From Bacteroidales bacterium (lineage in GTDB: Bacteria; Bacteroidota; Bacteroidia; Bacteroidales; P3), in the NCBI GenBank assembly GCA_017616895.1, contig JAFZXE010000016.1:28048-92047 (forward strand): DNA of 64,000 bases, in the 5' to 3' direction. The translations under genes were made by a program, and so were the position numbers. Under the pieces are notes generated by a model. It had not been told where the DNA came from. It worked only from the letters and a program-made list of their open reading frames with translations, and did no database searches. Shown here piece by piece: positions 1-64,000 of the stretch (positions are counted from its first letter, which is position 1; each line of letters begins with the position of its first letter).

Positions 1-921
1 CACAGGCTCTATGCCCATTTTTGTCGTGAAATTATATTTTGCTGCTCGATTTAGGAAGAAAAGGCTGACTGATGCCGATTCCAATTTAGAGAATTCGGTA
101 TTGGACTCTTCAATTTCGTACATGAGAATTCCACGATCTGTTAATGCCGTGTGAATCGTTCCTCCTTGAATATGACTTTCTATTTGGGTAGTCTTTAGTT
201 TCAGTACATCGGCAATGGAATTTTCGATCACCCCGTTCACTTTGTCATACTCAGATTCTATTTGAGAATCTTCATCCACCATTTCTGGTGCGATGATTTC
301 TATTTGGAAGTCATCATCTGTCCCAGAAAATGGATTAATCATCTTTTCCAGCGACTTTCGGAGTCGCTTAATGTCTTCGCGGCCCCACGGAAGATGTAAC
401 CCCGTAAACTCCAATATGGTGCCGGTAGGGGCTCCTAATGGGAATTGTGGTATGGTGTCTAATGTCTCATGAGGAATATCGACCGTGTCAAACTCTTTTT
501 GTTTGTTGATTTCAAACACACTCCAATCCACATGAAGCACCTCGGTCTTGTTTTCCGTTGCACCGCGAGTAGTAAGGGTCAGGTTACGAGCCAGACGGTC
601 GCACGACATACGACCAATGCCTTTTGCTCCCGCATAATGACGCTTGAATTTACTGCGATAGGATTTGTCCTCTGTCCCATCACTCTTGGCAGAATAGGCG
701 ACAAAAAGCCACTTGTTAATCAGGTCATCTTTCGACATGCCTTTCCCATTATCAGCAATGGCAATATAGTCGTCGTTAAATGTGATTTCCACTTTGGTGG
801 CATGGGCATCATATGAGTTCTTGACCAACTCCAATATGGCGATGTCGGGACTTGTAATCAAATCCCGACCCAGAATGTTTTTCAATTCTGTACTGACACG
901 AAATTGTAACTTATCTTCCAT
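1..921 (-). CDS. GHKL-type ATPase (MutL/MORC-like), 3' end missing
   Basis: The reading frame starts with ATG at 921 and stays open to the left edge, giving 307 residues with no stop. The N-terminus has the GHKL fold signature: ELVKNSYD at about 31-38 (catalytic E, Mg-binding N), DNGKGM at 57-62 and a glycine lid GAKGIGRMS at 98-106. It overlaps the 3' end of the methyltransferase gene by 11 bp, so the two are probably translated together. Families of this type linked to DNA methylases have been described as MutL/MORC-like ATPases of restriction-modification systems. The C-terminal part, which would show whether a nuclease domain is fused, lies outside. A histidine kinase or Hsp90 is less likely because of the partner gene and the absence of sensor or HAMP-like regions. 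Confidence 0.8.
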   Translation of the reverse strand, partial: MEDKLQFRVSTELKNILGRDLITSPDIAILELVKNSYDAHATKVEITFNDDYIAIADNGKGMSKDDLINKWLFVAYSAKSDGTEDKSYRSKFKRHYAGAKGIGRMSCDRLARNLTLTTRGATENKTEVLHVDWSVFEINKQKEFDTVDIPHETLDTIPQFPLGAPTGTILEFTGLHLPWGREDIKRLRKSLEKMINPFSGTDDDFQIEIIAPEMVDEDSQIESEYDKVNGVIENSIADVLKLKTTQIESHIQGGTIHTALTDRGILMYEIEESNTEFSKLESASVSLFFLNRAAKYNFTTKMGIEPV

Positions 922-2131
922 ACCCTAACATCTCTTTTAAAACAATTCCTGCTTGTTCTGCAAACAATGGCGGAATAGCATTGCCCACTTGAGAGTAGCG
1001 AGGCACCTCAAGTTTGCGCATATCTCCTCCCGTGGTGTATTTTGCTCTTATCTCGTACCAATCAGGAAAAGACTGGATGCGGGCACATTCACGGACAGTC
1101 ATGATGCGAGGTTCGGAATAATGCAGGTAGTCGTCAGGCTGTCCGGTTATGGTCGGCGAAACTGCATTGGGGTCTAACACAGTTAGACCACGCTGCTTGA
1201 TGCCCCAAGCCTCGCGGGCTTTTCCATCAATGCGTCTGCCTCTAGGCAGGTATTCGGACAAAAGGCGTTGGAACATTGCAGCCTTTTCTGATGTGTGGTG
1301 GGCAAAGCTATGGCTGTCGGGAATGGTATGCGTCTTCGGATAATCCCCACGCATCACTTTTGCATAATTGCTTATTCTTCCTTTGCCATATACTCCCGAA
1401 TTGAAGCCTTTTCGGTCTGGTGTAGGAAGTTCACCGTTGCTGCGCAGCAAGTCGGATATAGCTTCCTGCAGAGTAGCAGTAGGCTTTAACCCTTTGCCTT
1501 TCAAGAAAGCGTCACGATGAGCCAGCAACAGTTGCTCAAAGTTGTCAGGGTTGCCTAATCCATCCTGAACGCCTATTAAAATGAAACGTTTGCGACGTTG
1601 GGGAACGCCATAGTTGGAGAAGTCAAAGACATGTGGTTTGACTTTGTACCCCAACTTCTGCAATCCCCGAATCACCTTATGCGAGTAGGGCTCAGCATCA
1701 TTATCGTTCTTTTTGTCAAATGCATAGGTGAAACCTTTCACATTCTCGAAGAGGAGCATGCGAGGACGCACCAAATCGATGAACTTAATGTAAGAGAAGA
1801 CTAGCTGGTTGCGGACATCATCTTCAACACGTTTCCCCGCCATAGAGAATCCCTGGCAGGGAGGGCCACCTGCAACCAAGTCAACTTTGCCTCGCAGGGC
1901 CTTCAGTTGGTCTTGGTATTTCTCAAGCACCTCGTTTATATCGTGGTTGGTTTGAGGCAGCCACTCGGGCCAATCAAAATGTTTCTTATTGTCGACAAGG
2001 TTATGCTTCAGCGTTTCGAAGGGGAAGGCATTTTTCTCAATAGCGAAAAGGCCCTGCCAACCAGCAAGGTACAAGCCGAGGGAAAGACCTCCACAGCCCG
2101 CAAACAGATCTATGCACGTCGGTTTTGCCAT
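911..2131 (-). CDS. DNA (cytosine-5)-methyltransferase
   Basis: This 406-residue protein should transfer a methyl group from S-adenosylmethionine to C5 of cytosine in a specific DNA site. All hallmark motifs are visible: motif I DLFAGCGGLSLG at 8-19, motif IV GGPPCQGFS with catalytic Cys92, motif VI ENVKGF near 129-134, motif VIII QRRKRFILIG near 180, and motif X GNAIPP near 384. The target-recognition region lies between about 200 and 340. It is followed without a gap by the GHKL ATPase gene (11-bp overlap). No endonuclease gene is visible in the window; it may lie to the left, or the ATPase may carry the restriction function. The pair looks AT-richer than the genes to its right, which would fit horizontal gain. 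Confidence 0.95.
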   Translation of the reverse strand: MAKPTCIDLFAGCGGLSLGLYLAGWQGLFAIEKNAFPFETLKHNLVDNKKHFDWPEWLPQTNHDINEVLEKYQDQLKALRGKVDLVAGGPPCQGFSMAGKRVEDDVRNQLVFSYIKFIDLVRPRMLLFENVKGFTYAFDKKNDNDAEPYSHKVIRGLQKLGYKVKPHVFDFSNYGVPQRRKRFILIGVQDGLGNPDNFEQLLLAHRDAFLKGKGLKPTATLQEAISDLLRSNGELPTPDRKGFNSGVYGKGRISNYAKVMRGDYPKTHTIPDSHSFAHHTSEKAAMFQRLLSEYLPRGRRIDGKAREAWGIKQRGLTVLDPNAVSPTITGQPDDYLHYSEPRIMTVRECARIQSFPDWYEIRAKYTTGGDMRKLEVPRYSQVGNAIPPLFAEQAGIVLKEMLGYGR

Positions 2132-2571
2132 TTTTATTTCTGTATTAACGAAAATTTGGATTCTTTATTATATATCAGTAAAACATGAATGAATTGCCTA
2201 ATTTAAGGTAAGAAGTGCAACACAATGAAAAAAATAGCCGAAAAGAATCGGTACAATCCTGGGAAATCAGTACAGTGGTGCTAAATTGTAAAAAGCATGG
2301 TTGAAACATGACCAGTGACTTGTGATGGTTTATTGGTGATAGGACGCCGTTGGAGTCATTCTGCTTTGAAGGGATTTTTTGGGGGGCAATTTTGAAGTGG
2401 GAGGTTTGTGGGAGTTAAGTGGGTGGGGCGACTTCAGGGGAGTCGGTGTCGATCGCTATTCGGAACTGTCCCGCAAGGATTGTTGTGAGAAACCTTGGAT
2501 TTTTTTTGTGACGGATAATTGCACGATAATTAATATTTTACAAAAAAAAGAGATGGAAAATCGCTTCAACA

Positions 2572-2670
2572 TTCGTAAACCGCAATGGGGTGGTTGTATC
2601 TTTGCAGCGTGATTGGCGGACGGATCATCGGCTGGCGTTTGCGGGATTACAAGGAAAATGTGTAACTTTG
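2572..2670 (+). promoter_or_regulatory. two tandem Bacteroidales-type promoters
   Basis: TTTG at 2638-2641 followed after 21 bp by TAACTTTG at 2663-2670 matches the Bacteroidales primary sigma consensus exactly. A second, weaker match is TTCG at 2572-2575, 21 bp, TATCTTTG at 2597-2604. Both point toward the sugar kinase gene at 2795. The heptamer tract at 2705-2788 would lie in the transcribed leader. The remaining spacer from 2132 to about 2570 holds nothing recognisable apart from G-rich stretches. Confidence 0.6.
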
Positions 2671-2704
2671 CAGTTGTTTTTAAGTTGGGTTCAAGGTTAT
2701 TTCT

Positions 2705-2788
2705 GGTTCAAGGTTCAAGGTTCAGGGTTCAGGGTTCAAGGTTCAATGGGCAAAGTTCACTAGTCACTAATCACTCTTCACAAATTCA
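2705..2788. repeat. heptamer tandem tract (12 units)
   Basis: Six units of GGTTCAR are followed in phase by TGGGCAA, AGTTCAC, TAGTCAC, TAATCAC, TCTTCAC and an 8-bp variant. The period stays at 7 bp while the unit drifts. The tract ends directly before the start codon at 2795. Confidence 0.85.
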
Positions 2789-2794
2789 CAAATT

Positions 2795-3607
2795 ATGATA
2801 ATCATTGCAGATAGCGGGAGTACCAAGACGGAATGGGCCATACGTGGCGAGACGGGCAAGTGGGCTCGGGTGACGACCGCGGGGTTGAACCCGAGGGTGA
2901 CGTCGGACGCGCAGTTCCGCAGTGTGCTGGAGGATGTGAAGTGTGAGCTTCCGACGTGGGACGGCCGCCTTGAGGTCTTCTTCTACGGAGCCGGCTGCGG
3001 CACAGAGGCGATGCAGGCGAGGGTGAGGGGGCTGCTGGCGGAGGTGTTCGCCGGAGCCGAAGGCATAGTGGTGGAGGGCGACTTGCTGGGTGCCTGCCGG
3101 GCGGTGAGTGAGGGCAAGCGCTGTGTGGTGGGCATACTGGGTACGGGCAGCAACGCCTGCCTGTTTGACGGCGTGCGGATAGTGCGTCAGGTGCCTTCGA
3201 CGGGCTACATACTGGGTGACGAGGGGTCGGGCAACCACATAGGGCGTCGGCTGCTGAAGGATTTTCTCACCGGACGCATGCCGGCGGAGGTGTCCGGCGA
3301 GATGAAGACCACGAAGGAGGAGGCGATGGGGAGGATATACGGCGGGGAGTTCCCGAACAGATACATGGCAACGTTTGCGCCGGTGGCGTACAGACACAGG
3401 GAGACGGATTACGGCAGGCGGCTGCTCAGGGAGGTGTTCGAGGCGTTCTGGCGGGAGATGGTGTGCCCCATAGCCGACGGCGGCGAGGTGAGGCTTGTGG
3501 GCAGCGTGGCGGCGGCCTTCGAGAGGGAGATAAGGGCGGCGGCGCCCGAGGGCTTCTGCATCGAGAGGGTGGTGAAATCGCCGATAGATTGTTTGATTGA
3601 AAAATAG
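2795..3607 (+). CDS. BadF/BadG-family kinase, GlcNAc kinase-like
   Basis: A 270-residue ASKHA-fold ATPase. The N-terminal phosphate-1 motif ADSGSTKTEW (about 5-14) and the phosphate-2 region GTGSNACLFDG (about 116-126), followed by GYILGDEGSGNHIG, match the bacterial N-acetylglucosamine kinase-like branch of the BadF/BadG/BcrA family. Such enzymes phosphorylate GlcNAc or a related amino sugar in the cytoplasm, often during cell-wall recycling. It is close to the normal family length. The next gene follows after 6 bp, so it is probably cotranscribed with the CapA-like protein. The exact sugar cannot be read from the sequence; a benzoyl-CoA reductase activator is unlikely because no iron-sulfur cysteines are seen. 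Confidence 0.85.
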   Translation: MIIIADSGSTKTEWAIRGETGKWARVTTAGLNPRVTSDAQFRSVLEDVKCELPTWDGRLEVFFYGAGCGTEAMQARVRGLLAEVFAGAEGIVVEGDLLGACRAVSEGKRCVVGILGTGSNACLFDGVRIVRQVPSTGYILGDEGSGNHIGRRLLKDFLTGRMPAEVSGEMKTTKEEAMGRIYGGEFPNRYMATFAPVAYRHRETDYGRRLLREVFEAFWREMVCPIADGGEVRLVGSVAAAFEREIRAAAPEGFCIERVVKSPIDCLIEK

Positions 3608-3613
3608 AGCAAT

Positions 3614-4717
3614 ATGACAAAGAAAATCACGATGGCCTTGATGGCCTTGGGCATGATGGCAAGCCTGCAGGCGCAGGACAGCTTGAAGATAATCTTCGCG
3701 GGCGACCTGATGGGTCACGGCGGTCAGATAAAGGCGGCCCTCGTCGAGGAGGGCAAGTACGACTACACGCCATGCTTCAGGTTCATAGCCCCCTACCTGC
3801 AGAGCGCGAACCTGGCGATTGCGAACTTCGAGCTGACGCTGGCGGGCCCTCCATATAAGGGCTATCCGCAGTTCAGCTCGCCCGACCAGGTGCTGATTGA
3901 CGCCAACAACGCGGGATTCGACATCTTCACGACGGTGAACAACCACTGCATGGACGGCGGAAAGAAGGGTTTTCTCAGGACGCTGAAGGTGTTTGACTCG
4001 CTGGGTGTGCCGCATCTGGGCACCTACCGCAACGCGGAGGAGCGGGCGAAAGAGCACCCGATGATTGTGGAGCGCAACGGGTTCAAGCTGGGGTTGGTGA
4101 CCTACACCTACGGCACCAACGGCCTTCCGGTGCCCGACCCGCTGGTGGTGAACTTTATAGACACCGCACAGATGAAGGCGGATCTGGCGAAGGCTAAAGA
4201 GCTGGGGGCGGAATACACGATTGCGCTGATACACTGGGGCATTGAATACCAAACCAAAGCCAACGAGGAACAGGAGTCGCTGGCGAAGCTGCTGCTCGAA
4301 AACGGGGCGGACATAGTGATAGGCGGGCATCCGCACGTGGTGCAGAACGCGACGATGGACGCGCTGCCGGAGAACGACATCACGCCGCAGATTGTGGTGT
4401 ACTCGATGGGCAACCTGGTGTCGAACCAGAGGGACATAAACACCGACGGCGGCATCATGGTGGAGCTGGATCTGAGGCGCGACGCCGAGGGGAAGATAAG
4501 GCAGAGGTGCGCCTACATGCCCTACTGGGTTTACAGAGGCGAATATGAGGGGTTGTACCAATACTATATCCTGCCGTCCAACGACGCCTGCCACAACCCG
4601 GAGAAATACCAACTGCCGGCGGCCGACCTGAAGGCACTGACGGTATTCGACGAGAACACGCGCCTGCGGTTGCAGGGGTCGGGTATTGTGGAGCGCGAGT
4701 ACAACTGGCAACCTTAA
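3614..4717 (+). CDS. CapA-family metallophosphoesterase, exported
   Basis: A 367-residue protein starting with a signal peptide (MTKKITMALMALGMMASLQA). It carries the CapA/poly-gamma-glutamate capsule protein fold: FAGDLMGHGG near the start of the mature protein, NFELTL, a VNNHCMDGG segment, then LIHWGIEYQ and IGGHPHVVQ near the C-terminal part, all expected metal-binding positions of a calcineurin-like phosphoesterase. In gut bacteria CapA homologues are mostly not linked to polyglutamate synthesis. No capB or capC homologue is nearby, so capsule synthesis is not supported. Its position after a sugar kinase suggests envelope metabolism, but this is inference. Confidence 0.85.
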   Translation: MTKKITMALMALGMMASLQAQDSLKIIFAGDLMGHGGQIKAALVEEGKYDYTPCFRFIAPYLQSANLAIANFELTLAGPPYKGYPQFSSPDQVLIDANNAGFDIFTTVNNHCMDGGKKGFLRTLKVFDSLGVPHLGTYRNAEERAKEHPMIVERNGFKLGLVTYTYGTNGLPVPDPLVVNFIDTAQMKADLAKAKELGAEYTIALIHWGIEYQTKANEEQESLAKLLLENGADIVIGGHPHVVQNATMDALPENDITPQIVVYSMGNLVSNQRDINTDGGIMVELDLRRDAEGKIRQRCAYMPYWVYRGEYEGLYQYYILPSNDACHNPEKYQLPAADLKALTVFDENTRLRLQGSGIVEREYNWQP

Positions 4718-4728
4718 TAAAAAGCAAT

Positions 4729-4752
4729 AAAACGAGGCGATTCTCGTTAATT
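4729..4752 (+). terminator. weak hairpin after the CapA-like gene
   Basis: AACGAG at 4731-4736 pairs with CTCGTT at 4743-4748, 12 bp after the stop codon. The following T-run is poor, so termination is possible but not certain. Confidence 0.35.
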
Positions 4753-4764
4753 ATAGTCAGACGG

Positions 4765-4791
4765 GTCGGACTTGTCGGACTTGTCGGACGA
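4765..4791. repeat. nonamer tandem repeat (3 units)
   Basis: Three consecutive 9-bp units, GTCGGACTT twice and then GTCGGACGA. The word TCGGAC recurs at about 5475 before metG. This is one of the few 9-bp tracts among many 7-bp tracts in the window. Confidence 0.7.
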
Positions 4792-4831
4792 AAAAAAGGA
4801 AATCACAAAACTAAATTAAATTGATAGCAAA

Positions 4832-5404
4832 ATGGAACTTAACAACATTCTTGTAATTTCTGGGAAACCTGATTTGAGTGAAGTAATCTCGCAGACGAAG
4901 AACGGTGCGATAGTGAAGAACCTCGTGACCGGCGTGAAATTCCCGGTATTCCGCAACGAGCGCATCAGCTCGCTGGGCGAAATACGCATCTACACCACCG
5001 ACGGCGAAGCCCCGCTGGAGGACGTGTTTACGGCTATGTACAAGAAAGAGTCGGCCAAGCCGCTCGGCTTCGACCCCAAGAAGGCGGAGAACAAAGAGCT
5101 GTTTGACTACTTCGGCCAGGTGCTGCCGAACTACGACACCGACCGCGTACACGCTTCGGACGTGAAGAAGGTGCTGCATTGGTACAACGTGTTGCTGCAA
5201 GCCGACAAGCTGACTCCGACCGAGGAAGGGAAAGAGCAGACAGCAGACAGCGGTCAGCAGGCAGCCGCCGAAGAGGTGAAGGCCGAGAAGCCGAAGGCAG
5301 AACCCAAGGCAAAGAAAGCCGCCGCACCGAAGGCAGCCGCCAAAGCCACAGCCAAGCCGAAAGCTACGACCAAACGCACCACCACCGGAAAGAAGTCGGT
5401 GTGA
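4832..5404 (+). CDS. DUF5606 family protein with basic Ala/Lys tail
   Basis: A 190-residue protein. Residues 1-130 match what I remember of the Bacteroidota-specific DUF5606 family (start MELNNILVISGKPDL, then GAIVKNLVTGVKFPVF and a DYFGQVLPNYDTDRVHASD segment). The function is unknown. The last 45 residues are a low-complexity Ala/Lys/Pro tail resembling eukaryotic histone H1 tails, which suggests nucleic-acid binding. Between the two parts, residues about 136-145 are encoded by a heptamer DNA tract (5236-5263), so this linker is probably recently acquired. It stands between the CapA-like gene and metG. Confidence 0.8.
   Translation: MELNNILVISGKPDLSEVISQTKNGAIVKNLVTGVKFPVFRNERISSLGEIRIYTTDGEAPLEDVFTAMYKKESAKPLGFDPKKAENKELFDYFGQVLPNYDTDRVHASDVKKVLHWYNVLLQADKLTPTEEGKEQTADSGQQAAAEEVKAEKPKAEPKAKKAAAPKAAAKATAKPKATTKRTTTGKKSV
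5236..5263. repeat. heptamer tract inside the DUF5606 gene
   Basis: Four in-phase units: GCAGACA twice, GCGGTCA, GCAGGCA. It encodes a Gln/Ala/Ser-rich linker between the folded domain and the basic tail. Confidence 0.75.
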
Positions 5405-5405
5405 G

Positions 5406-5440
5406 GCTAGTGGTCAGTGGTTAGTGGCTAGTGGTCAGTA
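5406..5440. repeat. heptamer tract after the DUF5606 gene
   Basis: Five units of the form GYYAGTG (GCTAGTG, GTCAGTG, GTTAGTG, GCTAGTG, GTCAGTA), starting 2 bp after the stop codon. Confidence 0.85.
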
Positions 5441-5487
5441 GATTTTCTGACGAGTCAGACTTTTCGGACACGTCTGACCAAAATTTT

Positions 5488-5515
5488 CAATTTTCAACTT
5501 ACAATTCTCAACTTT
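5488..5515. repeat. heptamer tract abutting the metG start codon
   Basis: Four units CAATTTT, CAACTTA, CAATTCT, CAACTTT, ending 1 bp before the metG ATG at 5517. The ribosome-binding region is therefore made of repeat DNA. Confidence 0.85.
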
Positions 5516-5516
5516 C

Positions 5517-7571
5517 ATGACTTATACCAACCAGCAATACAAACGACACACCATCACTTCGGCGCTTCCCTACGCCAACGGTCCTGTGCATATAGGACAT
5601 CTGGCGGGAGTTTATGTGCCGGCCGACATCTATGCGCGCTATCTGCGCTCGATGGGCGAAGAGGTGCTTTTCATAGGCGGCAGCGACGAACACGGGGTGC
5701 CTATCACCATAAAAGCCCGCAAGGAGGGCTGCACGCCGCAGGACATCGTGGATCGCTATCACGGCATCATAAAGAAGTCGTTTGAGGAGCTGGGCATCTC
5801 GTTCGACATATACTCGCGCACCTCGTCGAAAGAGCATCACGAGACAGCGGCGGCGTTCTTCACGAAGCTGTATAACGAAGGCAAGTTCATAGAGCGCACC
5901 ACCAAGCAGTACTACGACGAAGAGGCGCAGCAGTTTCTGGCCGACCGCTACATCACGGGCACATGCCCCCATTGCGGCAACGAGCACGCCTACGGCGACC
6001 AATGCGAAGCCTGCGGCACCTCGCTCAACGCCACCGACCTCATAAATCCCAAGAGCACGCTGAGCGGCAACCCGCCCGTGCTGAAGGAGACGAAACACTG
6101 GTTTCTGCCCTTGGACAAAGACGAGCAATGGCTGAGAGAGTGGATTCTGGAGCAGCACAAAGACGATTGGAAGACGAACGTATATGGACAATGCAAGTCG
6201 TGGATAGACGCGGGCTTGCAGCCGAGAGCGGTGACTCGAGACCTCGACTGGGGCGTGAAGGTGCCGCTGGAGGAAGCCGACGGCAAGGTGCTGTATGTCT
6301 GGTTTGACGCACCTATCGGATATATCTCCTTCACGAAGCAGCTGAAAGGCGATGACTGGGAGAAATGGTGGAAAGACAAAGACACCAAGCTGGTGCACTT
6401 TATCGGCAAGGACAACATAGTGTTCCACTGCATCATCTTCCCCTCGATGCTGAAAGCCGAAGGCAGCTACATACTGCCGCAGAACGTGCCCGCCAACGAG
6501 TTTCTGAACCTCGAAGGGGACAAGATAAGCACCTCGAGGAACTGGGCGGTGTGGCTGCACGAATACCTCAAAGACTTTCCCGGCAAGCAGGACGTGCTGC
6601 GCTACACGCTGTGCGCCAACGCACCGGAGACGAAGGACAACGACTTCACGTGGAAAGATTTTCAATTGAAGAACAACTCGGAGCTGGTGGCCATACTGGG
6701 CAACTTCGTGAACCGCACGCTGGTGCTGACGCACAAGTTCTACGAAGGCAAGGTGCCCGCCTGCGGAGAGTTGAGCGACCTCGACCGGCAGACGGTGGCG
6801 GAGATTGCGAAATATCCCGAGCTGATAGGGCGTTCGATAGAGAACTACCGCTTCCGCGAGGCGGTGGGCGAGATGATGGATCTGGCGCGACTGGGCAACA
6901 AATACCTCACCGAGACGGAACCCTGGAAGCTGATAAAGAGCGACCCCTCGCGTACGGCGACGGTGATGAACATCTCGCTGCAGATATGCGCCAACCTGGC
7001 GGTGCTTTGCGCACCCTTCCTGCCCTTCACAGCCGACAAGATGCACCGCATCATGAACCTGCAGGCGCTGGGTTGGAAAGATGCCGGCCGCACCGACATA
7101 CTCATGGAAGGACACACGATAGACAAGCCTGAACTGCTGTTTGAGCAGATTGCCGACGAAACCATACAGGCGCAGATAGACAAGCTGGAAGCCACCAAGA
7201 AACAGAACGAGCTGAACGCCTGGTCGCCCGCAGCGGTGAAGCAGGAAGTGGCGTTCGACGACTTCGGCAAGGTGGATATCCGCGTGGGCACGGTGCTGGA
7301 ATGCAGCAAGGTGCCGAAAGCCGACAAGCTGCTGCAGTTCAAGATAGACGACGGCATGGGCGGACGCACCATCGTGAGCGGCATCGCCAAGTTCTACCCC
7401 AACCCCGAAGAGCTTGTGGGCAAGCAGGTGTGCTTCATAGCCAACTTCGCCCCGAGGAAGCTGAAAGGCGTCGAGAGCCAAGGGATGATACTCAGCGCCG
7501 AAGACCGCGATGGAAAGCTGGTACTCATAACCCCGTCGCAGCTGGTGACAAGCGGCTGCTCAGTGGGATGA
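5517..7571 (+). CDS. metG: methionyl-tRNA synthetase
   Basis: A 684-residue class I aminoacyl-tRNA synthetase that charges tRNA-Met and initiator tRNA. Visible are the HIGH motif (HIGH at about 25-28 within [13 protein letters not shown]), the zinc knuckle with CPHC and CEAC near residues 151-168, and the KMSKS-type loop in the form KISTS near 335-340. The C-terminal 110 residues (from about 575, [12 protein letters not shown]) form a Trbp111/EMAP-type tRNA-binding domain, as in the long MetG class. The length is normal. The start is fixed by the family N-terminus; a heptamer tract reaches to the start codon. Confidence 0.97.
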
Positions 7572-7576
7572 TGGGG

Positions 7577-7604
7577 AATTTTGAATTTCGAAATTAGAAA
7601 TTTG
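7577..7604. repeat. heptamer tract after metG
   Basis: Four units AATTTTG, AATTTCG, AAATTAG, AAATTTG, beginning 5 bp after the metG stop codon. Confidence 0.8.
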
Positions 7605-7922
7605 AAGATAATATAGCACAACTTTATTCATTTTGAGCATGACATAAAACGCACATAATAAAGACGACATATTGAGCTGACGCTCTTGTTCTCCTGTTGG
7701 ATAAGCTGGTAACTTTCACGGAGTGGGAATGGGAAGCGGAGGGTTCACGCCTTGGGCGTGGATTGTTTCGCAACTTATTTACTCCAAAGGTTTCACCAGC
7801 ACCTCCAACAGAAATAAGGAAAGATTAACGAAGCGGTTCGCGCCTTTTTATTTTCCATATCAAAACAACGGCTTTTGGCTCAACGGTCGGAAGCCGTTAT
7901 TTTTACCTTAATACAATTAAAT
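7605..7922 (+). other. gene-free stretch with two hairpins
   Basis: No coding region is supported here. A perfect short hairpin CACGCC-TTG-GGCGTG lies near 7747-7762. At 7867-7898 AACGGCTT pairs with AAGCCGTT around a 16-base loop and is followed by ATTTTTA, 18 bp before the next ATG, which looks like a terminator or attenuator. The stretch between could be a leader or a small RNA; no known RNA family was recognised. Confidence 0.4.
7867..7905 (+). terminator. terminator-like hairpin before the P-loop gene
   Basis: AACGGCTT (7867-7874) and AAGCCGTT (7891-7898) form an 8-bp stem followed by ATTTTTA. Because it sits just upstream of the ATG at 7923 it may end an upstream transcript or act as an attenuator. 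Confidence 0.45.
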
Positions 7923-8372
7923 ATGAAAACAAAACTAATCATTATTCGAGGCAATGCCAACACCGGCAAATCAACTGTGGCAGCATGTGTACACAACATG
8001 TTGGTTGATATGTACAAACTGGAAGACAAAACTATTCCGCTTGACGACGAGGCACGTGTGAGTACTTTTCATTCTAACCTTGTTGTAGAAGGCCACAGCA
8101 TTGCGGTCATTTCTGAGGGCGACCGTGAGCAGAAGTTGAAGGAACAGATTGACGATGCAAAAAGTCGCAATGCGAACATCATAGTGACATGCTTGCGGTC
8201 AAAGAACCGAAAAGGCTCGTCTTGCCGTATGATAATGACTGATTACCCGGAACTGTATAACGAAAGTGTACAGGTGTGGACATCGTTTTCAACCGACAAA
8301 AGTATGATAATACCCCTCAAAAAGGCGGTCGCGGAAGTAATAGTAAACATAATTGTAAAACTTATTAAATAG
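7923..8372 (+). CDS. small P-loop NTPase, unknown role
   Basis: A 149-residue protein with a Walker A motif GNANTGKST at about 9-17, right after a hydrophobic strand (KLIIIRG). This is the layout of small nucleotide kinases and kinase-like P-loop proteins. A second strand NIIVTCLRS near 88-96 could supply the Walker B-like position but lacks the usual acidic pair. The start ATG at 7923 is chosen because the Walker motif then falls at the normal distance; an upstream in-frame extension would run through the hairpin. It is followed after 7 bp by a gene for a secreted protein and looks AT-richer than metG, so the pair may be a recent arrival. The substrate is not known. Confidence 0.75.
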   Translation: MKTKLIIIRGNANTGKSTVAACVHNMLVDMYKLEDKTIPLDDEARVSTFHSNLVVEGHSIAVISEGDREQKLKEQIDDAKSRNANIIVTCLRSKNRKGSSCRMIMTDYPELYNESVQVWTSFSTDKSMIIPLKKAVAEVIVNIIVKLIK

Positions 8373-8379
8373 CGCTATT

Positions 8380-9267
8380 ATGAAAACAAAGAGTCTTGTA
8401 ATTTTAGTCATGTTATTAGCTCTAATGCACACTGCTAATACACAGCAATATTATACAATCACCACTGGAGTAGATATGTGTTTCGGCGAATGTGACGGGT
8501 CTGAGGAGGTGATTGGAGGTGGAACATATGCAGAGGGGAGCGAAATAGATTTGATAGCTATACATAACGAGAAAGTTTATCCGAGCAACTGGACACGTCT
8601 TACATATCAGTGTGTACCATTAAATTCCACATCGGACACACTCCATATCACTGTCACCTGCGACGCAGAATATCTGGTTACACTTCAAGCCAAAGAATCC
8701 TGTACTAGAACTGTTGTTTCCGCCGATGAAAACATGGGTGCTGTTGTTGGTGACGATACGGTCTTATGGTATCGCGATAATAACGAATACAATTCGCTGG
8801 AACCTGGGGTAATACAAGCTATACCCAACCCTGGCTATGATTTTTTATTTTGGAATAGTGATGGCCTTACTTTTATGGAAAACCCGCTGACAGTGAGATG
8901 CGGGAATTTCACAGCGTACTTTCAACAAAGCGCTGCCCATGACACCACCGTTATTGAATATATCCATGACACAATATACCTCCATGATACTGTATATCTG
9001 CCAATTTATATCCATGATACCATTTACATTACACAAGATGGCGTTGATGCCGTAAAAGACTTTGAAACAAAAATCTATTCAAATCGAGGACAAATAGTGG
9101 TTGACGGTGCCGACGGCAATACCGTGACATTGCTGGATGTCAATGGTAGGATACTTGCGGTGAAAAAGGATGAATATACGCTTCTGCGCTTTGATGTGCC
9201 ATATAGCGGAACCTATCTAGTGAAAATTGGACAATATTCCACACACAAGATTGTGGTGATAAAGTAA
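8380..9267 (+). CDS. type IX-secreted protein with sorting domain
   Basis: A 295-residue protein with a signal peptide (first 21 residues, ending near ANTQ) and a C-terminal domain of about 65 residues (IYSNRGQIVVDGAD to KIVVIK) of the Por/type IX secretion sorting type, which directs export across the outer membrane and attachment at the surface. The middle has a degenerate Listeria-Bacteroides-type repeat (GYDFLFWNSDG...FTAYF). Between them is a linker with several HDT words (IHDTIYLHDTVY, YIHDTIYIT) that may be an extended spacer. No enzymatic domain was recognised. It forms a short unit with the upstream P-loop gene. Confidence 0.85.
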   Translation: MKTKSLVILVMLLALMHTANTQQYYTITTGVDMCFGECDGSEEVIGGGTYAEGSEIDLIAIHNEKVYPSNWTRLTYQCVPLNSTSDTLHITVTCDAEYLVTLQAKESCTRTVVSADENMGAVVGDDTVLWYRDNNEYNSLEPGVIQAIPNPGYDFLFWNSDGLTFMENPLTVRCGNFTAYFQQSAAHDTTVIEYIHDTIYLHDTVYLPIYIHDTIYITQDGVDAVKDFETKIYSNRGQIVVDGADGNTVTLLDVNGRILAVKKDEYTLLRFDVPYSGTYLVKIGQYSTHKIVVIK

Positions 9268-9300
9268 ACTACAACATAAAAACAACCGATTGGCGGTAGT

Positions 9301-9443
9301 ACTTCGATAGGTCCTCGAAAGATCATCGGAGGTACCATAGAGTTATCATAGAGTTACTGTAGAGTTTCACTAGAATTACCCTAGAATTACCCTAGAATTA
9401 TCCTAGAATTACCCTAGAGTTACTATAGACCTATCGTAGAGTT
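9301..9443. repeat. 11-bp tandem array, 13 units
   Basis: Thirteen consecutive 11-bp units without phase slip. The central ones read ACCCTAGAATT or ATCATAGAGTT; the first three are more diverged (ACTTCGATAGG, TCCTCGAAAGA, TCATCGGAGGT). A TA step recurs at positions 5-6 of nearly every unit. The tract is intergenic and contains frequent stops, so it is not a coding remnant in any obvious frame. Confidence 0.9.
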
Positions 9444-9480
9444 GGGCGTGGAGTGGATTTTACTGAAAGTGCGCTCTCTA

Positions 9481-9504
9481 ATATAATTTACTAGTAAATT
9501 ATAT
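9481..9504. promoter_or_regulatory. perfect 24-bp palindrome
   Basis: A 24-bp perfect palindrome, AT-rich, centred on ACTAGT with half-site ATATAATTTACT. It lies between the 11-bp array and the DUF4954 gene, 155 bp before its start. It could be an operator for a dimeric regulator. It has no loop, so a terminator is unlikely. Confidence 0.6.
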
Positions 9505-9658
9505 ACTGCTGCTTGTGCTTTGACGTCGGACATGAGTCGAACGTGGGTGTCTTTACACGCTTTTCTGCAATATTATTATAAAAAGGGCGTTAATGATAAT
9601 GCGGACGATTGTGAAGCCGTGGGATTCTATCAAGAAGTTTAAACATTGAACGTTAGCT

Positions 9659-11422
9659 GTGAGACCTCTTAGTTCAAACGAAATAGAAATACTGACCGCC
9701 TCTGGCTGCCGCTCTGCGGAGTGGGGAGAGGTGACTGTGGCAGAGGGATTCGATGCCTCGAAGGTGTTCAACTGCCGCTTCAACGGGCGGGTGACGCTGG
9801 GCGAGTGCGAGGTGAGTGACTCGACTTTGGAGGACTGCACGATAGGCGACGGGTGTGTTGTCGGTTATGTGCGGCTGCTGAAAGGCTATACGGTTGAGAA
9901 CAACTGCGAGCTACGCAATATCGGGGAGTTGTCGGCTGAGAAAGGCTATATGCCGCAGGCGGCGCCGATGAACGAGAACGGGGGAAGGACGATAGGGCTG
10001 TTTCGCGGGATGACGACGGGCGACGCGTACCTGTGGGCGAAATACCGCGGGGAAGAGCGGGTGATGCAGAAACTGCAGAGCTTGGCCGAGAAAGAGGCGA
10101 AAGACAAGCCGATCGGATATATAGGAGAGGGGTGCGAGATGAGGAACTGCGTGTGCCTGCGTAATGTGGCGGTGGGTAGCAACTGTGTGATAGAGAACTG
10201 CACGGCGCTGGAGGACGGCGTGATGGAGAGAGGGTGCAAGGTGGAGAACGGCGTGATAGCGCAGCGATTTCTGCTGGGCGAGAACGTGAAGTTGGAAAAC
10301 GGGTTGCGGCTGGTGGACAGCGTGGTGGGCGACAACTCGACGCTTGCCTGCTGCGAGGTGGTGAGCAGCATGATATTCCCCGGACACGAGCAGCATCATA
10401 ACAACTCGTTCCTGATAGCCGCCACCGTGAAAGGTCAAAGCAATGTGGCAGCGGGAGCGACGATAGGGTCGAACCACAACAGCCGTACGGCCGACGGCGA
10501 GATTGTGGCCGGAAGAGGTTTCTGGCCAGGATTGTGCTGCAGCTTCAAACACTCGTCGAAATTTGCGTCCTATTGCCTGCTGGCAAAGGCGGACTATCCA
10601 TACGAGCTGAACATAGCGCTGCCGTTTGCGCTGGTGAACAACAACGTGGCGAAGAACCAACTGGAGGTGATGCCGGCATACTGGTGGATGTACAACATGT
10701 ACGCATTGAAGCGCAACGCGGTGAAATACCGTCAGCGCGACAGACGCACGGAGAAACGGCAGCATATAGAATTCGAGATGTTCGCGCCCGACACGGTAGA
10801 GGAGATAATTGCAGCTAGGAAGCTGATAAAGATATGGACGGAGGAGGCTTACAATCCCGCCTTGATGAAGGTGCTTCCGCCAGAGGAACGACAGATAGAG
10901 ATTGTGGCGCAGGGGATGGAGAACTCTAAGCGCAAGGTGCTGCTGCTGAAAGCCGGAAAGGCATACAAGGCATACGGAGATATGCTGATATACTATGCTA
11001 TGAGTGTGCTTGGTGGTCAGTGGTCGGTGGTCGGTGGTCAGCAGTCGGCAGCCAGCTGGCAGAGGGAGAAGAATTGGCACAATATCGGTGGGCAGCTGGT
11101 GGCAGAGAGCGACCTGAAGAAGCTGTTTGACGAGATGCAAGATTTTTCTAAGTGGGACGAGATACACAGAAGGATGGACGACTTCTGGAACGGATATGAG
11201 GAGCAGAAACGGCAGCACGCCTACCAAGTGTTGCTCGACCTGCTGCTGTGTGACGAGATAAGCGACGAGCAGTGGAAACGGCTGACGGAGCGATATGAGG
11301 AGATTTGCAAGGAGATGGAGGAGCAGGCGAAAGCAAGCAGAGCGAAAGATTTTGAGAACGAGTTCAGGAAGATGACGTTTGAAACGGAGGAGGAGTTGAG
11401 TGCGGTGGTTAGTGGTCAGTAG
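9659..11422 (+). CDS. DUF4954 family protein, hexapeptide-repeat like
   Basis: A 587-residue protein starting with GTG. The N-terminal 300 residues show the spaced small/hydrophobic pattern of a left-handed beta-helix (repeated GxxCxVxNC-type words such as CEMRNCVCLRNVAVGSNC), and NHNSRTADGEIVAGRGFWPG is typical of the Bacteroidota DUF4954 family, which resembles sugar nucleotidyltransferase or acyltransferase beta-helices. The C-terminal third is helical. Function is unknown. Two segments are made of heptamer DNA: residues about 452-468 (11013-11061), a 17-residue insert, and the last residues VVSGQ with the stop (tract 11405-11439). Comparison with relatives lacking the insert would show whether it is tolerated. 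Confidence 0.85.
   Translation: MRPLSSNEIEILTASGCRSAEWGEVTVAEGFDASKVFNCRFNGRVTLGECEVSDSTLEDCTIGDGCVVGYVRLLKGYTVENNCELRNIGELSAEKGYMPQAAPMNENGGRTIGLFRGMTTGDAYLWAKYRGEERVMQKLQSLAEKEAKDKPIGYIGEGCEMRNCVCLRNVAVGSNCVIENCTALEDGVMERGCKVENGVIAQRFLLGENVKLENGLRLVDSVVGDNSTLACCEVVSSMIFPGHEQHHNNSFLIAATVKGQSNVAAGATIGSNHNSRTADGEIVAGRGFWPGLCCSFKHSSKFASYCLLAKADYPYELNIALPFALVNNNVAKNQLEVMPAYWWMYNMYALKRNAVKYRQRDRRTEKRQHIEFEMFAPDTVEEIIAARKLIKIWTEEAYNPALMKVLPPEERQIEIVAQGMENSKRKVLLLKAGKAYKAYGDMLIYYAMSVLGGQWSVVGGQQSAASWQREKNWHNIGGQLVAESDLKKLFDEMQDFSKWDEIHRRMDDFWNGYEEQKRQHAYQVLLDLLLCDEISDEQWKRLTERYEEICKEMEEQAKASRAKDFENEFRKMTFETEEELSAVVSGQ
11013..11061. repeat. heptamer tract inside the DUF4954 gene
   Basis: Seven units: GTGGTCA, GTGGTCG twice, GTGGTCA, GCAGTCG, GCAGCCA, GCTGGCA. 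It is translated as a Gly/Gln/Ser/Val-rich stretch with no stop. Confidence 0.85.
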
Positions 11423-11439
11423 TCAGTGGTTAGTGATTG
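11405..11439. repeat. heptamer tract over the DUF4954 stop codon
   Basis: Units GTGGTTA, GTGGTCA, GTAGTCA, GTGGTTA, GTGATTG. The stop codon TAG at 11420-11422 lies within the third unit, so the final residues of the protein come from the repeat. Confidence 0.85.
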
Positions 11440-11472
11440 GAAGTATGAATGGTTGAACTGATGATGCATAAG

Positions 11473-13113
11473 ATGAAATACATACAGGTTTTCTTGGTTT
11501 TGGCGCTGCTTGTGGCTGGATGTAAATCGACGCAGACAACCGGCCAGAAAAACTCTGGCGACAAAGGGAAGCAGCGTATGGTGACCTCTGTCGACCTGGA
11601 GACGGAGTCGATGATGATAGAGGCCAAGATGAACCAGGAGCTGGATCAGACGGAGAAAGCGGTCAAGGGCTATAAGACAATATTGACTCGAAATCCGAAC
11701 TTCGGCGCAGCTCTGTATGAACTGGCCAGTATGTACGAGAAAGTCGGGATGGTCGACAGCGCGCTGTACTACAGTCAGAGAGCCGAAGCCACAGACAAGG
11801 CGAACCAGTGGTACAAGCTGCAGCTGGCTACATTGTATCACGCCAAAGGCGACTACAAAAACGAGATAAAGACCTGGGAAGCGTTGATAAAGCTCGATCC
11901 CGACAAACTGGATTACTACTACGAGCTGTCGAACACATACTTGGCAGACGGCAACATAGAAGGAGCCATAGAGCCGCTGAACAGGGTGGAGAAAAAGATA
12001 GGAGTGACCGAGCCGATATCGCTGCAGAAACAGAAACTGTGGTCGGCATTGGGCAAGAACGACAAAGCGGCGCAGGAGATAGAAAAGCTGGCAGAAGCGC
12101 TGCCGCAAGAGAAGAAATACAGCGAGCTGATGGCGGAGATGTATATGAAGCAGAAGAACTACGCCAAAGCGAAGAAATACTACGACCAGATAGCAGCCGC
12201 CGACCCGACGGATGAATACATACATATATCGCTGGCGAACTACTACCACCAAGTGGGCGACGGAGAATCAACCTACAACGAGCTGAAGAAAGGGCTTCGA
12301 AGCAGTGTGTTGACCTGTACGGACAAAGTGCAGATTCTGTCGTCGATATACACCGCCCAAGAGTTCTACAGCAGCGAACCAGGATACGCATTCAGCTTGC
12401 TGGAGGAGGTGATGAAAGACTGCTACGACACGATGACCTTCGCCCCACTATACGGAGAGGTGCTGATGAACAGGCAGCGATACAGAGAGGCGGCAAATCA
12501 GTTTGGAGGTTATCTGAAACTCGACTCGTCGAGGTATGAGATATGGGAGGCTTACCTGATATGTATGTCGGTATGCGATGCGGCAGAAGACAGTTTGCTG
12601 GATGCCGCAAGAACGGTGCAGAAGCTGTTCCCGTTCCAGTCGCTTCCGTATTTCATGGAAGGTCAGATATATGTGATAAAAAAAGAATACGCCAAAGCGG
12701 AAAAGCCGCTGGTGCAGTGTGTGAAACTGGGATTCAACAACGGATATATTGAAGCCGACACCTACGCTTTGCTGGCGGAGGTTTACTATAGGCAAGAGCG
12801 GCAGGAAGAGGCGTGGCAATGCTTCGAGAAGTCGCTGAAAGCCTCGCCCGACAACATACCGACGCTGAACAACTACGCCTACTACCTTTCGGAGAACTCG
12901 ACGAAGCTGGACAAAGCCGAGCAGATGTCGAAGAAGACGATAGTGGCGGAGCCGGAGAACCCCACCTATCTCGACACCTACGCCTGGATACTATACAAGA
13001 TGGGGAGAGCAAAAGAGGCTTTGCCGTATATGGAGAAAGCCATCAAGAACGACCAAGAGGATAGCGCGACGCTGAAAGAACACTTGGAGGTCATACAGAA
13101 AGCAGCAAGATAA
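11473..13113 (+). CDS. TPR-repeat lipoprotein
   Basis: About 546 residues from the ATG at 11473; in-frame ATGs at 11449, 11461 and 11464 would only lengthen the signal peptide. The N-terminus is a lipoprotein signal with lipobox LVAGC. The rest is a chain of tetratricopeptide repeats (for example NFGAALYELASMYEKVGMVD, LDYYYELSNTYLADGNIEGA, AWQCFEKSLKASPDNIPTL, PTYLDTYAWILYKMGRAKEA), giving a superhelical scaffold for protein binding in the periplasm or at the outer membrane. It is followed after 2 bp by the DUF4292 lipoprotein gene, a pairing common in Bacteroidota, so the two probably form one complex. Confidence 0.88.
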   Translation: MKYIQVFLVLALLVAGCKSTQTTGQKNSGDKGKQRMVTSVDLETESMMIEAKMNQELDQTEKAVKGYKTILTRNPNFGAALYELASMYEKVGMVDSALYYSQRAEATDKANQWYKLQLATLYHAKGDYKNEIKTWEALIKLDPDKLDYYYELSNTYLADGNIEGAIEPLNRVEKKIGVTEPISLQKQKLWSALGKNDKAAQEIEKLAEALPQEKKYSELMAEMYMKQKNYAKAKKYYDQIAAADPTDEYIHISLANYYHQVGDGESTYNELKKGLRSSVLTCTDKVQILSSIYTAQEFYSSEPGYAFSLLEEVMKDCYDTMTFAPLYGEVLMNRQRYREAANQFGGYLKLDSSRYEIWEAYLICMSVCDAAEDSLLDAARTVQKLFPFQSLPYFMEGQIYVIKKEYAKAEKPLVQCVKLGFNNGYIEADTYALLAEVYYRQERQEEAWQCFEKSLKASPDNIPTLNNYAYYLSENSTKLDKAEQMSKKTIVAEPENPTYLDTYAWILYKMGRAKEALPYMEKAIKNDQEDSATLKEHLEVIQKAAR

Positions 13114-13115
13114 CT

Positions 13116-13787
13116 GTGAAGAAAAGCTTGGCACATAGACAACTGGGAATCGCATTTATGGCGGTGGCGATGGCTTTGAGTGTGGCCGGATGTCGGAACA
13201 GCTCGAAGATTGCACACGATAGAAGCGAGACACCGCAGCAGAGCGGCAAAACGGCTGCCGAATGTGTGGAAGTCTCGCGTTGCGAAACCTTGATTGCCAA
13301 TTTCGAATGCACCGTTGACGACATAACGGTCAACGGGCAACTCAGGATGAGACGGGATTCCGTGATATGGGTAAGCCTCAACAAATTTATAGAATTGGGG
13401 CGAGCCAAGCTGACACGCGACTCGATATTCGTATATGCCAAGATTGCCAGCCGCTACTTTGAAGGCACCTATTCGGATTTGGAGAAAGTGGCCGGAATAA
13501 CGACAGATTTCGAATCCCTGCAAGAGCTTTTTCTCGGAGAGAAAGAGTTTGTGAGGAAAAACTGGGTGATAGCCGATTTCGGCGACTGGCGGCAGACGAT
13601 TGAAGTGATGGATGACGGTTCGATGGTGAAGAACAAAAACTATCCCTATCGTGCCAACATCATGGTGAGGAGCAAGCTTTATTCCGGCACAGCAACTGTA
13701 ATTTACAACAAAGTGAGCATGAACCGCCCCACGACCTATCCTTACAGCGTAAGCTCGGTAGCCCGAAAGTATGAAGTCAAGAAATGA
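13116..13787 (+). CDS. DUF4292 domain lipoprotein
   Basis: A 223-residue lipoprotein starting with GTG, 2 bp after the TPR gene. The lipobox is SVAGC near residue 28. The mature part (CETLIANFECTVDDITVNGQLRMRRDSVIWVSL onward) fits the Bacteroidota DUF4292 family, whose fold resembles LolA/LppX-like half-barrels that bind lipid. The likely place is the periplasm or the inner face of the outer membrane, where it may handle lipoproteins or lipids together with the TPR protein. It overlaps the next gene by 4 bp (ATGA). Function beyond this is inference. Confidence 0.8.
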   Translation: MKKSLAHRQLGIAFMAVAMALSVAGCRNSSKIAHDRSETPQQSGKTAAECVEVSRCETLIANFECTVDDITVNGQLRMRRDSVIWVSLNKFIELGRAKLTRDSIFVYAKIASRYFEGTYSDLEKVAGITTDFESLQELFLGEKEFVRKNWVIADFGDWRQTIEVMDDGSMVKNKNYPYRANIMVRSKLYSGTATVIYNKVSMNRPTTYPYSVSSVARKYEVKK

Positions 13788-14557
13788 GAACAGGAAACAT
13801 TAAACATATAACGATTGCGATTGTGCTGATGACGCTTGCATGCGGCAGCATCAGTGCGCAGGAGCCAGTGACGATAAACACCGCCACCAATTCGGATACG
13901 GCGAAGGCGATAGTGGAGAGATTCCTCAAGGCGCTAAACTATGAGGCGCTTCCGGCCGACTCGATGCTATATATCGAGAGTTCTATCTTCGACTTCCACG
14001 ACCGTAGTGACACCCTGGTGATGAAGCGCTGGTTTCTGCCGCCACACAGCCACCGAGTAGAGCTTTGGTCGCACGGAAAGCTGCAACTCGGTTACCTTAC
14101 CAACGGCTTAGACAACGCACGGCTGTACGACACCATCAAACATGTGTGGCAGAAGATGACCCTCGCCGACTACTACGACAGAGGCGCTGCCTACGACTTC
14201 CACACCCCGCTATACAAATGGCGCACCAACGGCACTGAGGTACAGTATCTTGGTGAAAAAGAAATACAGGGGGTGAAAGTATATGAAGTCCATGTTGAAA
14301 CGCCCGGGATGTATAAGAGAGAATACCTTTTCGAACGGGAAAACGGACTCCTCTTCTTTATCATCGAACACCCTGAAATATACAGCGGGGAAGTTGATCC
14401 CTATCACCGAAATGTTGACTGGCGCGCCTTCACCGACTATATCCACATAGGGCAATCGTTACTTCCATATACTGAGAGCTACAGACGCGACGGCCGTGTG
14501 ACTGTTATAAACCACAGATATACTTTTCTCAAAAAAGAGAAGAAGAAATTTGAATAG
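13784..14557 (+). CDS. secreted protein, possibly LolA-like
   Basis: A 257-residue protein with an N-terminal signal peptide ending at SISAQ. It starts inside the stop codon of the DUF4292 gene (ATGA overlap), so translational coupling is expected. The mature sequence is rich in predicted strands with alternating aromatic residues (KVYEVHVETPGMYKREYLFERENGLLFFI) as in LolA/LolB-like barrels, but no firm family match was recognised. Its context, after two lipoproteins, suggests a role in the cell envelope. Confidence 0.65.
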   Translation: MRTGNIKHITIAIVLMTLACGSISAQEPVTINTATNSDTAKAIVERFLKALNYEALPADSMLYIESSIFDFHDRSDTLVMKRWFLPPHSHRVELWSHGKLQLGYLTNGLDNARLYDTIKHVWQKMTLADYYDRGAAYDFHTPLYKWRTNGTEVQYLGEKEIQGVKVYEVHVETPGMYKREYLFERENGLLFFIIEHPEIYSGEVDPYHRNVDWRAFTDYIHIGQSLLPYTESYRRDGRVTVINHRYTFLKKEKKKFE

Positions 14558-14582
14558 CGGATGGCAATTATTTTGATGACAG

Positions 14583-15014
14583 ATGAGTGACCAAGATTAT
14601 ATGCAACAAGCTTACAACGAGGCGTTGGCAGCGTACGAAGAAGACGAGATACCAGTGGGAGCGGTTGTGGTGTGCGACGGACGCGTTGTTGCTTCGGCAC
14701 ATAACCAGACGGAGCGATTGGGGGATGTGACCGCACACGCTGAGATGCTGGCAATCACCGCAGCGGCAGATGAGTTGGGTGGTAAATATCTTGACGAGTG
14801 TACGCTTTATGTCACCTTAGAACCCTGCATCATGTGCGCAGGAGCGATTGGTTGGTCGCAGATGAAACGGGTGGTTTACGGTGCAAGTGACGAAAAACGA
14901 GGTTATACACGTTATGCTCCGTCGCCGTTGCATCCCAAGACAGAGGTGACCACGGGAGTGATGAAAGAGGAATGTGAAGAGCTTATGAAGCGGTTTTTCA
15001 AAGAGAAACGATAA
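14583..15014 (+). CDS. tadA: tRNA-specific adenosine deaminase
   Basis: A 143-residue cytidine/deoxycytidylate deaminase-fold protein. The zinc-binding and catalytic motifs are HAEM (near 57-60) and PCIMC (near 83-87), the standard pattern of TadA, which converts the wobble adenosine of tRNA-Arg(ACG) to inosine. The length and the N-terminus (MQQAYNEALAAYEEDEIPVGA) match the family. It is transcribed with the surrounding plus-strand genes. A guanine deaminase is possible but less likely given the sequence around PCxxC. Confidence 0.93.
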   Translation: MSDQDYMQQAYNEALAAYEEDEIPVGAVVVCDGRVVASAHNQTERLGDVTAHAEMLAITAAADELGGKYLDECTLYVTLEPCIMCAGAIGWSQMKRVVYGASDEKRGYTRYAPSPLHPKTEVTTGVMKEECEELMKRFFKEKR

Positions 15015-15087
15015 ACGTGCCGTGACTCTGACACATACAGATAATCGATAATCAAACAATAACACACTCAAACAATTAAGCAATATC

Positions 15088-15975
15088 ATGAAACCTACAT
15101 TACTGGTACTTGCGGCAGGCATGGGAAGCCGCTACGGTGGATTGAAACAAATGGACGGCGTAGGCCCTCACGGTGAGGCAATACTCGACTACTCCGTCAC
15201 CGACGCCATCCGCGCTGGATTCGGCAAGGCCGTCTTCGTCATACGTCACAGTTTCGACGAGGAGTTCCGCAAGGTGTTTAACAGCGAGAGGTGGAACAAT
15301 CAGATAAAGATAGAATACGTCTATCAGGAGCTGGACAAGCTTCCCGAAGGATTCAGCGTACCCGAAGGACGCGAGAAGCCGTGGGGTACGAACCACGCGG
15401 TGCTTATGGCGAAAGAGGTAATACATGAGCCGTTCGCCATCATCAACGCCGACGACTTCTACGGCGGCGATGCCTTCAAGGTGATGGCCGACTACCTGAT
15501 GACACTCGAAAAGACAGAGGGCAAATACTGCATGGTAGGCTACCGCTTGGAAAACACGCTGAGTGAGAACGGCTCGGTGTCGAGGGGTGTTTGCAAGGTC
15601 GATGCCAACGGTTTGCTAATCGGTATGGACGAACGAACCTCTATCGCCCGCACAGCCGAAGGTATAGCATATACCGACGCCGAAGGTCAGCACCCGCTGC
15701 CAGCCGACGCAACTGTGTCGATGAACCTGTTCGGCTTCACGCCTGACTATTTCGCCAAGAGCGAGAAACTTTTCGTGCAGTTCCTTAAAGAGAAGGGCGG
15801 AGAGTTGAAGTCAGAATACTACATCCCATACGCCGTCAACACTTTTATCGGCGACGGAAGCGCCACAATGACCGTTCTGAAGACCACAGCCAAGTGGTTT
15901 GGCGTCACCTACAAGGAAGACCGCCCGATGGTTGTGGAACGCCTGCGGAGACTCCACGAAGAGGGCGTGTATTAG
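15088..15975 (+). CDS. sugar-phosphate nucleotidyltransferase
   Basis: A 295-residue protein with the NTP-transferase signature LVLAAGMGSRYGGLKQMDGVGP at the N-terminus and a second active-site strand INADDFYGGDAF near 120-130. Such enzymes join a nucleoside triphosphate to a sugar phosphate to give an NDP-sugar in the cytoplasm. The nucleotide and sugar cannot be told from sequence alone. The stop codon TAG shares its G with the GTG start of the next gene. Confidence 0.85.
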   Translation: MKPTLLVLAAGMGSRYGGLKQMDGVGPHGEAILDYSVTDAIRAGFGKAVFVIRHSFDEEFRKVFNSERWNNQIKIEYVYQELDKLPEGFSVPEGREKPWGTNHAVLMAKEVIHEPFAIINADDFYGGDAFKVMADYLMTLEKTEGKYCMVGYRLENTLSENGSVSRGVCKVDANGLLIGMDERTSIARTAEGIAYTDAEGQHPLPADATVSMNLFGFTPDYFAKSEKLFVQFLKEKGGELKSEYYIPYAVNTFIGDGSATMTVLKTTAKWFGVTYKEDRPMVVERLRRLHEEGVY

Positions 15976-17165
15976 TGGTCGGCGACGATATAATCGAATA
16001 TGCCTGGCAGCATCGCGGGGAAGACCCTGTGAAGATGCTGCTGAAAGGTGATTTGCCAGACGGCCTCGACGCACAGAAAGTTGCCGACCAGCTGGAAGGT
16101 ATGGCTATGGCACCTACCAAATGGCCGTGGCTGGCGGAAAACAGAAATATCGCTTACCCCCGTCGTTTGAATCGGGAACAGAGCTCGTCGGAGACGGCGG
16201 CACGCTACAAAGCCTCGCTCGTTGGGGAGGGAGAGACGGTGGCCGACTTAACTGGCGGGATGGGAGTAGATAGCATGATGTTCGCCTATCGCGCCAGACA
16301 TGTCGATTATGTGGAACGTGACAGTGATTTGTGTGACATCATGGAGCACAACGCAAGGGTGCTCGGGCTTGGGAACATATCATGCCATTGTGGCGATTGT
16401 GTCGCCTGGCTGAAGGATTGTGACCGCTATTTCGACTGGATATATATCGACCCCGCACGGCGCGATTCTCTGGGCAGGAAGTTGGTTAGGTTGGCCGACT
16501 GCCAACCCGATGTTCTGGAGCTATTGCCACTGTTGAGGGAAAGATGCAAGCGACTTCTGATAAAGGCATCGCCGATGATTGACATCCACGACAGCGTCAG
16601 CCGTATTGGCATAGTGCAAGAGGTGCACATTGTGGCTGTGGGGCATGAATGCAAGGAGGTGCTGTTTTTGGCAGACAGCGGTAAGCATGCAGCCAGCGGC
16701 GGGCAGCGGGTGGTGGTCAAGTGTGTCGATACCTGGAACGGCGGCGAGTGGAAGAACGAATTTGTGTGGGGTGAGGAGACGCCACCTCGTTTTGCTGGTA
16801 CGTTGCAGAGGTATCTCTATGAGCCCAATTCGGCGTTGATGAAAGGAGGACCTTGGGGGGAGATATGCCGGTGGTACGGCGTGGAGAAACTGGATAGAAA
16901 CACTCACCTGTACACATCGGAGCGACATGTGGAGGAATTTCCGGGACGAGTGTTCGAAATGGAGCAAGAGATGAAGCTCAACCGCAAGGCTGTCCGTGCA
17001 GTTGTTGAGAGGGCCAATGTGGTGGTGCGCAACTATCCTGTGGATGCTACAACGCTACGAAAGCAATTGGGAGTCGCCGACGGAGGCGAGAAATATATCA
17101 TAGCCACTACTCTCAAGGGCGAGAAGAAAGGCCTGCTTTGCCGAAGGGTGCTTGCAAACACATAG
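15975..17165 (+). CDS. PG_1098-like SAM-dependent methyltransferase
   Basis: About 396 residues from GTG at 15975, one base into the stop codon of the previous gene. The protein shows a class I methyltransferase core: ADLTGGMGVDSMMFA (SAM loop), VERDSDLCDIMEHN (acidic end of strand 2), and DWIYIDPARRD (DPAR, the catalytic-type motif). The C-terminal part resembles the THUMP-like domain of this Bacteroidota family, known from Porphyromonas gingivalis PG_1098. A role in rRNA or tRNA methylation is usually proposed but unproven. An in-frame extension upstream would overlap the nucleotidyltransferase gene and was not used. Confidence 0.82.
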   Translation: MVGDDIIEYAWQHRGEDPVKMLLKGDLPDGLDAQKVADQLEGMAMAPTKWPWLAENRNIAYPRRLNREQSSSETAARYKASLVGEGETVADLTGGMGVDSMMFAYRARHVDYVERDSDLCDIMEHNARVLGLGNISCHCGDCVAWLKDCDRYFDWIYIDPARRDSLGRKLVRLADCQPDVLELLPLLRERCKRLLIKASPMIDIHDSVSRIGIVQEVHIVAVGHECKEVLFLADSGKHAASGGQRVVVKCVDTWNGGEWKNEFVWGEETPPRFAGTLQRYLYEPNSALMKGGPWGEICRWYGVEKLDRNTHLYTSERHVEEFPGRVFEMEQEMKLNRKAVRAVVERANVVVRNYPVDATTLRKQLGVADGGEKYIIATTLKGEKKGLLCRRVLANT

Positions 17166-17252
17166 CTGAGCCTTTGACACCCCAAGGCGCACATCAAGTG
17201 ATACAAACAAAGACTATACTAAGAGGTGTGATATTTCTTTTTAATCATAAGT

Positions 17253-17284
17253 AAAGCCTATCCTTGCGGGGATAGGCTTTTCTG
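17253..17284. terminator. strong bidirectional terminator
   Basis: AAAGCCTATCC and GGATAGGCTTT form an 11-bp stem with a 6-base loop, flanked by A/T runs on both sides. It lies between the convergent methyltransferase and NdvB-like genes. Confidence 0.85.
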
Positions 17285-17337
17285 TGTTGTAAGACGTCGG
17301 TGAAAGAACAACAGTATGGTCAATTAGACCAATCGCT

Positions 17338-20300
17338 TCAGTTCACTGTCACCTGATGCTCTTTGCCGTCGTCAACGAGGTCGATGGTCGTCGGGATGGG
17401 CATCGCCGACGAGTGGCGCTCGTAGCGGATGAGATAGACAGCGGAGCCGTAGCGGTAGCGGACCGTGAAGGAATCCCACTCAGAAGGCACACAGGGTGCA
17501 ATGGTGAGCTGGTTGCCGCACTTGCGCAGGCCGAGGATATTCTCGATGCCGGTCTTGTAGGCCCAGGAGGCAGAACCTGTGTACCATGTCCAGCCACCGC
17601 GTCCGGGGTGCTGCGGGTTGCTGTAGATGTCGGCGGCCATACAGTAGGGCTCCACTTTGTATTTCAACACGTCGGCGAGGGTCTGCGTGCGGTGTATTGG
17701 GTTGATGAGCGAGTAGAGGAAGTAGGCCATATCGTAGCGACCCTCTTTGAGCTGCGCCATGATGTACCACATAGCGCCATGAGTGTATTGTCCGCCATTC
17801 TCGCGTACACCCTCGGGGTAGTTCATGATGTAACCAGGGGAGGGTTGCGACTGATGGAAGGCCGGCGTGAGGAGCTGGATAATCTCGTGCTCGCGGTTGA
17901 CAAGGCGGTTGTCGGTCTCACGCATGACGCTCTCTTTCTGCTCGGGGGTCGCCACATCGGTGAGGATGCTCCAGGCCTGAGAGATAAGGTCAATCTGACA
18001 CTCGGTGTTGTTGCGGGAGCCCATGGGGTCGCCGTTGTCGTAGTAGGCGCGGAGGAACCAGGCACCGTCCCATGCAGCCGACTGTATGGCATCGACTATC
18101 CGCGTGCGGAATTGCGACAGCTCGCCGCAATAGCTCAGGTCGGCGGAGGGCATCATCTGTGTGAGCTCTTCCATCTTTGGCAGCAGGTCGGCTAGGAAGA
18201 AAGCGACCCAGACGCTTTCGCCTTTGCCCTGCGAACCCACAGTGGACATGCCATCGTTCCAGTCGCCGCAACCCATAAGCGGAAGCCCGTGGACGCCGAT
18301 ACGGCTCATGGAGCGGTTGACTGATCTTCGGAGGTGCTCATAGAGTGTTGCAGACTCGAGCTGCACGCCGTCGGATGGCTGGACACCGCTGATGTAGTTC
18401 ATGCCGCGCTCATTCTCGCCAGGGGCAAGCTGGTCGGCTTGGCAGAAGGGTACCTGCTCGTTGAGGATGGAGGTATCGCCCGTGACCTTGACATATTGGT
18501 GTGTGACGAACACAAGCCAGAGGTAGTCGTCGCTGAAGGTGGTTCGTGCTCCGAGGTGCATGCTCTCATGCCACCAGTGCAGCACGTCGCCTTCGGCGAA
18601 CTGATGCGCCGCGTGGTCGAGAATTTGCCGACGAGCATATTCGGGGTCGCTGTATAGGAGGCTCATCACGTCCTGCAGTTGGTCGCGGAAGCCAGTGGCG
18701 CCGCCCACCTGATAGAATCCGGCGCGAGCATAGAGTCGCGACGAATAGACTTGGTAGAGATACCAACGGTTGAGCATGTAGTTGAACGAGCGGTCGGGGG
18801 TATCAACCTGTATGTAGCCCAATTTCTCGTCCCAGAAATTCTGTACTTGCGTGAACTCGCCGTTGATGTCAGCGATAGAGTGGGTGACGGTTTGCATGGC
18901 ATCGCTCGGACTTACAGACAGCACAAAGGCCACTTCGTTCGTGCCGTGAGGCTCTATGTCGAATTTGAGTCCTATGCTCTTGCGGTTGGGTGCGTCGAGC
19001 GAATAGGTTGTTTCCGACGACTGTGTGCCGATGGCAGAGATGGCCAGCATCTGGTTGCGATATATTGGGTGATATACGTTGCGCACACGTATCGACTGCG
19101 ACGCCTCGTCCCATTCAGAGTGGAGGAAGCGTGCCGTCTGCTCCTCGCACATACCCATCACCAACTTATAGACCATGTCGAGCCGTACCGCCTGTTTCTG
19201 GTCGCTCTTATTCTCAATCTTGATTTGGTAGTACTTCTCCATCTTGTCTATCGGCACAAAGACGCGGACGCTGACCTTGAAGTCAGCATATTCGGCATCG
19301 AAGGCCGAGTAGCCCTGACTGTGGCGCGCTGTGGCGGGCACAAACTGGCACTTGTTGATGAGCAGCATCTCGCTTGCCTGGTCGCGCACCATATCGTTGC
19401 TCCAACTGGTGAGCTTGAACTGCTGCGCATTATAAGCGAAGGTGAATCCAGACATTGTAGAACTAACCACGCAGCCGAACTTGCCGTTGGATATCACGTT
19501 CACCCACGGCATGGGTGTGTTGGTGTTGGTCACCACATAGTCGCGTCCTTCGTTGTCGAAACCTCCATACTGGTTGTAGTAGTCGAGGCTGCTCCACACG
19601 CGGAACTGCTTGTCCGACTTCATCACCGGGTATTCGACCTTATCCTGATAGTGCTGGTTGGCCTCCTCCAGCTTGCGCAGCTGCTGCTCGATGGTAAGTC
19701 CGTCGCGGGTGTTGAAACTGAGTCGTGCCACCGTGTGCAGCAATATGCGCTCTGCCTCGCTCAGGTCGTCGCCGTTGAGCACATACACGTGGCCCGCATC
19801 GCTGTGAGTTGACCACAGGTGCTCGGTGTTCGACATGTTGCGCACAAAATGTGTCAGACTGTCGCGGTCGGCTCCTTTGGCATCATTGACGATGACCAGG
19901 TCGAGCCGCAAACCGTGTATCTTGAAATATTCAAAAGCACGCAGCATCTCTTTGGCAAAGCCCGATTTCTCAAGCCTATCGACTTCAAGCAGCAAAATAG
20001 CCAAGTCGCCGCTGATGCCGAAGCGCCACAGGCCGCTTTGCGACAAGGTGTTCTTTGCAAGCACCGCCTGGCGGTCGTTGCCGAGGGTGGCCGTCTGTGC
20101 CATATATTTGCTGATGCTGTTGTACAGCCGCATCTGTGCTCCTTTGAGCAGAGAGAGGTCTGTGCGCATGTTGTTGAATACCGATGCGGTCTTGAAGGCA
20201 TGCTCCACATCCACTGGGGTCTGATAGCGCTTAGTCAGTTGAAGCAGCTGCTCACGGGCTTTTGCAAAAGCGATGATAAGGTAGGCCTCAACCTTCTTGC

Positions 20301-23300
20301 CCGCCGGTATGTGTAGTCGGCGTCGCATGCTCATCACGGGGTCGAGCGTGGTGCCCACAGTGCCCGTGAGGGTGCGATGGCTCTCTATTATGTCGGCGTG
20401 CTGCAGGCTTCCTCCGCGGCCGAGGAATTTCAGACGCGAGGTTTCGTATTCGGCCAACTGGTAGTTCAGTATTGGTGCCGTCTCGTCGGGGTCTTCCTCC
20501 ACCCATAACTTGTGCAGCACATAGTTGCGGTTACCGTTGGCGGCCGGGCGGTTGAACAGCAGTGCCTCGTGGTCGCTGTCATACTCGCTATGTATTTTCA
20601 TTCCGTTGAACACGCGGTGGCTCTCATCCTCTGCGGCTGCCGCCAGAACCACTTCACCATAGCTGGTAATTTCGAGATCTATGTCGCGGTTTCCGTTGTT
20701 GGTGAAGGTGTAGCGGCGTATCTCTGCCGAGCGGTCTTTCAGCACCGTCACCTCGGTTTTGGTCTCCACGTCGTCGTCTATGCGGCTGAAGCTTATCTTG
20801 TCGCTTGCAAAATTCACATGGTACGACTTCGGCATTACGTCGAGCGGGGCGTAGGTGGCCGACCACAGGTGGTCGGTTCTCAGGTTGCGAACAAAGAGAT
20901 AGACACCGTGGTGGTCAGAGCTTATCTTGCGGTAACGGTTTATCATCACCCCCTTGTAGCGCGAGAATCCCGAACCGCGGTCGTTCATGAGAACAGTATA
21001 TTGTCCATTGCTGATAACACCTATCTCGGGCACCGTGGCTATGGTGTCGTAGTCGCGTGCGTCGCTCTCCGTCTGTGTCTTCGAGTATTGGTAGCGCTTG
21101 TACTGCGTCACCTTCAGGTCTATGTACGGCTTCACCTGAGCCTTCTCTTTCAGGAGCGTTTCCATCGACCGCATCGCAGGCTCTTGCATGAAATAGTTCT
21201 GCAGGCAGTGGTCGCCAAGATAGTTGGCCAAGCTTGCCAGAATCATGCCCTGATGGTGAGCATAGTGAGCCAAGACGGGCACATGGTCCTCTTCGTCGTA
21301 GCTTTCATAGAATCCGTAAGAACCATCTTCACTGTTGCCCGACATCATCTTAAGCCCTTTCAGCAGCTGCATGTTCTCATAGACAGCCTTGTCGTCGAGG
21401 CCAATGGTCATCAACGAACTGTAGGGCGAAATCACTATGCGGTCGGGGGTGGTGTTCTGGAATTTCAGATAAGGCACTCCGAATGCGTGGTACTTGTAGT
21501 TCTGGGCGTCGTCAAGCTCGTTGTATGCCGTCTCGCTTATGCCCCACGGGAGTCGTCTTGAGCCTTCGGTGTTTCTTACAAACGCCTTCTGTGCACGTAT
21601 GGCGAAACTGTAGGTCTCGTCCATAAGCGTGTGGCGGTAGGTGGGCAGGAAGATTAGCGGCATGAAGTATTCGAACAGTGTGCCGTACCACGACGCCACA
21701 CCCTTGTAGCCTTTATACTGCACCAGCGTTTTGTCGAGACAGAACCAGTGCTTGTAGGGCGCGTCGCCCTGCGCTATGGTCAGGAAACTGGTCAGTCGGG
21801 CTTCCGAGGCGAAGTTGTTGTAGTGGTAGGGCAGCAACGTGTGAGACCCATAGTCGTAGCCGATGCTGAACACATCGAGCTCGTGGTTGTAGAGTTTTGT
21901 GAAGTCGCAGTTGTCTATCAGCCGGCACACCTTCGCGAGCAACGCCTCGACCTGCTGACCGCCGTTCTCCGACTGCTGACTGCTAAGAAAGCCCTTCACC
22001 ACATAGAGGCAAGCTACAAAGTTGCCCGAGTCGCAAGTCGAGATAAAGAAATGCGGCAGCGCACGCAGGGTGTGTATGTCGTACCAGTTGAACAGGTGTC
22101 CGTTCCACTTCTCCAGCTTCACCACAGTGTCTATTATATGTTCCAGTCGCGTCACCGCCTCTTTCTTCTTGATGAAGCCCAGCTCGGCTGCGCTTATCAC
22201 CGATGTCAGCGAGTAGCCTATGTTGGTGGGCGAGGTCTTGTAGTCGGTCTTTTTCTCTCGGTTCAACTGGTAGTTGTCGGGTATCAGCCAGTTGTTCTCT
22301 TCCGTCAGCATCGAGTCGAAGAAGTGCCATGTGTCGTGCGCCAGCTGCTTCACCTCTTCCGTCTCCACGGCGTTCAGATTTCTCTTGCCGTCGGGCAGTT
22401 TTTTACCCAGTGAGTACATCAGGAACGGGGCACCGCACCAACTTAAAACGCAGAACACACACGCTATCACCGTGAGCCAGGGGAACTCCTGCGAAAGCAT
22501 GATGCAGAAAAACGTTATCACCGCCGTCACCGCCGCACACACATAGTTGAACCAGAACTTAGCCACATAGTCACCCAGTGTGCCTTTTGTGCTTTTCGAC
22601 GCCTCGTCGCTCGGCACCCAGTTGAGTAAGTTCCTGTGGCTGAATTGCATACGGTAGCAGCTGCGTATTATCGCATCGGTGTACATCCACGCCTCTTTCG
22701 GCATCAGCGCAAACTGCACCACCGAACGGCACACCACCACCCACATTCCGCGCATCAGCGTCATATAGTATTTGTAGCGCTTTCCGATGTGAGGCAGCTT
22801 GGATATCTGACCCAACAGGAAGAACAGTATCGGGAACGCCGCCACTATCAGCGCTATGGTGGTCAGCGCGAACGCCGCCGTGTGCCATATAGCATAGCTG
22901 GGCAGATGCAGGCTTGTGTCGGTGCTGATGACCGTAAGCACAAAGCCAACCATAATCATCACCAGCAGCGCGCTGTTCAGCACGCTTCGGCGCAGGTTGT
23001 CGAAAATCTTCCACCGCCCTATCGTGTTCACCTGATTCTTGACCTTCTCCCCTTTCTCGTTCCTCACCTGGTTTTTCAACCATCCCATCACCTGCCAGTC
23101 GCCTCGTGTCCAGCGATGGTGGCGTTTGGCGTCGTCTATGTAGTTCGACGGGTTGTCGTCAAACAGCTCCACGTCGTTTATCAAGCCGCATCTTATGTGG
23201 CAGCCCTCTATCAGGTCGTGACTCAATATGAGGTTCTCGGGGAACGTGCCTTTCAGCACCTGCTGGAACACGCGCAGGTCGTAGATTCCCTTGCCACAGA

Positions 23301-25137
23301 ACGACCCTTCGTTGAATATGTCTTGGTACAGCTCGAACGACGCTGTGGTATATACATCCAATCCGCCCAACCCTGCAAACAGCTGTGCGTAGCGGCTCTT
23401 GTTAGTCACCTCCACATCCACGTTCACCCTCGGCTGCATGATGCCGTAACCGCTGTCAACCCTTCGCCCGTCGCCGCTCAATTTAGCCCTGTTAAGCGGG
23501 TGTGCCATCGCGCCCACAAGTTTCTGTGCCGAGTAAAGCACCAGCTCGGTATCGGTGTCTAAGGTAATGATAAACTGTATCGGACAATTTCTGTCCGCCG
23601 ACTGACTGCTGCCGACTGCTTCCGTCTCTCCCGTCCGGGTGCGGAGCCACTCACTCACCGTCTCGCAGCGGAACCGCTTCTGTTTCTCCTCTTCGCTCGT
23701 CTCGCCCAGCAGCAGGTCGTTGAAATGCAGTATCGCTCCGCGCTTCCTTTCGTGACCCAGCCAGCATCCTTCGCCTTCACTCCACGCTCTGCGGCGATAG
23801 ACAAAGTTGAATATCGGTGCGCCGTATTTTTCGTTCAGTTCCTTGACTTTCTCCATTCCAGCCTCCACCACTTCGTCGTCCCACGGGGCAGACTCTTCCC
23901 CGTATGCAGCCGCATCGCCTATCAGCGTGTAGTACAGGTTCTGTTCCTGGAAAGCAGACTTCTTTGTCAACGTTCCGTCGCCATTTTCAAAATTCGAATT
24001 GCCGAATTCAAAATTAATATGCCCCTCTCCCCTGTTTATATTGCTCAGATAATAAACCTCCAGCTGCTCTAACAGCTGAATCGTCTTGGCCTTATTCTTC
24101 AATATGGTCGGCATAATCACCATCGTGGCATATTCTTGAGGTATGATGCCGTCCTTGAACTTCAGACGGAAGGTGCCCTTGGGTTTATGCAGACGGTAAA
24201 GCACCCTGTTGAACAAGTCTATCACAACCTGACTTGCGGGTACCGCGAACACTATTGCAAACAGCAGCGCCTGCCACCACACGGGCATGAAAAGCCAAGC
24301 CAACCCGAAGGCGATGCCCAATGTGCACAGAGCCACTATCCACACGTATGCCTTACTGCGTGCGTCCCATTTCTTCGGCGGGAACAGCTCCCAACCCACA
24401 TGCACACCTTTCTCGTCGGCCCTCGCCACCAGCCCCCTCACATAGTCGTATTCCTTCACCCCCTCCTTTTTGCAGTTACGCACAATCTTCGCCCTGTAGT
24501 CCTCCTTCGTCCGGTCATACATCTGCGCGTACATATCCACCTTTTCCGCCCCAAGCATTTTCTCCGAAAAGCTCACCCTCTCCACAAGCTCTGCCAGCGG
24601 CAGCTTCGTCATCTTCTTCAGCGAGTTGAAGATGTTCATCATCTTCAGGTTCTCCTTCGCAGCCCTGTCCAGCCGCTCCATATCGGGTTTCTCCGTCACC
24701 TTGTAGTGGTGGGCGCCTTCCTTCTCAAGCGCCGCGCACAACGCTCCCAGCTCACGTATCAGCTCCATCTTCACCAGCGGCAGCAGCCCATACACCTCGC
24801 GGTAGTTCAAAAAGTCTTTCTGCCCCACCTGCACCTGCGTCAGGTAGCGGAACATCAAACCCTTATCCACCTGCCAGTGGCATCTTTCCAGGTAACCCCT
24901 CAACAAGTCGCCAATCAGCTTCAGCCGTTTCCGTTCAATTTTCCATGCGCCGTGCTCCAGCCCCTTCAGCTCCTCACGCATCATCTTCTCCTGCTCGCTG
25001 ATAATGTAGTAGTTGTCCAGCACCCACTCGTTAGTGCTGCCCACCGTGCGCTGGCTCTTTGTCTCATCCACAAGCAGCATGTAATAGTGCGTAATACGCT
25101 TCACACTCTCCCTGAATACCTTATAAGTGCTCTTCAT
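17338..25137 (-). CDS. NdvB-like cyclic beta-1,2-glucan synthase
   Basis: A 2599-residue membrane enzyme, the size and layout of NdvB/Cgs proteins. The N-terminal part (about 1-260) is followed by membrane segments near 270-315, 720-780 and 860-910. The glycosyltransferase-84 part carries LDTDTE near 527 and RHHRWTRGDWQ near 672. A glycoamylase-like middle region and a C-terminal GH94 phosphorylase-like region follow, with CGDWNDGM (catalytic Asp) near 2290. In Proteobacteria such proteins start, extend and cyclise periplasmic beta-1,2-glucans from UDP-glucose; the same reaction is inferred here. Three short segments (near residues 376-384, 507-515 and 1052-1061) are encoded by heptamer DNA. 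A TATCTTTG box lies about 32 bp upstream. Confidence 0.85.
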   Translation of the reverse strand: MKSTYKVFRESVKRITHYYMLLVDETKSQRTVGSTNEWVLDNYYIISEQEKMMREELKGLEHGAWKIERKRLKLIGDLLRGYLERCHWQVDKGLMFRYLTQVQVGQKDFLNYREVYGLLPLVKMELIRELGALCAALEKEGAHHYKVTEKPDMERLDRAAKENLKMMNIFNSLKKMTKLPLAELVERVSFSEKMLGAEKVDMYAQMYDRTKEDYRAKIVRNCKKEGVKEYDYVRGLVARADEKGVHVGWELFPPKKWDARSKAYVWIVALCTLGIAFGLAWLFMPVWWQALLFAIVFAVPASQVVIDLFNRVLYRLHKPKGTFRLKFKDGIIPQEYATMVIMPTILKNKAKTIQLLEQLEVYYLSNINRGEGHINFEFGNSNFENGDGTLTKKSAFQEQNLYYTLIGDAAAYGEESAPWDDEVVEAGMEKVKELNEKYGAPIFNFVYRRRAWSEGEGCWLGHERKRGAILHFNDLLLGETSEEEKQKRFRCETVSEWLRTRTGETEAVGSSQSADRNCPIQFIITLDTDTELVLYSAQKLVGAMAHPLNRAKLSGDGRRVDSGYGIMQPRVNVDVEVTNKSRYAQLFAGLGGLDVYTTASFELYQDIFNEGSFCGKGIYDLRVFQQVLKGTFPENLILSHDLIEGCHIRCGLINDVELFDDNPSNYIDDAKRHHRWTRGDWQVMGWLKNQVRNEKGEKVKNQVNTIGRWKIFDNLRRSVLNSALLVMIMVGFVLTVISTDTSLHLPSYAIWHTAAFALTTIALIVAAFPILFFLLGQISKLPHIGKRYKYYMTLMRGMWVVVCRSVVQFALMPKEAWMYTDAIIRSCYRMQFSHRNLLNWVPSDEASKSTKGTLGDYVAKFWFNYVCAAVTAVITFFCIMLSQEFPWLTVIACVFCVLSWCGAPFLMYSLGKKLPDGKRNLNAVETEEVKQLAHDTWHFFDSMLTEENNWLIPDNYQLNREKKTDYKTSPTNIGYSLTSVISAAELGFIKKKEAVTRLEHIIDTVVKLEKWNGHLFNWYDIHTLRALPHFFISTCDSGNFVACLYVVKGFLSSQQSENGGQQVEALLAKVCRLIDNCDFTKLYNHELDVFSIGYDYGSHTLLPYHYNNFASEARLTSFLTIAQGDAPYKHWFCLDKTLVQYKGYKGVASWYGTLFEYFMPLIFLPTYRHTLMDETYSFAIRAQKAFVRNTEGSRRLPWGISETAYNELDDAQNYKYHAFGVPYLKFQNTTPDRIVISPYSSLMTIGLDDKAVYENMQLLKGLKMMSGNSEDGSYGFYESYDEEDHVPVLAHYAHHQGMILASLANYLGDHCLQNYFMQEPAMRSMETLLKEKAQVKPYIDLKVTQYKRYQYSKTQTESDARDYDTIATVPEIGVISNGQYTVLMNDRGSGFSRYKGVMINRYRKISSDHHGVYLFVRNLRTDHLWSATYAPLDVMPKSYHVNFASDKISFSRIDDDVETKTEVTVLKDRSAEIRRYTFTNNGNRDIDLEITSYGEVVLAAAAEDESHRVFNGMKIHSEYDSDHEALLFNRPAANGNRNYVLHKLWVEEDPDETAPILNYQLAEYETSRLKFLGRGGSLQHADIIESHRTLTGTVGTTLDPVMSMRRRLHIPAGKKVEAYLIIAFAKAREQLLQLTKRYQTPVDVEHAFKTASVFNNMRTDLSLLKGAQMRLYNSISKYMAQTATLGNDRQAVLAKNTLSQSGLWRFGISGDLAILLLEVDRLEKSGFAKEMLRAFEYFKIHGLRLDLVIVNDAKGADRDSLTHFVRNMSNTEHLWSTHSDAGHVYVLNGDDLSEAERILLHTVARLSFNTRDGLTIEQQLRKLEEANQHYQDKVEYPVMKSDKQFRVWSSLDYYNQYGGFDNEGRDYVVTNTNTPMPWVNVISNGKFGCVVSSTMSGFTFAYNAQQFKLTSWSNDMVRDQASEMLLINKCQFVPATARHSQGYSAFDAEYADFKVSVRVFVPIDKMEKYYQIKIENKSDQKQAVRLDMVYKLVMGMCEEQTARFLHSEWDEASQSIRVRNVYHPIYRNQMLAISAIGTQSSETTYSLDAPNRKSIGLKFDIEPHGTNEVAFVLSVSPSDAMQTVTHSIADINGEFTQVQNFWDEKLGYIQVDTPDRSFNYMLNRWYLYQVYSSRLYARAGFYQVGGATGFRDQLQDVMSLLYSDPEYARRQILDHAAHQFAEGDVLHWWHESMHLGARTTFSDDYLWLVFVTHQYVKVTGDTSILNEQVPFCQADQLAPGENERGMNYISGVQPSDGVQLESATLYEHLRRSVNRSMSRIGVHGLPLMGCGDWNDGMSTVGSQGKGESVWVAFFLADLLPKMEELTQMMPSADLSYCGELSQFRTRIVDAIQSAAWDGAWFLRAYYDNGDPMGSRNNTECQIDLISQAWSILTDVATPEQKESVMRETDNRLVNREHEIIQLLTPAFHQSQPSPGYIMNYPEGVRENGGQYTHGAMWYIMAQLKEGRYDMAYFLYSLINPIHRTQTLADVLKYKVEPYCMAADIYSNPQHPGRGGWTWYTGSASWAYKTGIENILGLRKCGNQLTIAPCVPSEWDSFTVRYRYGSAVYLIRYERHSSAMPIPTTIDLVDDGKEHQVTVN
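21957..21984. repeat. heptamer tract inside the NdvB-like gene (1)
   Basis: Plus-strand units GACCGCC, GTTCTCC, GACTGCT, GACTGCT in exact 7-bp phase. On the coding strand it gives a Ser/Gln/Asn/Gly-rich stretch (SSQQSENGGQQ). Confidence 0.7.
23593..23620. repeat. heptamer tract inside the NdvB-like gene (2)
   Basis: Plus-strand words GACTGAC, TGCTGCC and GACTGCT in 7-bp phase, encoding a short Ser/Gln/Ala linker (AVGSSQSADRN) just before the glycosyltransferase LDTDTE motif. Confidence 0.6.
23986..24013. repeat. heptamer tract inside the NdvB-like gene (3)
   Basis: Plus-strand units TTCAAAA, TTCGAAT, TGCCGAA, TTCAAAA in exact 7-bp phase, encoding an Asn/Phe-rich segment (FEFGNSNFENG). The unit is the same as in the acyltransferase gene at 49437. 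Confidence 0.7.
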
Positions 25138-25168
25138 AAGCTTATTAGTAATAATACATTTAAGGCTG

Positions 25169-25176
25169 CAAAGATA
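25169..25176 (-). promoter_or_regulatory. minus-strand -7 box for the NdvB-like gene
   Basis: TATCTTTG on the minus strand, about 32 bp before the start codon at 25137, matches the Bacteroidales TAnnTTTG box. No TTTG is seen at the ideal -33 distance, so the promoter may need an activator. Confidence 0.5.
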
Positions 25177-25308
25177 CTAATTTCCCCAGACTTATTCAGC
25201 ATCGCTCGAAAAAACAGCCACATCAAAACCACCAACGACCCCTGTAAAATTTCCACACAATCACCTAGAGCTCCCCACAGCTTCATACCGCCGTCTAGGC
25301 CACAAGTG

Positions 25309-25781
25309 CTCTCTACCCTCTTTCTACCTGCTCTCTACCTCCTACAAAAGTGCATAACAACTGCTACAAAAGTAAGACTATGCTAAGAGAATACTAAGAC
25401 AAATGTAGGAGACAACTAGGAGAAATGTAAGACGCAACTAAGAGAAATCTACTACGCAACTAGGAGCCCATTCCCGCCCAACTTTGTTCCAGATTTCATT
25501 TACATTTCTCCTACCTGACGCCTACTTTTGTTTTACTTTTCTTTTACCTTTGTTTTACTTTTCTTTTACCTTCCTTTTACTTTTGTTTTAGATTTCTCCT
25601 ACATGTCGCCTACTGCTCGCCTACATTTCTTTTACTTTTTACCTACTTTTCTCCTACTTTTTACCTACATGGGTTATCTACTGGTTTTATACTGACCCTT
25701 TACAGACCTTATACTGACCTTACTTTTCTACTATTCTGCTCCTATTCTACGCCTAGTCTTCTCCTACCTGTGATTTAGTTG
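25309..25781. repeat. 11-bp tandem array, 43 units
   Basis: Forty-three consecutive 11-bp units with no phase slip over 473 bp. The first 14 are purine-rich on the plus strand (AGACAAATGTA, GGAGACAACTA, GGAGAAATGTA); after a mixed junction at 25463-25490 the rest are pyrimidine-rich (TGTTTTACTTT, TCTTTTACCTT, TCTCCTACATG). A TA step falls at unit positions 10-11 in the first part and 6-7 in the second. The array lies upstream of the NdvB-like gene, in a 1.2-kb stretch without any supported gene. Confidence 0.9.
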
Positions 25782-26338
25782 CATTGAATGAAACGGCGAC
25801 AATTTGGCACCGTTAGAAACCATCATCCGCTGATGGGGAATTAAAACCGATGTTTATGATATGAAACGGATTTTGAGTCTAATATACATAATCTTTTCTT
25901 CCAAGACTGAGGCTGTCAAGCGATAGCTGGCTGAGGTAGAGAGTCAACGTATAGACCAAATAATAGACCCCAAGCGGATTTTCTAAATGGCAAAATCGAA
26001 AAGTATATGCAATTATTTGCCATGTATAATTTTTGTTGTAAATTTGCAACCGCAAGCCGCAAGATAATGGTTTGCCGAGAAAGCGCATTTTCGCTTTATT
26101 CCGACAACGTGAACTTCGACAACTCACACATAAAACCGGAATACTGTGAAGATGAATTTTCATATTGGCATGTAGCATTTCTGTACATGCAATGTGGAGT
26201 TATTCATCAGGCATAGTTTTGGTTTTATAGGGAGTCGAAGCCCTCACGCAGCAGAATGAGTGTCTTTGGATTGGCTCCACTTTCTTCGTTGCAAAACCGT
26301 CAGCCGAGCCGCCGACAGTAACAAAAACAACCAAAACA
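25782..26338. other. gene-free stretch upstream of the BspA-like remnant
   Basis: Apart from a promoter match at 26016-26046 and a 6-bp hairpin (CCATCA/TGATGG near 25829) nothing was recognised. Short open frames here lack codon bias or family resemblance. Confidence 0.5.
26016..26046 (+). promoter_or_regulatory. consensus Bacteroidales promoter
   Basis: TTTG at 26016-26019, a 19-bp spacer and TAAATTTG at 26039-26046. It points toward the broken BspA-like gene about 290 bp downstream. Confidence 0.6.
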
Positions 26339-27311
26339 ATGAAGAAAAAACTACTCCTTTCGGTCACCCTGTTGGCAATGGCCATTTTGTGTTGAAACCA
26401 TCGGCGGTTCTGCTTTCAGCGGCTGCACTGGCATTGTTTCTTTGACGGTTCCAAATAGCTGCACAAGCATTGGCAGCTCAGCATTTAGTGGTTGTACAGG
26501 TATCACTTCTGCAATACTCGGAGATGGTGTAAGAACAATCGGTGGCAGTGCCTTCAGCGGTTGCTCGCGTCTCACCTCTGTCCAGTTTGGTGAAAGTCTT
26601 GAGGAGATTGGCAGCAGTGCCTTCCGCGAGTGTGGCATTATAGGGCATGTCTATTTCCCGCAGAGCGTGATAAGCATGGGTGAAAGGGCTTTCTATCAAT
26701 GCTATGGCATCACTGAAATCACTTGTCTCGGTCGTGTGGCACCGCTTATCAGCAACGATGGCTCTTATTCAACTTTCTATGGCGTCGATACGAACATAAT
26801 CGTCAACATACCTTGCGACAGTTATAATCTCTACTCTGGGCGTTGGTCTTATTTCCACAACTTCAGCGAGTCGGCGTTCCTTTTCAATGTGGTTTCGGAG
26901 AATTTGAGCAAGGGTACCGTGACGGTGGTTTCTGCTCCTACGTGCAGCAATCCTGTGGCCACGGTGCTGGCCACACCACGCAGCGGTTACCGCTTCGACC
27001 ACTGGAGCGACGGCAGCACCGAGAATCCATACTACTACACCGTGACAGGCAGCATGACGCTGACAGCCTACTTTGCATCAGCAGGCGGCACTGAGGGCAT
27101 AGAGGACATCACGGCCGACCAAATCAAAATTTACTCTCGCGGCAGCGAGATAGTGATTGAAGGCGCCGAAAACAGCGATGTGTTGGTTTATGATGTTATG
27201 GGACGCATCGTCCATAAAGGACGCATCGAAAGCCCCATTCACGTAAGCAACATGGGTATCTATATGGTCAAGATAGACGACCAGCCGGCCAGGAAAGTCG
27301 TGGTGAGATAG
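26339..27311 (+). pseudogene. broken BspA-like LRR protein with type IX sorting domain
   Basis: A signal peptide starts at ATG 26339 (MKKKLLLSVTLLAMAILC) and meets a TGA at 26393. Two bases later, in another frame, the leucine-rich repeat sequence begins (TIGGSAFSGCTG) and stays open to 27311. The LRR units are of the BspA/Treponema type (SSAFSGCTGIT, RTIGGSAFSGCSRL, EEIGSSAFREC), then a bacterial repeat domain (GYRFDHWSDGSTENPYY...LTAYF), and a type IX sorting domain ending RKVVVR. The N-terminal mature part appears deleted with loss of frame. A TTG at 26442 could start a protein without signal peptide, but this would not be exported. Programmed frameshifting or an assembly error are alternatives. 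Confidence 0.75.
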
Positions 27312-27336
27312 TCGCTTCACGTTTTTATAACAACAT

Positions 27337-27373
27337 ACGCCTCTCATTGTTTTGTGCTATGAGGGGCGTTTTG
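27337..27373 (+). terminator. terminator after the BspA-like remnant
   Basis: ACGCCTCTCAT and ATGAGGGGCGT form an 11-bp stem with one mismatch, followed by TTTTG. Confidence 0.7.
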
Positions 27374-27426
27374 TATTCGTTAATTTTGCTCCTTACAATC
27401 ATATCTAATTTTCTTTGTAAAAGTAC

Positions 27427-27514
27427 AAAAAATCTCCGATTCTTGTCCAAAAAATCTCCGATTCTCACTCAAAAAATCTGCGATTCTCCTCCAGTAAATC
27501 TCCGATTCTTCACC
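27427..27514. repeat. 22-bp tandem repeat, 4 units
   Basis: Four exact 22-bp periods with the core AAATCTCCGATTCT and a variable end (TGTCC, CACTC, CCTCC, TCACC). The period is twice the 11 bp of the other two long tracts. It has no unique spacers, so it is not a CRISPR. Confidence 0.9.
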
Positions 27515-27699
27515 GCGCTTCATCGCTATATAATTTATTTACTGCATATTATCTTTAAAGCCACTTTTTACAACTCATCCTCTCAAATACCAGCAACCTA
27601 ATGATGCACTCAGTCGGTTTTGACGACGACGATTTGCGGCGGTCTCATACAAAGGATGTGAACTATATCAAAGTCGAACTAATATCATTAATCTTTTCG

Positions 27700-27707
27700 T
27701 ATCTTTG
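27700..27707 (+). promoter_or_regulatory. -7 box TATCTTTG
   Basis: TATCTTTG lies 44 bp before the ATG at 27751 and sets that ATG, not an in-frame ATG at 27601, as the likely start. No clear -33 TTTG was seen. Confidence 0.5.
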
Positions 27708-27750
27708 CACTCTGACTATCGGAATATCTAAAACTATAAACATATTAAAA

Positions 27751-29394
27751 ATGAAGAAATTAATGGTAACCCTTATGGCACTTTCGCTCTTTGCCGCTTT
27801 CGGCTGCAAGAACAAGAAAGCCAACATCGAACCGCAACAGCCTTCTGAGATTGAGCAGAAAGTGAACGAGTATGCTGAATTCACGCTGACCACCGACCTG
27901 AGCAAGCTCAGCGAAAAGGAAAAACAGCTTATCCCGGTGCTTATCGAGATAGCCGACATCATGGACGACCTCTACTGGGAACAGTACTTTGGCACTGAGA
28001 ACCGCAAGGCGCTCGACACGCTGAGCGACCAGTGGGTGAAAGAATTCGCAATGCTGCAGTATGGCGCATGGGACCGTCTGGACAGCGAGAAACCATTCGT
28101 GCCTGGCTATGGCGAGCGTCCGCTGGGTGCTAACTTCTACCCCGCCGACATGACGAAGGAGGAGTTTGAGGCTCTGCAAGACCCTGAGAAGACCAGCCTC
28201 TACACCGTCATACGCCGCGACGAGAACGGCGCGCTGAAGGTCATCCCCTACCACGAGGCTTACGCCGAGAAACTCGCCAAGGTTGACGAGCTGATGGGCA
28301 AAGCTATCGAGCTGGCCGAGGACGAGGGCTTGAAAAACTACCTCACCGAGCGCCGCAAAGCCCTGCAGACCGACGACTACTTCGCCAGCGATATGGCTTG
28401 GATGGACATGAAGAGCAGCAAGATTGACTTTGTGGTAGGTCCTATTGAGAACTACGACGACGCACTCTTCGGCTACAAGACCTCATACGAGTCGTTCATC
28501 CTCGTGAAGGACGAGCAGTGGAGCAACGACCTGGCCAAGTTCGTCAAGATGCTTCCCGCTCTGCAGAAACAGCTGCCCTGCGACGAGAAGTATAAGAAAG
28601 AGGTGCCGGGCACCGAGAGCGACCTGAACGTCTATGACGCCATCTACTACGCCGGCGACTGCAACGCGGGCTCGAAAACGATAGCCATCAACCTGCCCAA
28701 CGACGAGCGCGTACATCTGAAGAAAGGCGCCCGCCGTCTGCAGCTGAAGAACGCCATGCAGGCTAAATTTGAGACCATACTTACCCCCATCGCCAACCTC
28801 TTCGTGTGTGAGGATCAGCTGGACAACGTGAACTTCAACGCTTTCTTCAGCAACGTCTGCTTCCACGAGGTGGCTCACGGCCTTGGTATCAAAAACACCA
28901 TCACCGGCAAGGGCAACTTGAGAGAGGCTCTGAAAGAGCAGTACAGCGCATGGGAAGAGGCTAAAGCCGACATCTGTGGCCTGTTCCTCACCCAGACACT
29001 CATCGAGCAGGGCGAGATTACGAACTGCACCGTCGAGGACGCCTATGTGACCTTCATCGCCGGCATCCTGCGCAGCGTGCGTTTCGGTGCCACCGAGGCT
29101 CACGGCATTGCCAACATGATGTGCTTCAACTATCTGCAAGACCACGAGGCTTTCACTCGCAACGAGCAGGGCAAATATGTGGTGAATGTGGAGAAGATGC
29201 GTGAGGCTATGAACAGCTGGGCCGCTCTGATTCTTCAGGTTGAGGGCGACGGCGACTATGACTTCGCCAAGAAGTATGCCAAAGAGAACGGCATCATCCG
29301 CGCCGACCTCCAGAAAGACCTCGACCTCATCCGCGAGAACAACATACCGAAAGACATACGCTACAACCAGGGTTTGAAAGCCTTGGGACTGTAA
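27751..29394 (+). CDS. M49-like zinc metallopeptidase lipoprotein
   Basis: A 547-residue lipoprotein: the signal ends in a lipobox AAFGC near residue 18. A zinc motif HEVAHGLG (near 370) is followed about 35 residues later by EEAKADICG, the order of HExxGH-type and EExRAE-type motifs in dipeptidyl peptidase III (M49). The HExxH spacing here is the short form. Bacteroidota encode lipoprotein members of this family that are often annotated as Zn-dependent hydrolases. It should act in the periplasm or at the cell surface, removing dipeptides or acting on another small substrate. The upstream in-frame extension to 27601 would cross the promoter and was discarded. Confidence 0.75.
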   Translation: MKKLMVTLMALSLFAAFGCKNKKANIEPQQPSEIEQKVNEYAEFTLTTDLSKLSEKEKQLIPVLIEIADIMDDLYWEQYFGTENRKALDTLSDQWVKEFAMLQYGAWDRLDSEKPFVPGYGERPLGANFYPADMTKEEFEALQDPEKTSLYTVIRRDENGALKVIPYHEAYAEKLAKVDELMGKAIELAEDEGLKNYLTERRKALQTDDYFASDMAWMDMKSSKIDFVVGPIENYDDALFGYKTSYESFILVKDEQWSNDLAKFVKMLPALQKQLPCDEKYKKEVPGTESDLNVYDAIYYAGDCNAGSKTIAINLPNDERVHLKKGARRLQLKNAMQAKFETILTPIANLFVCEDQLDNVNFNAFFSNVCFHEVAHGLGIKNTITGKGNLREALKEQYSAWEEAKADICGLFLTQTLIEQGEITNCTVEDAYVTFIAGILRSVRFGATEAHGIANMMCFNYLQDHEAFTRNEQGKYVVNVEKMREAMNSWAALILQVEGDGDYDFAKKYAKENGIIRADLQKDLDLIRENNIPKDIRYNQGLKALGL

Positions 29395-29410
29395 TTTCTC
29401 TCAAGGATAA

Positions 29411-29453
29411 AAACAGTAGGGGACGCATCATTCGGTGCGCCCCCTATTGTTTT
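29411..29453. terminator. bidirectional terminator
   Basis: AACAGTAGGGG...CGC pairs with GCG...CCCCTATTGTT around a short loop and is followed by T-runs on both strands. It separates the convergent peptidase and recQ genes. Confidence 0.75.
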
Positions 29454-29471
29454 GTATCAGTCCTAATATTT

Positions 29472-31688
29472 CTAATGTCCCATATCCGACCAGAACTTGA
29501 TACGCATAAGGCGTATTTCCTCGTGGGTGTAGTCGGGGTCGTCCTCAAACTCATCATAGGCATCGTCCAACGAGCCGCCCTCCGACTCGCGCCAGTAGTC
29601 AAGCAACACCTCTTGATGTTCCTCCTCTATATTCTCATTGATGTAGTAGTCGAGATTGAGGCGGTTGCCCGACTGGATGATATGCTCCATCTCGGTGAGC
29701 AGTTCGTCCATCGTCATCCCCTTGCCGAGTGCAATATCTTCGAGAGACATCTGCTTATCAACAGAGCGCACGATATACAGCTTCGCACTCGACTTGTTCA
29801 CCACCGAACGCACCACGATGTCCTGTGGACGCTCTATCTCGTTTTCTTCGACGTAGGTCTTAATAAGGTCTATGAACGGCTGTCCATATTTCTGCGCTTT
29901 GCCGATGCCGACACCTACACAATGCGACAGTTCGTCGATGGTGCAAGGATATTGTATTGTCATATCCTTGAGCGAACGCTCTTCGAAGATGACATACAGC
30001 GGCAGCTTTTCGCGTGTGGCTATGTCTTTCAGGAGAGATTTCAGCTGCTTGAAGAGTCCCTCGTCGGCAGCCTCTATCGCACCGCCGGCCTCCGGCGTGT
30101 CAATCAATTCATCCGATGCGTCCGGCTGGCTATAGTCGTGGTCACAGCTTACGGTGACATCGTAGGGTGATTTCATAAAGCGGAATCCGTCGGGAGTGAT
30201 TTTCAGCACTCCGTACTGCTCTATCTCTTTGACGAGCAGTTTGCTATACACCGCCTGCCGTATGACCGCCTTCCAATAGAGGTCGTTATGATCGACTCCT
30301 TGACCGAACTGCTCGAGCTGGTCATGCTTGTAGGTTTTGGTGTGGGTGTTTACGCGACCCATCATCACGTCAATAACCTCCTTCATCTTGAAGGCCTGCT
30401 TCATGGCGAGGATGGTTTCGAGCATATATACCGTCTCCTCCTTGGCCTCCATGCGGGGCTTGGGGTGCAGACAGTTGTCGCAGTTGCCGCAGTTTTCCTG
30501 CGGGTAGTCTTCGCCAAAATATTTCAGCAGGTTTGCTCGGCGGCAGGCAGAACTTTCGGCATACGACACCATCTCCTGCACCAGCTGCTGCGCCTGCTCC
30601 TGCTCGGTGACGTTCTTGTCGGTGAAGAACTTGTATAGTTTCTCCACGTCGTGTTCGCTGTAGAAGGCGATACACTTGCCTTCTCCGCCGTCACGCCCGG
30701 CACGTCCAGTTTCCTGATAGTAGCCTTCGAGGCTTTTGGGTATGTCGTAGTGGATGACGAAACGCACGTCCGGCTTGTCGATACCCATGCCAAAGGCTAT
30801 GGTGGCGACAATGACATCAACATCCTCCATCAAGAACTTGTCCTGATTCTCGGTACGCACCTGCGAGTCAAGTCCGGCGTGGTAGGGGAGGGCTTTGATG
30901 CCGTTGACCTGCAGCAGTTCGGCGAGGTCTTCCACGCGCTTGCGCGTGAGACAATATATTATACCGCTCTTGCCGCTGTTTTCTTTGATGAATTTGATAA
31001 TCTCCTTGTGGAGCGCCACAGCCTCTGACGGTTTGGGACGCACCTCGTAGTATAGGTTCGGACGGTTGAACGACGAGATGAAGATTTTAGCGTTCTCCAT
31101 CTTGAGGTTTTTGATTATGTCCTGCTGCACTTTTGGTGTTGCCGATGCGGTGAGAGTCAGAATCGGCACCTTGGAGTTGATGGCGCTTATGGCGTCGCGC
31201 AGCCGGCGGTATTCAGGGCGGAAGTCGTGTCCCCACTCCGAGATGCAGTGCGCCTCGTCAATGGCTATGAACGATATCTTTAATTGTTGTAGAAATTCAA
31301 TGGTGTCGGGACGTGAGAGCGTTTCGGGTGCGACATACAACATTTTGGTGCCGCCTTTCAGAAGGTCATCCTTGACATCCTTCACCTGCTGTTTGTTAAG
31401 CGAAGAATTTAGGAAGTGAGCCACATAGTCGTTGCCTGAATTATAGCGCACAGCATCGACTTGGTTCTTCATAAGCGCGATGAGTGGCGACACTACGATT
31501 GCAGTTCCTTCGCTGATGATTGCAGGCAACTGGTAGCAGAGCGACTTACCACCACCCGTCGGCATTATGACAAAGGTATCGTTACCGTCGAGCAGGCTTT
31601 GTATGATGGCTTCCTGGTCGCCCTTGAAATTGTCGAATCCGAAAATCTCTTTGAGTTTTGCCTGAAGTATGCTACTGTTTGATTCCAA
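29472..31688 (-). CDS. recQ: ATP-dependent DNA helicase RecQ
   Basis: A 738-residue 3'-5' DNA helicase for recombinational repair. The helicase core shows Walker A MPTGGGKSLC near 41-50, IDEAHCISEWGHDFRP near 143, and GRAGRDG (motif VI). A zinc site follows near 378 (CRR...CGNCDNC), then a winged-helix region, an HRDC domain (near 570-650, HCVGVGIGKAQKYG), and an acidic C-terminal extension usual in Bacteroidota. It is divergent from kdsD across 160 bp. Confidence 0.95.
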   Translation of the reverse strand: MESNSSILQAKLKEIFGFDNFKGDQEAIIQSLLDGNDTFVIMPTGGGKSLCYQLPAIISEGTAIVVSPLIALMKNQVDAVRYNSGNDYVAHFLNSSLNKQQVKDVKDDLLKGGTKMLYVAPETLSRPDTIEFLQQLKISFIAIDEAHCISEWGHDFRPEYRRLRDAISAINSKVPILTLTASATPKVQQDIIKNLKMENAKIFISSFNRPNLYYEVRPKPSEAVALHKEIIKFIKENSGKSGIIYCLTRKRVEDLAELLQVNGIKALPYHAGLDSQVRTENQDKFLMEDVDVIVATIAFGMGIDKPDVRFVIHYDIPKSLEGYYQETGRAGRDGGEGKCIAFYSEHDVEKLYKFFTDKNVTEQEQAQQLVQEMVSYAESSACRRANLLKYFGEDYPQENCGNCDNCLHPKPRMEAKEETVYMLETILAMKQAFKMKEVIDVMMGRVNTHTKTYKHDQLEQFGQGVDHNDLYWKAVIRQAVYSKLLVKEIEQYGVLKITPDGFRFMKSPYDVTVSCDHDYSQPDASDELIDTPEAGGAIEAADEGLFKQLKSLLKDIATREKLPLYVIFEERSLKDMTIQYPCTIDELSHCVGVGIGKAQKYGQPFIDLIKTYVEENEIERPQDIVVRSVVNKSSAKLYIVRSVDKQMSLEDIALGKGMTMDELLTEMEHIIQSGNRLNLDYYINENIEEEHQEVLLDYWRESEGGSLDDAYDEFEDDPDYTHEEIRLMRIKFWSDMGH

Positions 31689-31730
31689 TATGATATGAGT
31701 TGATGGGTTGAAATGTTAAATTTTTTTGAT

Positions 31731-31786
31731 GACTACCGACCGCTTACTACTAACTTATAACTTAAAACTCAAAACTTATAACTTTT
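31731..31786. repeat. heptamer tract between recQ and kdsD
   Basis: Eight units in phase: GACTACC, GACCGCT, TACTACT, AACTTAT, AACTTAA, AACTCAA, AACTTAT, AACTTTT. The unit changes from a GACTGCT-like to an AACTTAA-like word without a phase break. It ends 4 bp before a promoter box. Confidence 0.8.
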
Positions 31787-31789
31787 TAG

Positions 31790-31797
31790 TACCTTTG
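31790..31797 (+). promoter_or_regulatory. -7 box TACCTTTG for kdsD
   Basis: TACCTTTG lies 53 bp before the GTG start of kdsD. The region expected to hold the -33 element is occupied by the heptamer tract and has no TTTG. Confidence 0.5.
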
Positions 31798-31850
31798 CAA
31801 GGTTTTACAAAGTTAAGAATATTTGTTTACATATCCAAATAATATTTGAC

Positions 31851-32819
31851 GTGAAGACAAGAGAGGAGTTGCAACAAATTGCCATACAGGTAATTAGAAA
31901 CGAGCGTGAGGCGGTGGCTCAACTGGAGAAAAGGGTGGGAGATGCGTTTTCCGAGGCTGTGGAATTGCTTTATTCGACCTCGGGACGTGTTGTTGTAACC
32001 GGTATTGGGAAGAGTGCGAACATAGCAACAAAAATAGTTTCAACACTTAATTCCACTGGCACTCCTTCGCTGTTTCTGCATGCCGCCGACGCGATTCACG
32101 GCGATTTGGGCATGGTGCGCAAAGACGACACTGTTATATGTTTGTCGAAAAGCGGAAACACGCCCGAAATCAAGGTGCTGGTACCGCTGCTCAAGCAGTT
32201 TGGCAACAAATTGATAGCCATCGTCGGCAACACCGACTCTTTCCTCGCCTCCGAGGCCGACATAGTGCTCGACACGACGGTCGAACACGAAGCCTGCCCC
32301 AACAATCTCGCACCCACCTCTTCGACTACCGCGCAACTTGTGATGGGCGACGCACTTGCTGTCGCTCTCATCGAGTGTCGCAATTTCACTGCTTCCGACT
32401 TTGCACGTTTCCACCCCGGCGGTGCCCTGGGCAAACAGCTCTACATGCGCGTGTCTGACCTTTCTGTACAGAACGAGAAGCCGCAGGTGTCCCCCGACAC
32501 CCCTGTACGCGAGGTTATACTCGAGATGACCTCGAAACGGCTCGGCTGTGCCGTCGTTGTCGAGGACAACATGCCGACGGGCATCATCACCGACGGTGAT
32601 TTGCGCCGCATGCTAAACCGCGACCAACATGTCTCGCACCTGAAGGCTCGCGACATTATGACCGTCAACCCCAAATATGTAGTCGAAAACGAATATGCGG
32701 TCAATGCGCTCCATATTATGCAGCAGCGAAGCATAACCCAACTTATAGTGGTTGACCCCGAAGGCCGGTACAGCGGGGTTGTCCACCTGCACGACATTTT
32801 GAGAGAGGGAATAATCTGA
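31851..32819 (+). CDS. kdsD: arabinose-5-phosphate isomerase, KpsF/GutQ family
   Basis: A 322-residue protein starting with GTG. An SIS sugar-isomerase domain (about 30-165; [27 protein letters not shown] and [10 protein letters not shown]) is followed by two CBS domains (about 200-322). It interconverts ribulose-5-phosphate and arabinose-5-phosphate, the first step to KDO for lipopolysaccharide. The HPGGALGK segment near 186 is typical of the family. It heads a plus-strand run with lptB, mrdA and rodA, all envelope genes. Confidence 0.93.
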
Positions 32820-32821
32820 AC

Positions 32822-32857
32822 AATTCACTATTTCACCAATCACCCATCATAAATCAC
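32822..32857. repeat. heptamer-like tract before lptB
   Basis: Units AATTCAC, an 8-bp TATTTCAC, CAATCAC, CCATCAT, AAATCAC. It fills the whole gap between the kdsD stop and the lptB start. Confidence 0.7.
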
Positions 32858-32862
32858 TAGCT

Positions 32863-33612
32863 TTGGAACTACGCACAGAACATGTTGTCAAGAAATATCG
32901 TTCACGTACAGTGGTGAACGATGTTTCCGTATCGGTCTCTCAGGGCGAGATAGTAGGACTTCTCGGCCCCAACGGCGCTGGTAAGACAACCACTTTCTAT
33001 ATGATTGTCGGTATCATAAAACCCTTCTCTGGAAAGGTCTTTTTGGACGACAAGGAGATTACGCGTCAGCCGATGTACAAACGCGCTCAGATGGGTGTCG
33101 GCTACCTTGCCCAGGAGGCTTCCGTGTTCCGTCAGATGAGCGTCGAGAACAACATAATGTCGATACTCGAGTTCCGCAAAGACCTCACCAAGGAGCAGCG
33201 TCAGGAAAAACTCGAGTCGCTGATTGATGAATTCGGATTGGGTAAAATCCGTAAAAGCAAGGGCATACAGCTTTCGGGTGGCGAGCGGCGCCGCACCGAG
33301 ATCGCACGAGCTTTGGCCAACGACCCGAACTTTCTGCTTCTCGACGAACCCTTCGCCGGCGTTGACCCGATTGCCGTACAGGACATCCAGGACATCGTCG
33401 CACACTTGAAAGAAAAGAATATCGGCATACTTATTACCGACCACAACGTCAACGAAACCCTCCGCATCACCGACCGCGCCTACCTGCTCTACGAAGGAAG
33501 TGTGCTGCATCACGGCATACCCGAAGAGATGGCCAACGACCCCGATGTGAGGGCAAAATACCTCGGCCGCGACTTTGTTTGGCACGGCAAAAAAGTAACT
33601 CAGCAACTATAA
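32863..33612 (+). CDS. lptB: lipopolysaccharide export ATPase LptB
   Basis: A 249-residue ABC ATPase starting with TTG. The start is fixed by the family N-terminus ([19 protein letters not shown]). It has Walker [10 protein letters not shown] at about 35-43, signature [15 protein letters not shown], Walker [13 protein letters not shown] and the H-loop ITDHNV, all in the form typical of LptB, which powers LPS transport from the inner membrane with LptFG. It follows kdsD by 43 bp and precedes mrdA by 19 bp. Confidence 0.95.
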
Positions 33613-33631
33613 ATTTCCCAACGATTCTAAA

Positions 33632-35494
33632 GTGGTTGACAAGTATTCAGACAGGGCTCGTGTGATAAAGGTGATTTTCATCGCCGTAGGTGTCATTTTT
33701 GTGGCTCGTCTCGCAATGCTGCAGATATTTAGCGACAAATACAGGGCGATGGCTGAGCGCCAGTCGCTCCGCAACATCACTATATACCCCGCTCGCGGGT
33801 TGGTATATGACCGCCACGGCGAACTGCTTGTCTATAACGACGTGGTATATGACCTCATGGTTGTGCCGCGTTCCGTCCACGATTTGGACACCGCCTACTT
33901 CTGCCGTTCCATCGGAATAAGCCGTGAGGAGTTCGAAATGTATATGAACCGCGCTCGTGGCTACTCCCCCTATGTGGCTTCTCCTTTCATGAAGCAGATT
34001 ACTAAAGAGGACTACGCCCGCTGGCAGAATCTCCTCTACAAGTTCGACGGCTTCTATGTGCAGAACCGTACTCTGCGTGTCTATCCAAAACCTATAGCCG
34101 CCCATGTGCTGGGCTATGTCGGCGAAGTTGACGAAGCGGAAATGGAGAAGAACCCCGCTTACCAAATGGGCGACTATGTAGGAAAGAGTGGTATCGAGAA
34201 AACTTACGACAGTCTGCTTTGCGGCAAGAAAGGCAGGCGTGTAGTCAAAGTGGATGTCCACAGCCGCGAGATAGGCCCTTACGAAAATGGTGCGCACGAC
34301 ACTGTTCCCGTCGCGGGAGAAAAACTATACAGTACCATAGACGCTGGATTGCAGGAGTATGCCGAACGGCTTATGGCCAACAAACGCGGCTGCGTGGTGG
34401 CACTGGAACCTTCTACGGGTGAAATCCTAGCACTTGTGTCAGCTCCATCATACGACCCGAACCTTTTGGTGGGACGTGTACGTGGTACCAACTACCTCGA
34501 GCTTCTGCACGACATCTCCAAGCCTCTCTACAACCGAGCCCTTCAAGGTCAGTATCCTCCTGGATCCATCTTCAAGGTAGCTCAGGCTATGATTGCCCTT
34601 GACCTTGGTGTCATCAACCCGAATAGTGGCTTCGTTTGTGACAAGTCACTTGTCGGCTGCCACAACCATCCGTCAGCGCGTAGCGTTCAAGAGGCTATCA
34701 AGATGAGCTGCAATCCTTATTTCTACCAAGTCTATCGCCGCGTAATTCAACAGGGTAAATACAAGAACATCTACAAAGACAGCCAGTACGGCCTTACTGT
34801 CTGGCGTAGCTATATGTTGCGCATGGGCTTTGGCCGTGCATTGGACATCGACCTCCCCAATGTCAAGAGCGGACGGATTCCAGACACCGCATACTACAAC
34901 CGTTGGTACGGAAAAGACCATTGGGCCTTCTCTACCATATATAGCAATAGCATCGGACAGGGTGAGGTAGAGGTGGTGCCGCTCCAGATGGCCAATCTTG
35001 CCGCAATTGTGGCCAACCGAGGCTACTACTACATACCACATGTGGTACGTTTCTATGGCGACGACTCCACCAGGATAGAGAAATATTACGAGCGGCAGGA
35101 AACTGGCATCGAACCGGAGTTTTTCGACATAGCTGCCAAAGGCATGTATGATGTGGTTCACGGAGCTGGCGGAACTGGTCACAGAGCCGATGTGCCGGGC
35201 ATCGCCGTGTGCGGCAAGACTGGCACCGCCGAGAACTACGGCAACGACCACTCCGTTTTTATCTCTTTTGCTCCAATGGAAGACCCTAAGATTGCCCTCG
35301 CCGTCTATGTCGAAAACGCACAGGGTGGTGGTGGTACATGGGCTGCTCCTATCTCAGGCCTCATCATCGAAAAGTATCTCAAGGGAGAGGTTCAGCGCAA
35401 GGACGTGGAGAAAATGTATGAGGAGATTAACCCCTGTCAGAAACTCCCGCTCACCAAGCGTGTGAAGAAACCCAAGAAAACCCGCCGTCGTTAA
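33632..35494 (+). CDS. mrdA: penicillin-binding protein 2
   Basis: A 620-residue class B penicillin-binding protein starting with GTG: one N-terminal membrane anchor, a pedestal domain, and a transpeptidase domain with SIFK (nucleophile Ser312), SCN near 357 and KTG near 529. It cross-links peptidoglycan during cylindrical growth and works with the RodA glycosyltransferase, whose gene follows after 12 bp. mreB/C/D are not in the window. The basic C-terminus (KRVKKPKKTRRR) is unremarkable. Confidence 0.95.
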   Translation: MVDKYSDRARVIKVIFIAVGVIFVARLAMLQIFSDKYRAMAERQSLRNITIYPARGLVYDRHGELLVYNDVVYDLMVVPRSVHDLDTAYFCRSIGISREEFEMYMNRARGYSPYVASPFMKQITKEDYARWQNLLYKFDGFYVQNRTLRVYPKPIAAHVLGYVGEVDEAEMEKNPAYQMGDYVGKSGIEKTYDSLLCGKKGRRVVKVDVHSREIGPYENGAHDTVPVAGEKLYSTIDAGLQEYAERLMANKRGCVVALEPSTGEILALVSAPSYDPNLLVGRVRGTNYLELLHDISKPLYNRALQGQYPPGSIFKVAQAMIALDLGVINPNSGFVCDKSLVGCHNHPSARSVQEAIKMSCNPYFYQVYRRVIQQGKYKNIYKDSQYGLTVWRSYMLRMGFGRALDIDLPNVKSGRIPDTAYYNRWYGKDHWAFSTIYSNSIGQGEVEVVPLQMANLAAIVANRGYYYIPHVVRFYGDDSTRIEKYYERQETGIEPEFFDIAAKGMYDVVHGAGGTGHRADVPGIAVCGKTGTAENYGNDHSVFISFAPMEDPKIALAVYVENAQGGGGTWAAPISGLIIEKYLKGEVQRKDVEKMYEEINPCQKLPLTKRVKKPKKTRRR

Positions 35495-35506
35495 ACTCTA
35501 CCGCAA

Positions 35507-36793
35507 GTGAAAGGAAAAATCAAATACAAAAGACCCGACAGTGCCTCGCACCTCCGTTTCGACTGGGTTACCATCGCGCTCTACGCGGCATTGGTGGTAT
35601 TTGGCTGGGTCAACATCTATGCCGCCTGCTACAGTGAAGGCCACAAGTTCGTTTTAGATTTGGCTTCACAGCATGGTAGGCAGTTGATATGGATTGGATT
35701 GGCTACCCTGGTAGCTTTCATCACACTATATACCGAGCCCCGAATATTCTCCAACACTGCCTACATCATATACGCCTTTTTCCTTGGTTTGCTTCTGGTG
35801 ACTTTGGTTGTGGCTCGTGCTGTCAACGGGGGTAACTCGTGGATTGACCTTGGGCCGTTCAAACTGCAGCCATCCGAATTCGCAAAGTTCGCCACGGCTT
35901 TGGCGCTGGCTAAATATGCGGGCAGCCTTGACGTGAAGATCAACAGCGTCAAAGGACGCCTCATTACGTTTGCCATAATTCTAGTGCCAGCCGCATTAGT
36001 GCTGCTTCAGCACGACACTGGCTCCACCTTGGTCTTTGCAGCATTCGTTTTGCCTCTTTTTCGTGAGGGGCTCACCAAGTACGTATTGATTTTTGCAGGG
36101 GTCGCCGTAGTTCTTTTCGTTCTGGCACTGGTGCTTAACAAGTATATCGTCATGGGAATTGTTCTAGCAGCTTGCCTGGCTTATCTTTTCCTTTGGCTCA
36201 ACCGGCGTAGCCGCAGGTCATATATCAACACCGCTGCTGTTTTCCTTCTTTCCTGTCTCTTTGTCTTTTCAGTTGATTTTGTATTCAACAAAGTGTTGGA
36301 ACCTCACCAGCGGGAGCGTATTGATGTGCTGCTTGGCAAGACGCAGGACTTCAAGGGCGTGGGCTACAACGTCCACCAGTCGAAGATTGCCATCGGCTCG
36401 GGCGGATTCTTCGGTAAAGGTTTTCTGAAAGGTACCATCACCAAGGCCGATTTCGTTCCTGAGCAGGAAACCGATTTCATCTTCTGCACAGTTGGCGAAG
36501 AAGGTGGCTTTCTTGGCAGCGCCACCCTTGTCATCCTGTATGTTGCACTGCTTTTGCGGCTGGTCAAACTGGCCGAGCGGCAACGCTCAACTTTTGCTCG
36601 TTTCTACGGCTACTCCGTAGTCGGCATACTTTTCATTCATTTTTTCATTAATATCGGTATGGTTTTGGGACTTGTGCCAGTTATCGGCATCCCGCTTCCC
36701 TTCTTCAGCTATGGCGGCTCCTCGCTGCTTGCGTTCACGCTTCTGCTCTTTGTCTTTATCAAGCAGGACACCTACCGCGCTCAGCTGCTATAA
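35507..36793 (+). CDS. rodA: rod-shape determining protein RodA
   Basis: A 428-residue SEDS-family membrane protein with about ten transmembrane segments, starting with GTG. Family motifs are [21 protein letters not shown] near 105-126 and the C-terminal [10 protein letters not shown]. It polymerises lipid II into glycan strands together with PBP2, encoded just upstream. The 25-bp gap to clpX suggests cotranscription. Confidence 0.95.
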
Positions 36794-36818
36794 ACCCACC
36801 GATTCATCTTTCACTGCA

Positions 36819-38057
36819 ATGGCAAAGCAACCATCACAAAAGGAAAACAGATGCACTTTCTGCGGACTCCCAGAGTCCGAGACGGGTCAATTGATATCAG
36901 GTCTGCACGGATTTATCTGCAAATCTTGCGTCGAGCAGGCCGGCGAGATATACAAGAAGTACTACAAGTCGTCTGAAATAGCCACTCTTGACGCAATTCC
37001 CATCCCTACTCCTCGCGAGATAAAGGAACACCTTGACCGTTATGTTATTGGTCAGGACGATGCCAAGAAAGTCCTTTCAGTAGCGGTATATAACCACTAC
37101 AAGCGCCTCAACTATAACGCTAGAAACAACAAAGGCAACGATACCGAAATCGAGAAGACCAACATTATAGTGGTGGGCGAGACGGGTACCGGCAAAACCC
37201 TTATGGCACGCACTATTGCGAAGATATTGCATGTGCCTTTCTGCATCGCCGACGCCACCACCCTTACCGAAGCGGGCTATGTGGGCGACGATGTCGAGAA
37301 CGTGCTTGTGCGGCTGCTCCAGGCTGCCGACTATGATGTGGCGGCTGCAGAGCGTGGTATAGTGTTTATCGACGAGATTGACAAGATTGCCCGCAAGAGC
37401 GACAACCCATCCATCACTCGCGATGTGTCGGGCGAGGGCGTCCAGCAGGCCATGCTCAAACTTCTCGAAGGCGCCGTTGTCAACGTGCCACCGCAGGGCG
37501 GACGAAAACACCCTGAGCAGAAGATGATAGCTGTCAACACGCAGAACATCCTCTTCATAGCAGGCGGAGCCTTCGACGGTATCGAACGCGACATCGCTTC
37601 GCGCATGAAGACCAGCGTCATAGGCTTTAGCGGCACCAAGACTCGCGAAGAAATCAACCAGCACAACCTGCTGCAGTACATCCAGCCGATGGACCTCAAG
37701 AAATTCGGTCTCATTCCCGAGTTAGTCGGCCGTTTCCCGATGGTGACACACCTGCAACCACTCGACCGCGACGCTCTTCTGCGCATCCTCACCGAACCCA
37801 AGAACGCCCTCGTCAAGCAATACACCGAGCTCTTCAAGATGGACAACGTGCAGCTTACCTTCGACCAAGCGGCGTTGGAACTGATTGTGGACAAGGCGGT
37901 GGAGTACAAACTGGGCGCACGAGGACTCAGGTCTATCGTCGAGACGGTTATGACCGACATTATGTTCGACCTGCCTGCTCATCGCGGTTCTAGCATAACC
38001 ATTACTGCCGAAACTGTTGGAGAACATCTTGGCAATCTGGAAACCATGAAAAGCTGA
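36819..38057 (+). CDS. clpX: ATP-dependent Clp protease ATPase subunit ClpX
   Basis: A 412-residue AAA+ unfoldase. The start at 36819 gives the normal N-terminal C4 zinc finger (Cys12, Cys15, Cys34, Cys37). Walker A GETGTGKT lies near 119, Walker [10 protein letters not shown] follows, and the pore-loop and sensor regions are intact. It delivers unfolded substrates to ClpP. An upstream in-frame extension overlaps rodA and was not used. Unlike the frequent clpP-clpX order, clpP lies 15 kb away here. Confidence 0.97.
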
Positions 38058-38063
38058 ACAACC

Positions 38064-38870
38064 TTGATAGACACCCATACTCACCTCTATCTGGAAGATT
38101 TCGACGACGATCGTGACGAAGCGGTTAAGCGTGCCCTAGCGTCTGGTGTTACCAAGCTGCTACTTCCGGCGGTTGACTCACAGTCGGTTGAGCGCCTACG
38201 TCAGATGGTTGACCGTAACCCGGGTGTCTGCTATGCGATGGCAGGTCTGCACCCGACTTCCGTCACCATCGACTACGAGCGAGAACTCGCTTTGGTCGAG
38301 CGGCAGCTGCAACAGCCAGAGACAGACTATATCGCTGTCGGCGAGATTGGTCTTGACCTCTATTGGGACAAAACATATCTGGCACAGCAGCTTATTGTTC
38401 TCGAACGCCAGCTCCTGCTCGCCAACCAATACGGCTTGCCCGTCGTGCTTCATCTACGAAGCGCAAAAGAACCAAAGAACGACGGCGATGACGCCTACGA
38501 ACTCTTCTTCAAACTTTGGGAATCTCTGCCCACTTCTCAACGGCCGACAGGAGTGATGCATTGCTACAGCGGCAGCGTCTCACAGGCCTTGCGGGCTGTA
38601 CAATGCGGTTTCTGCATAGGCGTCGGCGGCGTGGTCACCTACAAAAACGCCCTTCTCCAGCAGGTAGTGGCGGCCGTGCCGCTTGAGTGCATCGTCGTCG
38701 AAACAGATTCGCCATATCTTGCACCCGTACCACACCGAGGTCGCCGTAACGAGAGTTCCTACATACCCGATATCGTACAAAAGATAGCCGAAATAAAAGC
38801 TATTCCTGCCGAGACCGTTGCATGGCAAACCACCCAAACCGCCCTCAATATTTTCAAAAATCTCCATTGA
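38064..38870 (+). CDS. tatD: TatD family metal-dependent DNase
   Basis: A 268-residue TIM-barrel hydrolase starting with TTG, 6 bp after clpX. The metal ligands are visible as DTHTHL at the N-terminus, GEIGLD near 92, HLRS near 130, HCYSG near 162 and ETDSPYLAP near 213. Proteins of this family act as 3'-5' exonucleases in DNA repair or as aminoacyl-tRNA-like deacylases; the precise substrate is uncertain. Confidence 0.92.
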   Translation: MIDTHTHLYLEDFDDDRDEAVKRALASGVTKLLLPAVDSQSVERLRQMVDRNPGVCYAMAGLHPTSVTIDYERELALVERQLQQPETDYIAVGEIGLDLYWDKTYLAQQLIVLERQLLLANQYGLPVVLHLRSAKEPKNDGDDAYELFFKLWESLPTSQRPTGVMHCYSGSVSQALRAVQCGFCIGVGGVVTYKNALLQQVVAAVPLECIVVETDSPYLAPVPHRGRRNESSYIPDIVQKIAEIKAIPAETVAWQTTQTALNIFKNLH

Positions 38871-38940
38871 CTTGAATGTAGAAAAACACGGCAAACCTTA
38901 AAAACTTTGCTCAAAAAGCCATCAATTTCTATCATTTTTG

Positions 38941-38948
38941 TACTTTTG
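38941..38948 (+). promoter_or_regulatory. -7 box TACTTTTG
   Basis: TACTTTTG lies 21 bp before the ATG of the small membrane protein gene and fits TAnnTTTG. No TTTG at the proper -33 distance was found. Confidence 0.45.
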
Positions 38949-38968
38949 CACTTTAATTCTCTTCTATT

Positions 38969-39238
38969 ATGAATCACGATAAGGAAATCAAGATTTACGA
39001 ATACGTTTCTTACGCCCTTCTGATAGGCGCTACTGTGGTTTTTCTTATGCTGCGCAAGCCCAACCCGCACCTCGCCAATACGCTCACGCTTTTGCTGTTG
39101 GTGGTGGCTATGTTTATGCGTATGCTTATGGAGCGCGCACGCCGCAAATCGTTTGAGGAGGAGAACGAGTCGCTCAAGGCCGACCTGAAGCACTTGACTT
39201 CGCTACTCCGCAAAGAAAAGAAAGACACCGACCACTAA
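38969..39238 (+). CDS. small membrane protein with coiled coil
   Basis: An 89-residue protein with two predicted transmembrane helices (about 13-30 and 38-54) and a charged C-terminal helix (SFEEENESLKADLKHLTSLL) that looks like a coiled coil. No family was recognised. It has its own promoter-like box and lies before efp. The last codons and the stop lie at the start of a heptamer tract (39231-39280), so the C-terminal residues may be repeat-derived. Confidence 0.7.
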   Translation: MNHDKEIKIYEYVSYALLIGATVVFLMLRKPNPHLANTLTLLLLVVAMFMRMLMERARRKSFEEENESLKADLKHLTSLLRKEKKDTDH

Positions 39239-39280
39239 CCACCAATCACTTAAAACTTACAGCTTAAAAACTTAAAACTT
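39231..39280. repeat. heptamer tract before efp
   Basis: Units ACCACTA, ACCACCA, ATCACTT, AAAACTT, ACAGCTT, an 8-bp AAAAACTT, AAAACTT. It overlaps the stop codon of the upstream gene and ends 9 bp before the efp ATG. Confidence 0.8.
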
Positions 39281-39288
39281 AATAATAT

Positions 39289-39852
39289 ATGGCAACAACA
39301 ACCGACATCAAAAACGGACTTTGTATCAACTTCAACAACGACATCTACTGCATCGTAGAGTTCCTCCATGTGAAACCAGGCAAGGGAGCCGCTTTCGTGC
39401 GTACCAAGATGCGCAACGTGAAGACCGGCCGCATGCTGGAGAACACTTTCCCCAGCGGTGCCAAGATTGACATCGTACGCGTCGAGCGTCGTCCCTACAC
39501 CTACCTCTACAAAGAGGGCGACATGCATGTCTTCATGCACACCGAGACCTACGAGCAGATCTATATCCCCGAGCAGATAATCAACGCTCCCCAGTTCCTC
39601 CGTGACGGTCAGTACGTCGAAATCACCGTCGATGCCGACACCGAGACCCCGCTAATGTGCGAACTTCCGCCGTTCATCGAGACAGTGGTCACCTACACCG
39701 AACCCGGTTTCGCCGGCAACACCGCCACCAACGCTATGAAAGACGCTACCGTCGAACCCGGCGTCACCATCCGTGTGCCTCTCTTCATCAAAGAGGGCGA
39801 GCGCATTAAAGTTGACACTCGTACCAACGAATACAGCGAGCGTATCAAATAG
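39289..39852 (+). CDS. efp: translation elongation factor P
   Basis: A 187-residue protein with the three beta-barrel domains of EF-P, which rescues ribosomes stalled at polyproline. The KOW-like domain I has the loop KPGKGAAFVR with the conserved, possibly modified Lys near 34; domain III ends with RVPLFIKEGERIKVDTRTNEY. No modification genes (epmA/epmB, earP) are seen nearby. Confidence 0.97.
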   Translation: MATTTDIKNGLCINFNNDIYCIVEFLHVKPGKGAAFVRTKMRNVKTGRMLENTFPSGAKIDIVRVERRPYTYLYKEGDMHVFMHTETYEQIYIPEQIINAPQFLRDGQYVEITVDADTETPLMCELPPFIETVVTYTEPGFAGNTATNAMKDATVEPGVTIRVPLFIKEGERIKVDTRTNEYSERIK

Positions 39853-39859
39853 CAACCGT

Positions 39860-40882
39860 ATGGCTATCAAACCAAATATCCGCAGAGGCGCTTTAGTAGC
39901 GTCTCTGCTTCTTTTGACAGCGTTGCTGTCTGTGTCGTGCAACCACAAGCAAAAGCCAGCCGCCACGCAGCAGGGCATCAACTACGGTGCTGTGGCGACC
40001 CCCGCTTTCAGTGCCGACTCGGCTTACCGCTATGTCGAAGAGCAGCTCGCCTTCGGCTTCCGCACACCTGGGAGTAAAGGCCAGAAAGAGTGCTCCGCCT
40101 ATCTGCAAGCCAAGATGAGACAGTGGTGCGACACCGTCATCGCACAGCCCTTCTCCACCACCCTCTGGAACAGTCAAACCGTCAAAGGTGTGAACATCAT
40201 CGCCTCCCTCGACCCCGACAATAGCGACCGCATCATGCTTTGCGCCCACTGGGACAGCCGTCTCTGGGCTGACCACGACCCCGACGCAGGCAACCACCGC
40301 AAACCTATCCTCGGCGCCAACGACGGCGCCAGTGGCGTCGCCACACTCATGGAGATGGCTCGCATCATGTCTGCCCAGCGCCCCTCCGTCGGCATCGACT
40401 TTATCTTCTTCGATGTCGAAGACCAAGGCATGCCCGAATGGGCCGACGAAGACTATCAGGACAACACCTGGTGCAAAGGCTCCCAATACTGGGCTCAGAG
40501 CCCCCACCGCCCATACTATCGCGCCATCTACGCCATACTCCTCGACATGGTCGGCACCTCCCAGCCTCGCTTCACCAAGGAAGAGATAAGCCGACGCCAC
40601 GCCCCCTCACTCATGGACAAAGTCTGGCGCGTTGCCGCAGCCACTGGCCATGCCTCCATTTTCGTTGACCAGAAGACCGACGCCATTCTCGACGACCACC
40701 TCTACGTCAACCAGATAGCCAACATACCTACCATCGACATAGTGCAGAACAACACCGACTGCAGCTTCTTCCCCCTCTGGCACACACTCGGCGACAACCT
40801 CGACGCCGTCGAGCCTCAATCCATGAAAACCGTCGCCGACGTCCTCCTGAAAACCATCTACGCCGACTACCCAGCTAAATAA
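39860..40882 (+). CDS. M28-family lipoprotein, glutaminyl cyclase-like
   Basis: A 340-residue lipoprotein; ATG at 39860 gives a signal ending with lipobox LSVSC. The zinc-dependent M28 fold is seen in CAHWDSR, GANDGASG, FFDVEDQG and FPLWHTLGD, the order found in glutaminyl-peptide cyclotransferases. In Bacteroidota such enzymes form pyroglutamate at the N-termini of exported proteins, including many after signal peptidase cleavage. An aminopeptidase role is the main alternative. It starts 7 bp after efp, and a strong terminator follows. Confidence 0.85.
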   Translation: MAIKPNIRRGALVASLLLLTALLSVSCNHKQKPAATQQGINYGAVATPAFSADSAYRYVEEQLAFGFRTPGSKGQKECSAYLQAKMRQWCDTVIAQPFSTTLWNSQTVKGVNIIASLDPDNSDRIMLCAHWDSRLWADHDPDAGNHRKPILGANDGASGVATLMEMARIMSAQRPSVGIDFIFFDVEDQGMPEWADEDYQDNTWCKGSQYWAQSPHRPYYRAIYAILLDMVGTSQPRFTKEEISRRHAPSLMDKVWRVAAATGHASIFVDQKTDAILDDHLYVNQIANIPTIDIVQNNTDCSFFPLWHTLGDNLDAVEPQSMKTVADVLLKTIYADYPAK

Positions 40883-40887
40883 CTTAT

Positions 40888-40922
40888 AAAAGCAAAGCCC
40901 CATGCTACGGGGCCTTGCTTTT
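40888..40922. terminator. bidirectional terminator
   Basis: AAAAGCAAAGCCCC and GGGGCCTTGCTTTT form a long stem with one mismatch around a 7-base loop, with T-runs on both strands. It overlaps the stop codon of the convergent WG-repeat gene. Confidence 0.85.
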
Positions 40923-42000
40923 ACCTGTTGGACACGACATTGCCTTTGGTGTCTATGATGACTATCGAGCTCCAGTCTTGCAGTCTTGCCTTGAACAATG
41001 TGGCCGTAATACCTGAGATATCGGTATATATCGGTGGGGTAACCACTTTCCCTTTGCTGTCTATCAAACCCGAGTAACCTCCTACGTTGTAGGCATAGAA
41101 ATTGTTGTTTTTCGCCTGTCCCACTTTCGGCTCGCCCGACACAAGGTCGTTGTATCTGACCTCGTAATATAGCTCGCTGATATTGTCTATTATTCCCTCC
41201 TGCACGACATTGCCGTTGAAGTCCACCTGCTTTTTGAAATCCCCCTCTTTATATACTATTGCATAGTCCTTGGCCAAGTCCACATCGTCGTAGAGCGGTT
41301 TCACCACCCAGCGGCCCTTTTTGTCTATGACTCCGATTCTATTTGCCGAGTCGGCCACCACACAATATCCGTTGTGGAATACAAACTCATAGAGCGAATT
41401 GCCGCGATAGGAGAATCTGAAGTCTATGGCCACTTTGCCCGACGTATCCACAAATCCTATGTAGCCCTTCCTCTCCACCGCTGCCAGACCTTCGGAGAAA
41501 ACCCAGGCCTTTGTGTAGCTCTCGGGCTTTACTATCACCTCGTTGGTCATGATGTTGCAAAAACCGCGTTTACCGTTCTTGGCAAAAAGCACCAACGGAT
41601 TCTCGTCGCTGTTGTCCGAATAGTGGCTCCAGTCGATATCCTCCACGATTACCTCCTTGGTAGCGGGGTTGACAATGTTGCTTTTGCCGTTTTTGTACGA
41701 AATGTGTCCGCCCGACGGCTCGTCCCCGTAATAATAGTCATAGAACGTTTGAGTGTGTTCTTTGCTTTGGCACGACCTGAATACCAGTACACCTGCCGCC
41801 ACCGCCGCAATGACAAGCAGAACTATCGGAAACCATCTTTTCCGGCACTTCTTCCCCGAAGGCATCCCATCGCTTTCCGACGATTTGCCGTCGTCGGCCA
41901 ATTTCTGTTCCTTCTCCGCAGCGGTTTCGTTTGTTGCCTCGTTCAAGACTTCCTCGTCTTTTGCGTTGAATTCTTTTGCGTCTTTTTCTGTCTTTTCCAT
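40921..42000 (-). CDS. WG-repeat protein with single membrane anchor
   Basis: A 359-residue protein. Residues 1-50 are acidic, a transmembrane helix follows (about 54-75, WFPIVLLVIAAVAAGVLVF), and the outside part contains WG/KWG-type beta repeats (KRGFCNIMTNEVIVKP, YIGFVDTSGKVAIDF, RIGVIDKKGRWVVKPLYDD, YSGLIDSKGKVVTPPIYTD). Such repeats form propeller-like or solenoid surfaces of unknown function. The orientation suggests a type II membrane protein facing the periplasm. A consensus promoter and paired direct repeats lie upstream (42052-42130). Confidence 0.85.
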   Translation of the reverse strand: MEKTEKDAKEFNAKDEEVLNEATNETAAEKEQKLADDGKSSESDGMPSGKKCRKRWFPIVLLVIAAVAAGVLVFRSCQSKEHTQTFYDYYYGDEPSGGHISYKNGKSNIVNPATKEVIVEDIDWSHYSDNSDENPLVLFAKNGKRGFCNIMTNEVIVKPESYTKAWVFSEGLAAVERKGYIGFVDTSGKVAIDFRFSYRGNSLYEFVFHNGYCVVADSANRIGVIDKKGRWVVKPLYDDVDLAKDYAIVYKEGDFKKQVDFNGNVVQEGIIDNISELYYEVRYNDLVSGEPKVGQAKNNNFYAYNVGGYSGLIDSKGKVVTPPIYTDISGITATLFKARLQDWSSIVIIDTKGNVVSNR

Positions 42001-42051
42001 GATGTAATGTTTTTTATTGTTGTGATAAATGTTTCCCCTATGAAATCATGG

Positions 42052-42082
42052 CAAAATTACATCTTAATGCAAGGACAACAAA
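42052..42082 (-). promoter_or_regulatory. consensus promoter of the WG-repeat gene
   Basis: On the minus strand TTTG (42079-42082), a 19-bp spacer and TAATTTTG (42052-42059) match the Bacteroidales consensus. The box lies about 52 bp before the ATG. Confidence 0.7.
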
Positions 42083-42096
42083 CGTTTTACACCTCC

Positions 42097-42130
42097 AATG
42101 TATGAAATGTGGCGTTTAATGTATGAAATG
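42097..42130. repeat. two 13-bp direct repeats upstream of a promoter
   Basis: AATGTATGAAATG occurs at 42097-42109 and again at 42118-42130, exactly 21 bp apart (two helical turns), immediately upstream of the -33 element. This is the placement expected of activator half-sites. Confidence 0.65.
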
Positions 42131-42400
42131 CAGCAAAACCCCTCTTCTCCGCCGTTTTCACCAACCCCTTGAACCCGTCCAATCCCGCCCTCCAAACCCT
42201 GGCAAATAGAAATCGTAGCGCTACCGATGCTTCGCCATTCAAACAAGTAAAGGAAAAAAGCGCTGGTGGGCAGACGCCAATAATCATGAGCTAACTGTTT
42301 TCAGCCGCAGCGCAAAAAAAATCAACAATTTCACATCCCACAAAAAACAAGGGACACCGTCCTGGTGACCCTTGTTTTTTACCCTTTCTTTCTCCTCTTC
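42131..42400. other. gene-free stretch with a bidirectional terminator
   Basis: Nothing coding is supported. It holds a 10-bp palindrome GTAGCGCTAC near 42211, and the hairpin described at 42347. Confidence 0.5.
42347..42380. terminator. bidirectional terminator
   Basis: AACAAGGG-A-CACC pairs with GGTG-A-CCCTTGTT around a 4-5 base loop, with A-run before and T-run after. On the minus strand it would end the small gene at 42402-42608. Confidence 0.8.
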
Positions 42401-42401
42401 A

Positions 42402-42608
42402 TCAGTTGAGGCATACTTCCATCCTCACTGAATCGAAACGGATTTGCTGGATGCAACGTTGGTGCTGACTTACATAGCGCAGGACGCCACATTCGGCCTC
42501 AGCGGCATTGAGGATAACCTCGAGTACTCGCTTGGAAGGTCCTTTTGCGCTAGCCGACTTCAATGATGTATTTGTGCTTTGGTCTTGAAGGGGGTAAATC
42601 TGCTCCAT
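42402..42608 (-). CDS. small hypothetical protein
   Basis: A 68-residue open frame (start MEQIYPLQDQSTNTS) with a mixed, helix-compatible sequence (RVLEVILNAAEAECGV) and no membrane segment. It is followed after about 22 bp by a strong terminator, which supports it as a real gene; no promoter box was found upstream and no family was recognised. It could be a small Bacteroidales-specific protein or a chance frame. Confidence 0.45.
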   Translation of the reverse strand: MEQIYPLQDQSTNTSLKSASAKGPSKRVLEVILNAAEAECGVLRYVSQHQRCIQQIRFDSVRMEVCLN

Positions 42609-42767
42609 AAGCGCATGATTAGGTTTGACTTATTGTTTACGGCTGTCTATAAATTGGCGTACATTATATCAATCTAAAAACAACCAAGTAAAAAACTACA
42701 TCTTGTGTGGTTTTATTGTATGCTCCTGTTTTTTTAACATTTCGAATTTGGGGGGGATGCGTGCCAT

Positions 42768-42802
42768 AAAAAAGCAGAACCAGCAAGGTTCTGCTAAAAA
42801 AA
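42768..42802 (-). terminator. terminator of the ECF sigma gene
   Basis: GCAGAACC (42774-42781) pairs with GGTTCTGC (42787-42794) around AGCAA; on the minus strand it is followed by a T-run, about 40 bp after the sigma factor stop. Confidence 0.8.
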
Positions 42803-42839
42803 ATGAAAAATCAAGTTAGAACGATGTGTTTATATCACA

Positions 42840-43430
42840 TTACAATTCTATGTGCATATTGTTTTCCTTTGCTAAGCGACGCAGATTGATGATGGCATAG
42901 CGCATACGTCCTAGGGCGGTGTTAATGCTCACCCCTGTGCGTGCGGCTATGTCCTTGAAGTCACATTTGCCATAGTGGCGCAGGATGACCACGCGACGTT
43001 GCTCAGGCGGAAGCATACGCACGAGTTTGCGTATGTTGGCATTGGTTTGCTGACGTATGATGCGGTGCTCTACATCCTCGTCCTCGAGCTTGAGGGTCTG
43101 CACCACGTCGAAGTCCGGACGGTTGGGCACCATAGGCATCTTGTTGCCGCGGCGATAGTGATCGACAATTAGGTTGTGGGCAATACGCATCACCCAGTGG
43201 ATGAACTTGTTTTCATCCTTGTAAACGCCGGAGTTGATGGTAACGATAACCTTGAGGAAAGTATCCTGGAAAACATCATCGGCCAGTTCCTTGTCTTTTA
43301 CAACCGAAAAGATGTATCCGTAAACCTTAGCTTGGTACCTGGCGAGCAGCATTTCAAAACAATCGCTGTTGCCATCCCTGTACCCTTGTATCAGTTCATT
43401 GTCCGTAAGTTTGGAAAGCTTCTTGTCCAT
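42840..43430 (-). CDS. ECF-family RNA polymerase sigma factor
   Basis: A 196-residue sigma-70-like protein with region 2 (about 20-90; ADDVFQDTFLKVIVTI and HWVMRIAHNLIVDHYRR) and region 4 (about 125-185; LPPEQRRVVILRHYGKCDFKDIAARTGVSINTALGRMRYA). It redirects RNA polymerase to alternative promoters. No anti-sigma gene is adjacent, so its control is not visible. It has its own consensus promoter and terminator and is a single-gene unit. Confidence 0.93.
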   Translation of the reverse strand: MDKKLSKLTDNELIQGYRDGNSDCFEMLLARYQAKVYGYIFSVVKDKELADDVFQDTFLKVIVTINSGVYKDENKFIHWVMRIAHNLIVDHYRRGNKMPMVPNRPDFDVVQTLKLEDEDVEHRIIRQQTNANIRKLVRMLPPEQRRVVILRHYGKCDFKDIAARTGVSINTALGRMRYAIINLRRLAKENNMHIEL

Positions 43431-43500
43431 AACTATGTCTTATTGGTTCAAAACTGATAGTCGTTGTTTCGATAGGCTAGGTTGTTTGTTTTTGATTAAT

Positions 43501-43508
43501 TAACTTTG
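43501..43508 (+). promoter_or_regulatory. possible plus-strand -7 box
   Basis: TAACTTTG points toward the SulP gene but shares bases with the minus-strand sigma promoter box and lacks a TTTG at the right distance. Confidence 0.3.
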
Positions 43509-43539
43509 CAAAGATATGATATTTTTTTTAAATACCAAA
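43509..43539 (-). promoter_or_regulatory. consensus promoter of the ECF sigma gene
   Basis: On the minus strand TTTG (43536-43539), a 19-bp spacer and TATCTTTG (43509-43516) match the Bacteroidales consensus exactly, about 80 bp before the ATG at 43430. Confidence 0.75.
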
Positions 43540-43774
43540 CCTCTACGGACATTTTATATTTTTAGTGTGTCGGGGCGGATGTTTATTTTGTTAAAAATCA
43601 AATTTTAACATTTCTGATTTCCATAGTTGTTTACAACTCATTGTTGATTAAATCTTTCCATCGTGGCTTTCGTTTATGCTTTTTGTTGAAAATTTCTCCA
43701 TAATAAATAACTTCTTACGACGTTTTATGTATTTCAATACAATAAAACATATACCTTATTACCCAATTCTTTCA

Positions 43775-45469
43775 ATGAATAAGATTTTTGGCAACCTTAA
43801 AGGCGACCTCTTTGGAGGTTTGACGGCGGGCATCGTGGCGCTGCCGCTGGCGCTCGCATTCGGAATACAGGCATTCAGCGGCATCGGCGCCGAAGGTGCT
43901 CCCATCGGGGCATACGCTGGATTGGTCGGTGCGACGCTTCTGGGTTTCTTCGCCGCCCTGTTTGGTGGTACGCACAGCCAGATATCGGGTCCTACGGGAC
44001 CTATGACGGTCATCACGGCCACGTTGGTCACAGGGGCGTTCACCGCACCTGGAGGCAACCTTTCTACAGTTATGGTTTCGATGGCGTTAGCTGCCATTTT
44101 CTGCGGCTTGTTCCAGATATTGTTCGGCCTTATCAAGATTGGCAAATATGTGCGCTATATACCCTATCCGGTGCTGTCGGGCTTTATGAGCGGTATCGGT
44201 GTCATCATCATCCTGCAGCAGCTCTACCCGCTTATCGGTCAGAGCAAGGGCGGTAGCATGATTGACCTGCTCGTCGGTTTGCCCGCCGCTGTGAATTCGA
44301 CCTCGCTCACCTCGCTGCTGCTGGGATTGGGGACGGTGACCATCATATACCTCTTCCCGCTGCTCACCAAGAAGGTGCCCTCGACACTTGTGGCGCTTAT
44401 CGTGATGACGGTTGTGTCGCTGTTTGTCAACATGGAGAACGTCCCTACAATAGGCGAGATTCCGTCAGGATTGCCTATGCCGTTCTTTGCGAACAGCAAG
44501 GTGACGCTTGCGGGCATTCCATGGGGTGATGTCATTGTTGCTGCCCTCATACCTGGCTTGACACTTGCGGGGCTTGGTAGTATCGACACGCTACTGACAT
44601 CGGTGGTGGCCGACAACATAACCAAAACCAAGCACAACAGCAACCGCGAGCTGATAGGACAAGGCATAGGCAACGCCGTGGCCGGACTTTTCTGCGGACT
44701 TCCTGGTGCGGGAGCCACGATGCGTACGGTGGTCAACGTGAAGAGTGGCGGACGCACACAGCTTAGCGGAATGGTGCACGCGCTACTACTGCTGGCCATT
44801 ATGCTGGGGCTAGGCAGCGTGGTAAAATACGTGCCTCTATCGGTGCTGGCCGGAATCCTTATCACCGTCGGCTGGGGAATCATCGACTTCCGCGGGTTCA
44901 AGGATCTGCCCAAGATACCACGTGCCGACGCCGTCGTGCTTATCGTGGTGTTCCTCGTGACTGTCTTCGTTGACCTGCTCACCGCTGTAGGAATCGGTAT
45001 GGTGATTGCCTGCGTACTCTTCATGAAACGAGCCAGCGACCTCGTAGAAGGCGGATACAGTAGCCAAGAGATGACCGGATTCGACAAAGAAAGCCCCTGG
45101 AGCGACGAAGGAGGAATGCCCGACACCGCGAAGCACAGCATTTACATACAGCGCCTCAACGGGCCGATATTTTTCGGAACAATCAACAAGTTCAAGGAGG
45201 TGATGCAGGATGTGCCCGCCGACGCCAAGATTGTCATCATCCGCATGCGGTTGGTAAGCTTTATGGATCAGAGCGGTCTCTATGCGATGGAGGAAGCCAT
45301 TAAGCAAATACAGGCTCGAGGCGCACAAGTGCTGATGACCATCATCCAGCCACAGCCGATGTATATGCTCACCACCCACAAGGTCATTCCAGAGCTCGTA
45401 CCCGAAGACCACACCTTCAAGACCTTTGAGGATTGCACAGACTATCTGCGTAAGACGGTGGGAGAATAA
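43775..45469 (+). CDS. SulP-family anion transporter with STAS domain
   Basis: A 564-residue membrane protein; ATG at 43775 is chosen because the family N-terminus (KIFGNLKGDLFGGLTAGIVALPLALAFG) begins there, and the in-frame extension upstream is AT-rich. About 12 transmembrane segments are followed by a cytoplasmic STAS domain (about 445-560; IYIQRLNGPIFFGTINKF). SulP proteins carry sulfate, bicarbonate or dicarboxylates; the substrate cannot be told here. Residues SGPTGPMT near 68 fit the family. Confidence 0.9.
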   Translation: MNKIFGNLKGDLFGGLTAGIVALPLALAFGIQAFSGIGAEGAPIGAYAGLVGATLLGFFAALFGGTHSQISGPTGPMTVITATLVTGAFTAPGGNLSTVMVSMALAAIFCGLFQILFGLIKIGKYVRYIPYPVLSGFMSGIGVIIILQQLYPLIGQSKGGSMIDLLVGLPAAVNSTSLTSLLLGLGTVTIIYLFPLLTKKVPSTLVALIVMTVVSLFVNMENVPTIGEIPSGLPMPFFANSKVTLAGIPWGDVIVAALIPGLTLAGLGSIDTLLTSVVADNITKTKHNSNRELIGQGIGNAVAGLFCGLPGAGATMRTVVNVKSGGRTQLSGMVHALLLLAIMLGLGSVVKYVPLSVLAGILITVGWGIIDFRGFKDLPKIPRADAVVLIVVFLVTVFVDLLTAVGIGMVIACVLFMKRASDLVEGGYSSQEMTGFDKESPWSDEGGMPDTAKHSIYIQRLNGPIFFGTINKFKEVMQDVPADAKIVIIRMRLVSFMDQSGLYAMEEAIKQIQARGAQVLMTIIQPQPMYMLTTHKVIPELVPEDHTFKTFEDCTDYLRKTVGE

Positions 45470-45502
45470 AAGTGTAACAAAAGAAAACAAGAAAGACAAG
45501 AT

Positions 45503-46504
45503 ATGGAAAAGAGAGACATCGTCTGCAGCGGCATCCGCCCGACGGGCAACCTGCACCTGGGCAACTACTTCGGAGCGTTGCGCAACTTCGTGAAGATGCA
45601 GGATGAATACGACTGCTATTTCTTCATCGCCGACTACCACTCGCTGACCACCCACCCCACACCGGGAAGCATCTACGGCGACGCACGCAAGATAATGGCT
45701 GCCTACCTCGCTGCCGGACTCGACCCGGACAAGGCTACGATATATCTGCAGAGCGACCTGCCCGAAACCATCGAGCTCTACCTCTTCTTCAACATGAACG
45801 CCTACCTCGGCGAACTGGAGCGTGTGACTTCGTTCAAAGATAAGGTGCGTCAGAACCCGAACAACGTGAATGCCGGCTTGCTGACCTACCCGACGCTCAT
45901 GGCGGCGGATATACTCATCCACAAAGCCAACAAGGTGCCTGTGGGCAAAGACCAGGAGCAGCATCTGGAGATGACGCGCACCTTCGCCCAGCGCTTCAAC
46001 AACATGTACGGCGCCGAGGTGTTCCCGCTGCCGCAAGCCATAGGCTCGGCCACAGGATTGGTGAAGATACCAGCCCTCAACGGCGCAGGTAAGATGGGCA
46101 AGAGCGAGGGCGAAGCCAGCACCATATTCCTCACCGACCCCGACGAGGTGATACGCAAGAAGGTGATGAAGGCCAAGAGCGACAGCGGCCCGACAGAGAT
46201 GAACCAGAAGAAACCCGAAGAGATAGAGAACCTCTTCGCGCTTATGCGTGCCGTCTCGACGCCCGACGCTGTGGCTCACTTCGACGAGCTCTACAACAGT
46301 TGCCAGATACGCTATGGCGACATGAAGAAACAGCTGGCCGAGGATATGGTGGCTTTCGTGGCACCCATAAGGGAGAGGATAGCCGAATACTCGTCGGACG
46401 AGCAACGGCTGGCACGCATCATGGATCAGGGTAAGGAGAAAGCCCGCGAGAGCGCCCGCAAGACCATAGACGAGGTGAGACGGACCATTGGGTATAGGGA
46501 TTAG
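45503..46504 (+). CDS. trpS: tryptophanyl-tRNA synthetase
   Basis: A 333-residue class I synthetase charging tRNA-Trp. GIRPTGNLHLGNYFGAL at the N-terminus holds the HIGH-type motif (HLGN) and KMGKSEGE near 200 is the KMSKS loop. The length is normal. It follows the SulP gene by 33 bp. Confidence 0.97.
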   Translation: MEKRDIVCSGIRPTGNLHLGNYFGALRNFVKMQDEYDCYFFIADYHSLTTHPTPGSIYGDARKIMAAYLAAGLDPDKATIYLQSDLPETIELYLFFNMNAYLGELERVTSFKDKVRQNPNNVNAGLLTYPTLMAADILIHKANKVPVGKDQEQHLEMTRTFAQRFNNMYGAEVFPLPQAIGSATGLVKIPALNGAGKMGKSEGEASTIFLTDPDEVIRKKVMKAKSDSGPTEMNQKKPEEIENLFALMRAVSTPDAVAHFDELYNSCQIRYGDMKKQLAEDMVAFVAPIRERIAEYSSDEQRLARIMDQGKEKARESARKTIDEVRRTIGYRD

Positions 46505-46510
46505 GTTTGA

Positions 46511-46619
46511 GTTTAAAAGGTTTAAAAGGTTTGAATGGTTTGAAAGGTTTAAAAGGTTAAAAGGTAACTGGCTGTTAACTGCTGACCACTAACTACTGAC
46601 TGCTAACCACTAACTACTA
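46511..46619. repeat. nonamer then heptamer tandem tracts
   Basis: Five 9-bp units (GTTTAAAAG, GTTTGAATG, GTTTGAAAG) at 46511-46555 pass through an 8-bp unit into eight heptamers at 46564-46619 (GTAACTG, GCTGTTA, ACTGCTG, ACCACTA, ACTACTG, ACTGCTA, ACCACTA, ACTACTA). It fills the whole trpS to SGNH gap and ends 6 bp before the TTG start. Confidence 0.9.
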
Positions 46620-46624
46620 AAAAA

Positions 46625-47911
46625 TTGAATCGTTTTAAGTATCATATATTGCTGATTGCCGCCGTGCTTGTTTGTGGCGGTGTTTCGGCGCAGAGTGTCG
46701 AGAAGACGGTGAGAGAATGTAAACACGCCAAGATTAATCTCGCAGCCAACACTCTGAAATACGACACCGCCTCGTCGTCGATGAAGTCTTTCTTCGCCAA
46801 ATGGAACTCTCTGCAGCAGAACGGGCGCGGACGGTTGAGCATCATGCACATCGGCGGCTCACACGTCCAGGCGGGCACCATGAGCCATCGCATCCGTCGC
46901 CATCTGGTGAAAAGAGTGGGGGCGTCCGACCGAGGGCTTGTGTTCCCCTACTCGGCGGCCGCCAAATGCAACAACCCGGCCGACTACCGCATAAGCTGCA
47001 AGGAGAAGATGGGGTTGACGCGCAACGTATATAAGGAGCCGCAGAAAAAGCTGGGCTTGTGCGGCATCGCCGTCACCGCCGCCGACACCTTCTCGGTGAT
47101 ACGCTATTGGAACAACGACAGCACGATCGACTGGCATACCGACCGCATAGTGCTGCTCGGCTACTCGCCCGAAGGGGTGGTGCCGCTGCTGAGAGTCGAA
47201 GACCGCGAGGTGTGGCCTTCATACGTGGATGAGGAGACGCGCCGTTTTGTGTTTAACCTGCACAACGAGGTGGATTCGTTCGCTGTGGTGCTGAACTGCG
47301 ACTCGCTGCACACCTTCACCCTTACCGGCATCTATCTTGGCAACAAACGGTCGGGAGTCACGCTCCATTCGGTGGGTGTGAACGGAGCTGCGGTTCCCGA
47401 TTATCTGCAGAAATGCCCATTCCTTGCTGAAGACCTGAAGATGGTGCGTCCCGATATGGTGGTCTTCGGCATCGGCATCAACGACGCCGCCTCCAAAGAC
47501 TTCGACACAGCGGTGTTCCGCCAGAACTACCTCGCACTATGCAAAACCATACGCGAGGTGTCGCCCGACTGCGCTTTCGTCTTCATCACCAACAACGACA
47601 GCTTCAAGCGTGTGAAACGCAAAGTCTACCAGGTGAACCGCAACGGCCTGCTGGCGCGCGAGGTCTTCTACCGCCTGGCCAAAGATACCGACGGAGCCGT
47701 GTGGGATCAGTTCGAGATTATGGGAGGGTTGGAGTCGATGGACAAATGGCGGCTCGACAAACTTGCCCAGAACGACCGCATACACTTCACCCGCGCCGGC
47801 TACGAGCTGCTGGGCGACCTGTTTGTCGAAGCGTTTCTTAAAGCTGCCGGACAGAAAGCCGACTCCGCAAAAAAGCTCGACTCCGCAAAGTATTCGCCGA
47901 TAGACCGATAA
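46625..47911 (+). CDS. SGNH/GDSL-family hydrolase, exported
   Basis: A 428-residue protein starting with TTG, with a signal peptide ending at GVSAQ. The block I nucleophile region is IMHIGGSHVQAG near 65-76, and GIGINDAA near 278 is the block III-like region; the catalytic Asp-His pair is likely NDRIHFTRAGY near 385. It is followed by an MBOAT gene, the pairing used to O-acetylate exported polysaccharides or peptidoglycan (as AlgI/AlgJ or PatA/PatB). The glycan acceptor is unknown. Confidence 0.85.
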   Translation: MNRFKYHILLIAAVLVCGGVSAQSVEKTVRECKHAKINLAANTLKYDTASSSMKSFFAKWNSLQQNGRGRLSIMHIGGSHVQAGTMSHRIRRHLVKRVGASDRGLVFPYSAAAKCNNPADYRISCKEKMGLTRNVYKEPQKKLGLCGIAVTAADTFSVIRYWNNDSTIDWHTDRIVLLGYSPEGVVPLLRVEDREVWPSYVDEETRRFVFNLHNEVDSFAVVLNCDSLHTFTLTGIYLGNKRSGVTLHSVGVNGAAVPDYLQKCPFLAEDLKMVRPDMVVFGIGINDAASKDFDTAVFRQNYLALCKTIREVSPDCAFVFITNNDSFKRVKRKVYQVNRNGLLAREVFYRLAKDTDGAVWDQFEIMGGLESMDKWRLDKLAQNDRIHFTRAGYELLGDLFVEAFLKAAGQKADSAKKLDSAKYSPIDR

Positions 47912-47954
47912 ACCAACCACAACATTCACGCATTAACATATCCCGTCATACAAA

Positions 47955-49859
47955 TTGTTCCTTAACTATCTTACCGACCTCTTCGCCTTCGACAACTCCC
48001 ACCCGTTGCTCTTCACCCAGTTCAACTTCTGGGCTTTCTTTCTGCTGGTTTACGCTTTGTTCTGTGCGATAGTTGAAGCCGGCGGCCGCAAGCGCCCCTT
48101 CTCAAAGGGACGTCGCCTGATGCGCAACGGCTACCTCTTCCTCGTGAGCCTCTTCTTCTACTACAAGACATCAGGTCTCTTCGTGCTGCTGCTTATATTC
48201 GCCACCTTCGTGGGTTGGATACTCGGCATAAGGATGGACAAGCTGCGCACAGGCGGCAAACGCAACAGGGCCAAGGCGCTGATGATTCTCGGAGTGGTGG
48301 TGAACCTCCTGGTGCTCTCCTATTTCAAATACGCCTATTTCTTCACCGACATCTACAACACCGTCTTCCACACCCACTTCGAAGCCGTCAACATTCTGGC
48401 GCGCTGGTCGAACCATTTCACCGCCACCGCCCGCTTCGACGCTTCGGTGATACTGCTTCCCGTCGGTATCTCTTTCTTCACCTTCCAGAACATCAGCTAT
48501 ATCGTGGATGTGTATAAGGGCAAGGTGCGACATGCGTCAAACGTGCTCGACTTCGGCTTCTACACCACCTTCTTCCCGCAGCTCGTGGCAGGTCCTATCG
48601 TGCGTGCCGACCAGTTCATACCGCAGCTCTACAAGCCTTTCTTCCTCACACGCCGCCAGTTCGGCATCGCCCTTTTCTGGATACTCAACGGCTTGGCGAA
48701 GAAGCTCATACTCGCCGACTACCTGGCGGTGAACTTCGTTGACCGCGTGTTCGACAACCCGTCGCTCTACACCCCGTTCGAGAACTTCGCCTCGCTGCTC
48801 GTCTATTCGCTGCAGGTCTATGCCGACTTCTCTGGTTATACCGACATCGCCATCGGTGTCGCCATGCTGATGGGATTCTACCTGCCGCTCAACTTCAACT
48901 CGCCCTATAAGGCGACCAACCCCGCAGGCTTCTGGAAACGCTGGCATATCTCGCTCTCCAACTGGCTCAAAGACTACCTCTACATACCCATCGGCGGCAA
49001 CCGCAACGCCACCGTAGCCACCTACCTCATACTCGCCATAGTGATGGCGTCCGTCGGATTTATGGCCAACACCCTCGGGGTGTGGATAGCGATAGCTTCG
49101 CTGACTGTGGTGCTGGTGGCCGTCTATATCATCTTCCCGAAACACCGCCACGAGATGAACACCAACATCAACAACATGGACACCATGCTGCTGGGCGGCT
49201 TGTGGCACGGAGCTTCGTTCAACTTCATCACCTGGGGCGGACTCAACGGACTTGGCATCCTCGCCTACAAGTGGTGGAAAAAACTGGGTCCTTGGGCACG
49301 CATCATCGCCATCACGCTTGTCTTCATCGCCGTGTTCGACCTGCGGCTGGCGCTCCCGTCCCACACGATGAACTTCTTCCTTTACTTCACCGGCTTCGCC
49401 ACCATCGGCATACTCCTCGTCACCATCCCGCGACTGTTCAAAGTTCAAAATTCAAAATTCAAAGTTCAAAATTCAAAAATCACCACCGTCTGGAACACCC
49501 TCCTCACTTTCCTCTTCATCAGCTTCACACGACTTTTCTTCCGCAGCGGTTCCAACCTCAACCCCGCCGAAGCCAACGAGGTGGCGTGGCGTACGGCCAC
49601 CCAGATGGTCGATCAGATGGGTTCGCACTGGAATCTCGCACAAATTCCGCAGATAGTCGGTGCCTATTGGAATATTTTTCTCATCTTTGCAATCGGAATG
49701 GTTGTACATTGGCTGCCCGCACGGTTCAAGCGTCGCTACCGTCTCTGGTTCGCCTCGATGCCCCTGTGGCTTATGCTGATAGTCGTCGTCGCTGCGGTCT
49801 TTGTGCTCTACCAGTTCGTCACCGCCGGCCTTCAGCCGTTCATATATTTCCAGTTCTGA
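47955..49859 (+). CDS. MBOAT O-acyltransferase, AlgI-like
   Basis: A 634-residue membrane protein starting with TTG (FLNYLTDLFAFDNSHPLLF). It has about 12 membrane segments and MBOAT signatures: FFPQLVAGPIVRADQFIPQ, FWKRWHISLSNWLKDYLYIPIGG and the catalytic His in LWHGASFNFITWGGLNG near 416. It should pass acetyl groups from cytoplasmic acetyl-CoA across the membrane to the partner SGNH protein. Residues about 495-508 are encoded by a heptamer tract (49437-49478) and lie in a loop between membrane segments. Confidence 0.9.
   Translation: MFLNYLTDLFAFDNSHPLLFTQFNFWAFFLLVYALFCAIVEAGGRKRPFSKGRRLMRNGYLFLVSLFFYYKTSGLFVLLLIFATFVGWILGIRMDKLRTGGKRNRAKALMILGVVVNLLVLSYFKYAYFFTDIYNTVFHTHFEAVNILARWSNHFTATARFDASVILLPVGISFFTFQNISYIVDVYKGKVRHASNVLDFGFYTTFFPQLVAGPIVRADQFIPQLYKPFFLTRRQFGIALFWILNGLAKKLILADYLAVNFVDRVFDNPSLYTPFENFASLLVYSLQVYADFSGYTDIAIGVAMLMGFYLPLNFNSPYKATNPAGFWKRWHISLSNWLKDYLYIPIGGNRNATVATYLILAIVMASVGFMANTLGVWIAIASLTVVLVAVYIIFPKHRHEMNTNINNMDTMLLGGLWHGASFNFITWGGLNGLGILAYKWWKKLGPWARIIAITLVFIAVFDLRLALPSHTMNFFLYFTGFATIGILLVTIPRLFKVQNSKFKVQNSKITTVWNTLLTFLFISFTRLFFRSGSNLNPAEANEVAWRTATQMVDQMGSHWNLAQIPQIVGAYWNIFLIFAIGMVVHWLPARFKRRYRLWFASMPLWLMLIVVVAAVFVLYQFVTAGLQPFIYFQF
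49437..49478. repeat. heptamer tract inside the MBOAT gene
   Basis: Six units of TTCAAAR in exact phase (42 bp, a multiple of 3 and of 7). It encodes the heptapeptide FKVQNSK twice. Confidence 0.9.
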
Positions 49860-49860
49860 A

Positions 49861-51582
49861 ATGAAACCATCTGTCAAAATATCTTTATCACTTATCGCGG
49901 CCATCCTTATCGGCGGTTTGTGCTCGTGTGCCAAGCAGGGTTTCCCTTCGGGCGGCCCCGTCGATAAGCAGCCGCCGAAGGTCAAAGGTGTGAATCCCCA
50001 GAGCGAGACCACCAACTACTCGGCCAAGAAGTTCAAGATAGACTTCGACGAGTATGTCACGATGAAGGATGCCGACAACAACGTGCTCATCTCGCCCCCG
50101 ATGAAGGTGAAGCCCGAATACCTGATAAAAGGGCGCAGCGTGGTGGTGAAGCTGAACGACACGCTCACACCCAACACCACCTATCTCTTCCAGTTCAAAG
50201 GCGCCATAGTCGATTACAACGAGGGCAACCCCTTGCCGTCGTTCGAATATGTGTTTTCTACGGGCGACGCCCTCGATTCGATGACCATCGCCGGCAAGGT
50301 GGCCGACGCCCTGAAACAGGCTCCCGTCGAAAGCTCTGTGTCGGTGTTGGCCTACCGTATGACCGAGGAGAACGAAGCCTTGGGCGATTCTATCGTCGCC
50401 TTGGGCACACCTACCTATCAGACGCGCACCGCCTCCGACGGCTCGTTCCGCTTCAACTACGTGACTCCCGGACGCTACAAGCTCGTCGCCCTCGAAGATG
50501 CCGACAAGAACCTCAAATACTCGCTCTCCGAGTCGATAGCGTGGCTCGATTCCACCGTCGCAGCCTTGGATATGCCTAAACCTGCCGACACTACCCGCGC
50601 CGCTAACGACACCCTTGCCCCGAAGCAGGAGCCTGCGAAGGAGGTGGACGAAGAGAAAAAGAGCGAGCCCACACTCCTGATGTCGCTGAAGGAAAACCCA
50701 TCACAGCGCGTCACATCGAGCGCTTTCACCGCAAAAGGATGCCTCCAGGTGACAACACAGATGCCTATGGTGGCTCCCGTCGTCGAAGCCGACTCGCTGA
50801 TATGGACGCTCAACGCTGCGGGCGACACCCTGAGACTTTGGACGCTGCGAAGAAACCGCGACTCGGTGCATCTGGTGCTGCGCGACACAGCCACCTCCCT
50901 CGACGACACCCTCACCGTCAAGTACCGCGAACCTAAGAAGTCGAAACGCAAGAGCGACACCCCCGAGAAAGACCTGAACGTGGTGCGTTCGCTTGTAGCT
51001 TCTACACATCCCTACTTCGACACCATGAGAGTCGGCTTCGACGTGCCTGTCAATGGCGACACGTTCGATTCTATCCCCGTCATGAACCTCGCCGACAGCT
51101 CTTGGCTTTATGCCCGTATGACGCTCGACGATATCCGTTCTACTGGCGCCATCGTCGCCTACACCCCGTTGAAACAGGGCGAGAAATACAGGATAACCAT
51201 CCCCGCCGGCCTCTGCCGCGACCTCTACGGCCGTCCCAACGACTCTCTGGTGTTCACCACCACCGTCTCTTCGGCCGAAGATTACGCCACCCTCTCGCTC
51301 GAAATCAAAATCAACGGCACCATGACCCACCCGGTCGTCCAGCTGCTCGACGAGGGCGGCAGTATAGTGCGTCAGCAGGAGGTCTCGTCGGCATCGATGC
51401 GTTTCGACAACCTGAAACCCACCACCTGTCGCGTCCGCCTCTTCGACGACCTCGACCTCGACGGGAAATGGACCGCCGGCGACTACTATCTGCGCCGCCA
51501 GCCCGAGCCGGTCAGATACTTCTCCAAAACTCTCCAGCTGCGTGCCAACTGGGAGATGTACGAGACCTGGAATCTGGAGTAG
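49861..51582 (+). CDS. Ig-like (Big_5) domain lipoprotein
   Basis: A 573-residue lipoprotein, ATG 1 bp after the MBOAT stop. The lipobox is LCSC near residue 22. The N-terminal region (PPKVKGVNPQSETTNYSAKKFKIDFDEYVTMKD) is a bacterial Ig-like domain of the Big_5 type, and a DGSFRFNYVTPGRYKLVALEDADKN segment looks like a carboxypeptidase-regulatory-like fold. Proteins of this layout are common in Bacteroidota at the cell surface; function is unknown. Coupling to the acetylation pair is suggested by spacing only. Confidence 0.82.
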   Translation: MKPSVKISLSLIAAILIGGLCSCAKQGFPSGGPVDKQPPKVKGVNPQSETTNYSAKKFKIDFDEYVTMKDADNNVLISPPMKVKPEYLIKGRSVVVKLNDTLTPNTTYLFQFKGAIVDYNEGNPLPSFEYVFSTGDALDSMTIAGKVADALKQAPVESSVSVLAYRMTEENEALGDSIVALGTPTYQTRTASDGSFRFNYVTPGRYKLVALEDADKNLKYSLSESIAWLDSTVAALDMPKPADTTRAANDTLAPKQEPAKEVDEEKKSEPTLLMSLKENPSQRVTSSAFTAKGCLQVTTQMPMVAPVVEADSLIWTLNAAGDTLRLWTLRRNRDSVHLVLRDTATSLDDTLTVKYREPKKSKRKSDTPEKDLNVVRSLVASTHPYFDTMRVGFDVPVNGDTFDSIPVMNLADSSWLYARMTLDDIRSTGAIVAYTPLKQGEKYRITIPAGLCRDLYGRPNDSLVFTTTVSSAEDYATLSLEIKINGTMTHPVVQLLDEGGSIVRQQEVSSASMRFDNLKPTTCRVRLFDDLDLDGKWTAGDYYLRRQPEPVRYFSKTLQLRANWEMYETWNLE

Positions 51583-51597
51583 CCGTTGCAAAAGACA

Positions 51598-51623
51598 ATA
51601 AAACGAGCCTCGTGGCGTTTTAT
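51598..51623 (+). terminator. terminator-like hairpin
   Basis: ATAAAACG (51598-51605) pairs with CGTTTTAT (51616-51623) around a 10-base loop, between the Ig-like lipoprotein and clpP genes. Confidence 0.5.
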
Positions 51624-51662
51624 AACTCAGGAAATTAATAAAAAAACAAATACCCTTTCAAC

Positions 51663-52367
51663 ATGACAGAATTTGAGAAATTTGCCACCAAACACTGTGG
51701 CATCAGCAGCACAACCTACGCCAAATACACCGCAGCCGCCAACCGCGCCATCATGAGCGCCGCCCCGATGGCTTCGCTGACACCCTATATCATCGAAGAG
51801 CGCCAGCTCAACATGACCCAGATGGACGTCTTCTCGCGCCTGATGATCGACCGCATCATCTTCCTCGGCACCGCCATCGACGACTACACCTCCAACGTCA
51901 TACAGGCCCAGCTGCTCTTCCTCGAGTCGGTCGATAGCCAGAAAGACATCTCGATCTATCTCAACTCGCCGGGAGGCTCTGTCTATGCCGGTTTGGGCAT
52001 CTACGACACCATGCAGCTCATAAGCCCCAAGATTTCCACCATCTGCACCGGACTTGCTGCTTCTATGGCTTCTGTACTCCTCTGCGCCGGCGAGAAAGGC
52101 ATGCGCTCCGCTCTGCCTCACAGCCGCGTGATGATTCACCAGCCGATGGGCGGCGCCGAAGGTCAGGCTTCCGATATGGAAATCACCGTGCGTGAGATTC
52201 AGAAACTCAAGAAAGAACTCTACGAAATCATAGCCAACCACAGCGACAAACCCATCGAGCAGGTCGAGAAAGACAGCGACCGCGACCACTGGATGACCGC
52301 CGAAGAGGCGAAAGAATACGGCATGATTGACGAAGTGCTCCGCAAACGCGCTAATACCGAGGAATAA
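51663..52367 (+). CDS. clpP: ATP-dependent Clp protease proteolytic subunit
   Basis: A 234-residue ClpP with the catalytic Ser in [10 protein letters not shown] (near 135), His in [10 protein letters not shown] (near 160) and Asp in [14 protein letters not shown] (near 209). The N-terminus is about 30 residues longer than the E. coli protein, as is normal in this phylum. It forms the barrel that degrades substrates delivered by ClpX. It overlaps dut by one base. Confidence 0.95.
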
Positions 52368-52804
52368 TGCAGATAAAGATAATCAACCAGTCGCACCATC
52401 CGCTGCCGCACTACGAGACGGCTCAGTCGGCCGGCATGGACCTGCGCGCCTTCCTGCCCGACGGCCCGATAACGCTGAAACCGATGGAACGGGGCCTTAT
52501 TAAGACCGGTCTCTTCATGGAACTGCCCGCGGGCTTTGAGGCTCAGGTGCGTCCGCGCAGCGGCTTGGCGCTCAAGAAAGGCATCACCGTACTCAACTCG
52601 CCCGGCACCATCGACGCCGACTATCGCGGCGAGATATGTGTCATCCTGATAAACCTCTCGCAGGAGGATTTTGTCATCAACGATGGTGAGCGCATAGCGC
52701 AGATGGTGATAGCCCGCCACGAGCAGGCGGAGATAATAGAGGTAACCGAACTAACCGACACCGAGCGCGGCGCCGGCGGATTCGGACATACGGGAAAGAA
52801 ATGA
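52367..52804 (+). CDS. dut: dUTP diphosphatase
   Basis: A 145-residue trimeric dUTPase that hydrolyses dUTP to dUMP and keeps uracil out of DNA. The five motifs are complete: [36 protein letters not shown] and [10 protein letters not shown]. The ATG lies in the clpP stop codon and its own stop overlaps the next ATG (ATGA). Confidence 0.96.
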
Positions 52805-53955
52805 AAGTGGTTAGTGGTCGGTGGTCGGTGGTCGGTAGGCTGACGCAGAGTTTTATTCTCTGTTTTGCGCTGCTGACGCAGATGCTCTTTGTCTCGTGTG
52901 CCGACGCAAGACCTTCAGATGCTGCTCCACAGCGGTCGGCCACTCGGTTTCTGACGGGTGCCGAGGTGCTTATGGGAGACCTCTCGCAACTGGCTTCTTC
53001 CCGCGTCGCCGTGGTGGGCAACCAGACATCGGTCGTCGGAGCCACCCATCTTGTTGACACCTTGCTGGCCAAAGGCGTTGGCATAAAAAAGATTTTCTGT
53101 CCCGAACACGGCTTCCGCGGCACTGCGGCGGCGGGTGCCAAAGTCGATAACAGCACCGACCCCAAGACCGGCCTGCCCATCGTCTCGCTCTATGGCAAGA
53201 ACAAGAAACCCACGCCCGAGCAGCTGAAGGATATCGACGCAGTTGTCTTCGACCTGCAGGATGTCGGCTGCCGGTTCTATACCTACATCTCCACCCTCCA
53301 CTACGTTATGGAGGCTTGCGCCGAATGCGGAAAACCGCTTTTCGTGCTCGACCGCCCCAACCCCAACGGACACTATGTCGATGGCCCTGTGCTCGACACC
53401 GCCCGCTACCGCTCCTTCGTGGGCATGCATCCCGTGCCTGTCGTCTATGGCTTGACCATAGGCGAATATGCGATGATGATCAACGGCGAACGTTGGCTCA
53501 AAGGCGGTGCAAAGTGCGACCTCACCGTCGTCCCCATGCAGGGCTACAGGCGCGACAGCGTCGGATACATACTCCCCGTCTCCCCGTCGCCCAACCTGCG
53601 CAACGCCCATGCCATAGCCCTCTATCCGTCGCTCTGCCTCTTCGAGGGCACCAACTGCGGCGTCGGACGCGGCACACCCTCGCCGTTCGAGATAGTCACC
53701 TACGGCAGCGACACCCTCGACCTGCGCAACGAACCCGCTCCCTCGGCCTTCAGCCTCCGCTACCTTACCACCATGTACAAGCGCGTGCCCAAGGGCTCGT
53801 TCTACCTAAAGAGCAACTTCTTCGAAAAACTCGCCGGCAACGGCGACCTGCGCCGTCAGATAGAGGCCGGCATGTCCGACGAGGAAATCCGCGCCACATG
53901 GGAGCCAGCCCTCTCGGAATACAAGCAAATCCGTAGCCGTTATCTTATCTATTGA
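52801..53955 (+). CDS. DUF1343 protein, NamZ-like exo-muramidase
   Basis: A 384-residue lipoprotein (lipobox LFVSC near 33). The mature protein is DUF1343: [25 protein letters not shown], then [33 protein letters not shown] and the C-terminal [11 protein letters not shown]. Members known as NamZ (GH171) release N-acetylmuramic acid from peptidoglycan fragments, which suits wall recycling. The first 15 codons after ATG are a heptamer tract (52807-52841), making the signal peptide begin with [10 protein letters not shown]; no better start was found downstream. It overlaps dut by 4 bp. Confidence 0.85.
52807..52841. repeat. heptamer tract forming the NamZ-like N-terminus
   Basis: Units GTGGTTA, GTGGTCG three times, GTAGGCT. 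It begins 6 bp after the A of the ATG and is translated. Confidence 0.85.
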
Positions 53956-54887
53956 GCCGCATAGAGACACCCCTGCGTCGTGTCTCTCCGTTCCAGCTCT
54001 TTCTCCACCATCGCGCCTATCTCCTCGTTGCGTATGAGGCGTCCGTCGCTGCGTCGCCAGCTGCGTTCGGGCATCGCCTGGTATCTTGGCGGCACCTCGC
54101 CGGCGAACCGCTCTATCGCTATGTCCGGCCGCAGGCGCTCCACGATGTCGCACACCAGCGCGATATATTCTTCCAGCTCGAAAGCGTGTCCGCGCCGCTC
54201 CGGCGGCTCTTCCGCCAGCCGCGTCCCCTTGAGTATCTGCAGCTGGTGGAACTTCACCGTGTTTATCTGCAGCGTGTTTATTATCTCTGCCGACGCCCTC
54301 ATCTCATCGATGCTCTCGCCCGGAAGTCCCAGTATGAAATGGCCGCCGCAGTGAATCCCGTGTGCTGCGGTGGCTTCGATGGCGTGGCGTGTGGCGGCGA
54401 AGTCGTGTCCGCGCCCCACCAGCTCCAGCGTTTTGTCATAGCAGCTCTCTATGCCGTATTCCACGCCCACGAACCCGCGCTCCTTCAGCGAGGCGATATA
54501 ATCCAGCTTCTCGTCGTCTATGCAGTCGGGCCGCGTGCCGACTATCAAGCCCGACACCATCGGGTGGTTCAGCGCCTCCTCGTAGCGTTCCTTCAGCACT
54601 TCCAGCGGCGCGTAGGTGTTGCTGTAGGTCTGGAAGTAGGCCAGGTAGCAGGCACTCTTGCGGTAACGCCAGCGGTGGAACTTGATGCCCTCGTCAATTT
54701 GCTTGGTGATCGACTTCACCTCACGGCAGTACGAGGGGTTGAACGCCTCGTTGTTGCAGAACGAGCAGCCCCCGACCCCTTTCGTCCCGTCGCGGTTAGG
54801 ACAGCTGAAGCCCCCGTCGATGGAGAGTTTCTGTGCCCGTCCGCCGAAGAGCGTCTTGAAATAACTGGCGTAGGAATTATACCGCAT
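53949..54887 (-). CDS. TIGR01212-family radical SAM protein, YhcC-like
   Basis: A 312-residue radical SAM protein. The cluster-binding cysteines are spaced as [16 protein letters not shown] (near 28-43), the long first spacing of the YhcC/TIGR01212 family, followed by [10 protein letters not shown] and [12 protein letters not shown]. The chemical role is not established. Two ATGs stand in tandem (54890 and 54887); a TATCTTTG promoter box on the minus strand lies about 30 bp upstream. The 3' end overlaps the NamZ-like gene by 7 bp in convergent orientation. Its first 287 bp are duplicated at 56261-56547. Confidence 0.88.
   Translation of the reverse strand: MRYNSYASYFKTLFGGRAQKLSIDGGFSCPNRDGTKGVGGCSFCNNEAFNPSYCREVKSITKQIDEGIKFHRWRYRKSACYLAYFQTYSNTYAPLEVLKERYEEALNHPMVSGLIVGTRPDCIDDEKLDYIASLKERGFVGVEYGIESCYDKTLELVGRGHDFAATRHAIEATAAHGIHCGGHFILGLPGESIDEMRASAEIINTLQINTVKFHQLQILKGTRLAEEPPERRGHAFELEEYIALVCDIVERLRPDIAIERFAGEVPPRYQAMPERSWRRSDGRLIRNEEIGAMVEKELERRDTTQGCLYAAQ
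54601..54887. repeat. 287-bp direct repeat, copy 1 (in the radical SAM gene)
   Basis: This segment matches 56261-56547 with about 12 differences and no gap. It is the 5' part of the intact radical SAM gene. Confidence 0.95.
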
Positions 54888-54918
54888 CATGACCGCAGGT
54901 TGGTATCAAAACACAATG

Positions 54919-54926
54919 CAAAGATA
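54919..54926 (-). promoter_or_regulatory. minus-strand -7 box for the radical SAM gene
   Basis: TATCTTTG on the minus strand about 30 bp before the start. The duplicated copy at 56547 has no such box. Confidence 0.5.
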
Positions 54927-55018
54927 CGATTTCTAGCTGATTTCCGTGAGAAATGTTTACTGCCCGCCAATTAGGAGAGAAATAATCCAGATGGTTGAAG
55001 AAATCTTTCATTATTACA

Positions 55019-55060
55019 GACCGCTGACTGCTGACCGCTTTTTCAATATTCAATTTTCAA
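55019..55060. repeat. heptamer tract upstream of the ATPase gene
   Basis: GACCGCT, GACTGCT, GACCGCT pass in phase into TTTTCAA, TATTCAA, TTTTCAA. Two different unit types share one continuous 7-bp phase. Confidence 0.85.
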
Positions 55061-55117
55061 AACCAGTCTCAGTCCCACTTCCCATCAACAAAAAATTCAC
55101 AATAAAAAAAATGTGCG

Positions 55118-55125
55118 TATATTTG
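55118..55125 (+). promoter_or_regulatory. -7 box TATATTTG for the ATPase gene
   Basis: TATATTTG followed by C is a good TAnnTTTG match. It rules out the GTG at 55130 as a likely start, since transcription should begin near there. Confidence 0.5.
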
Positions 55126-55171
55126 CATTGTGAATTATTACGAAAAAAGTCGTAACGAAAAAATGCGTAAT

Positions 55172-56239
55172 ATGGAAAACCCTTTCAAATTCGGCACAAT
55201 CGTCGAGGAGGAATATTTCACCGACCGTGTGAATGAGGTGGCCTATATTAAAGAGTTTGTACGAAGTGCCAACCATCTGGTACTGATAAGTCCTCGTCGT
55301 TTTGGCAAGAGCAGCGTGGTGGCAAAAGCCGTAAAGCAGAGCGGTCGCAAGCATATCACGGTGAACCTTCAGCAAGCAACCTCCGTGTCCGACCTTTCGG
55401 CAAAACTGCTGCGTGAGTTTTTCAAGGTGCACCCGCTTGAACGCGTCCGTCACCTGATAACCCATTTCCGAGTCATCCCCACCCTCTCCACCAATCCCGT
55501 AACCGGAGCGATAGAGGTGTCGTTTCAGCCAAGCGCTAACGAGGTGATCTTGATTGAGGACGTGCTGACGCTCATCGAGCAGTCGCATACTGGGAACGAC
55601 CGTATGATTGTGGTGCTTGACGAATTCCAAGAGATAAAAGATCTGGCACCAAAACTCGACAAGCAGTTGCGCTCCATCATGCAGAACCACAAGAACATCA
55701 ACTATATCCTGCTTGGAAGCCAGGAGAGCATGATGACCGACATCTTTGAGAACAAGAAATCGCCCTTCTACCATTTCGGACAGCTTATGCGGCTGGGAAA
55801 ACTGCCGCGAGAGGATTTCCACCAATACCTCTCCGCACGGCTCTCAAGCATATTCCCCGACAGAAGCGACGAATTGGCCGACCGCATATTGGACTACACC
55901 AGCTGTCACCCCTATTATTCGCAGCAGCTCGCAGCCAACGTGTGGCAGATGGGAGTGTTGCAGCCGGGCCTTGAGAAACCTTTCGAAGCGGCAATCAGCC
56001 AGATCGTCACCGCACATGGGTTGGATTATGAGCGCCTGTGGATGAACTTCAACCGCACTAACCGTTGGATTCTAAAGACACTTGCCGCCAACAAGCCGTT
56101 GCAGTCGGGCGGACACAGCACCAGCACGATCTATAGTGCGCTGAAGCGTATGCAGAAAGACGGCTACGTCATCTACTCCGATCGCTACGAGCTCGAAGAC
56201 CCGTTCTTCCGCGAGTGGATTGCCGTCAACAACGAATAG
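55172..56239 (+). CDS. archaeal-type STAND-like ATPase
   Basis: About 355 residues from the ATG at 55172 ([19 protein letters not shown]). The P-loop is [11 protein letters not shown] near 41-51 and the Walker B strand [11 protein letters not shown] near 150. The sensor-like region LLGSQESMM and the C-terminal winged-helix-like part fit the archaeal ATPase (ATPase_2) group of the STAND superfamily. Such genes are often single, mobile-looking and of unknown function; roles in defence or regulation have been proposed for relatives. It stands alone between two copies of a 287-bp repeat. Another start at 55163 would add three residues. Confidence 0.8.
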
Positions 56240-56260
56240 GCATCATTCCGCCTCACTTTT

Positions 56261-56547
56261 TCCAGCGGCGCGTAGGTGTTGCTGTAGGTCTGGAAGTAGG
56301 CCAGGTAGCAGGCACTCTTGCGGTAACGCCAGCGGTGGAACTTGATGTCCTCGTCAATCTGCTCGGTGATCGACTTCACCTCACGGCAGTACGAGGGGTT
56401 GAACGCCTCGTTGTTGCAGAACGAGCAGCCCCCGACCCCTTTCGTCCCGTCGCGGTTAGGACAGGAGAACCCCCCGTCGATGGAGAGTTTCTGAGCCCGC
56501 CCGCCAAAGAGCGACTTGAAATAGCTGGAGTAGGAATTATACCGCAT
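56261..56547 (-). pseudogene. truncated copy of the radical SAM gene 5' end
   Basis: The first 95 codons of the radical SAM gene are repeated here with about 12 base changes over 287 bp, including the three cluster cysteines. After that the frame runs antisense into the 3' end of the ATPase gene and stops at 56185. There is no promoter box upstream. It cannot make a working enzyme and is best read as the second arm of a duplication. Confidence 0.9.
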
Positions 56548-56794
56548 GGAATCTATCAGCTGTTAATATGTTAGAAAGGTATAAGGGATTAAAAGGTAAC
56601 TGAAAATTATATCAAAATTTGCATTGGACATTCTAGATTTGAAATCAAGCGCAACGGGAATCCTATGTAGCGTTCGTGTGTTTGTTCTGTCGAGGGCGAG
56701 AATTACAAATTCTCTTGTTAAACCGTTGTGGATGACACATCCGCAACAACGGGCAAATCCGTCACAGTTGGAACGATATCGTTTTTTTGACATT
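56548..56794. other. gene-free stretch with several short hairpins
   Basis: It contains the palindromes GATTTGAAATC (56636-56646), GAGAATTACAAATTCTC (56698-56714) and GGATGACACATCC (56730-56742). The last two share the stem-loop skeleton GRATKTGTMATYC on the minus strand, with paired positions changing together. The GC-rich hairpin around 56723-56750 may end the cassette operon. Confidence 0.6.
56723..56754 (-). terminator. hairpin downstream of the cassette array
   Basis: On the minus strand CGTTGTTGCGGATG, loop TGT, CATCCACAACGG form an imperfect long stem followed by TTTAAC, about 40 bp after the last immunity gene. Its core hairpin is repeated at 62639-62657, so it may be a dispersed element and not only a terminator. 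Confidence 0.45.
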
Positions 56795-57271
56795 TCATTC
56801 AGCCATCTCCAATATTCTATAATGAATAACGCTATTGTCCTTTATGAAATACAGGACACTCCAAATATATCGCTTATACACCGTAACACACTCCCAGTCT
56901 TCCGCTTTGTAATATAATAAACTTACATCAACAAAGGGATATCCATAAACACCAAACTCATCATCGTCAAAAAAAACGGACATGGATAAGTGATGATTGT
57001 CATATTCTGTCGAATCTGTACTATATTTCAAGACTAAATTGTTATTGTCAATTAAGAGTCCTTCAAACATATCATGAAGCATCACCCCAACAATCTTGGA
57101 TGTATCGGGTATTATCCGGACGCCATTTGACGAATTCACAAAAGCTCCATTTACAATCATTGAATCGGTCATGCGTATAGCATCGTTAAGGATTGTATTC
57201 TGGGCATGCGGATTCCATTCAATGCAACAAAAAACAACGAAAAGAACTATTGTCAAAAATGCCTTATTCAT
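56795..57271 (-). CDS. exported partner of cassette 1, putative immunity
   Basis: A 158-residue protein with a signal peptide (MNKAFLTIVLFVVFCCIEW, cleavage near HAQ). The mature part is acidic and strand-rich. No family was recognised. It starts 17 bp after the zincin-tipped Rhs cassette at 57289-58149, the position of an immunity gene. Export implies protection in the periplasm. Confidence 0.65.
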   Translation of the reverse strand: MNKAFLTIVLFVVFCCIEWNPHAQNTILNDAIRMTDSMIVNGAFVNSSNGVRIIPDTSKIVGVMLHDMFEGLLIDNNNLVLKYSTDSTEYDNHHLSMSVFFDDDEFGVYGYPFVDVSLLYYKAEDWECVTVYKRYIWSVLYFIKDNSVIHYRILEMAE

Positions 57272-57288
57272 GTCACAGGTAAATTACA

Positions 57289-58149
57289 CTATTTCACAAA
57301 TCCATTCAACCAAATGGTACTGCCTCCGAATGAGAAAGGAATTTTACCATTGTACGGACTTTGAGGATATGCTTCCCTTGTTGGCAGCCCAAGCTCCCTT
57401 CGATAGATATTCACTCTATTAACAGCATCACCAGTAAAACCTCTTTTGTAGTAGTTCTCGTCTGTGCAGGAATAAACCTCACCATTAGGAATATTATCGG
57501 ATAACCCAAAATAGCCATGCTGGAATTCGTGAAGAAAAACCATTCCAATATCAAACGTTGCAGGTTCATTACCTGTAAAATCAGCGAGATCTATTAACAG
57601 CCTGGATTCACTAAATTCTACCGATCTAGGATCTGCTTTACCTGCATTTACATTATCGGCACCATCCAGGTAGCTAACTATTATGTTGAATGAATTGTCG
57701 CTAATAGCTTTTAAGACATCTTCTCTTGCTGTCTTTGAGCCACCATTGATACAAGGTGAACCATCTTCTCCCTTTTCATACACTAATCTACCCTTTTCAT
57801 TAACATATAAATTTAGTCCAGTTTTATTCGACAAACTAGATAATAGTTGAGAATCGCCTTTTTCTTGATTCTGACGCTTTATCATAATACTGTCACCATT
57901 AGGATCCACCAACTTCATCGGATTCCAAGCGCAGTAATTATACGGTGATAAACTTGGATACTTGTCAGACATCGGGTCAACACTCAACCATATACTCAAA
58001 TCCGAATTATAGTACCTCGCACCGAAGTAGTAATAGCCTGTTTCTGAGTCCTTCTCCTTGCCCGAGGAGGCTGAATGGAAAATGACGGTGTTTTTCGGCC
58101 TGATTTGGTTCGAAAAAGTGGTGGTTTTATATGTGAATTGGGAGAGCAT
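57289..58149 (-). CDS. Rhs-core cassette 1 with HEFQH zincin-like tip
   Basis: A 286-residue protein: leader (LSQFTYKTTTF) of about 28 residues, the Rhs core end (about 29-85), then a variable domain. The tip contains HEFQH at 207-211 followed by GYFGLSDN, a HExxH zinc-metalloprotease signature. It lacks the thousands of residues of YD repeats that make the Rhs shell, so it is an orphan tip, either a donor for recombination or a toxin carried by another system. The likely immunity gene is 17 bp downstream. Confidence 0.82.
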   Translation of the reverse strand: MLSQFTYKTTTFSNQIRPKNTVIFHSASSGKEKDSETGYYYFGARYYNSDLSIWLSVDPMSDKYPSLSPYNYCAWNPMKLVDPNGDSIMIKRQNQEKGDSQLLSSLSNKTGLNLYVNEKGRLVYEKGEDGSPCINGGSKTAREDVLKAISDNSFNIIVSYLDGADNVNAGKADPRSVEFSESRLLIDLADFTGNEPATFDIGMVFLHEFQHGYFGLSDNIPNGEVYSCTDENYYKRGFTGDAVNRVNIYRRELGLPTREAYPQSPYNGKIPFSFGGSTIWLNGFVK

Positions 58150-58165
58150 TTAGAACAGTCATTCA

Positions 58166-58741
58166 TTATTTAGTTGACTTTGCGCCAGATTGCAAATCAG
58201 GTAAAACGGGAATATTATTGTTTCCTATACACATTTTAAAATCAATCCTAGTTTCAGCAAAGGGCCCCACATAAGCATCTAATATGCTTTGAGGTGTTAT
58301 GTCGTCACGATTTACGCACTGTAAAGAGTATGTGCTGGTATCCAATATCGTTTTTATAGTTTGCAACAATGCTCGGTCTGATGGGCTACGCCAATTCATT
58401 GTGGTTTCCGTACGCAATCCTTCATTAATCGTCAAATAGAACCAGCTGGTATCCACCTCTGCAATCTTTATGGACAATGGATTTGCGTTGTTTGATGGCT
58501 CCCAAATTGCATCGCACTCTATTCGAATACGGATTGCGTCATTGGAACTCATCGAATAATCATATATTTGACTAGAAACACATTCATCTATTGCTTTTTT
58601 GACATCATCATGAGGTTTCAAAACATCAATTTCGAAATGATCCACAATCACATCGTCTTTTTGCCCATCTTGATTGTCAAAACATGAGCACAATGCAGCG
58701 AAAATGATTATAGCCCATATTGCTCGTAAAACATATTTCAT
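58166..58741 (-). CDS. lipoprotein partner of cassette 2, putative immunity
   Basis: A 191-residue lipoprotein: signal MKYVLRAIWAIIIFAALCSC with lipobox ALCSC. The rest shows no known family. It begins 6 bp after the HELFH-tipped cassette at 58748-59611 and is therefore its likely immunity protein, anchored in the periplasmic face of a membrane. Confidence 0.65.
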   Translation of the reverse strand: MKYVLRAIWAIIIFAALCSCFDNQDGQKDDVIVDHFEIDVLKPHDDVKKAIDECVSSQIYDYSMSSNDAIRIRIECDAIWEPSNNANPLSIKIAEVDTSWFYLTINEGLRTETTMNWRSPSDRALLQTIKTILDTSTYSLQCVNRDDITPQSILDAYVGPFAETRIDFKMCIGNNNIPVLPDLQSGAKSTK

Positions 58742-58747
58742 ACTGTT

Positions 58748-59611
58748 TTATAATTGTTTTAATAAACTTTGACTGAATAAATAATTACCAGGGTTATATC
58801 CATAGCCATTATAAGTACCTTTATAATTAGCCATGGAATTCCTTCGGAAATTTCTAACCAAAAAACCAAAACTATTACTGTTAAACCCTTTTGTTAGATT
58901 CATGCCATGAGCATTGTATTCAGCATTATTCTTACTTCTAATTCCAGTTGTCATATTATTAGATATAATGCTGCTAAAAACATAGGCTTCGACTTCGTTG
59001 TAGACGGTTTTTGGAGTTCTTCCGTGGTCATCCTGATACGCATGAAAAAGTTCATGCGACAAAGCCTCTAATGTATTCGATTCTCCACCGACCAAGGATA
59101 CCTTGTTTTTTGAGGCGCTATAGTTTCCATCCCCTGATTTTGCATCTACGGCAACAGTATATCTCTGTCTACTCGTTGTTAATCTGTCAATCACCTTTTT
59201 CCCAGCTGAATGTTTTAACATTTTGTCAATGTTGTTTTTTACTTTACTGGCCTCCTTCCCTAAATATCCATCCATGGGAATTCTTCCATGTTTTAAATAG
59301 ACATGACCATTTCTATAGTAATATGTTTGATTTCTATCTTTAATGAGAATTTCTGCTCCGTTTGGATCAACTATCTTCAAAGGATTCCACGCACAATAAT
59401 TATAGGGACTCAAACTTGGGTATTTGTCTGCCATCGGGTCAACACTTAACCACAAACTTAGGTCTGAGTTATAATACCTCGCACCGAAATAGTAATATCC
59501 TGTTTCCGAGTCTTTCTCCTTGCCCGAGGAGTCCGAGTTGAAAACAGGGGTGTTTTCAGGCCTTTTTGAGGTCATGAAATTGGAGCTTTTATATGTAAAT
59601 TTCGGGCACAT
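58748..59611 (-). CDS. Rhs-core cassette 2 with HELFH zincin-like tip
   Basis: About 287 residues from ATG 59611, chosen because the leader then matches the other cassettes (CPKFTYKSSNF); an in-frame TTG at 59677 is possible. After the Rhs core end the tip contains SHELFHAYQDDHGR with HELFH near 186-190 and a downstream NEVEAYVFS whose Glu could be the third zinc ligand. This is the classic pattern of a gluzincin-like peptidase. The partner lipoprotein gene follows after 6 bp. Confidence 0.82.
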   Translation of the reverse strand: MCPKFTYKSSNFMTSKRPENTPVFNSDSSGKEKDSETGYYYFGARYYNSDLSLWLSVDPMADKYPSLSPYNYCAWNPLKIVDPNGAEILIKDRNQTYYYRNGHVYLKHGRIPMDGYLGKEASKVKNNIDKMLKHSAGKKVIDRLTTSRQRYTVAVDAKSGDGNYSASKNKVSLVGGESNTLEALSHELFHAYQDDHGRTPKTVYNEVEAYVFSSIISNNMTTGIRSKNNAEYNAHGMNLTKGFNSNSFGFLVRNFRRNSMANYKGTYNGYGYNPGNYLFSQSLLKQL

Positions 59612-59758
59612 TTGACGTATTATTTCACACAATGTTTTTTGCCCTCGTAGGAAGTGTAAGATTGCATAATCCAACACAAAGGTTCCCGGTGTAGTCGATT
59701 TTCAATATATTGAGAAATGCTGTTTTAGGCAACAAATGCCGCACAAAAAGAACAACTG

Positions 59759-60424
59759 TCATCTATTGTATTCATTGCGAAGATATTTAAAACTATCAGT
59801 CAGACACCGCATCGTTGAGTCATCGAAGGACATGTTGTGCAATGGAAGTAATTTTTTCACCACATCGTTACGATATAGATTCTCCACACTTATAATATCC
59901 AATTCTTTTTCCTGTGATTCAAGCTTTAATATAATATCCTGAATCGAAAAGCCCTGTTCCATCATTTTAAAAATAGAAGTCATAAAAGAATAATCCAAAC
60001 CACTGTCAAATACCTCATTGGATGAATATTTGTCCAAATTCCATTGTAATCTTGCTACGACTCTGTTCCAATAAAAACAAAAAACCACTTTAAAATCTGA
60101 AGAGTTTTTATTGGGTCTATGGGAATCTTCGACTGCACAATCTGTTTCATACAGCGTGAATGGCCAGCAATAGATGATTAAATTCGTTGAATCTTCACAA
60201 ATTTCGACTAAATATTGGGAGCAACCAATCGATAAGAAAATTGTATCTCGGAAATCGTCTTTTGTTTGCAGAATAATATTTATTTCACTGGAGCCAATTT
60301 CCCATTGCGAAGCCATGTCACTGTAAGGACATTTTAGAGTGTTGTTTGTAACATCAAATACAAAATCTTGAGAGTGGCAAATACCCTCAATTAACACCAG
60401 TACAACAAAAAACAATTGTTTCAT
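59759..60424 (-). CDS. exported partner of cassette 3, putative immunity
   Basis: A 221-residue protein with a signal peptide (MKQLFFVVLVLIEGICHSQ). It overlaps the stop of the upstream cassette by 4 bp, so the two are translationally coupled. The mature part has several Trp/Cys-bearing strands (LIIYCWPFTLYETDCAV) and a C-terminal helical half. No family was recognised. Confidence 0.65.
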   Translation of the reverse strand: MKQLFFVVLVLIEGICHSQDFVFDVTNNTLKCPYSDMASQWEIGSSEINIILQTKDDFRDTIFLSIGCSQYLVEICEDSTNLIIYCWPFTLYETDCAVEDSHRPNKNSSDFKVVFCFYWNRVVARLQWNLDKYSSNEVFDSGLDYSFMTSIFKMMEQGFSIQDIILKLESQEKELDIISVENLYRNDVVKKLLPLHNMSFDDSTMRCLTDSFKYLRNEYNR

Positions 60425-61293
60425 CTTTTTATATTTATGGTGGGTGATTTAAATTCCTCATAAGTGTACCAATCCCTTATTCTTTTTTCCCCACCCATCG
60501 GTTTGCTTGTTCTCGATGTTGCACCAGCATACTGGGCAAGGCTCCACGAAGCATCCCTTGAACTCTCCAAATCGAATCGCTTTGATCCAGAAGCATTAAG
60601 TGAGTATGCATTCGATATAATTAAACATCCCGTGGACCAAGAGCGCCCCGTCCCATAGTGTATCCTGACCCCGCTTGACACGCCACCACCTGATAGTCCA
60701 ATATAATTATACCAACGTTCCCCCTTTCCAAGATATGACGTATATGTTCCCGGACCAACTTGCTTGTGTTTTTTACTGAACGACGAGGGTTGAACGAAGA
60801 AACCTGCTTTTTTCTCACCAGATAAATGATACACACCGAATGATTCATCGTTATCCTTGGAGTCTTCGAGTAATATCATATTCACTCTGTTTCCATAGAC
60901 TCCTTCAGAAAATGAATAAGTTCTAGTGTCTCCATCCTGTCCCGTAACATTAATGACATCGTTTCCTTTGGAAATAATATGATCCGATATTTCCCACTTT
61001 TTATTTTCTTTATTAAACAGCACACTAAGTGTATCCATCCCATTCGGATCCACAATCTTCATTGGATTCCATGCACAATAGTTGTATGGTGACAGACTTG
61101 GATATTTGTCCGCCATCGGGTCTACACTCAACCAGATTGACAAGTCGGAGTTATAATACCTCGCCCCGAAGTAGTAATAGCCTGTTTCTGAGTCCTTCTC
61201 CTTGCCCGTGGATAACGGACACAAAGTGGCAGTGCTTTCAGGCCTTTTTCGGGGTCTGAAATTTGTGTTTTTATATGTGGATCTAATGTGCAT
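60421..61293 (-). CDS. Rhs-core cassette 3 with H...STGC tip
   Basis: A 290-residue protein: leader HIRSTYKNTNF, Rhs core end (about 29-85), then a tip in which GVYHLSG is followed by VRIHYGTGRSWSTGCLII. The order His-Gly...Ser-x-Gly-Cys recalls L,D-transpeptidases and the DUF5675 group, where the Cys is the nucleophile. This suggests a cell-wall or protein cross-link target outside the cytoplasm. The assignment is by motif only. The start ATG 61293 gives a leader of the same length as in the other cassettes. Confidence 0.78.
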   Translation of the reverse strand: MHIRSTYKNTNFRPRKRPESTATLCPLSTGKEKDSETGYYYFGARYYNSDLSIWLSVDPMADKYPSLSPYNYCAWNPMKIVDPNGMDTLSVLFNKENKKWEISDHIISKGNDVINVTGQDGDTRTYSFSEGVYGNRVNMILLEDSKDNDESFGVYHLSGEKKAGFFVQPSSFSKKHKQVGPGTYTSYLGKGERWYNYIGLSGGGVSSGVRIHYGTGRSWSTGCLIISNAYSLNASGSKRFDLESSRDASWSLAQYAGATSRTSKPMGGEKRIRDWYTYEEFKSPTINIKR

Positions 61294-61379
61294 TTATTAT
61301 ATTTCACACAATGCTTTTATATGCCTTTATCGAAAGTGCCAGATTGTGTAATCCAGCACAAACTGGTTTATGATACAGA

Positions 61380-61724
61380 TCATCTCAATAATTCTGGAGT
61401 TAAATATATAGTATCTTGAACACAAACAGAATGGGCGGACGTATCTCTTAAAACTATCCTTACCGTATTAATTGATGTATCAATTGATACAACATTGTTA
61501 TACAATTCATAATTGCCTATAATCCTCATCCTCCCGCTGCTATCTAGCAAGCAGATCTGCATCATATTCTGTGACGTTGCGTTCGCTGATATATAATAAA
61601 AACAAATTTTGTTTCCATAATATGGATACTCGTATATTAACTCTTTTTCTACTTCAGGAAAAAGAGAACAACCTATAATTGTGAAAAAAAAAGTAAAAAA
61701 ATAAGGGAATATCTTCTTTTTCAT
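61380..61724 (-). CDS. lipoprotein partner of cassette 4, putative immunity
   Basis: A 114-residue lipoprotein (lipobox IIGC near 17-20, then SLFPEVEKEL). It overlaps the stop of the type 44-like cassette by 4 bp. The mature part is a small strand-rich domain with no recognised family. Confidence 0.65.
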   Translation of the reverse strand: MKKKIFPYFFTFFFTIIGCSLFPEVEKELIYEYPYYGNKICFYYISANATSQNMMQICLLDSSGRMRIIGNYELYNNVVSIDTSINTVRIVLRDTSAHSVCVQDTIYLTPELLR

Positions 61725-62566
61725 TTTTTTATTGATTTCTCATAATCAGCGAAGCCTCTTCTAATCCACATTTGATCTCTTGGATCATCACCATATGGTG
61801 GCAATAGTTGCGGGATAATTGGAGCCGTACTCATTGGATCTGGCTTTGGAATAAGATGAATATTTTCATATGTTTGCCATTCAGACCTTGATGTTCCTGA
61901 CTTTATTTGATAGTTTCCTGCTTGTCGCAAAATAAACTCTTCAGAAAATAGCCCAAATGCTTTTGCCACGTATCCAAAATGATGGTTTCCTAAATCCTGA
62001 GATTCCATCTTGTTACCATTATATAAAAAGGTAGTTCTATTATCATTCCCCAAGCCATAGATGGTTTTTTTATTATTTTTTAAATCCCAGTCTCCTTTTG
62101 TTTTTACTAACTTTCTAAACCTAAATGGATTCCACATGGATTTTGCCCTTTCTGCATTCTTTTTTAGTAAATTAGAGTAAATATAATCAGCCTTTATCTC
62201 TCCGCCCAACTCACCTAAACGTGTCATCTTGTTATTTTCACTGAGGTATACACTATTATCCGTCTTGTCATTTCTAATAACATCTCCATACCTATTTACT
62301 ACTATCGTATCACCATTCGGATCCACAATCTTCATTGGATTCCATGCACAATAGTTATATGGACTCAAACTTGGGTACTTGTCCGACATAGGATCGACAC
62401 TCAACCACAGACTCAAATCAGAGTTGTAGTACCTTGCTCCGAAATAGTAATAGCCTGTTTCTGAGTCCTTCTCTTTGCCCGAGGAGTCCGACTGAAAAAC
62501 AGGGGTGTTTTTCGGCTGGTTTTGGGTCGGAAAAGAGTCTGGTTTATATGTGAATTGAGATGGCAT
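61721..62566 (-). CDS. Rhs-core cassette 4, polymorphic toxin type 44-like
   Basis: About 281 residues from ATG 62566, where the leader matches the others (PSQFTYKPDSF); an upstream in-frame start at 62650 would cross a hairpin. Beyond the Rhs core end the C-terminal 100 residues read NHHFGYVAKAFGLFSEEFIL...GTSRSEW...GDDPRDQMWIRRGF, which matches my memory of the Bacterial toxin 44 family. Its partner is a lipoprotein with a 4-bp overlap. Confidence 0.8.
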   Translation of the reverse strand: MPSQFTYKPDSFPTQNQPKNTPVFQSDSSGKEKDSETGYYYFGARYYNSDLSLWLSVDPMSDKYPSLSPYNYCAWNPMKIVDPNGDTIVVNRYGDVIRNDKTDNSVYLSENNKMTRLGELGGEIKADYIYSNLLKKNAERAKSMWNPFRFRKLVKTKGDWDLKNNKKTIYGLGNDNRTTFLYNGNKMESQDLGNHHFGYVAKAFGLFSEEFILRQAGNYQIKSGTSRSEWQTYENIHLIPKPDPMSTAPIIPQLLPPYGDDPRDQMWIRRGFADYEKSIKK

Positions 62567-62638
62567 TTTACCGAGTTTGTTCTGTCTTTTTTTTCTTTTT
62601 AGTGGAGTGCCGGATTCGGAAATCCAGGGGGATGGAGT

Positions 62639-62657
62639 TGCGGATGACACATCCGCA
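62639..62657. repeat. hairpin TGCGGATG-ACA-CATCCGCA
   Basis: A perfect 8-bp stem with a 3-base loop, upstream of cassette 4. Nearly the same hairpin occurs at 56729-56744, downstream of the array. Confidence 0.75.
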
Positions 62658-62696
62658 ATAACAGGAATTCCGCAACATTCAGAATAACAGATACGA

Positions 62697-63230
62697 TTAC
62701 GGAAATGTGGGCGGGTATGGTTCTACATTGTATCTTTTCTCATTAATAAGTCGATTAATAAAAAACGAATTGTCAACATTATATGCGGGGTATTTTATAT
62801 GATAATTTACAATTTGATCAATAACAGCCTGAAATGATTTATCAAACTCTTTTTTTTGACCGTCAACTATCAAACAAGATGTATTATTAGATATGGTTTC
62901 GGATGTAAGCGAATGTGACATATTCACCACATGATATGTACAATCTGTTTCAATAAACACAATTTGAATCATAGCGGTTGGCATATCTCTATAACAAGAC
63001 ATACCTTTCGCATCTTTAAATGAGCGGATTTTCGAAGACAAATATTTTGTAAATGACGTATCTCTGATTTCAATTTTGTTCTCCGGTGGGCAATACCTCT
63101 GAAACAAGTAAACAGGGACATCGGCCACTCTGAGTACAGGATCATCATAGTATATGATGACATCTTGTGCTTGTAGCTGTGTAGTGGACAATATTGTTAT
63201 TGCGATAATAAAATACAAACGCTTTCTCAT
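62697..63230 (-). CDS. exported partner of cassette 5, putative immunity
   Basis: A 177-residue protein with a signal peptide (MRKRLYFIIAITILSTTQLQ, cleavage near AQD). It starts 27 bp after the HEMTH-tipped cassette. No family was recognised. Like the other four partners it should act in the periplasm. Confidence 0.65.
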   Translation of the reverse strand: MRKRLYFIIAITILSTTQLQAQDVIIYYDDPVLRVADVPVYLFQRYCPPENKIEIRDTSFTKYLSSKIRSFKDAKGMSCYRDMPTAMIQIVFIETDCTYHVVNMSHSLTSETISNNTSCLIVDGQKKEFDKSFQAVIDQIVNYHIKYPAYNVDNSFFINRLINEKRYNVEPYPPTFP

Positions 63231-63257
63231 ATCTCAAAATATTATAAAATGTAATAT

Positions 63258-64000
63258 CTATTGAAAGGAGTCTTCCACCTTATGGGTAGAAGTCGGTCCA
63301 GCTACCGATACAAGCTTTCCTCTATGATTTTCCCTTGTTACCTCGCCATCTTGTATTTCACCCAATAATTTCGCGGTTCTCTGCTCAATTCCAGTAATTA
63401 CTTTTTTCTCCTCCTCAGATGAATATGGGTTATCAACACTCTTTTCTAAAGACTGTATAAAAATCCCCCATTCTCTATCTGCAACATCTTTTCCATACTT
63501 AGAATAATTCTTCTGATATTTATTTAAGGCATCGTCATAATGTGTAGCATGCGTCATTTCGTGGTTTAGTATAGTTGTTGGTGATAACAAATGGCCCTGA
63601 TCTGTTTCTAGGCCTGCAGTAGGACACCAGTTGATTGTTTTCGTAGAGGGGTTGAAAGAAGATGTATTAGAAGGATTGCTGATAAACGAGATTGTATAAA
63701 CATTTTTTGAATTCTTTAATTGCCCGTATCTACCTCCACAATTGTGAGAGTCAAGATGTCTTACTGCTGTATAGAATTGTTTCTTCTGTTCAGAAGTTGT
63801 TCCTTTTGCGAAAACAATTTTATTACCATCAGGATCCACCAACTTCATCGGGTTCCAAGCGCAGTAGTTGTATGGACTCAAACTTGGGTACTTATCTGAC
63901 ATCGGATCCACACTTAACCACAAGCTCAAATCGGAGTTGTAATATCTTGCTCCGAAATAGTAATAGCCTGTTTCTGAGTCCTTCTCCTTGCCCGAGAAAG
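63258..64000 (-). CDS. Rhs-core cassette 5 with HEMTH zincin tip, 5' end missing
   Basis: The frame is open to the right edge (first visible residues FSGKEKDSETGYYY), so the start lies outside. It may be another orphan cassette or the end of a full-length Rhs protein. After the core end the tip has ILNHEMTHATHYD, a HExxH motif, and later EEEKKVITGIEQRTAKLLGE and RENHRGKLV, a combination I associate with M91/NleD-like zinc peptidases found as toxin tips. The partner gene is 27 bp downstream. Confidence 0.82.
   Translation of the reverse strand, partial: FSGKEKDSETGYYYFGARYYNSDLSLWLSVDPMSDKYPSLSPYNYCAWNPMKLVDPDGNKIVFAKGTTSEQKKQFYTAVRHLDSHNCGGRYGQLKNSKNVYTISFISNPSNTSSFNPSTKTINWCPTAGLETDQGHLLSPTTILNHEMTHATHYDDALNKYQKNYSKYGKDVADREWGIFIQSLEKSVDNPYSSEEEKKVITGIEQRTAKLLGEIQDGEVTRENHRGKLVSVAGPTSTHKVEDSFQ

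What the first reader, a model, noticed from the sequence alone, without database searches (positions are those of the whole stretch)
56795..64000. Array of five Rhs-tip cassettes joined at an invariant 171-bp block
Each unit keeps the same 57-codon core end and switches to a new domain at VDPNG, followed by its own partner gene. Classical Rhs loci have one large gene plus orphan tips; here only tips with short leaders are seen, closely packed on one strand. The repeated blocks would allow exchange of tips with a full-length Rhs gene outside, or the short cassettes may be expressed and secreted by themselves.
Basis: partly seen in the sequence, partly recalled or inferred. Interest (0 to 1): 0.75.

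Follow-up and report, generated by a model that had tools for sequence, protein, structure and literature searches.

The report
Recombinase-linked arrays of spare toxin tips
This uncultured gut-type bacterium keeps rows of ready-made spare toxin ends, each with its own probable antidote gene, and in its relatives such rows sit beside a dedicated DNA recombinase and a promoter, which hints at a built-in device for changing the warhead of a large toxin.

Summary
Confirmed: five co-oriented cassettes, each a 57-codon Rhs core end, a new C-terminal domain and a partner gene. The core is conserved as protein, not DNA (74-92% nucleotide identity over 21 genome copies, dN/dS about 0.03). Cassette 5 runs off the contig. 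The assembly holds 21 cassettes in five clusters and no detected full-length Rhs gene; congeners have one (about 3000 residues: SpvB, TcdB-middle, RHS), and some tips recur there.

(2) A monophyletic tyrosine recombinase stands head-to-head with the first cassette in 20 of 20 assessable copies, with a promoter box at near-fixed spacing; behind it often follow a T9SS-tail gene and the full-length Rhs gene. (3) Near-identical promoter-leader DNA carries different core and tip, so cassettes have been exchanged. The recombinase genes found beside this genome's own arrays are truncated.

Best reading: a recombinase-associated, integron-like reservoir of tip-immunity cassettes. That this recombinase moves them is inferred; homologous recombination through the core is not excluded. 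Self-secretion of cassettes is not supported.

The parts
57289..58149 (-). Cassette 1: leader 58066-58149, core 57895-58065, tip with HEFQH
56795..57271 (-). Partner (probable immunity) gene 1, hydrophobic N-terminus
58748..59611 (-). Cassette 2: leader 59528-59611, core 59357-59527, tip with HELFH; tip 73% identical to one on a longer Rhs gene of G038
58166..58741 (-). Partner gene 2
60421..61293 (-). Cassette 3: leader 61210-61293, core 61039-61209, tip with a YkuD-like motif pattern
59759..60424 (-). Partner gene 3
61721..62566 (-). Cassette 4: leader 62483-62566, core 62312-62482, tip Ntox44 (PF15607, 54.3 bits, cut-off 24)
61380..61724 (-). Partner gene 4, lipobox-like
63258..63998 (-). 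Cassette 5, cut by the contig end: core 63825-63995, tip with HEMTH (Peptidase_M91 24.6 bits, cut-off 25)
62697..63230 (-). Partner gene 5
56611..56754 (-). Boundary module at the array's downstream end, with palindrome 56725-56747
62516..62659 (-). Boundary module between cassettes 5 and 4: palindrome 62637-62659 and the module match 62516-62627 that runs into the leader of cassette 4
58098..58214 (-). Partial boundary module running into the leader of cassette 1 (weak match, E 2.2e-8)

Best explanation
The window holds one arm of a cassette reservoir for a large SpvB-Rhs surface toxin. A cassette is: 57-codon Rhs core end, toxin tip, probable exported immunity gene, intergenic module. In relatives with intact loci the order is: cassettes <- promoter -> tyrosine recombinase -> T9SS-tail gene -> full-length Rhs lipoprotein gene. 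I infer that tips move between array positions and the full-length gene by recombination at or near the core start, helped by the dedicated recombinase, and that one promoter at the array head reads the first cassette and its followers, so that immunity genes are made. Tips of followers are probably spare parts rather than secreted products. Shown by sequence: cassettes, selection on core and tips, sharp junction, recombinase-promoter-cassette layout, past exchange. Inferred: catalysis by this recombinase, transcription, immunity function, and delivery by the full-length protein.
For: Core dN/dS about 0.03; tip dN/dS 0.14-0.19 in the 3 of 6 pairs that were measurable. Sharp junction at the same codon in full-length-type, lead and follower genes. 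Recombinase clade with a divergent Rhs core upstream in 20 of 20 assessable copies (17 of 17) against 0 of 8 other recombinases; monophyletic with support 100/100. TANNTTTGC at near-fixed spacing in 17 of 18 recombinase-cassette intervals, expected 0.56; 0 of 14 own followers. Recombinase, T9SS-tail gene and full-length Rhs contiguous at four loci in three genomes. Same tips on short and long genes. Same promoter-leader with different core and tip. Partners with hydrophobic N-termini 18 of 18, controls 17 of 55.
Against: The recombinase copies beside own arrays are truncated and three of five own clusters show none, two of these being cut by contig ends. Some crossovers lie deeper in the core (L102 at about +60; left edge of the L114 repeat near +100), as homologous recombination would give. 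No recombination site shared by lead and follower boundaries was established. The hairpin module was not found in 12 of 13 other genus genomes tested, so it is not a general part of the system. One N-terminally incomplete recombinase copy (L166) has no core in 1.5 kb upstream. No full-length Rhs was detected in this genome.
Confidence: 0.55

Rival explanations
1. Classical C-terminal displacement: homologous recombination between core repeats makes and exchanges the orphan tips, and the tyrosine recombinase is a neighbour without a part in it.
For: Core repeats give homology; the L114 repeat has both edges inside core blocks; L102 breakpoint at about +60; own-genome recombinases are truncated although 21 cassettes are kept; Jackson 2009 model (PMC2935791, passages).
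Against: Near-constant head-to-head place of one monophyletic recombinase clade; core fragments of uniform length in the 14 own followers, where the Jackson model expects variable length; synonymous divergence of the cores speaks against frequent recent homogenisation.
Confidence: 0.27
2. Immunity bank: the arrays are kept mainly for their immunity genes, as in rAID systems, and the toxin parts are passengers.
For: Recombinase plus co-oriented AT-rich genes and intergenic motifs resemble rAID (PMC12247911, passages); array bins at 37% GC; probable exported partners.
Against: Tips and cores stay intact and under purifying selection; rAID arrays hold orphan immunity genes without toxins.
Confidence: 0.12
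3. The short cassettes act as proteins on their own, either secreted or as intracellular toxin-antitoxin pairs.
For: All 14 own followers keep AAATG and an open frame; the head promoter; orphan rhs toxins of Salmonella are expressed from their own promoters (PMC7043789, passages).
Against: Leader not conserved as protein; no export signal seen in it; partners look exported, so the target is probably outside the cytoplasm; followers of several other lineages show no ATG before the core in the listing (by eye; TTG possible).
Confidence: 0.06

Closest known systems
Rhs orphan tips made by C-terminal displacement (Jackson 2009, PMC2935791, passages)
   Same: Arrays of core end plus tip plus downstream gene; tips shared between detached and attached forms.
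   Different: Core fragments there are of variable length and the model is homologous recombination with circular intermediates; [quoted passage not shown] Here followers have a uniform 57-codon core and a recombinase clade is linked.
rAID, recombinase-associated acquired interbacterial defence, Bacteroidales (PMC12247911, passages)
   Same: Predicted tyrosine recombinase, co-oriented short AT-rich genes, conserved intergenic motifs.
   Different: rAID arrays are described as orphan immunity genes; here each unit carries a toxin tip with a Rhs core. The recombinase here is divergent from the array. Orthology of the two recombinases was not tested.
Integrons
   Same: Recombinase divergent from the array, promoter between them, no such promoter box before followers.
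   Different: Integron-integrase model TIGR02249 far below cut-off (59-74 of 265 bits); no attC site shown.
CdiA-CT/CdiI orphan modules (PMC3150448, passages)
   Same: Toxin-immunity modules with a short conserved stretch (VENN) at the junction, some exactly bounded by it.
   Different: Mostly without translation start there; own followers here have a conserved ATG. No linked recombinase was mentioned in the passages seen.
Polymorphic toxins of TcdB/TcaC (SpvB) type with standalone cassettes; polyimmunity loci near XerC/D recombinases (PMC3482391, passages)
   Same: Domain plan of the congeners' full-length gene; spare toxin-immunity cassettes.
   Different: In the passages seen the recombinases are tied to polyimmunity loci without toxin cassettes, not to toxin-tip arrays.

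Membership tests
Rhs polymorphic toxin tips | Rhs-associated core domain before the variable C-terminus | tested here: met
   TIGR03696 above cut-off in all five window cassettes
Rhs polymorphic toxin tips | Full-length Rhs gene in the same genome | tested here: inconclusive
   None detected; assembly 88% complete, two clusters cut in core sequence; present in congeners
Rhs polymorphic toxin tips | Downstream gene is the specific immunity protein | not testable with these tools
   Only position and N-terminus fit
Classical C-terminal displacement array | Core fragments of variable length | tested here: inconclusive
   Uniform 57 codons in the 14 own followers, but longer core remnants exist: own lead cassettes in C24 and C25 and 20 of 98 collected cassettes with more than 120 residues before the core, full-length genes included
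Integron | IntI integrase | tested here: not met
   TIGR02249 59-74 bits, cut-off 265, in 4 of 4 recombinases scanned
Integron | attC sites at cassette ends | tested here: inconclusive
   Hairpin modules at own cassette ends, not compared with attC models
Integron | Array promoter beside the integrase, cassettes mostly without promoters | tested here: met
   Promoter box in 17 of 18 intervals, 0 of 14 own followers; sequence motif only
rAID | Tyrosine recombinase next to co-oriented short genes of low GC with conserved intergenic motifs | tested here: inconclusive
   Layout similar; recombinase orthology and the other rAID criteria not tested
rAID | Array of orphan immunity genes without toxins | tested here: not met
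   Each window unit has a toxin-tip gene
T6SS-delivered Rhs effector | T6SS in the genome | tested here: inconclusive
   PF05943 above cut-off in 0 of 17 genomes; that model may miss Bacteroidetes sheath proteins
TcdB/TcaC (SpvB) delivery type | Signal, SpvB, integrin-like repeats, TcdB-middle, RHS | tested here: inconclusive
   Met by the congener gene L135 (signal by eye), not detected in the own assembly

The most novel reading that the evidence does not exclude
A site-specific, integron-like cassette system dedicated to polymorphic toxins: a Rhs-specific tyrosine recombinase inserts, removes and re-orders core-tip-immunity cassettes at the core start and can load them onto the neighbouring full-length SpvB-Rhs gene, so that change of warhead is a programmed function and not a by-product of homologous recombination.
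Probability: 0.4. Interest if true: 0.9.

Novelty: new variant of a known kind. Interest (0 to 1): 0.74.

Why it matters
How polymorphic toxins change their tips is an old open question. [quoted passage not shown] Here one recombinase clade stands at a near-fixed place beside tip arrays in many genomes of the family, which makes the question testable with one enzyme and short DNA sites. If true, it would link integron-like cassette capture, rAID-like immunity banks and Rhs toxins in one mechanism.

Tried and rejected
Leader as a secretion signal: rejected; no codon-level conservation, and core-less stubs at array ends. Palindrome as a genome-wide REP element or general terminator: rejected; 8 places in 2.6 Mb, all in four of the five array clusters. 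TTTTTTGATNCTTTTTCTTCAAAAAA of some lead regions as a shared recombination site: not found before followers. The palindrome-like CTTTCWCSGGCAAAG at the core start is only a candidate crossover site, since it overlaps constrained codons. Rfam: nothing at the gathering score in four array loci. tRNA genes, as in tRNA-integrated islands: none in ten array sources. Viral contigs: only four distant recombinases, 27-34% identity. Window tip 5 as a marker of exchange: 2 of 190 genomes. L114 as proof of site-specific cassette duplication: withdrawn, because the left edge lies inside the core. Structure of tip 2: never run, machine busy.

Rows dropped: from then on, scripts collapse cassettes with the same core and first 60 tip residues (98 left) and leave out L001-L021 and L026, which repeat the cluster loci. 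Cassettes are found by patterns that miss unusual cores; one in G120 was found by reading the translation. One search compares 7 full-length-type, 7 lead and 16 follower sequences of 45; 15 were left unclassified. One search returned loci for 30 copies: 22 of the array clade, 8 others; of the 22, 17 were assessable and 5 not (L151, L162 contig edge; L161, L166, L169 N-terminus not matched). Further clade pieces in L185-L188 were not assessable either. The 20 are not all independent: the second G120 copy is a repeat of the first, and own C24 and G014:C12 are near-identical in that region.
Full report
WHAT IS IN THE WINDOW. On the minus strand five genes share a 57-residue Rhs core end (SGKEKD...VDPNG) and then carry different domains of 188-205 residues, each followed by a partner gene. 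The window ends at a contig end, so the fifth cassette is cut. Its junction DNA (CTTTCTCGGGC) is of the type seen in full-length-type and first-in-array genes. The last three 2-kb bins have 37% GC; the other bins have 42-59%.

THE GENOME. The assembly (2.6 Mb, 31 contigs, 88% complete) has 21 such cassettes in five clusters: C4 (6), C10 (2), C24 (3), C25 (5) and C28 (5, the window); all 21 frames are open. C10 and C28 run off their contigs inside core sequence. No full-length Rhs gene was detected: RHS_repeat 0, a congener's first 1600 and 890 residues 0, SpvB 0. In the genus 39 of 59 genomes have the core (whose list of matches is cut) and 12 of those 39 have an SpvB domain. Open frames of 2913-3115 residues ending in a core are listed for six genomes. 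The one read in full (L135, G041, 3115 aa) starts like a lipoprotein (by eye) and has SpvB, FG-GAP, TcdB_midN and RHS repeats.

SELECTION. Over the 21 cores pN is 0.059 and pS 0.713 (dN/dS about 0.027), with variability at the three codon positions of 0.081, 0.027 and 0.287. Tip domains of related pairs have dN/dS 0.14, 0.14 and 0.19 in three of six pairs; the other three are saturated. So cassettes are kept as working proteins, though not necessarily as short ones. The 27-codon leader of the 14 own followers behaves otherwise: dN/dS 0.83, much the same in the other frames, and even variability over codon positions (0.194, 0.199, 0.196). Yet its DNA differs less (0.31) than fourfold sites of the neighbouring core (0.52); the bootstrap difference is 0.205 (0.130-0.277). 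What is conserved there is DNA.

THE BOUNDARY MODULE. The leader is the right end of an intergenic module with hairpins (GTTGCGGATG-TGT-CATCCGCAAC; GAGAATT-TGT-AATTCTC). At the left ends of C24 and C25 the module with its leader occurs without a core, and C10 has a truncated form. The palindrome TTGYGGATGNNNCATCCRCAA has 8 places in the whole genome, 0 for the reversed control, all in clusters C4, C24, C25 and C28. A 262-bp module query gives 24 matches, all in the five clusters. Among 13 other genus genomes only G041 matched, three times, two of them at contig ends. The module therefore belongs to this lineage and is not general.

SHARP JUNCTION. In this lineage, six-base bins just before the core are 0.03-0.36 alike between full-length-type genes and followers, and 0.78-0.93 from the core's first base on; leads and full-length-type genes also share the last bases (CTTTC) before it. 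The first six core codons have a third-position divergence of 0.22 against 0.28-0.54 in the other bins.

THE RECOMBINASE. Genes beside lead cassettes in C4 and C24 match phage-integrase SAM-like domains. In G041 the gene encodes a full tyrosine recombinase of 332 residues (Phage_integrase E 4.5e-24); R, HxxR, H and Y are conserved in alignment A2 where it is not truncated (roles of these residues recalled). In 190 family genomes it has close relatives (45% identity or more), clearly apart from other tyrosine recombinases at about 30%. In the tree 13 array-type sequences form one side of a branch, support 100/100, against 11 others. In the loci where the N-terminus and enough upstream DNA are present a Rhs core lies divergently upstream: 17 of 17, plus own C24, G041:C3 and a second copy in G120, together 20 of 20; 0 of 8 for the other recombinases. 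From recombinase start to core the distance is 218-355 nt in 18 intervals. A TANNTTTGC box (the Bacteroidetes -7 motif, recalled) stands 80-83 nt, in the own lineage 71-72 nt, from the recombinase start in 17 of 18 (expected 0.56); 0 of 14 own followers have it within 250 nt. Behind the recombinase a gene with a T9SS sorting tail was found for 9 of 12 full-length copies, one of them 23.6% identical only and one about 2 kb further on. The full-length Rhs gene then follows at G041:C33, G041:C3, G087 and G114. In the own genome the two array-type recombinase genes are truncated (211 and 137 residues matched).

EXCHANGE. The same tips occur on short cassettes here and on longer Rhs genes of congeners: window tip 2 and L029 73%, C4:60215 and L043 61%, C24:23594 and the 2916-residue gene of G014 54%. 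Near-identical promoter-leader DNA carries different core and tip: L114, two cassettes, at least 400 identical nt upstream, cores 71%; G120, 869 nt at 98.3% covering recombinase part, promoter and leader and ending about 30 nt inside the core, then different cores; G027 and G021, all 97 available nt identical upstream, cores 84%; own C24 and G014:C12, 96-100% from -50 to -350 but 82% in the last 50 nt, core 80%, no tip match. Several breakpoints thus fall near the core start, but L102 (about +60) and the left edge of the L114 repeat (near +100) lie deeper, as homologous recombination would allow.

TOXINS AND PARTNERS. Of 21 own tips nine match HExxH (one of them, C24:23594, is a JAB-type tip, so there probably not catalytic), three HExxxH, one a JAMM pattern and three a YkuD-like pattern (again C24:23594 among them). 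Ntox44 and Toxin-JAB1 in two tips pass their cut-offs; M91 matches do not. Of the 21 cassettes of the own genome, 18 got a partner from the script and all 18 have hydrophobic N-termini, against 17 of 55 control ORFs; three got none. Targets are therefore probably in the envelope (inference).

MECHANISM AND STATUS. Best reading: a recombinase-associated reservoir of tip-immunity cassettes for an SpvB-Rhs toxin, arranged like an integron but not one by its integrase (TIGR02249 59-74 bits, cut-off 265). Shown: layout, selection, junction, past exchange. Inferred: catalysis by this recombinase, expression, immunity, delivery. In the present genome the system may be decaying or may depend on genes missing from the assembly.

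LITERATURE. Searches listed no title or abstract start that names a recombinase tied to Rhs tip arrays; most listed papers were not opened, and the library lacks most subscription journals. Passages were read in PMC12247911, PMC13183296 (26 orphan tips called pseudogenes), PMC3150448, PMC7043789, PMC2935791 and PMC3482391. The original rAID paper is not held.

Noticed in passing
window 54600-54887 and 56260-56547, with 55163-56239 between: The 5' part of a radical SAM gene is repeated at 96% identity, with an ATPase_2-type gene between the copies, next to the array end.
   Followed up: partly
L022:15488-17764 (own genome, C4): One open frame of 758 residues matches sigma-54 domains and also Peptidase_M23 and LysM, an unusual combination.
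   Followed up: no
L025:6231-7849, L024:6253-7530, L022:11904-12767: Between divergent arrays lie an AbiEii gene with a DUF6088 gene, an AAA_14-DUF4143 ATPase and a Bro-N gene, as in a defence hotspot.
   Followed up: partly
L034, L038, L040, L055, L076, L114: Followers of other lineages share DNA close to TTGAACCNNCCAGCACATAAAACC some 60-70 nt before the core, often with no ATG in view.
   Followed up: partly
L114 (Paludibacteraceae MAG, horse faeces): Several cassettes of one array have their own TANNTTTGC box about 90 nt before the core, unlike own followers.
   Followed up: no
L135:12392-13771 and homologues: A conserved gene with a T9SS sorting tail between recombinase and full-length Rhs gene; its role is unknown.
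   Followed up: partly
L144, L145 (G041:C16 and C35): Boundary modules at contig ends, as if the assembly broke at this repeat.
   Followed up: no
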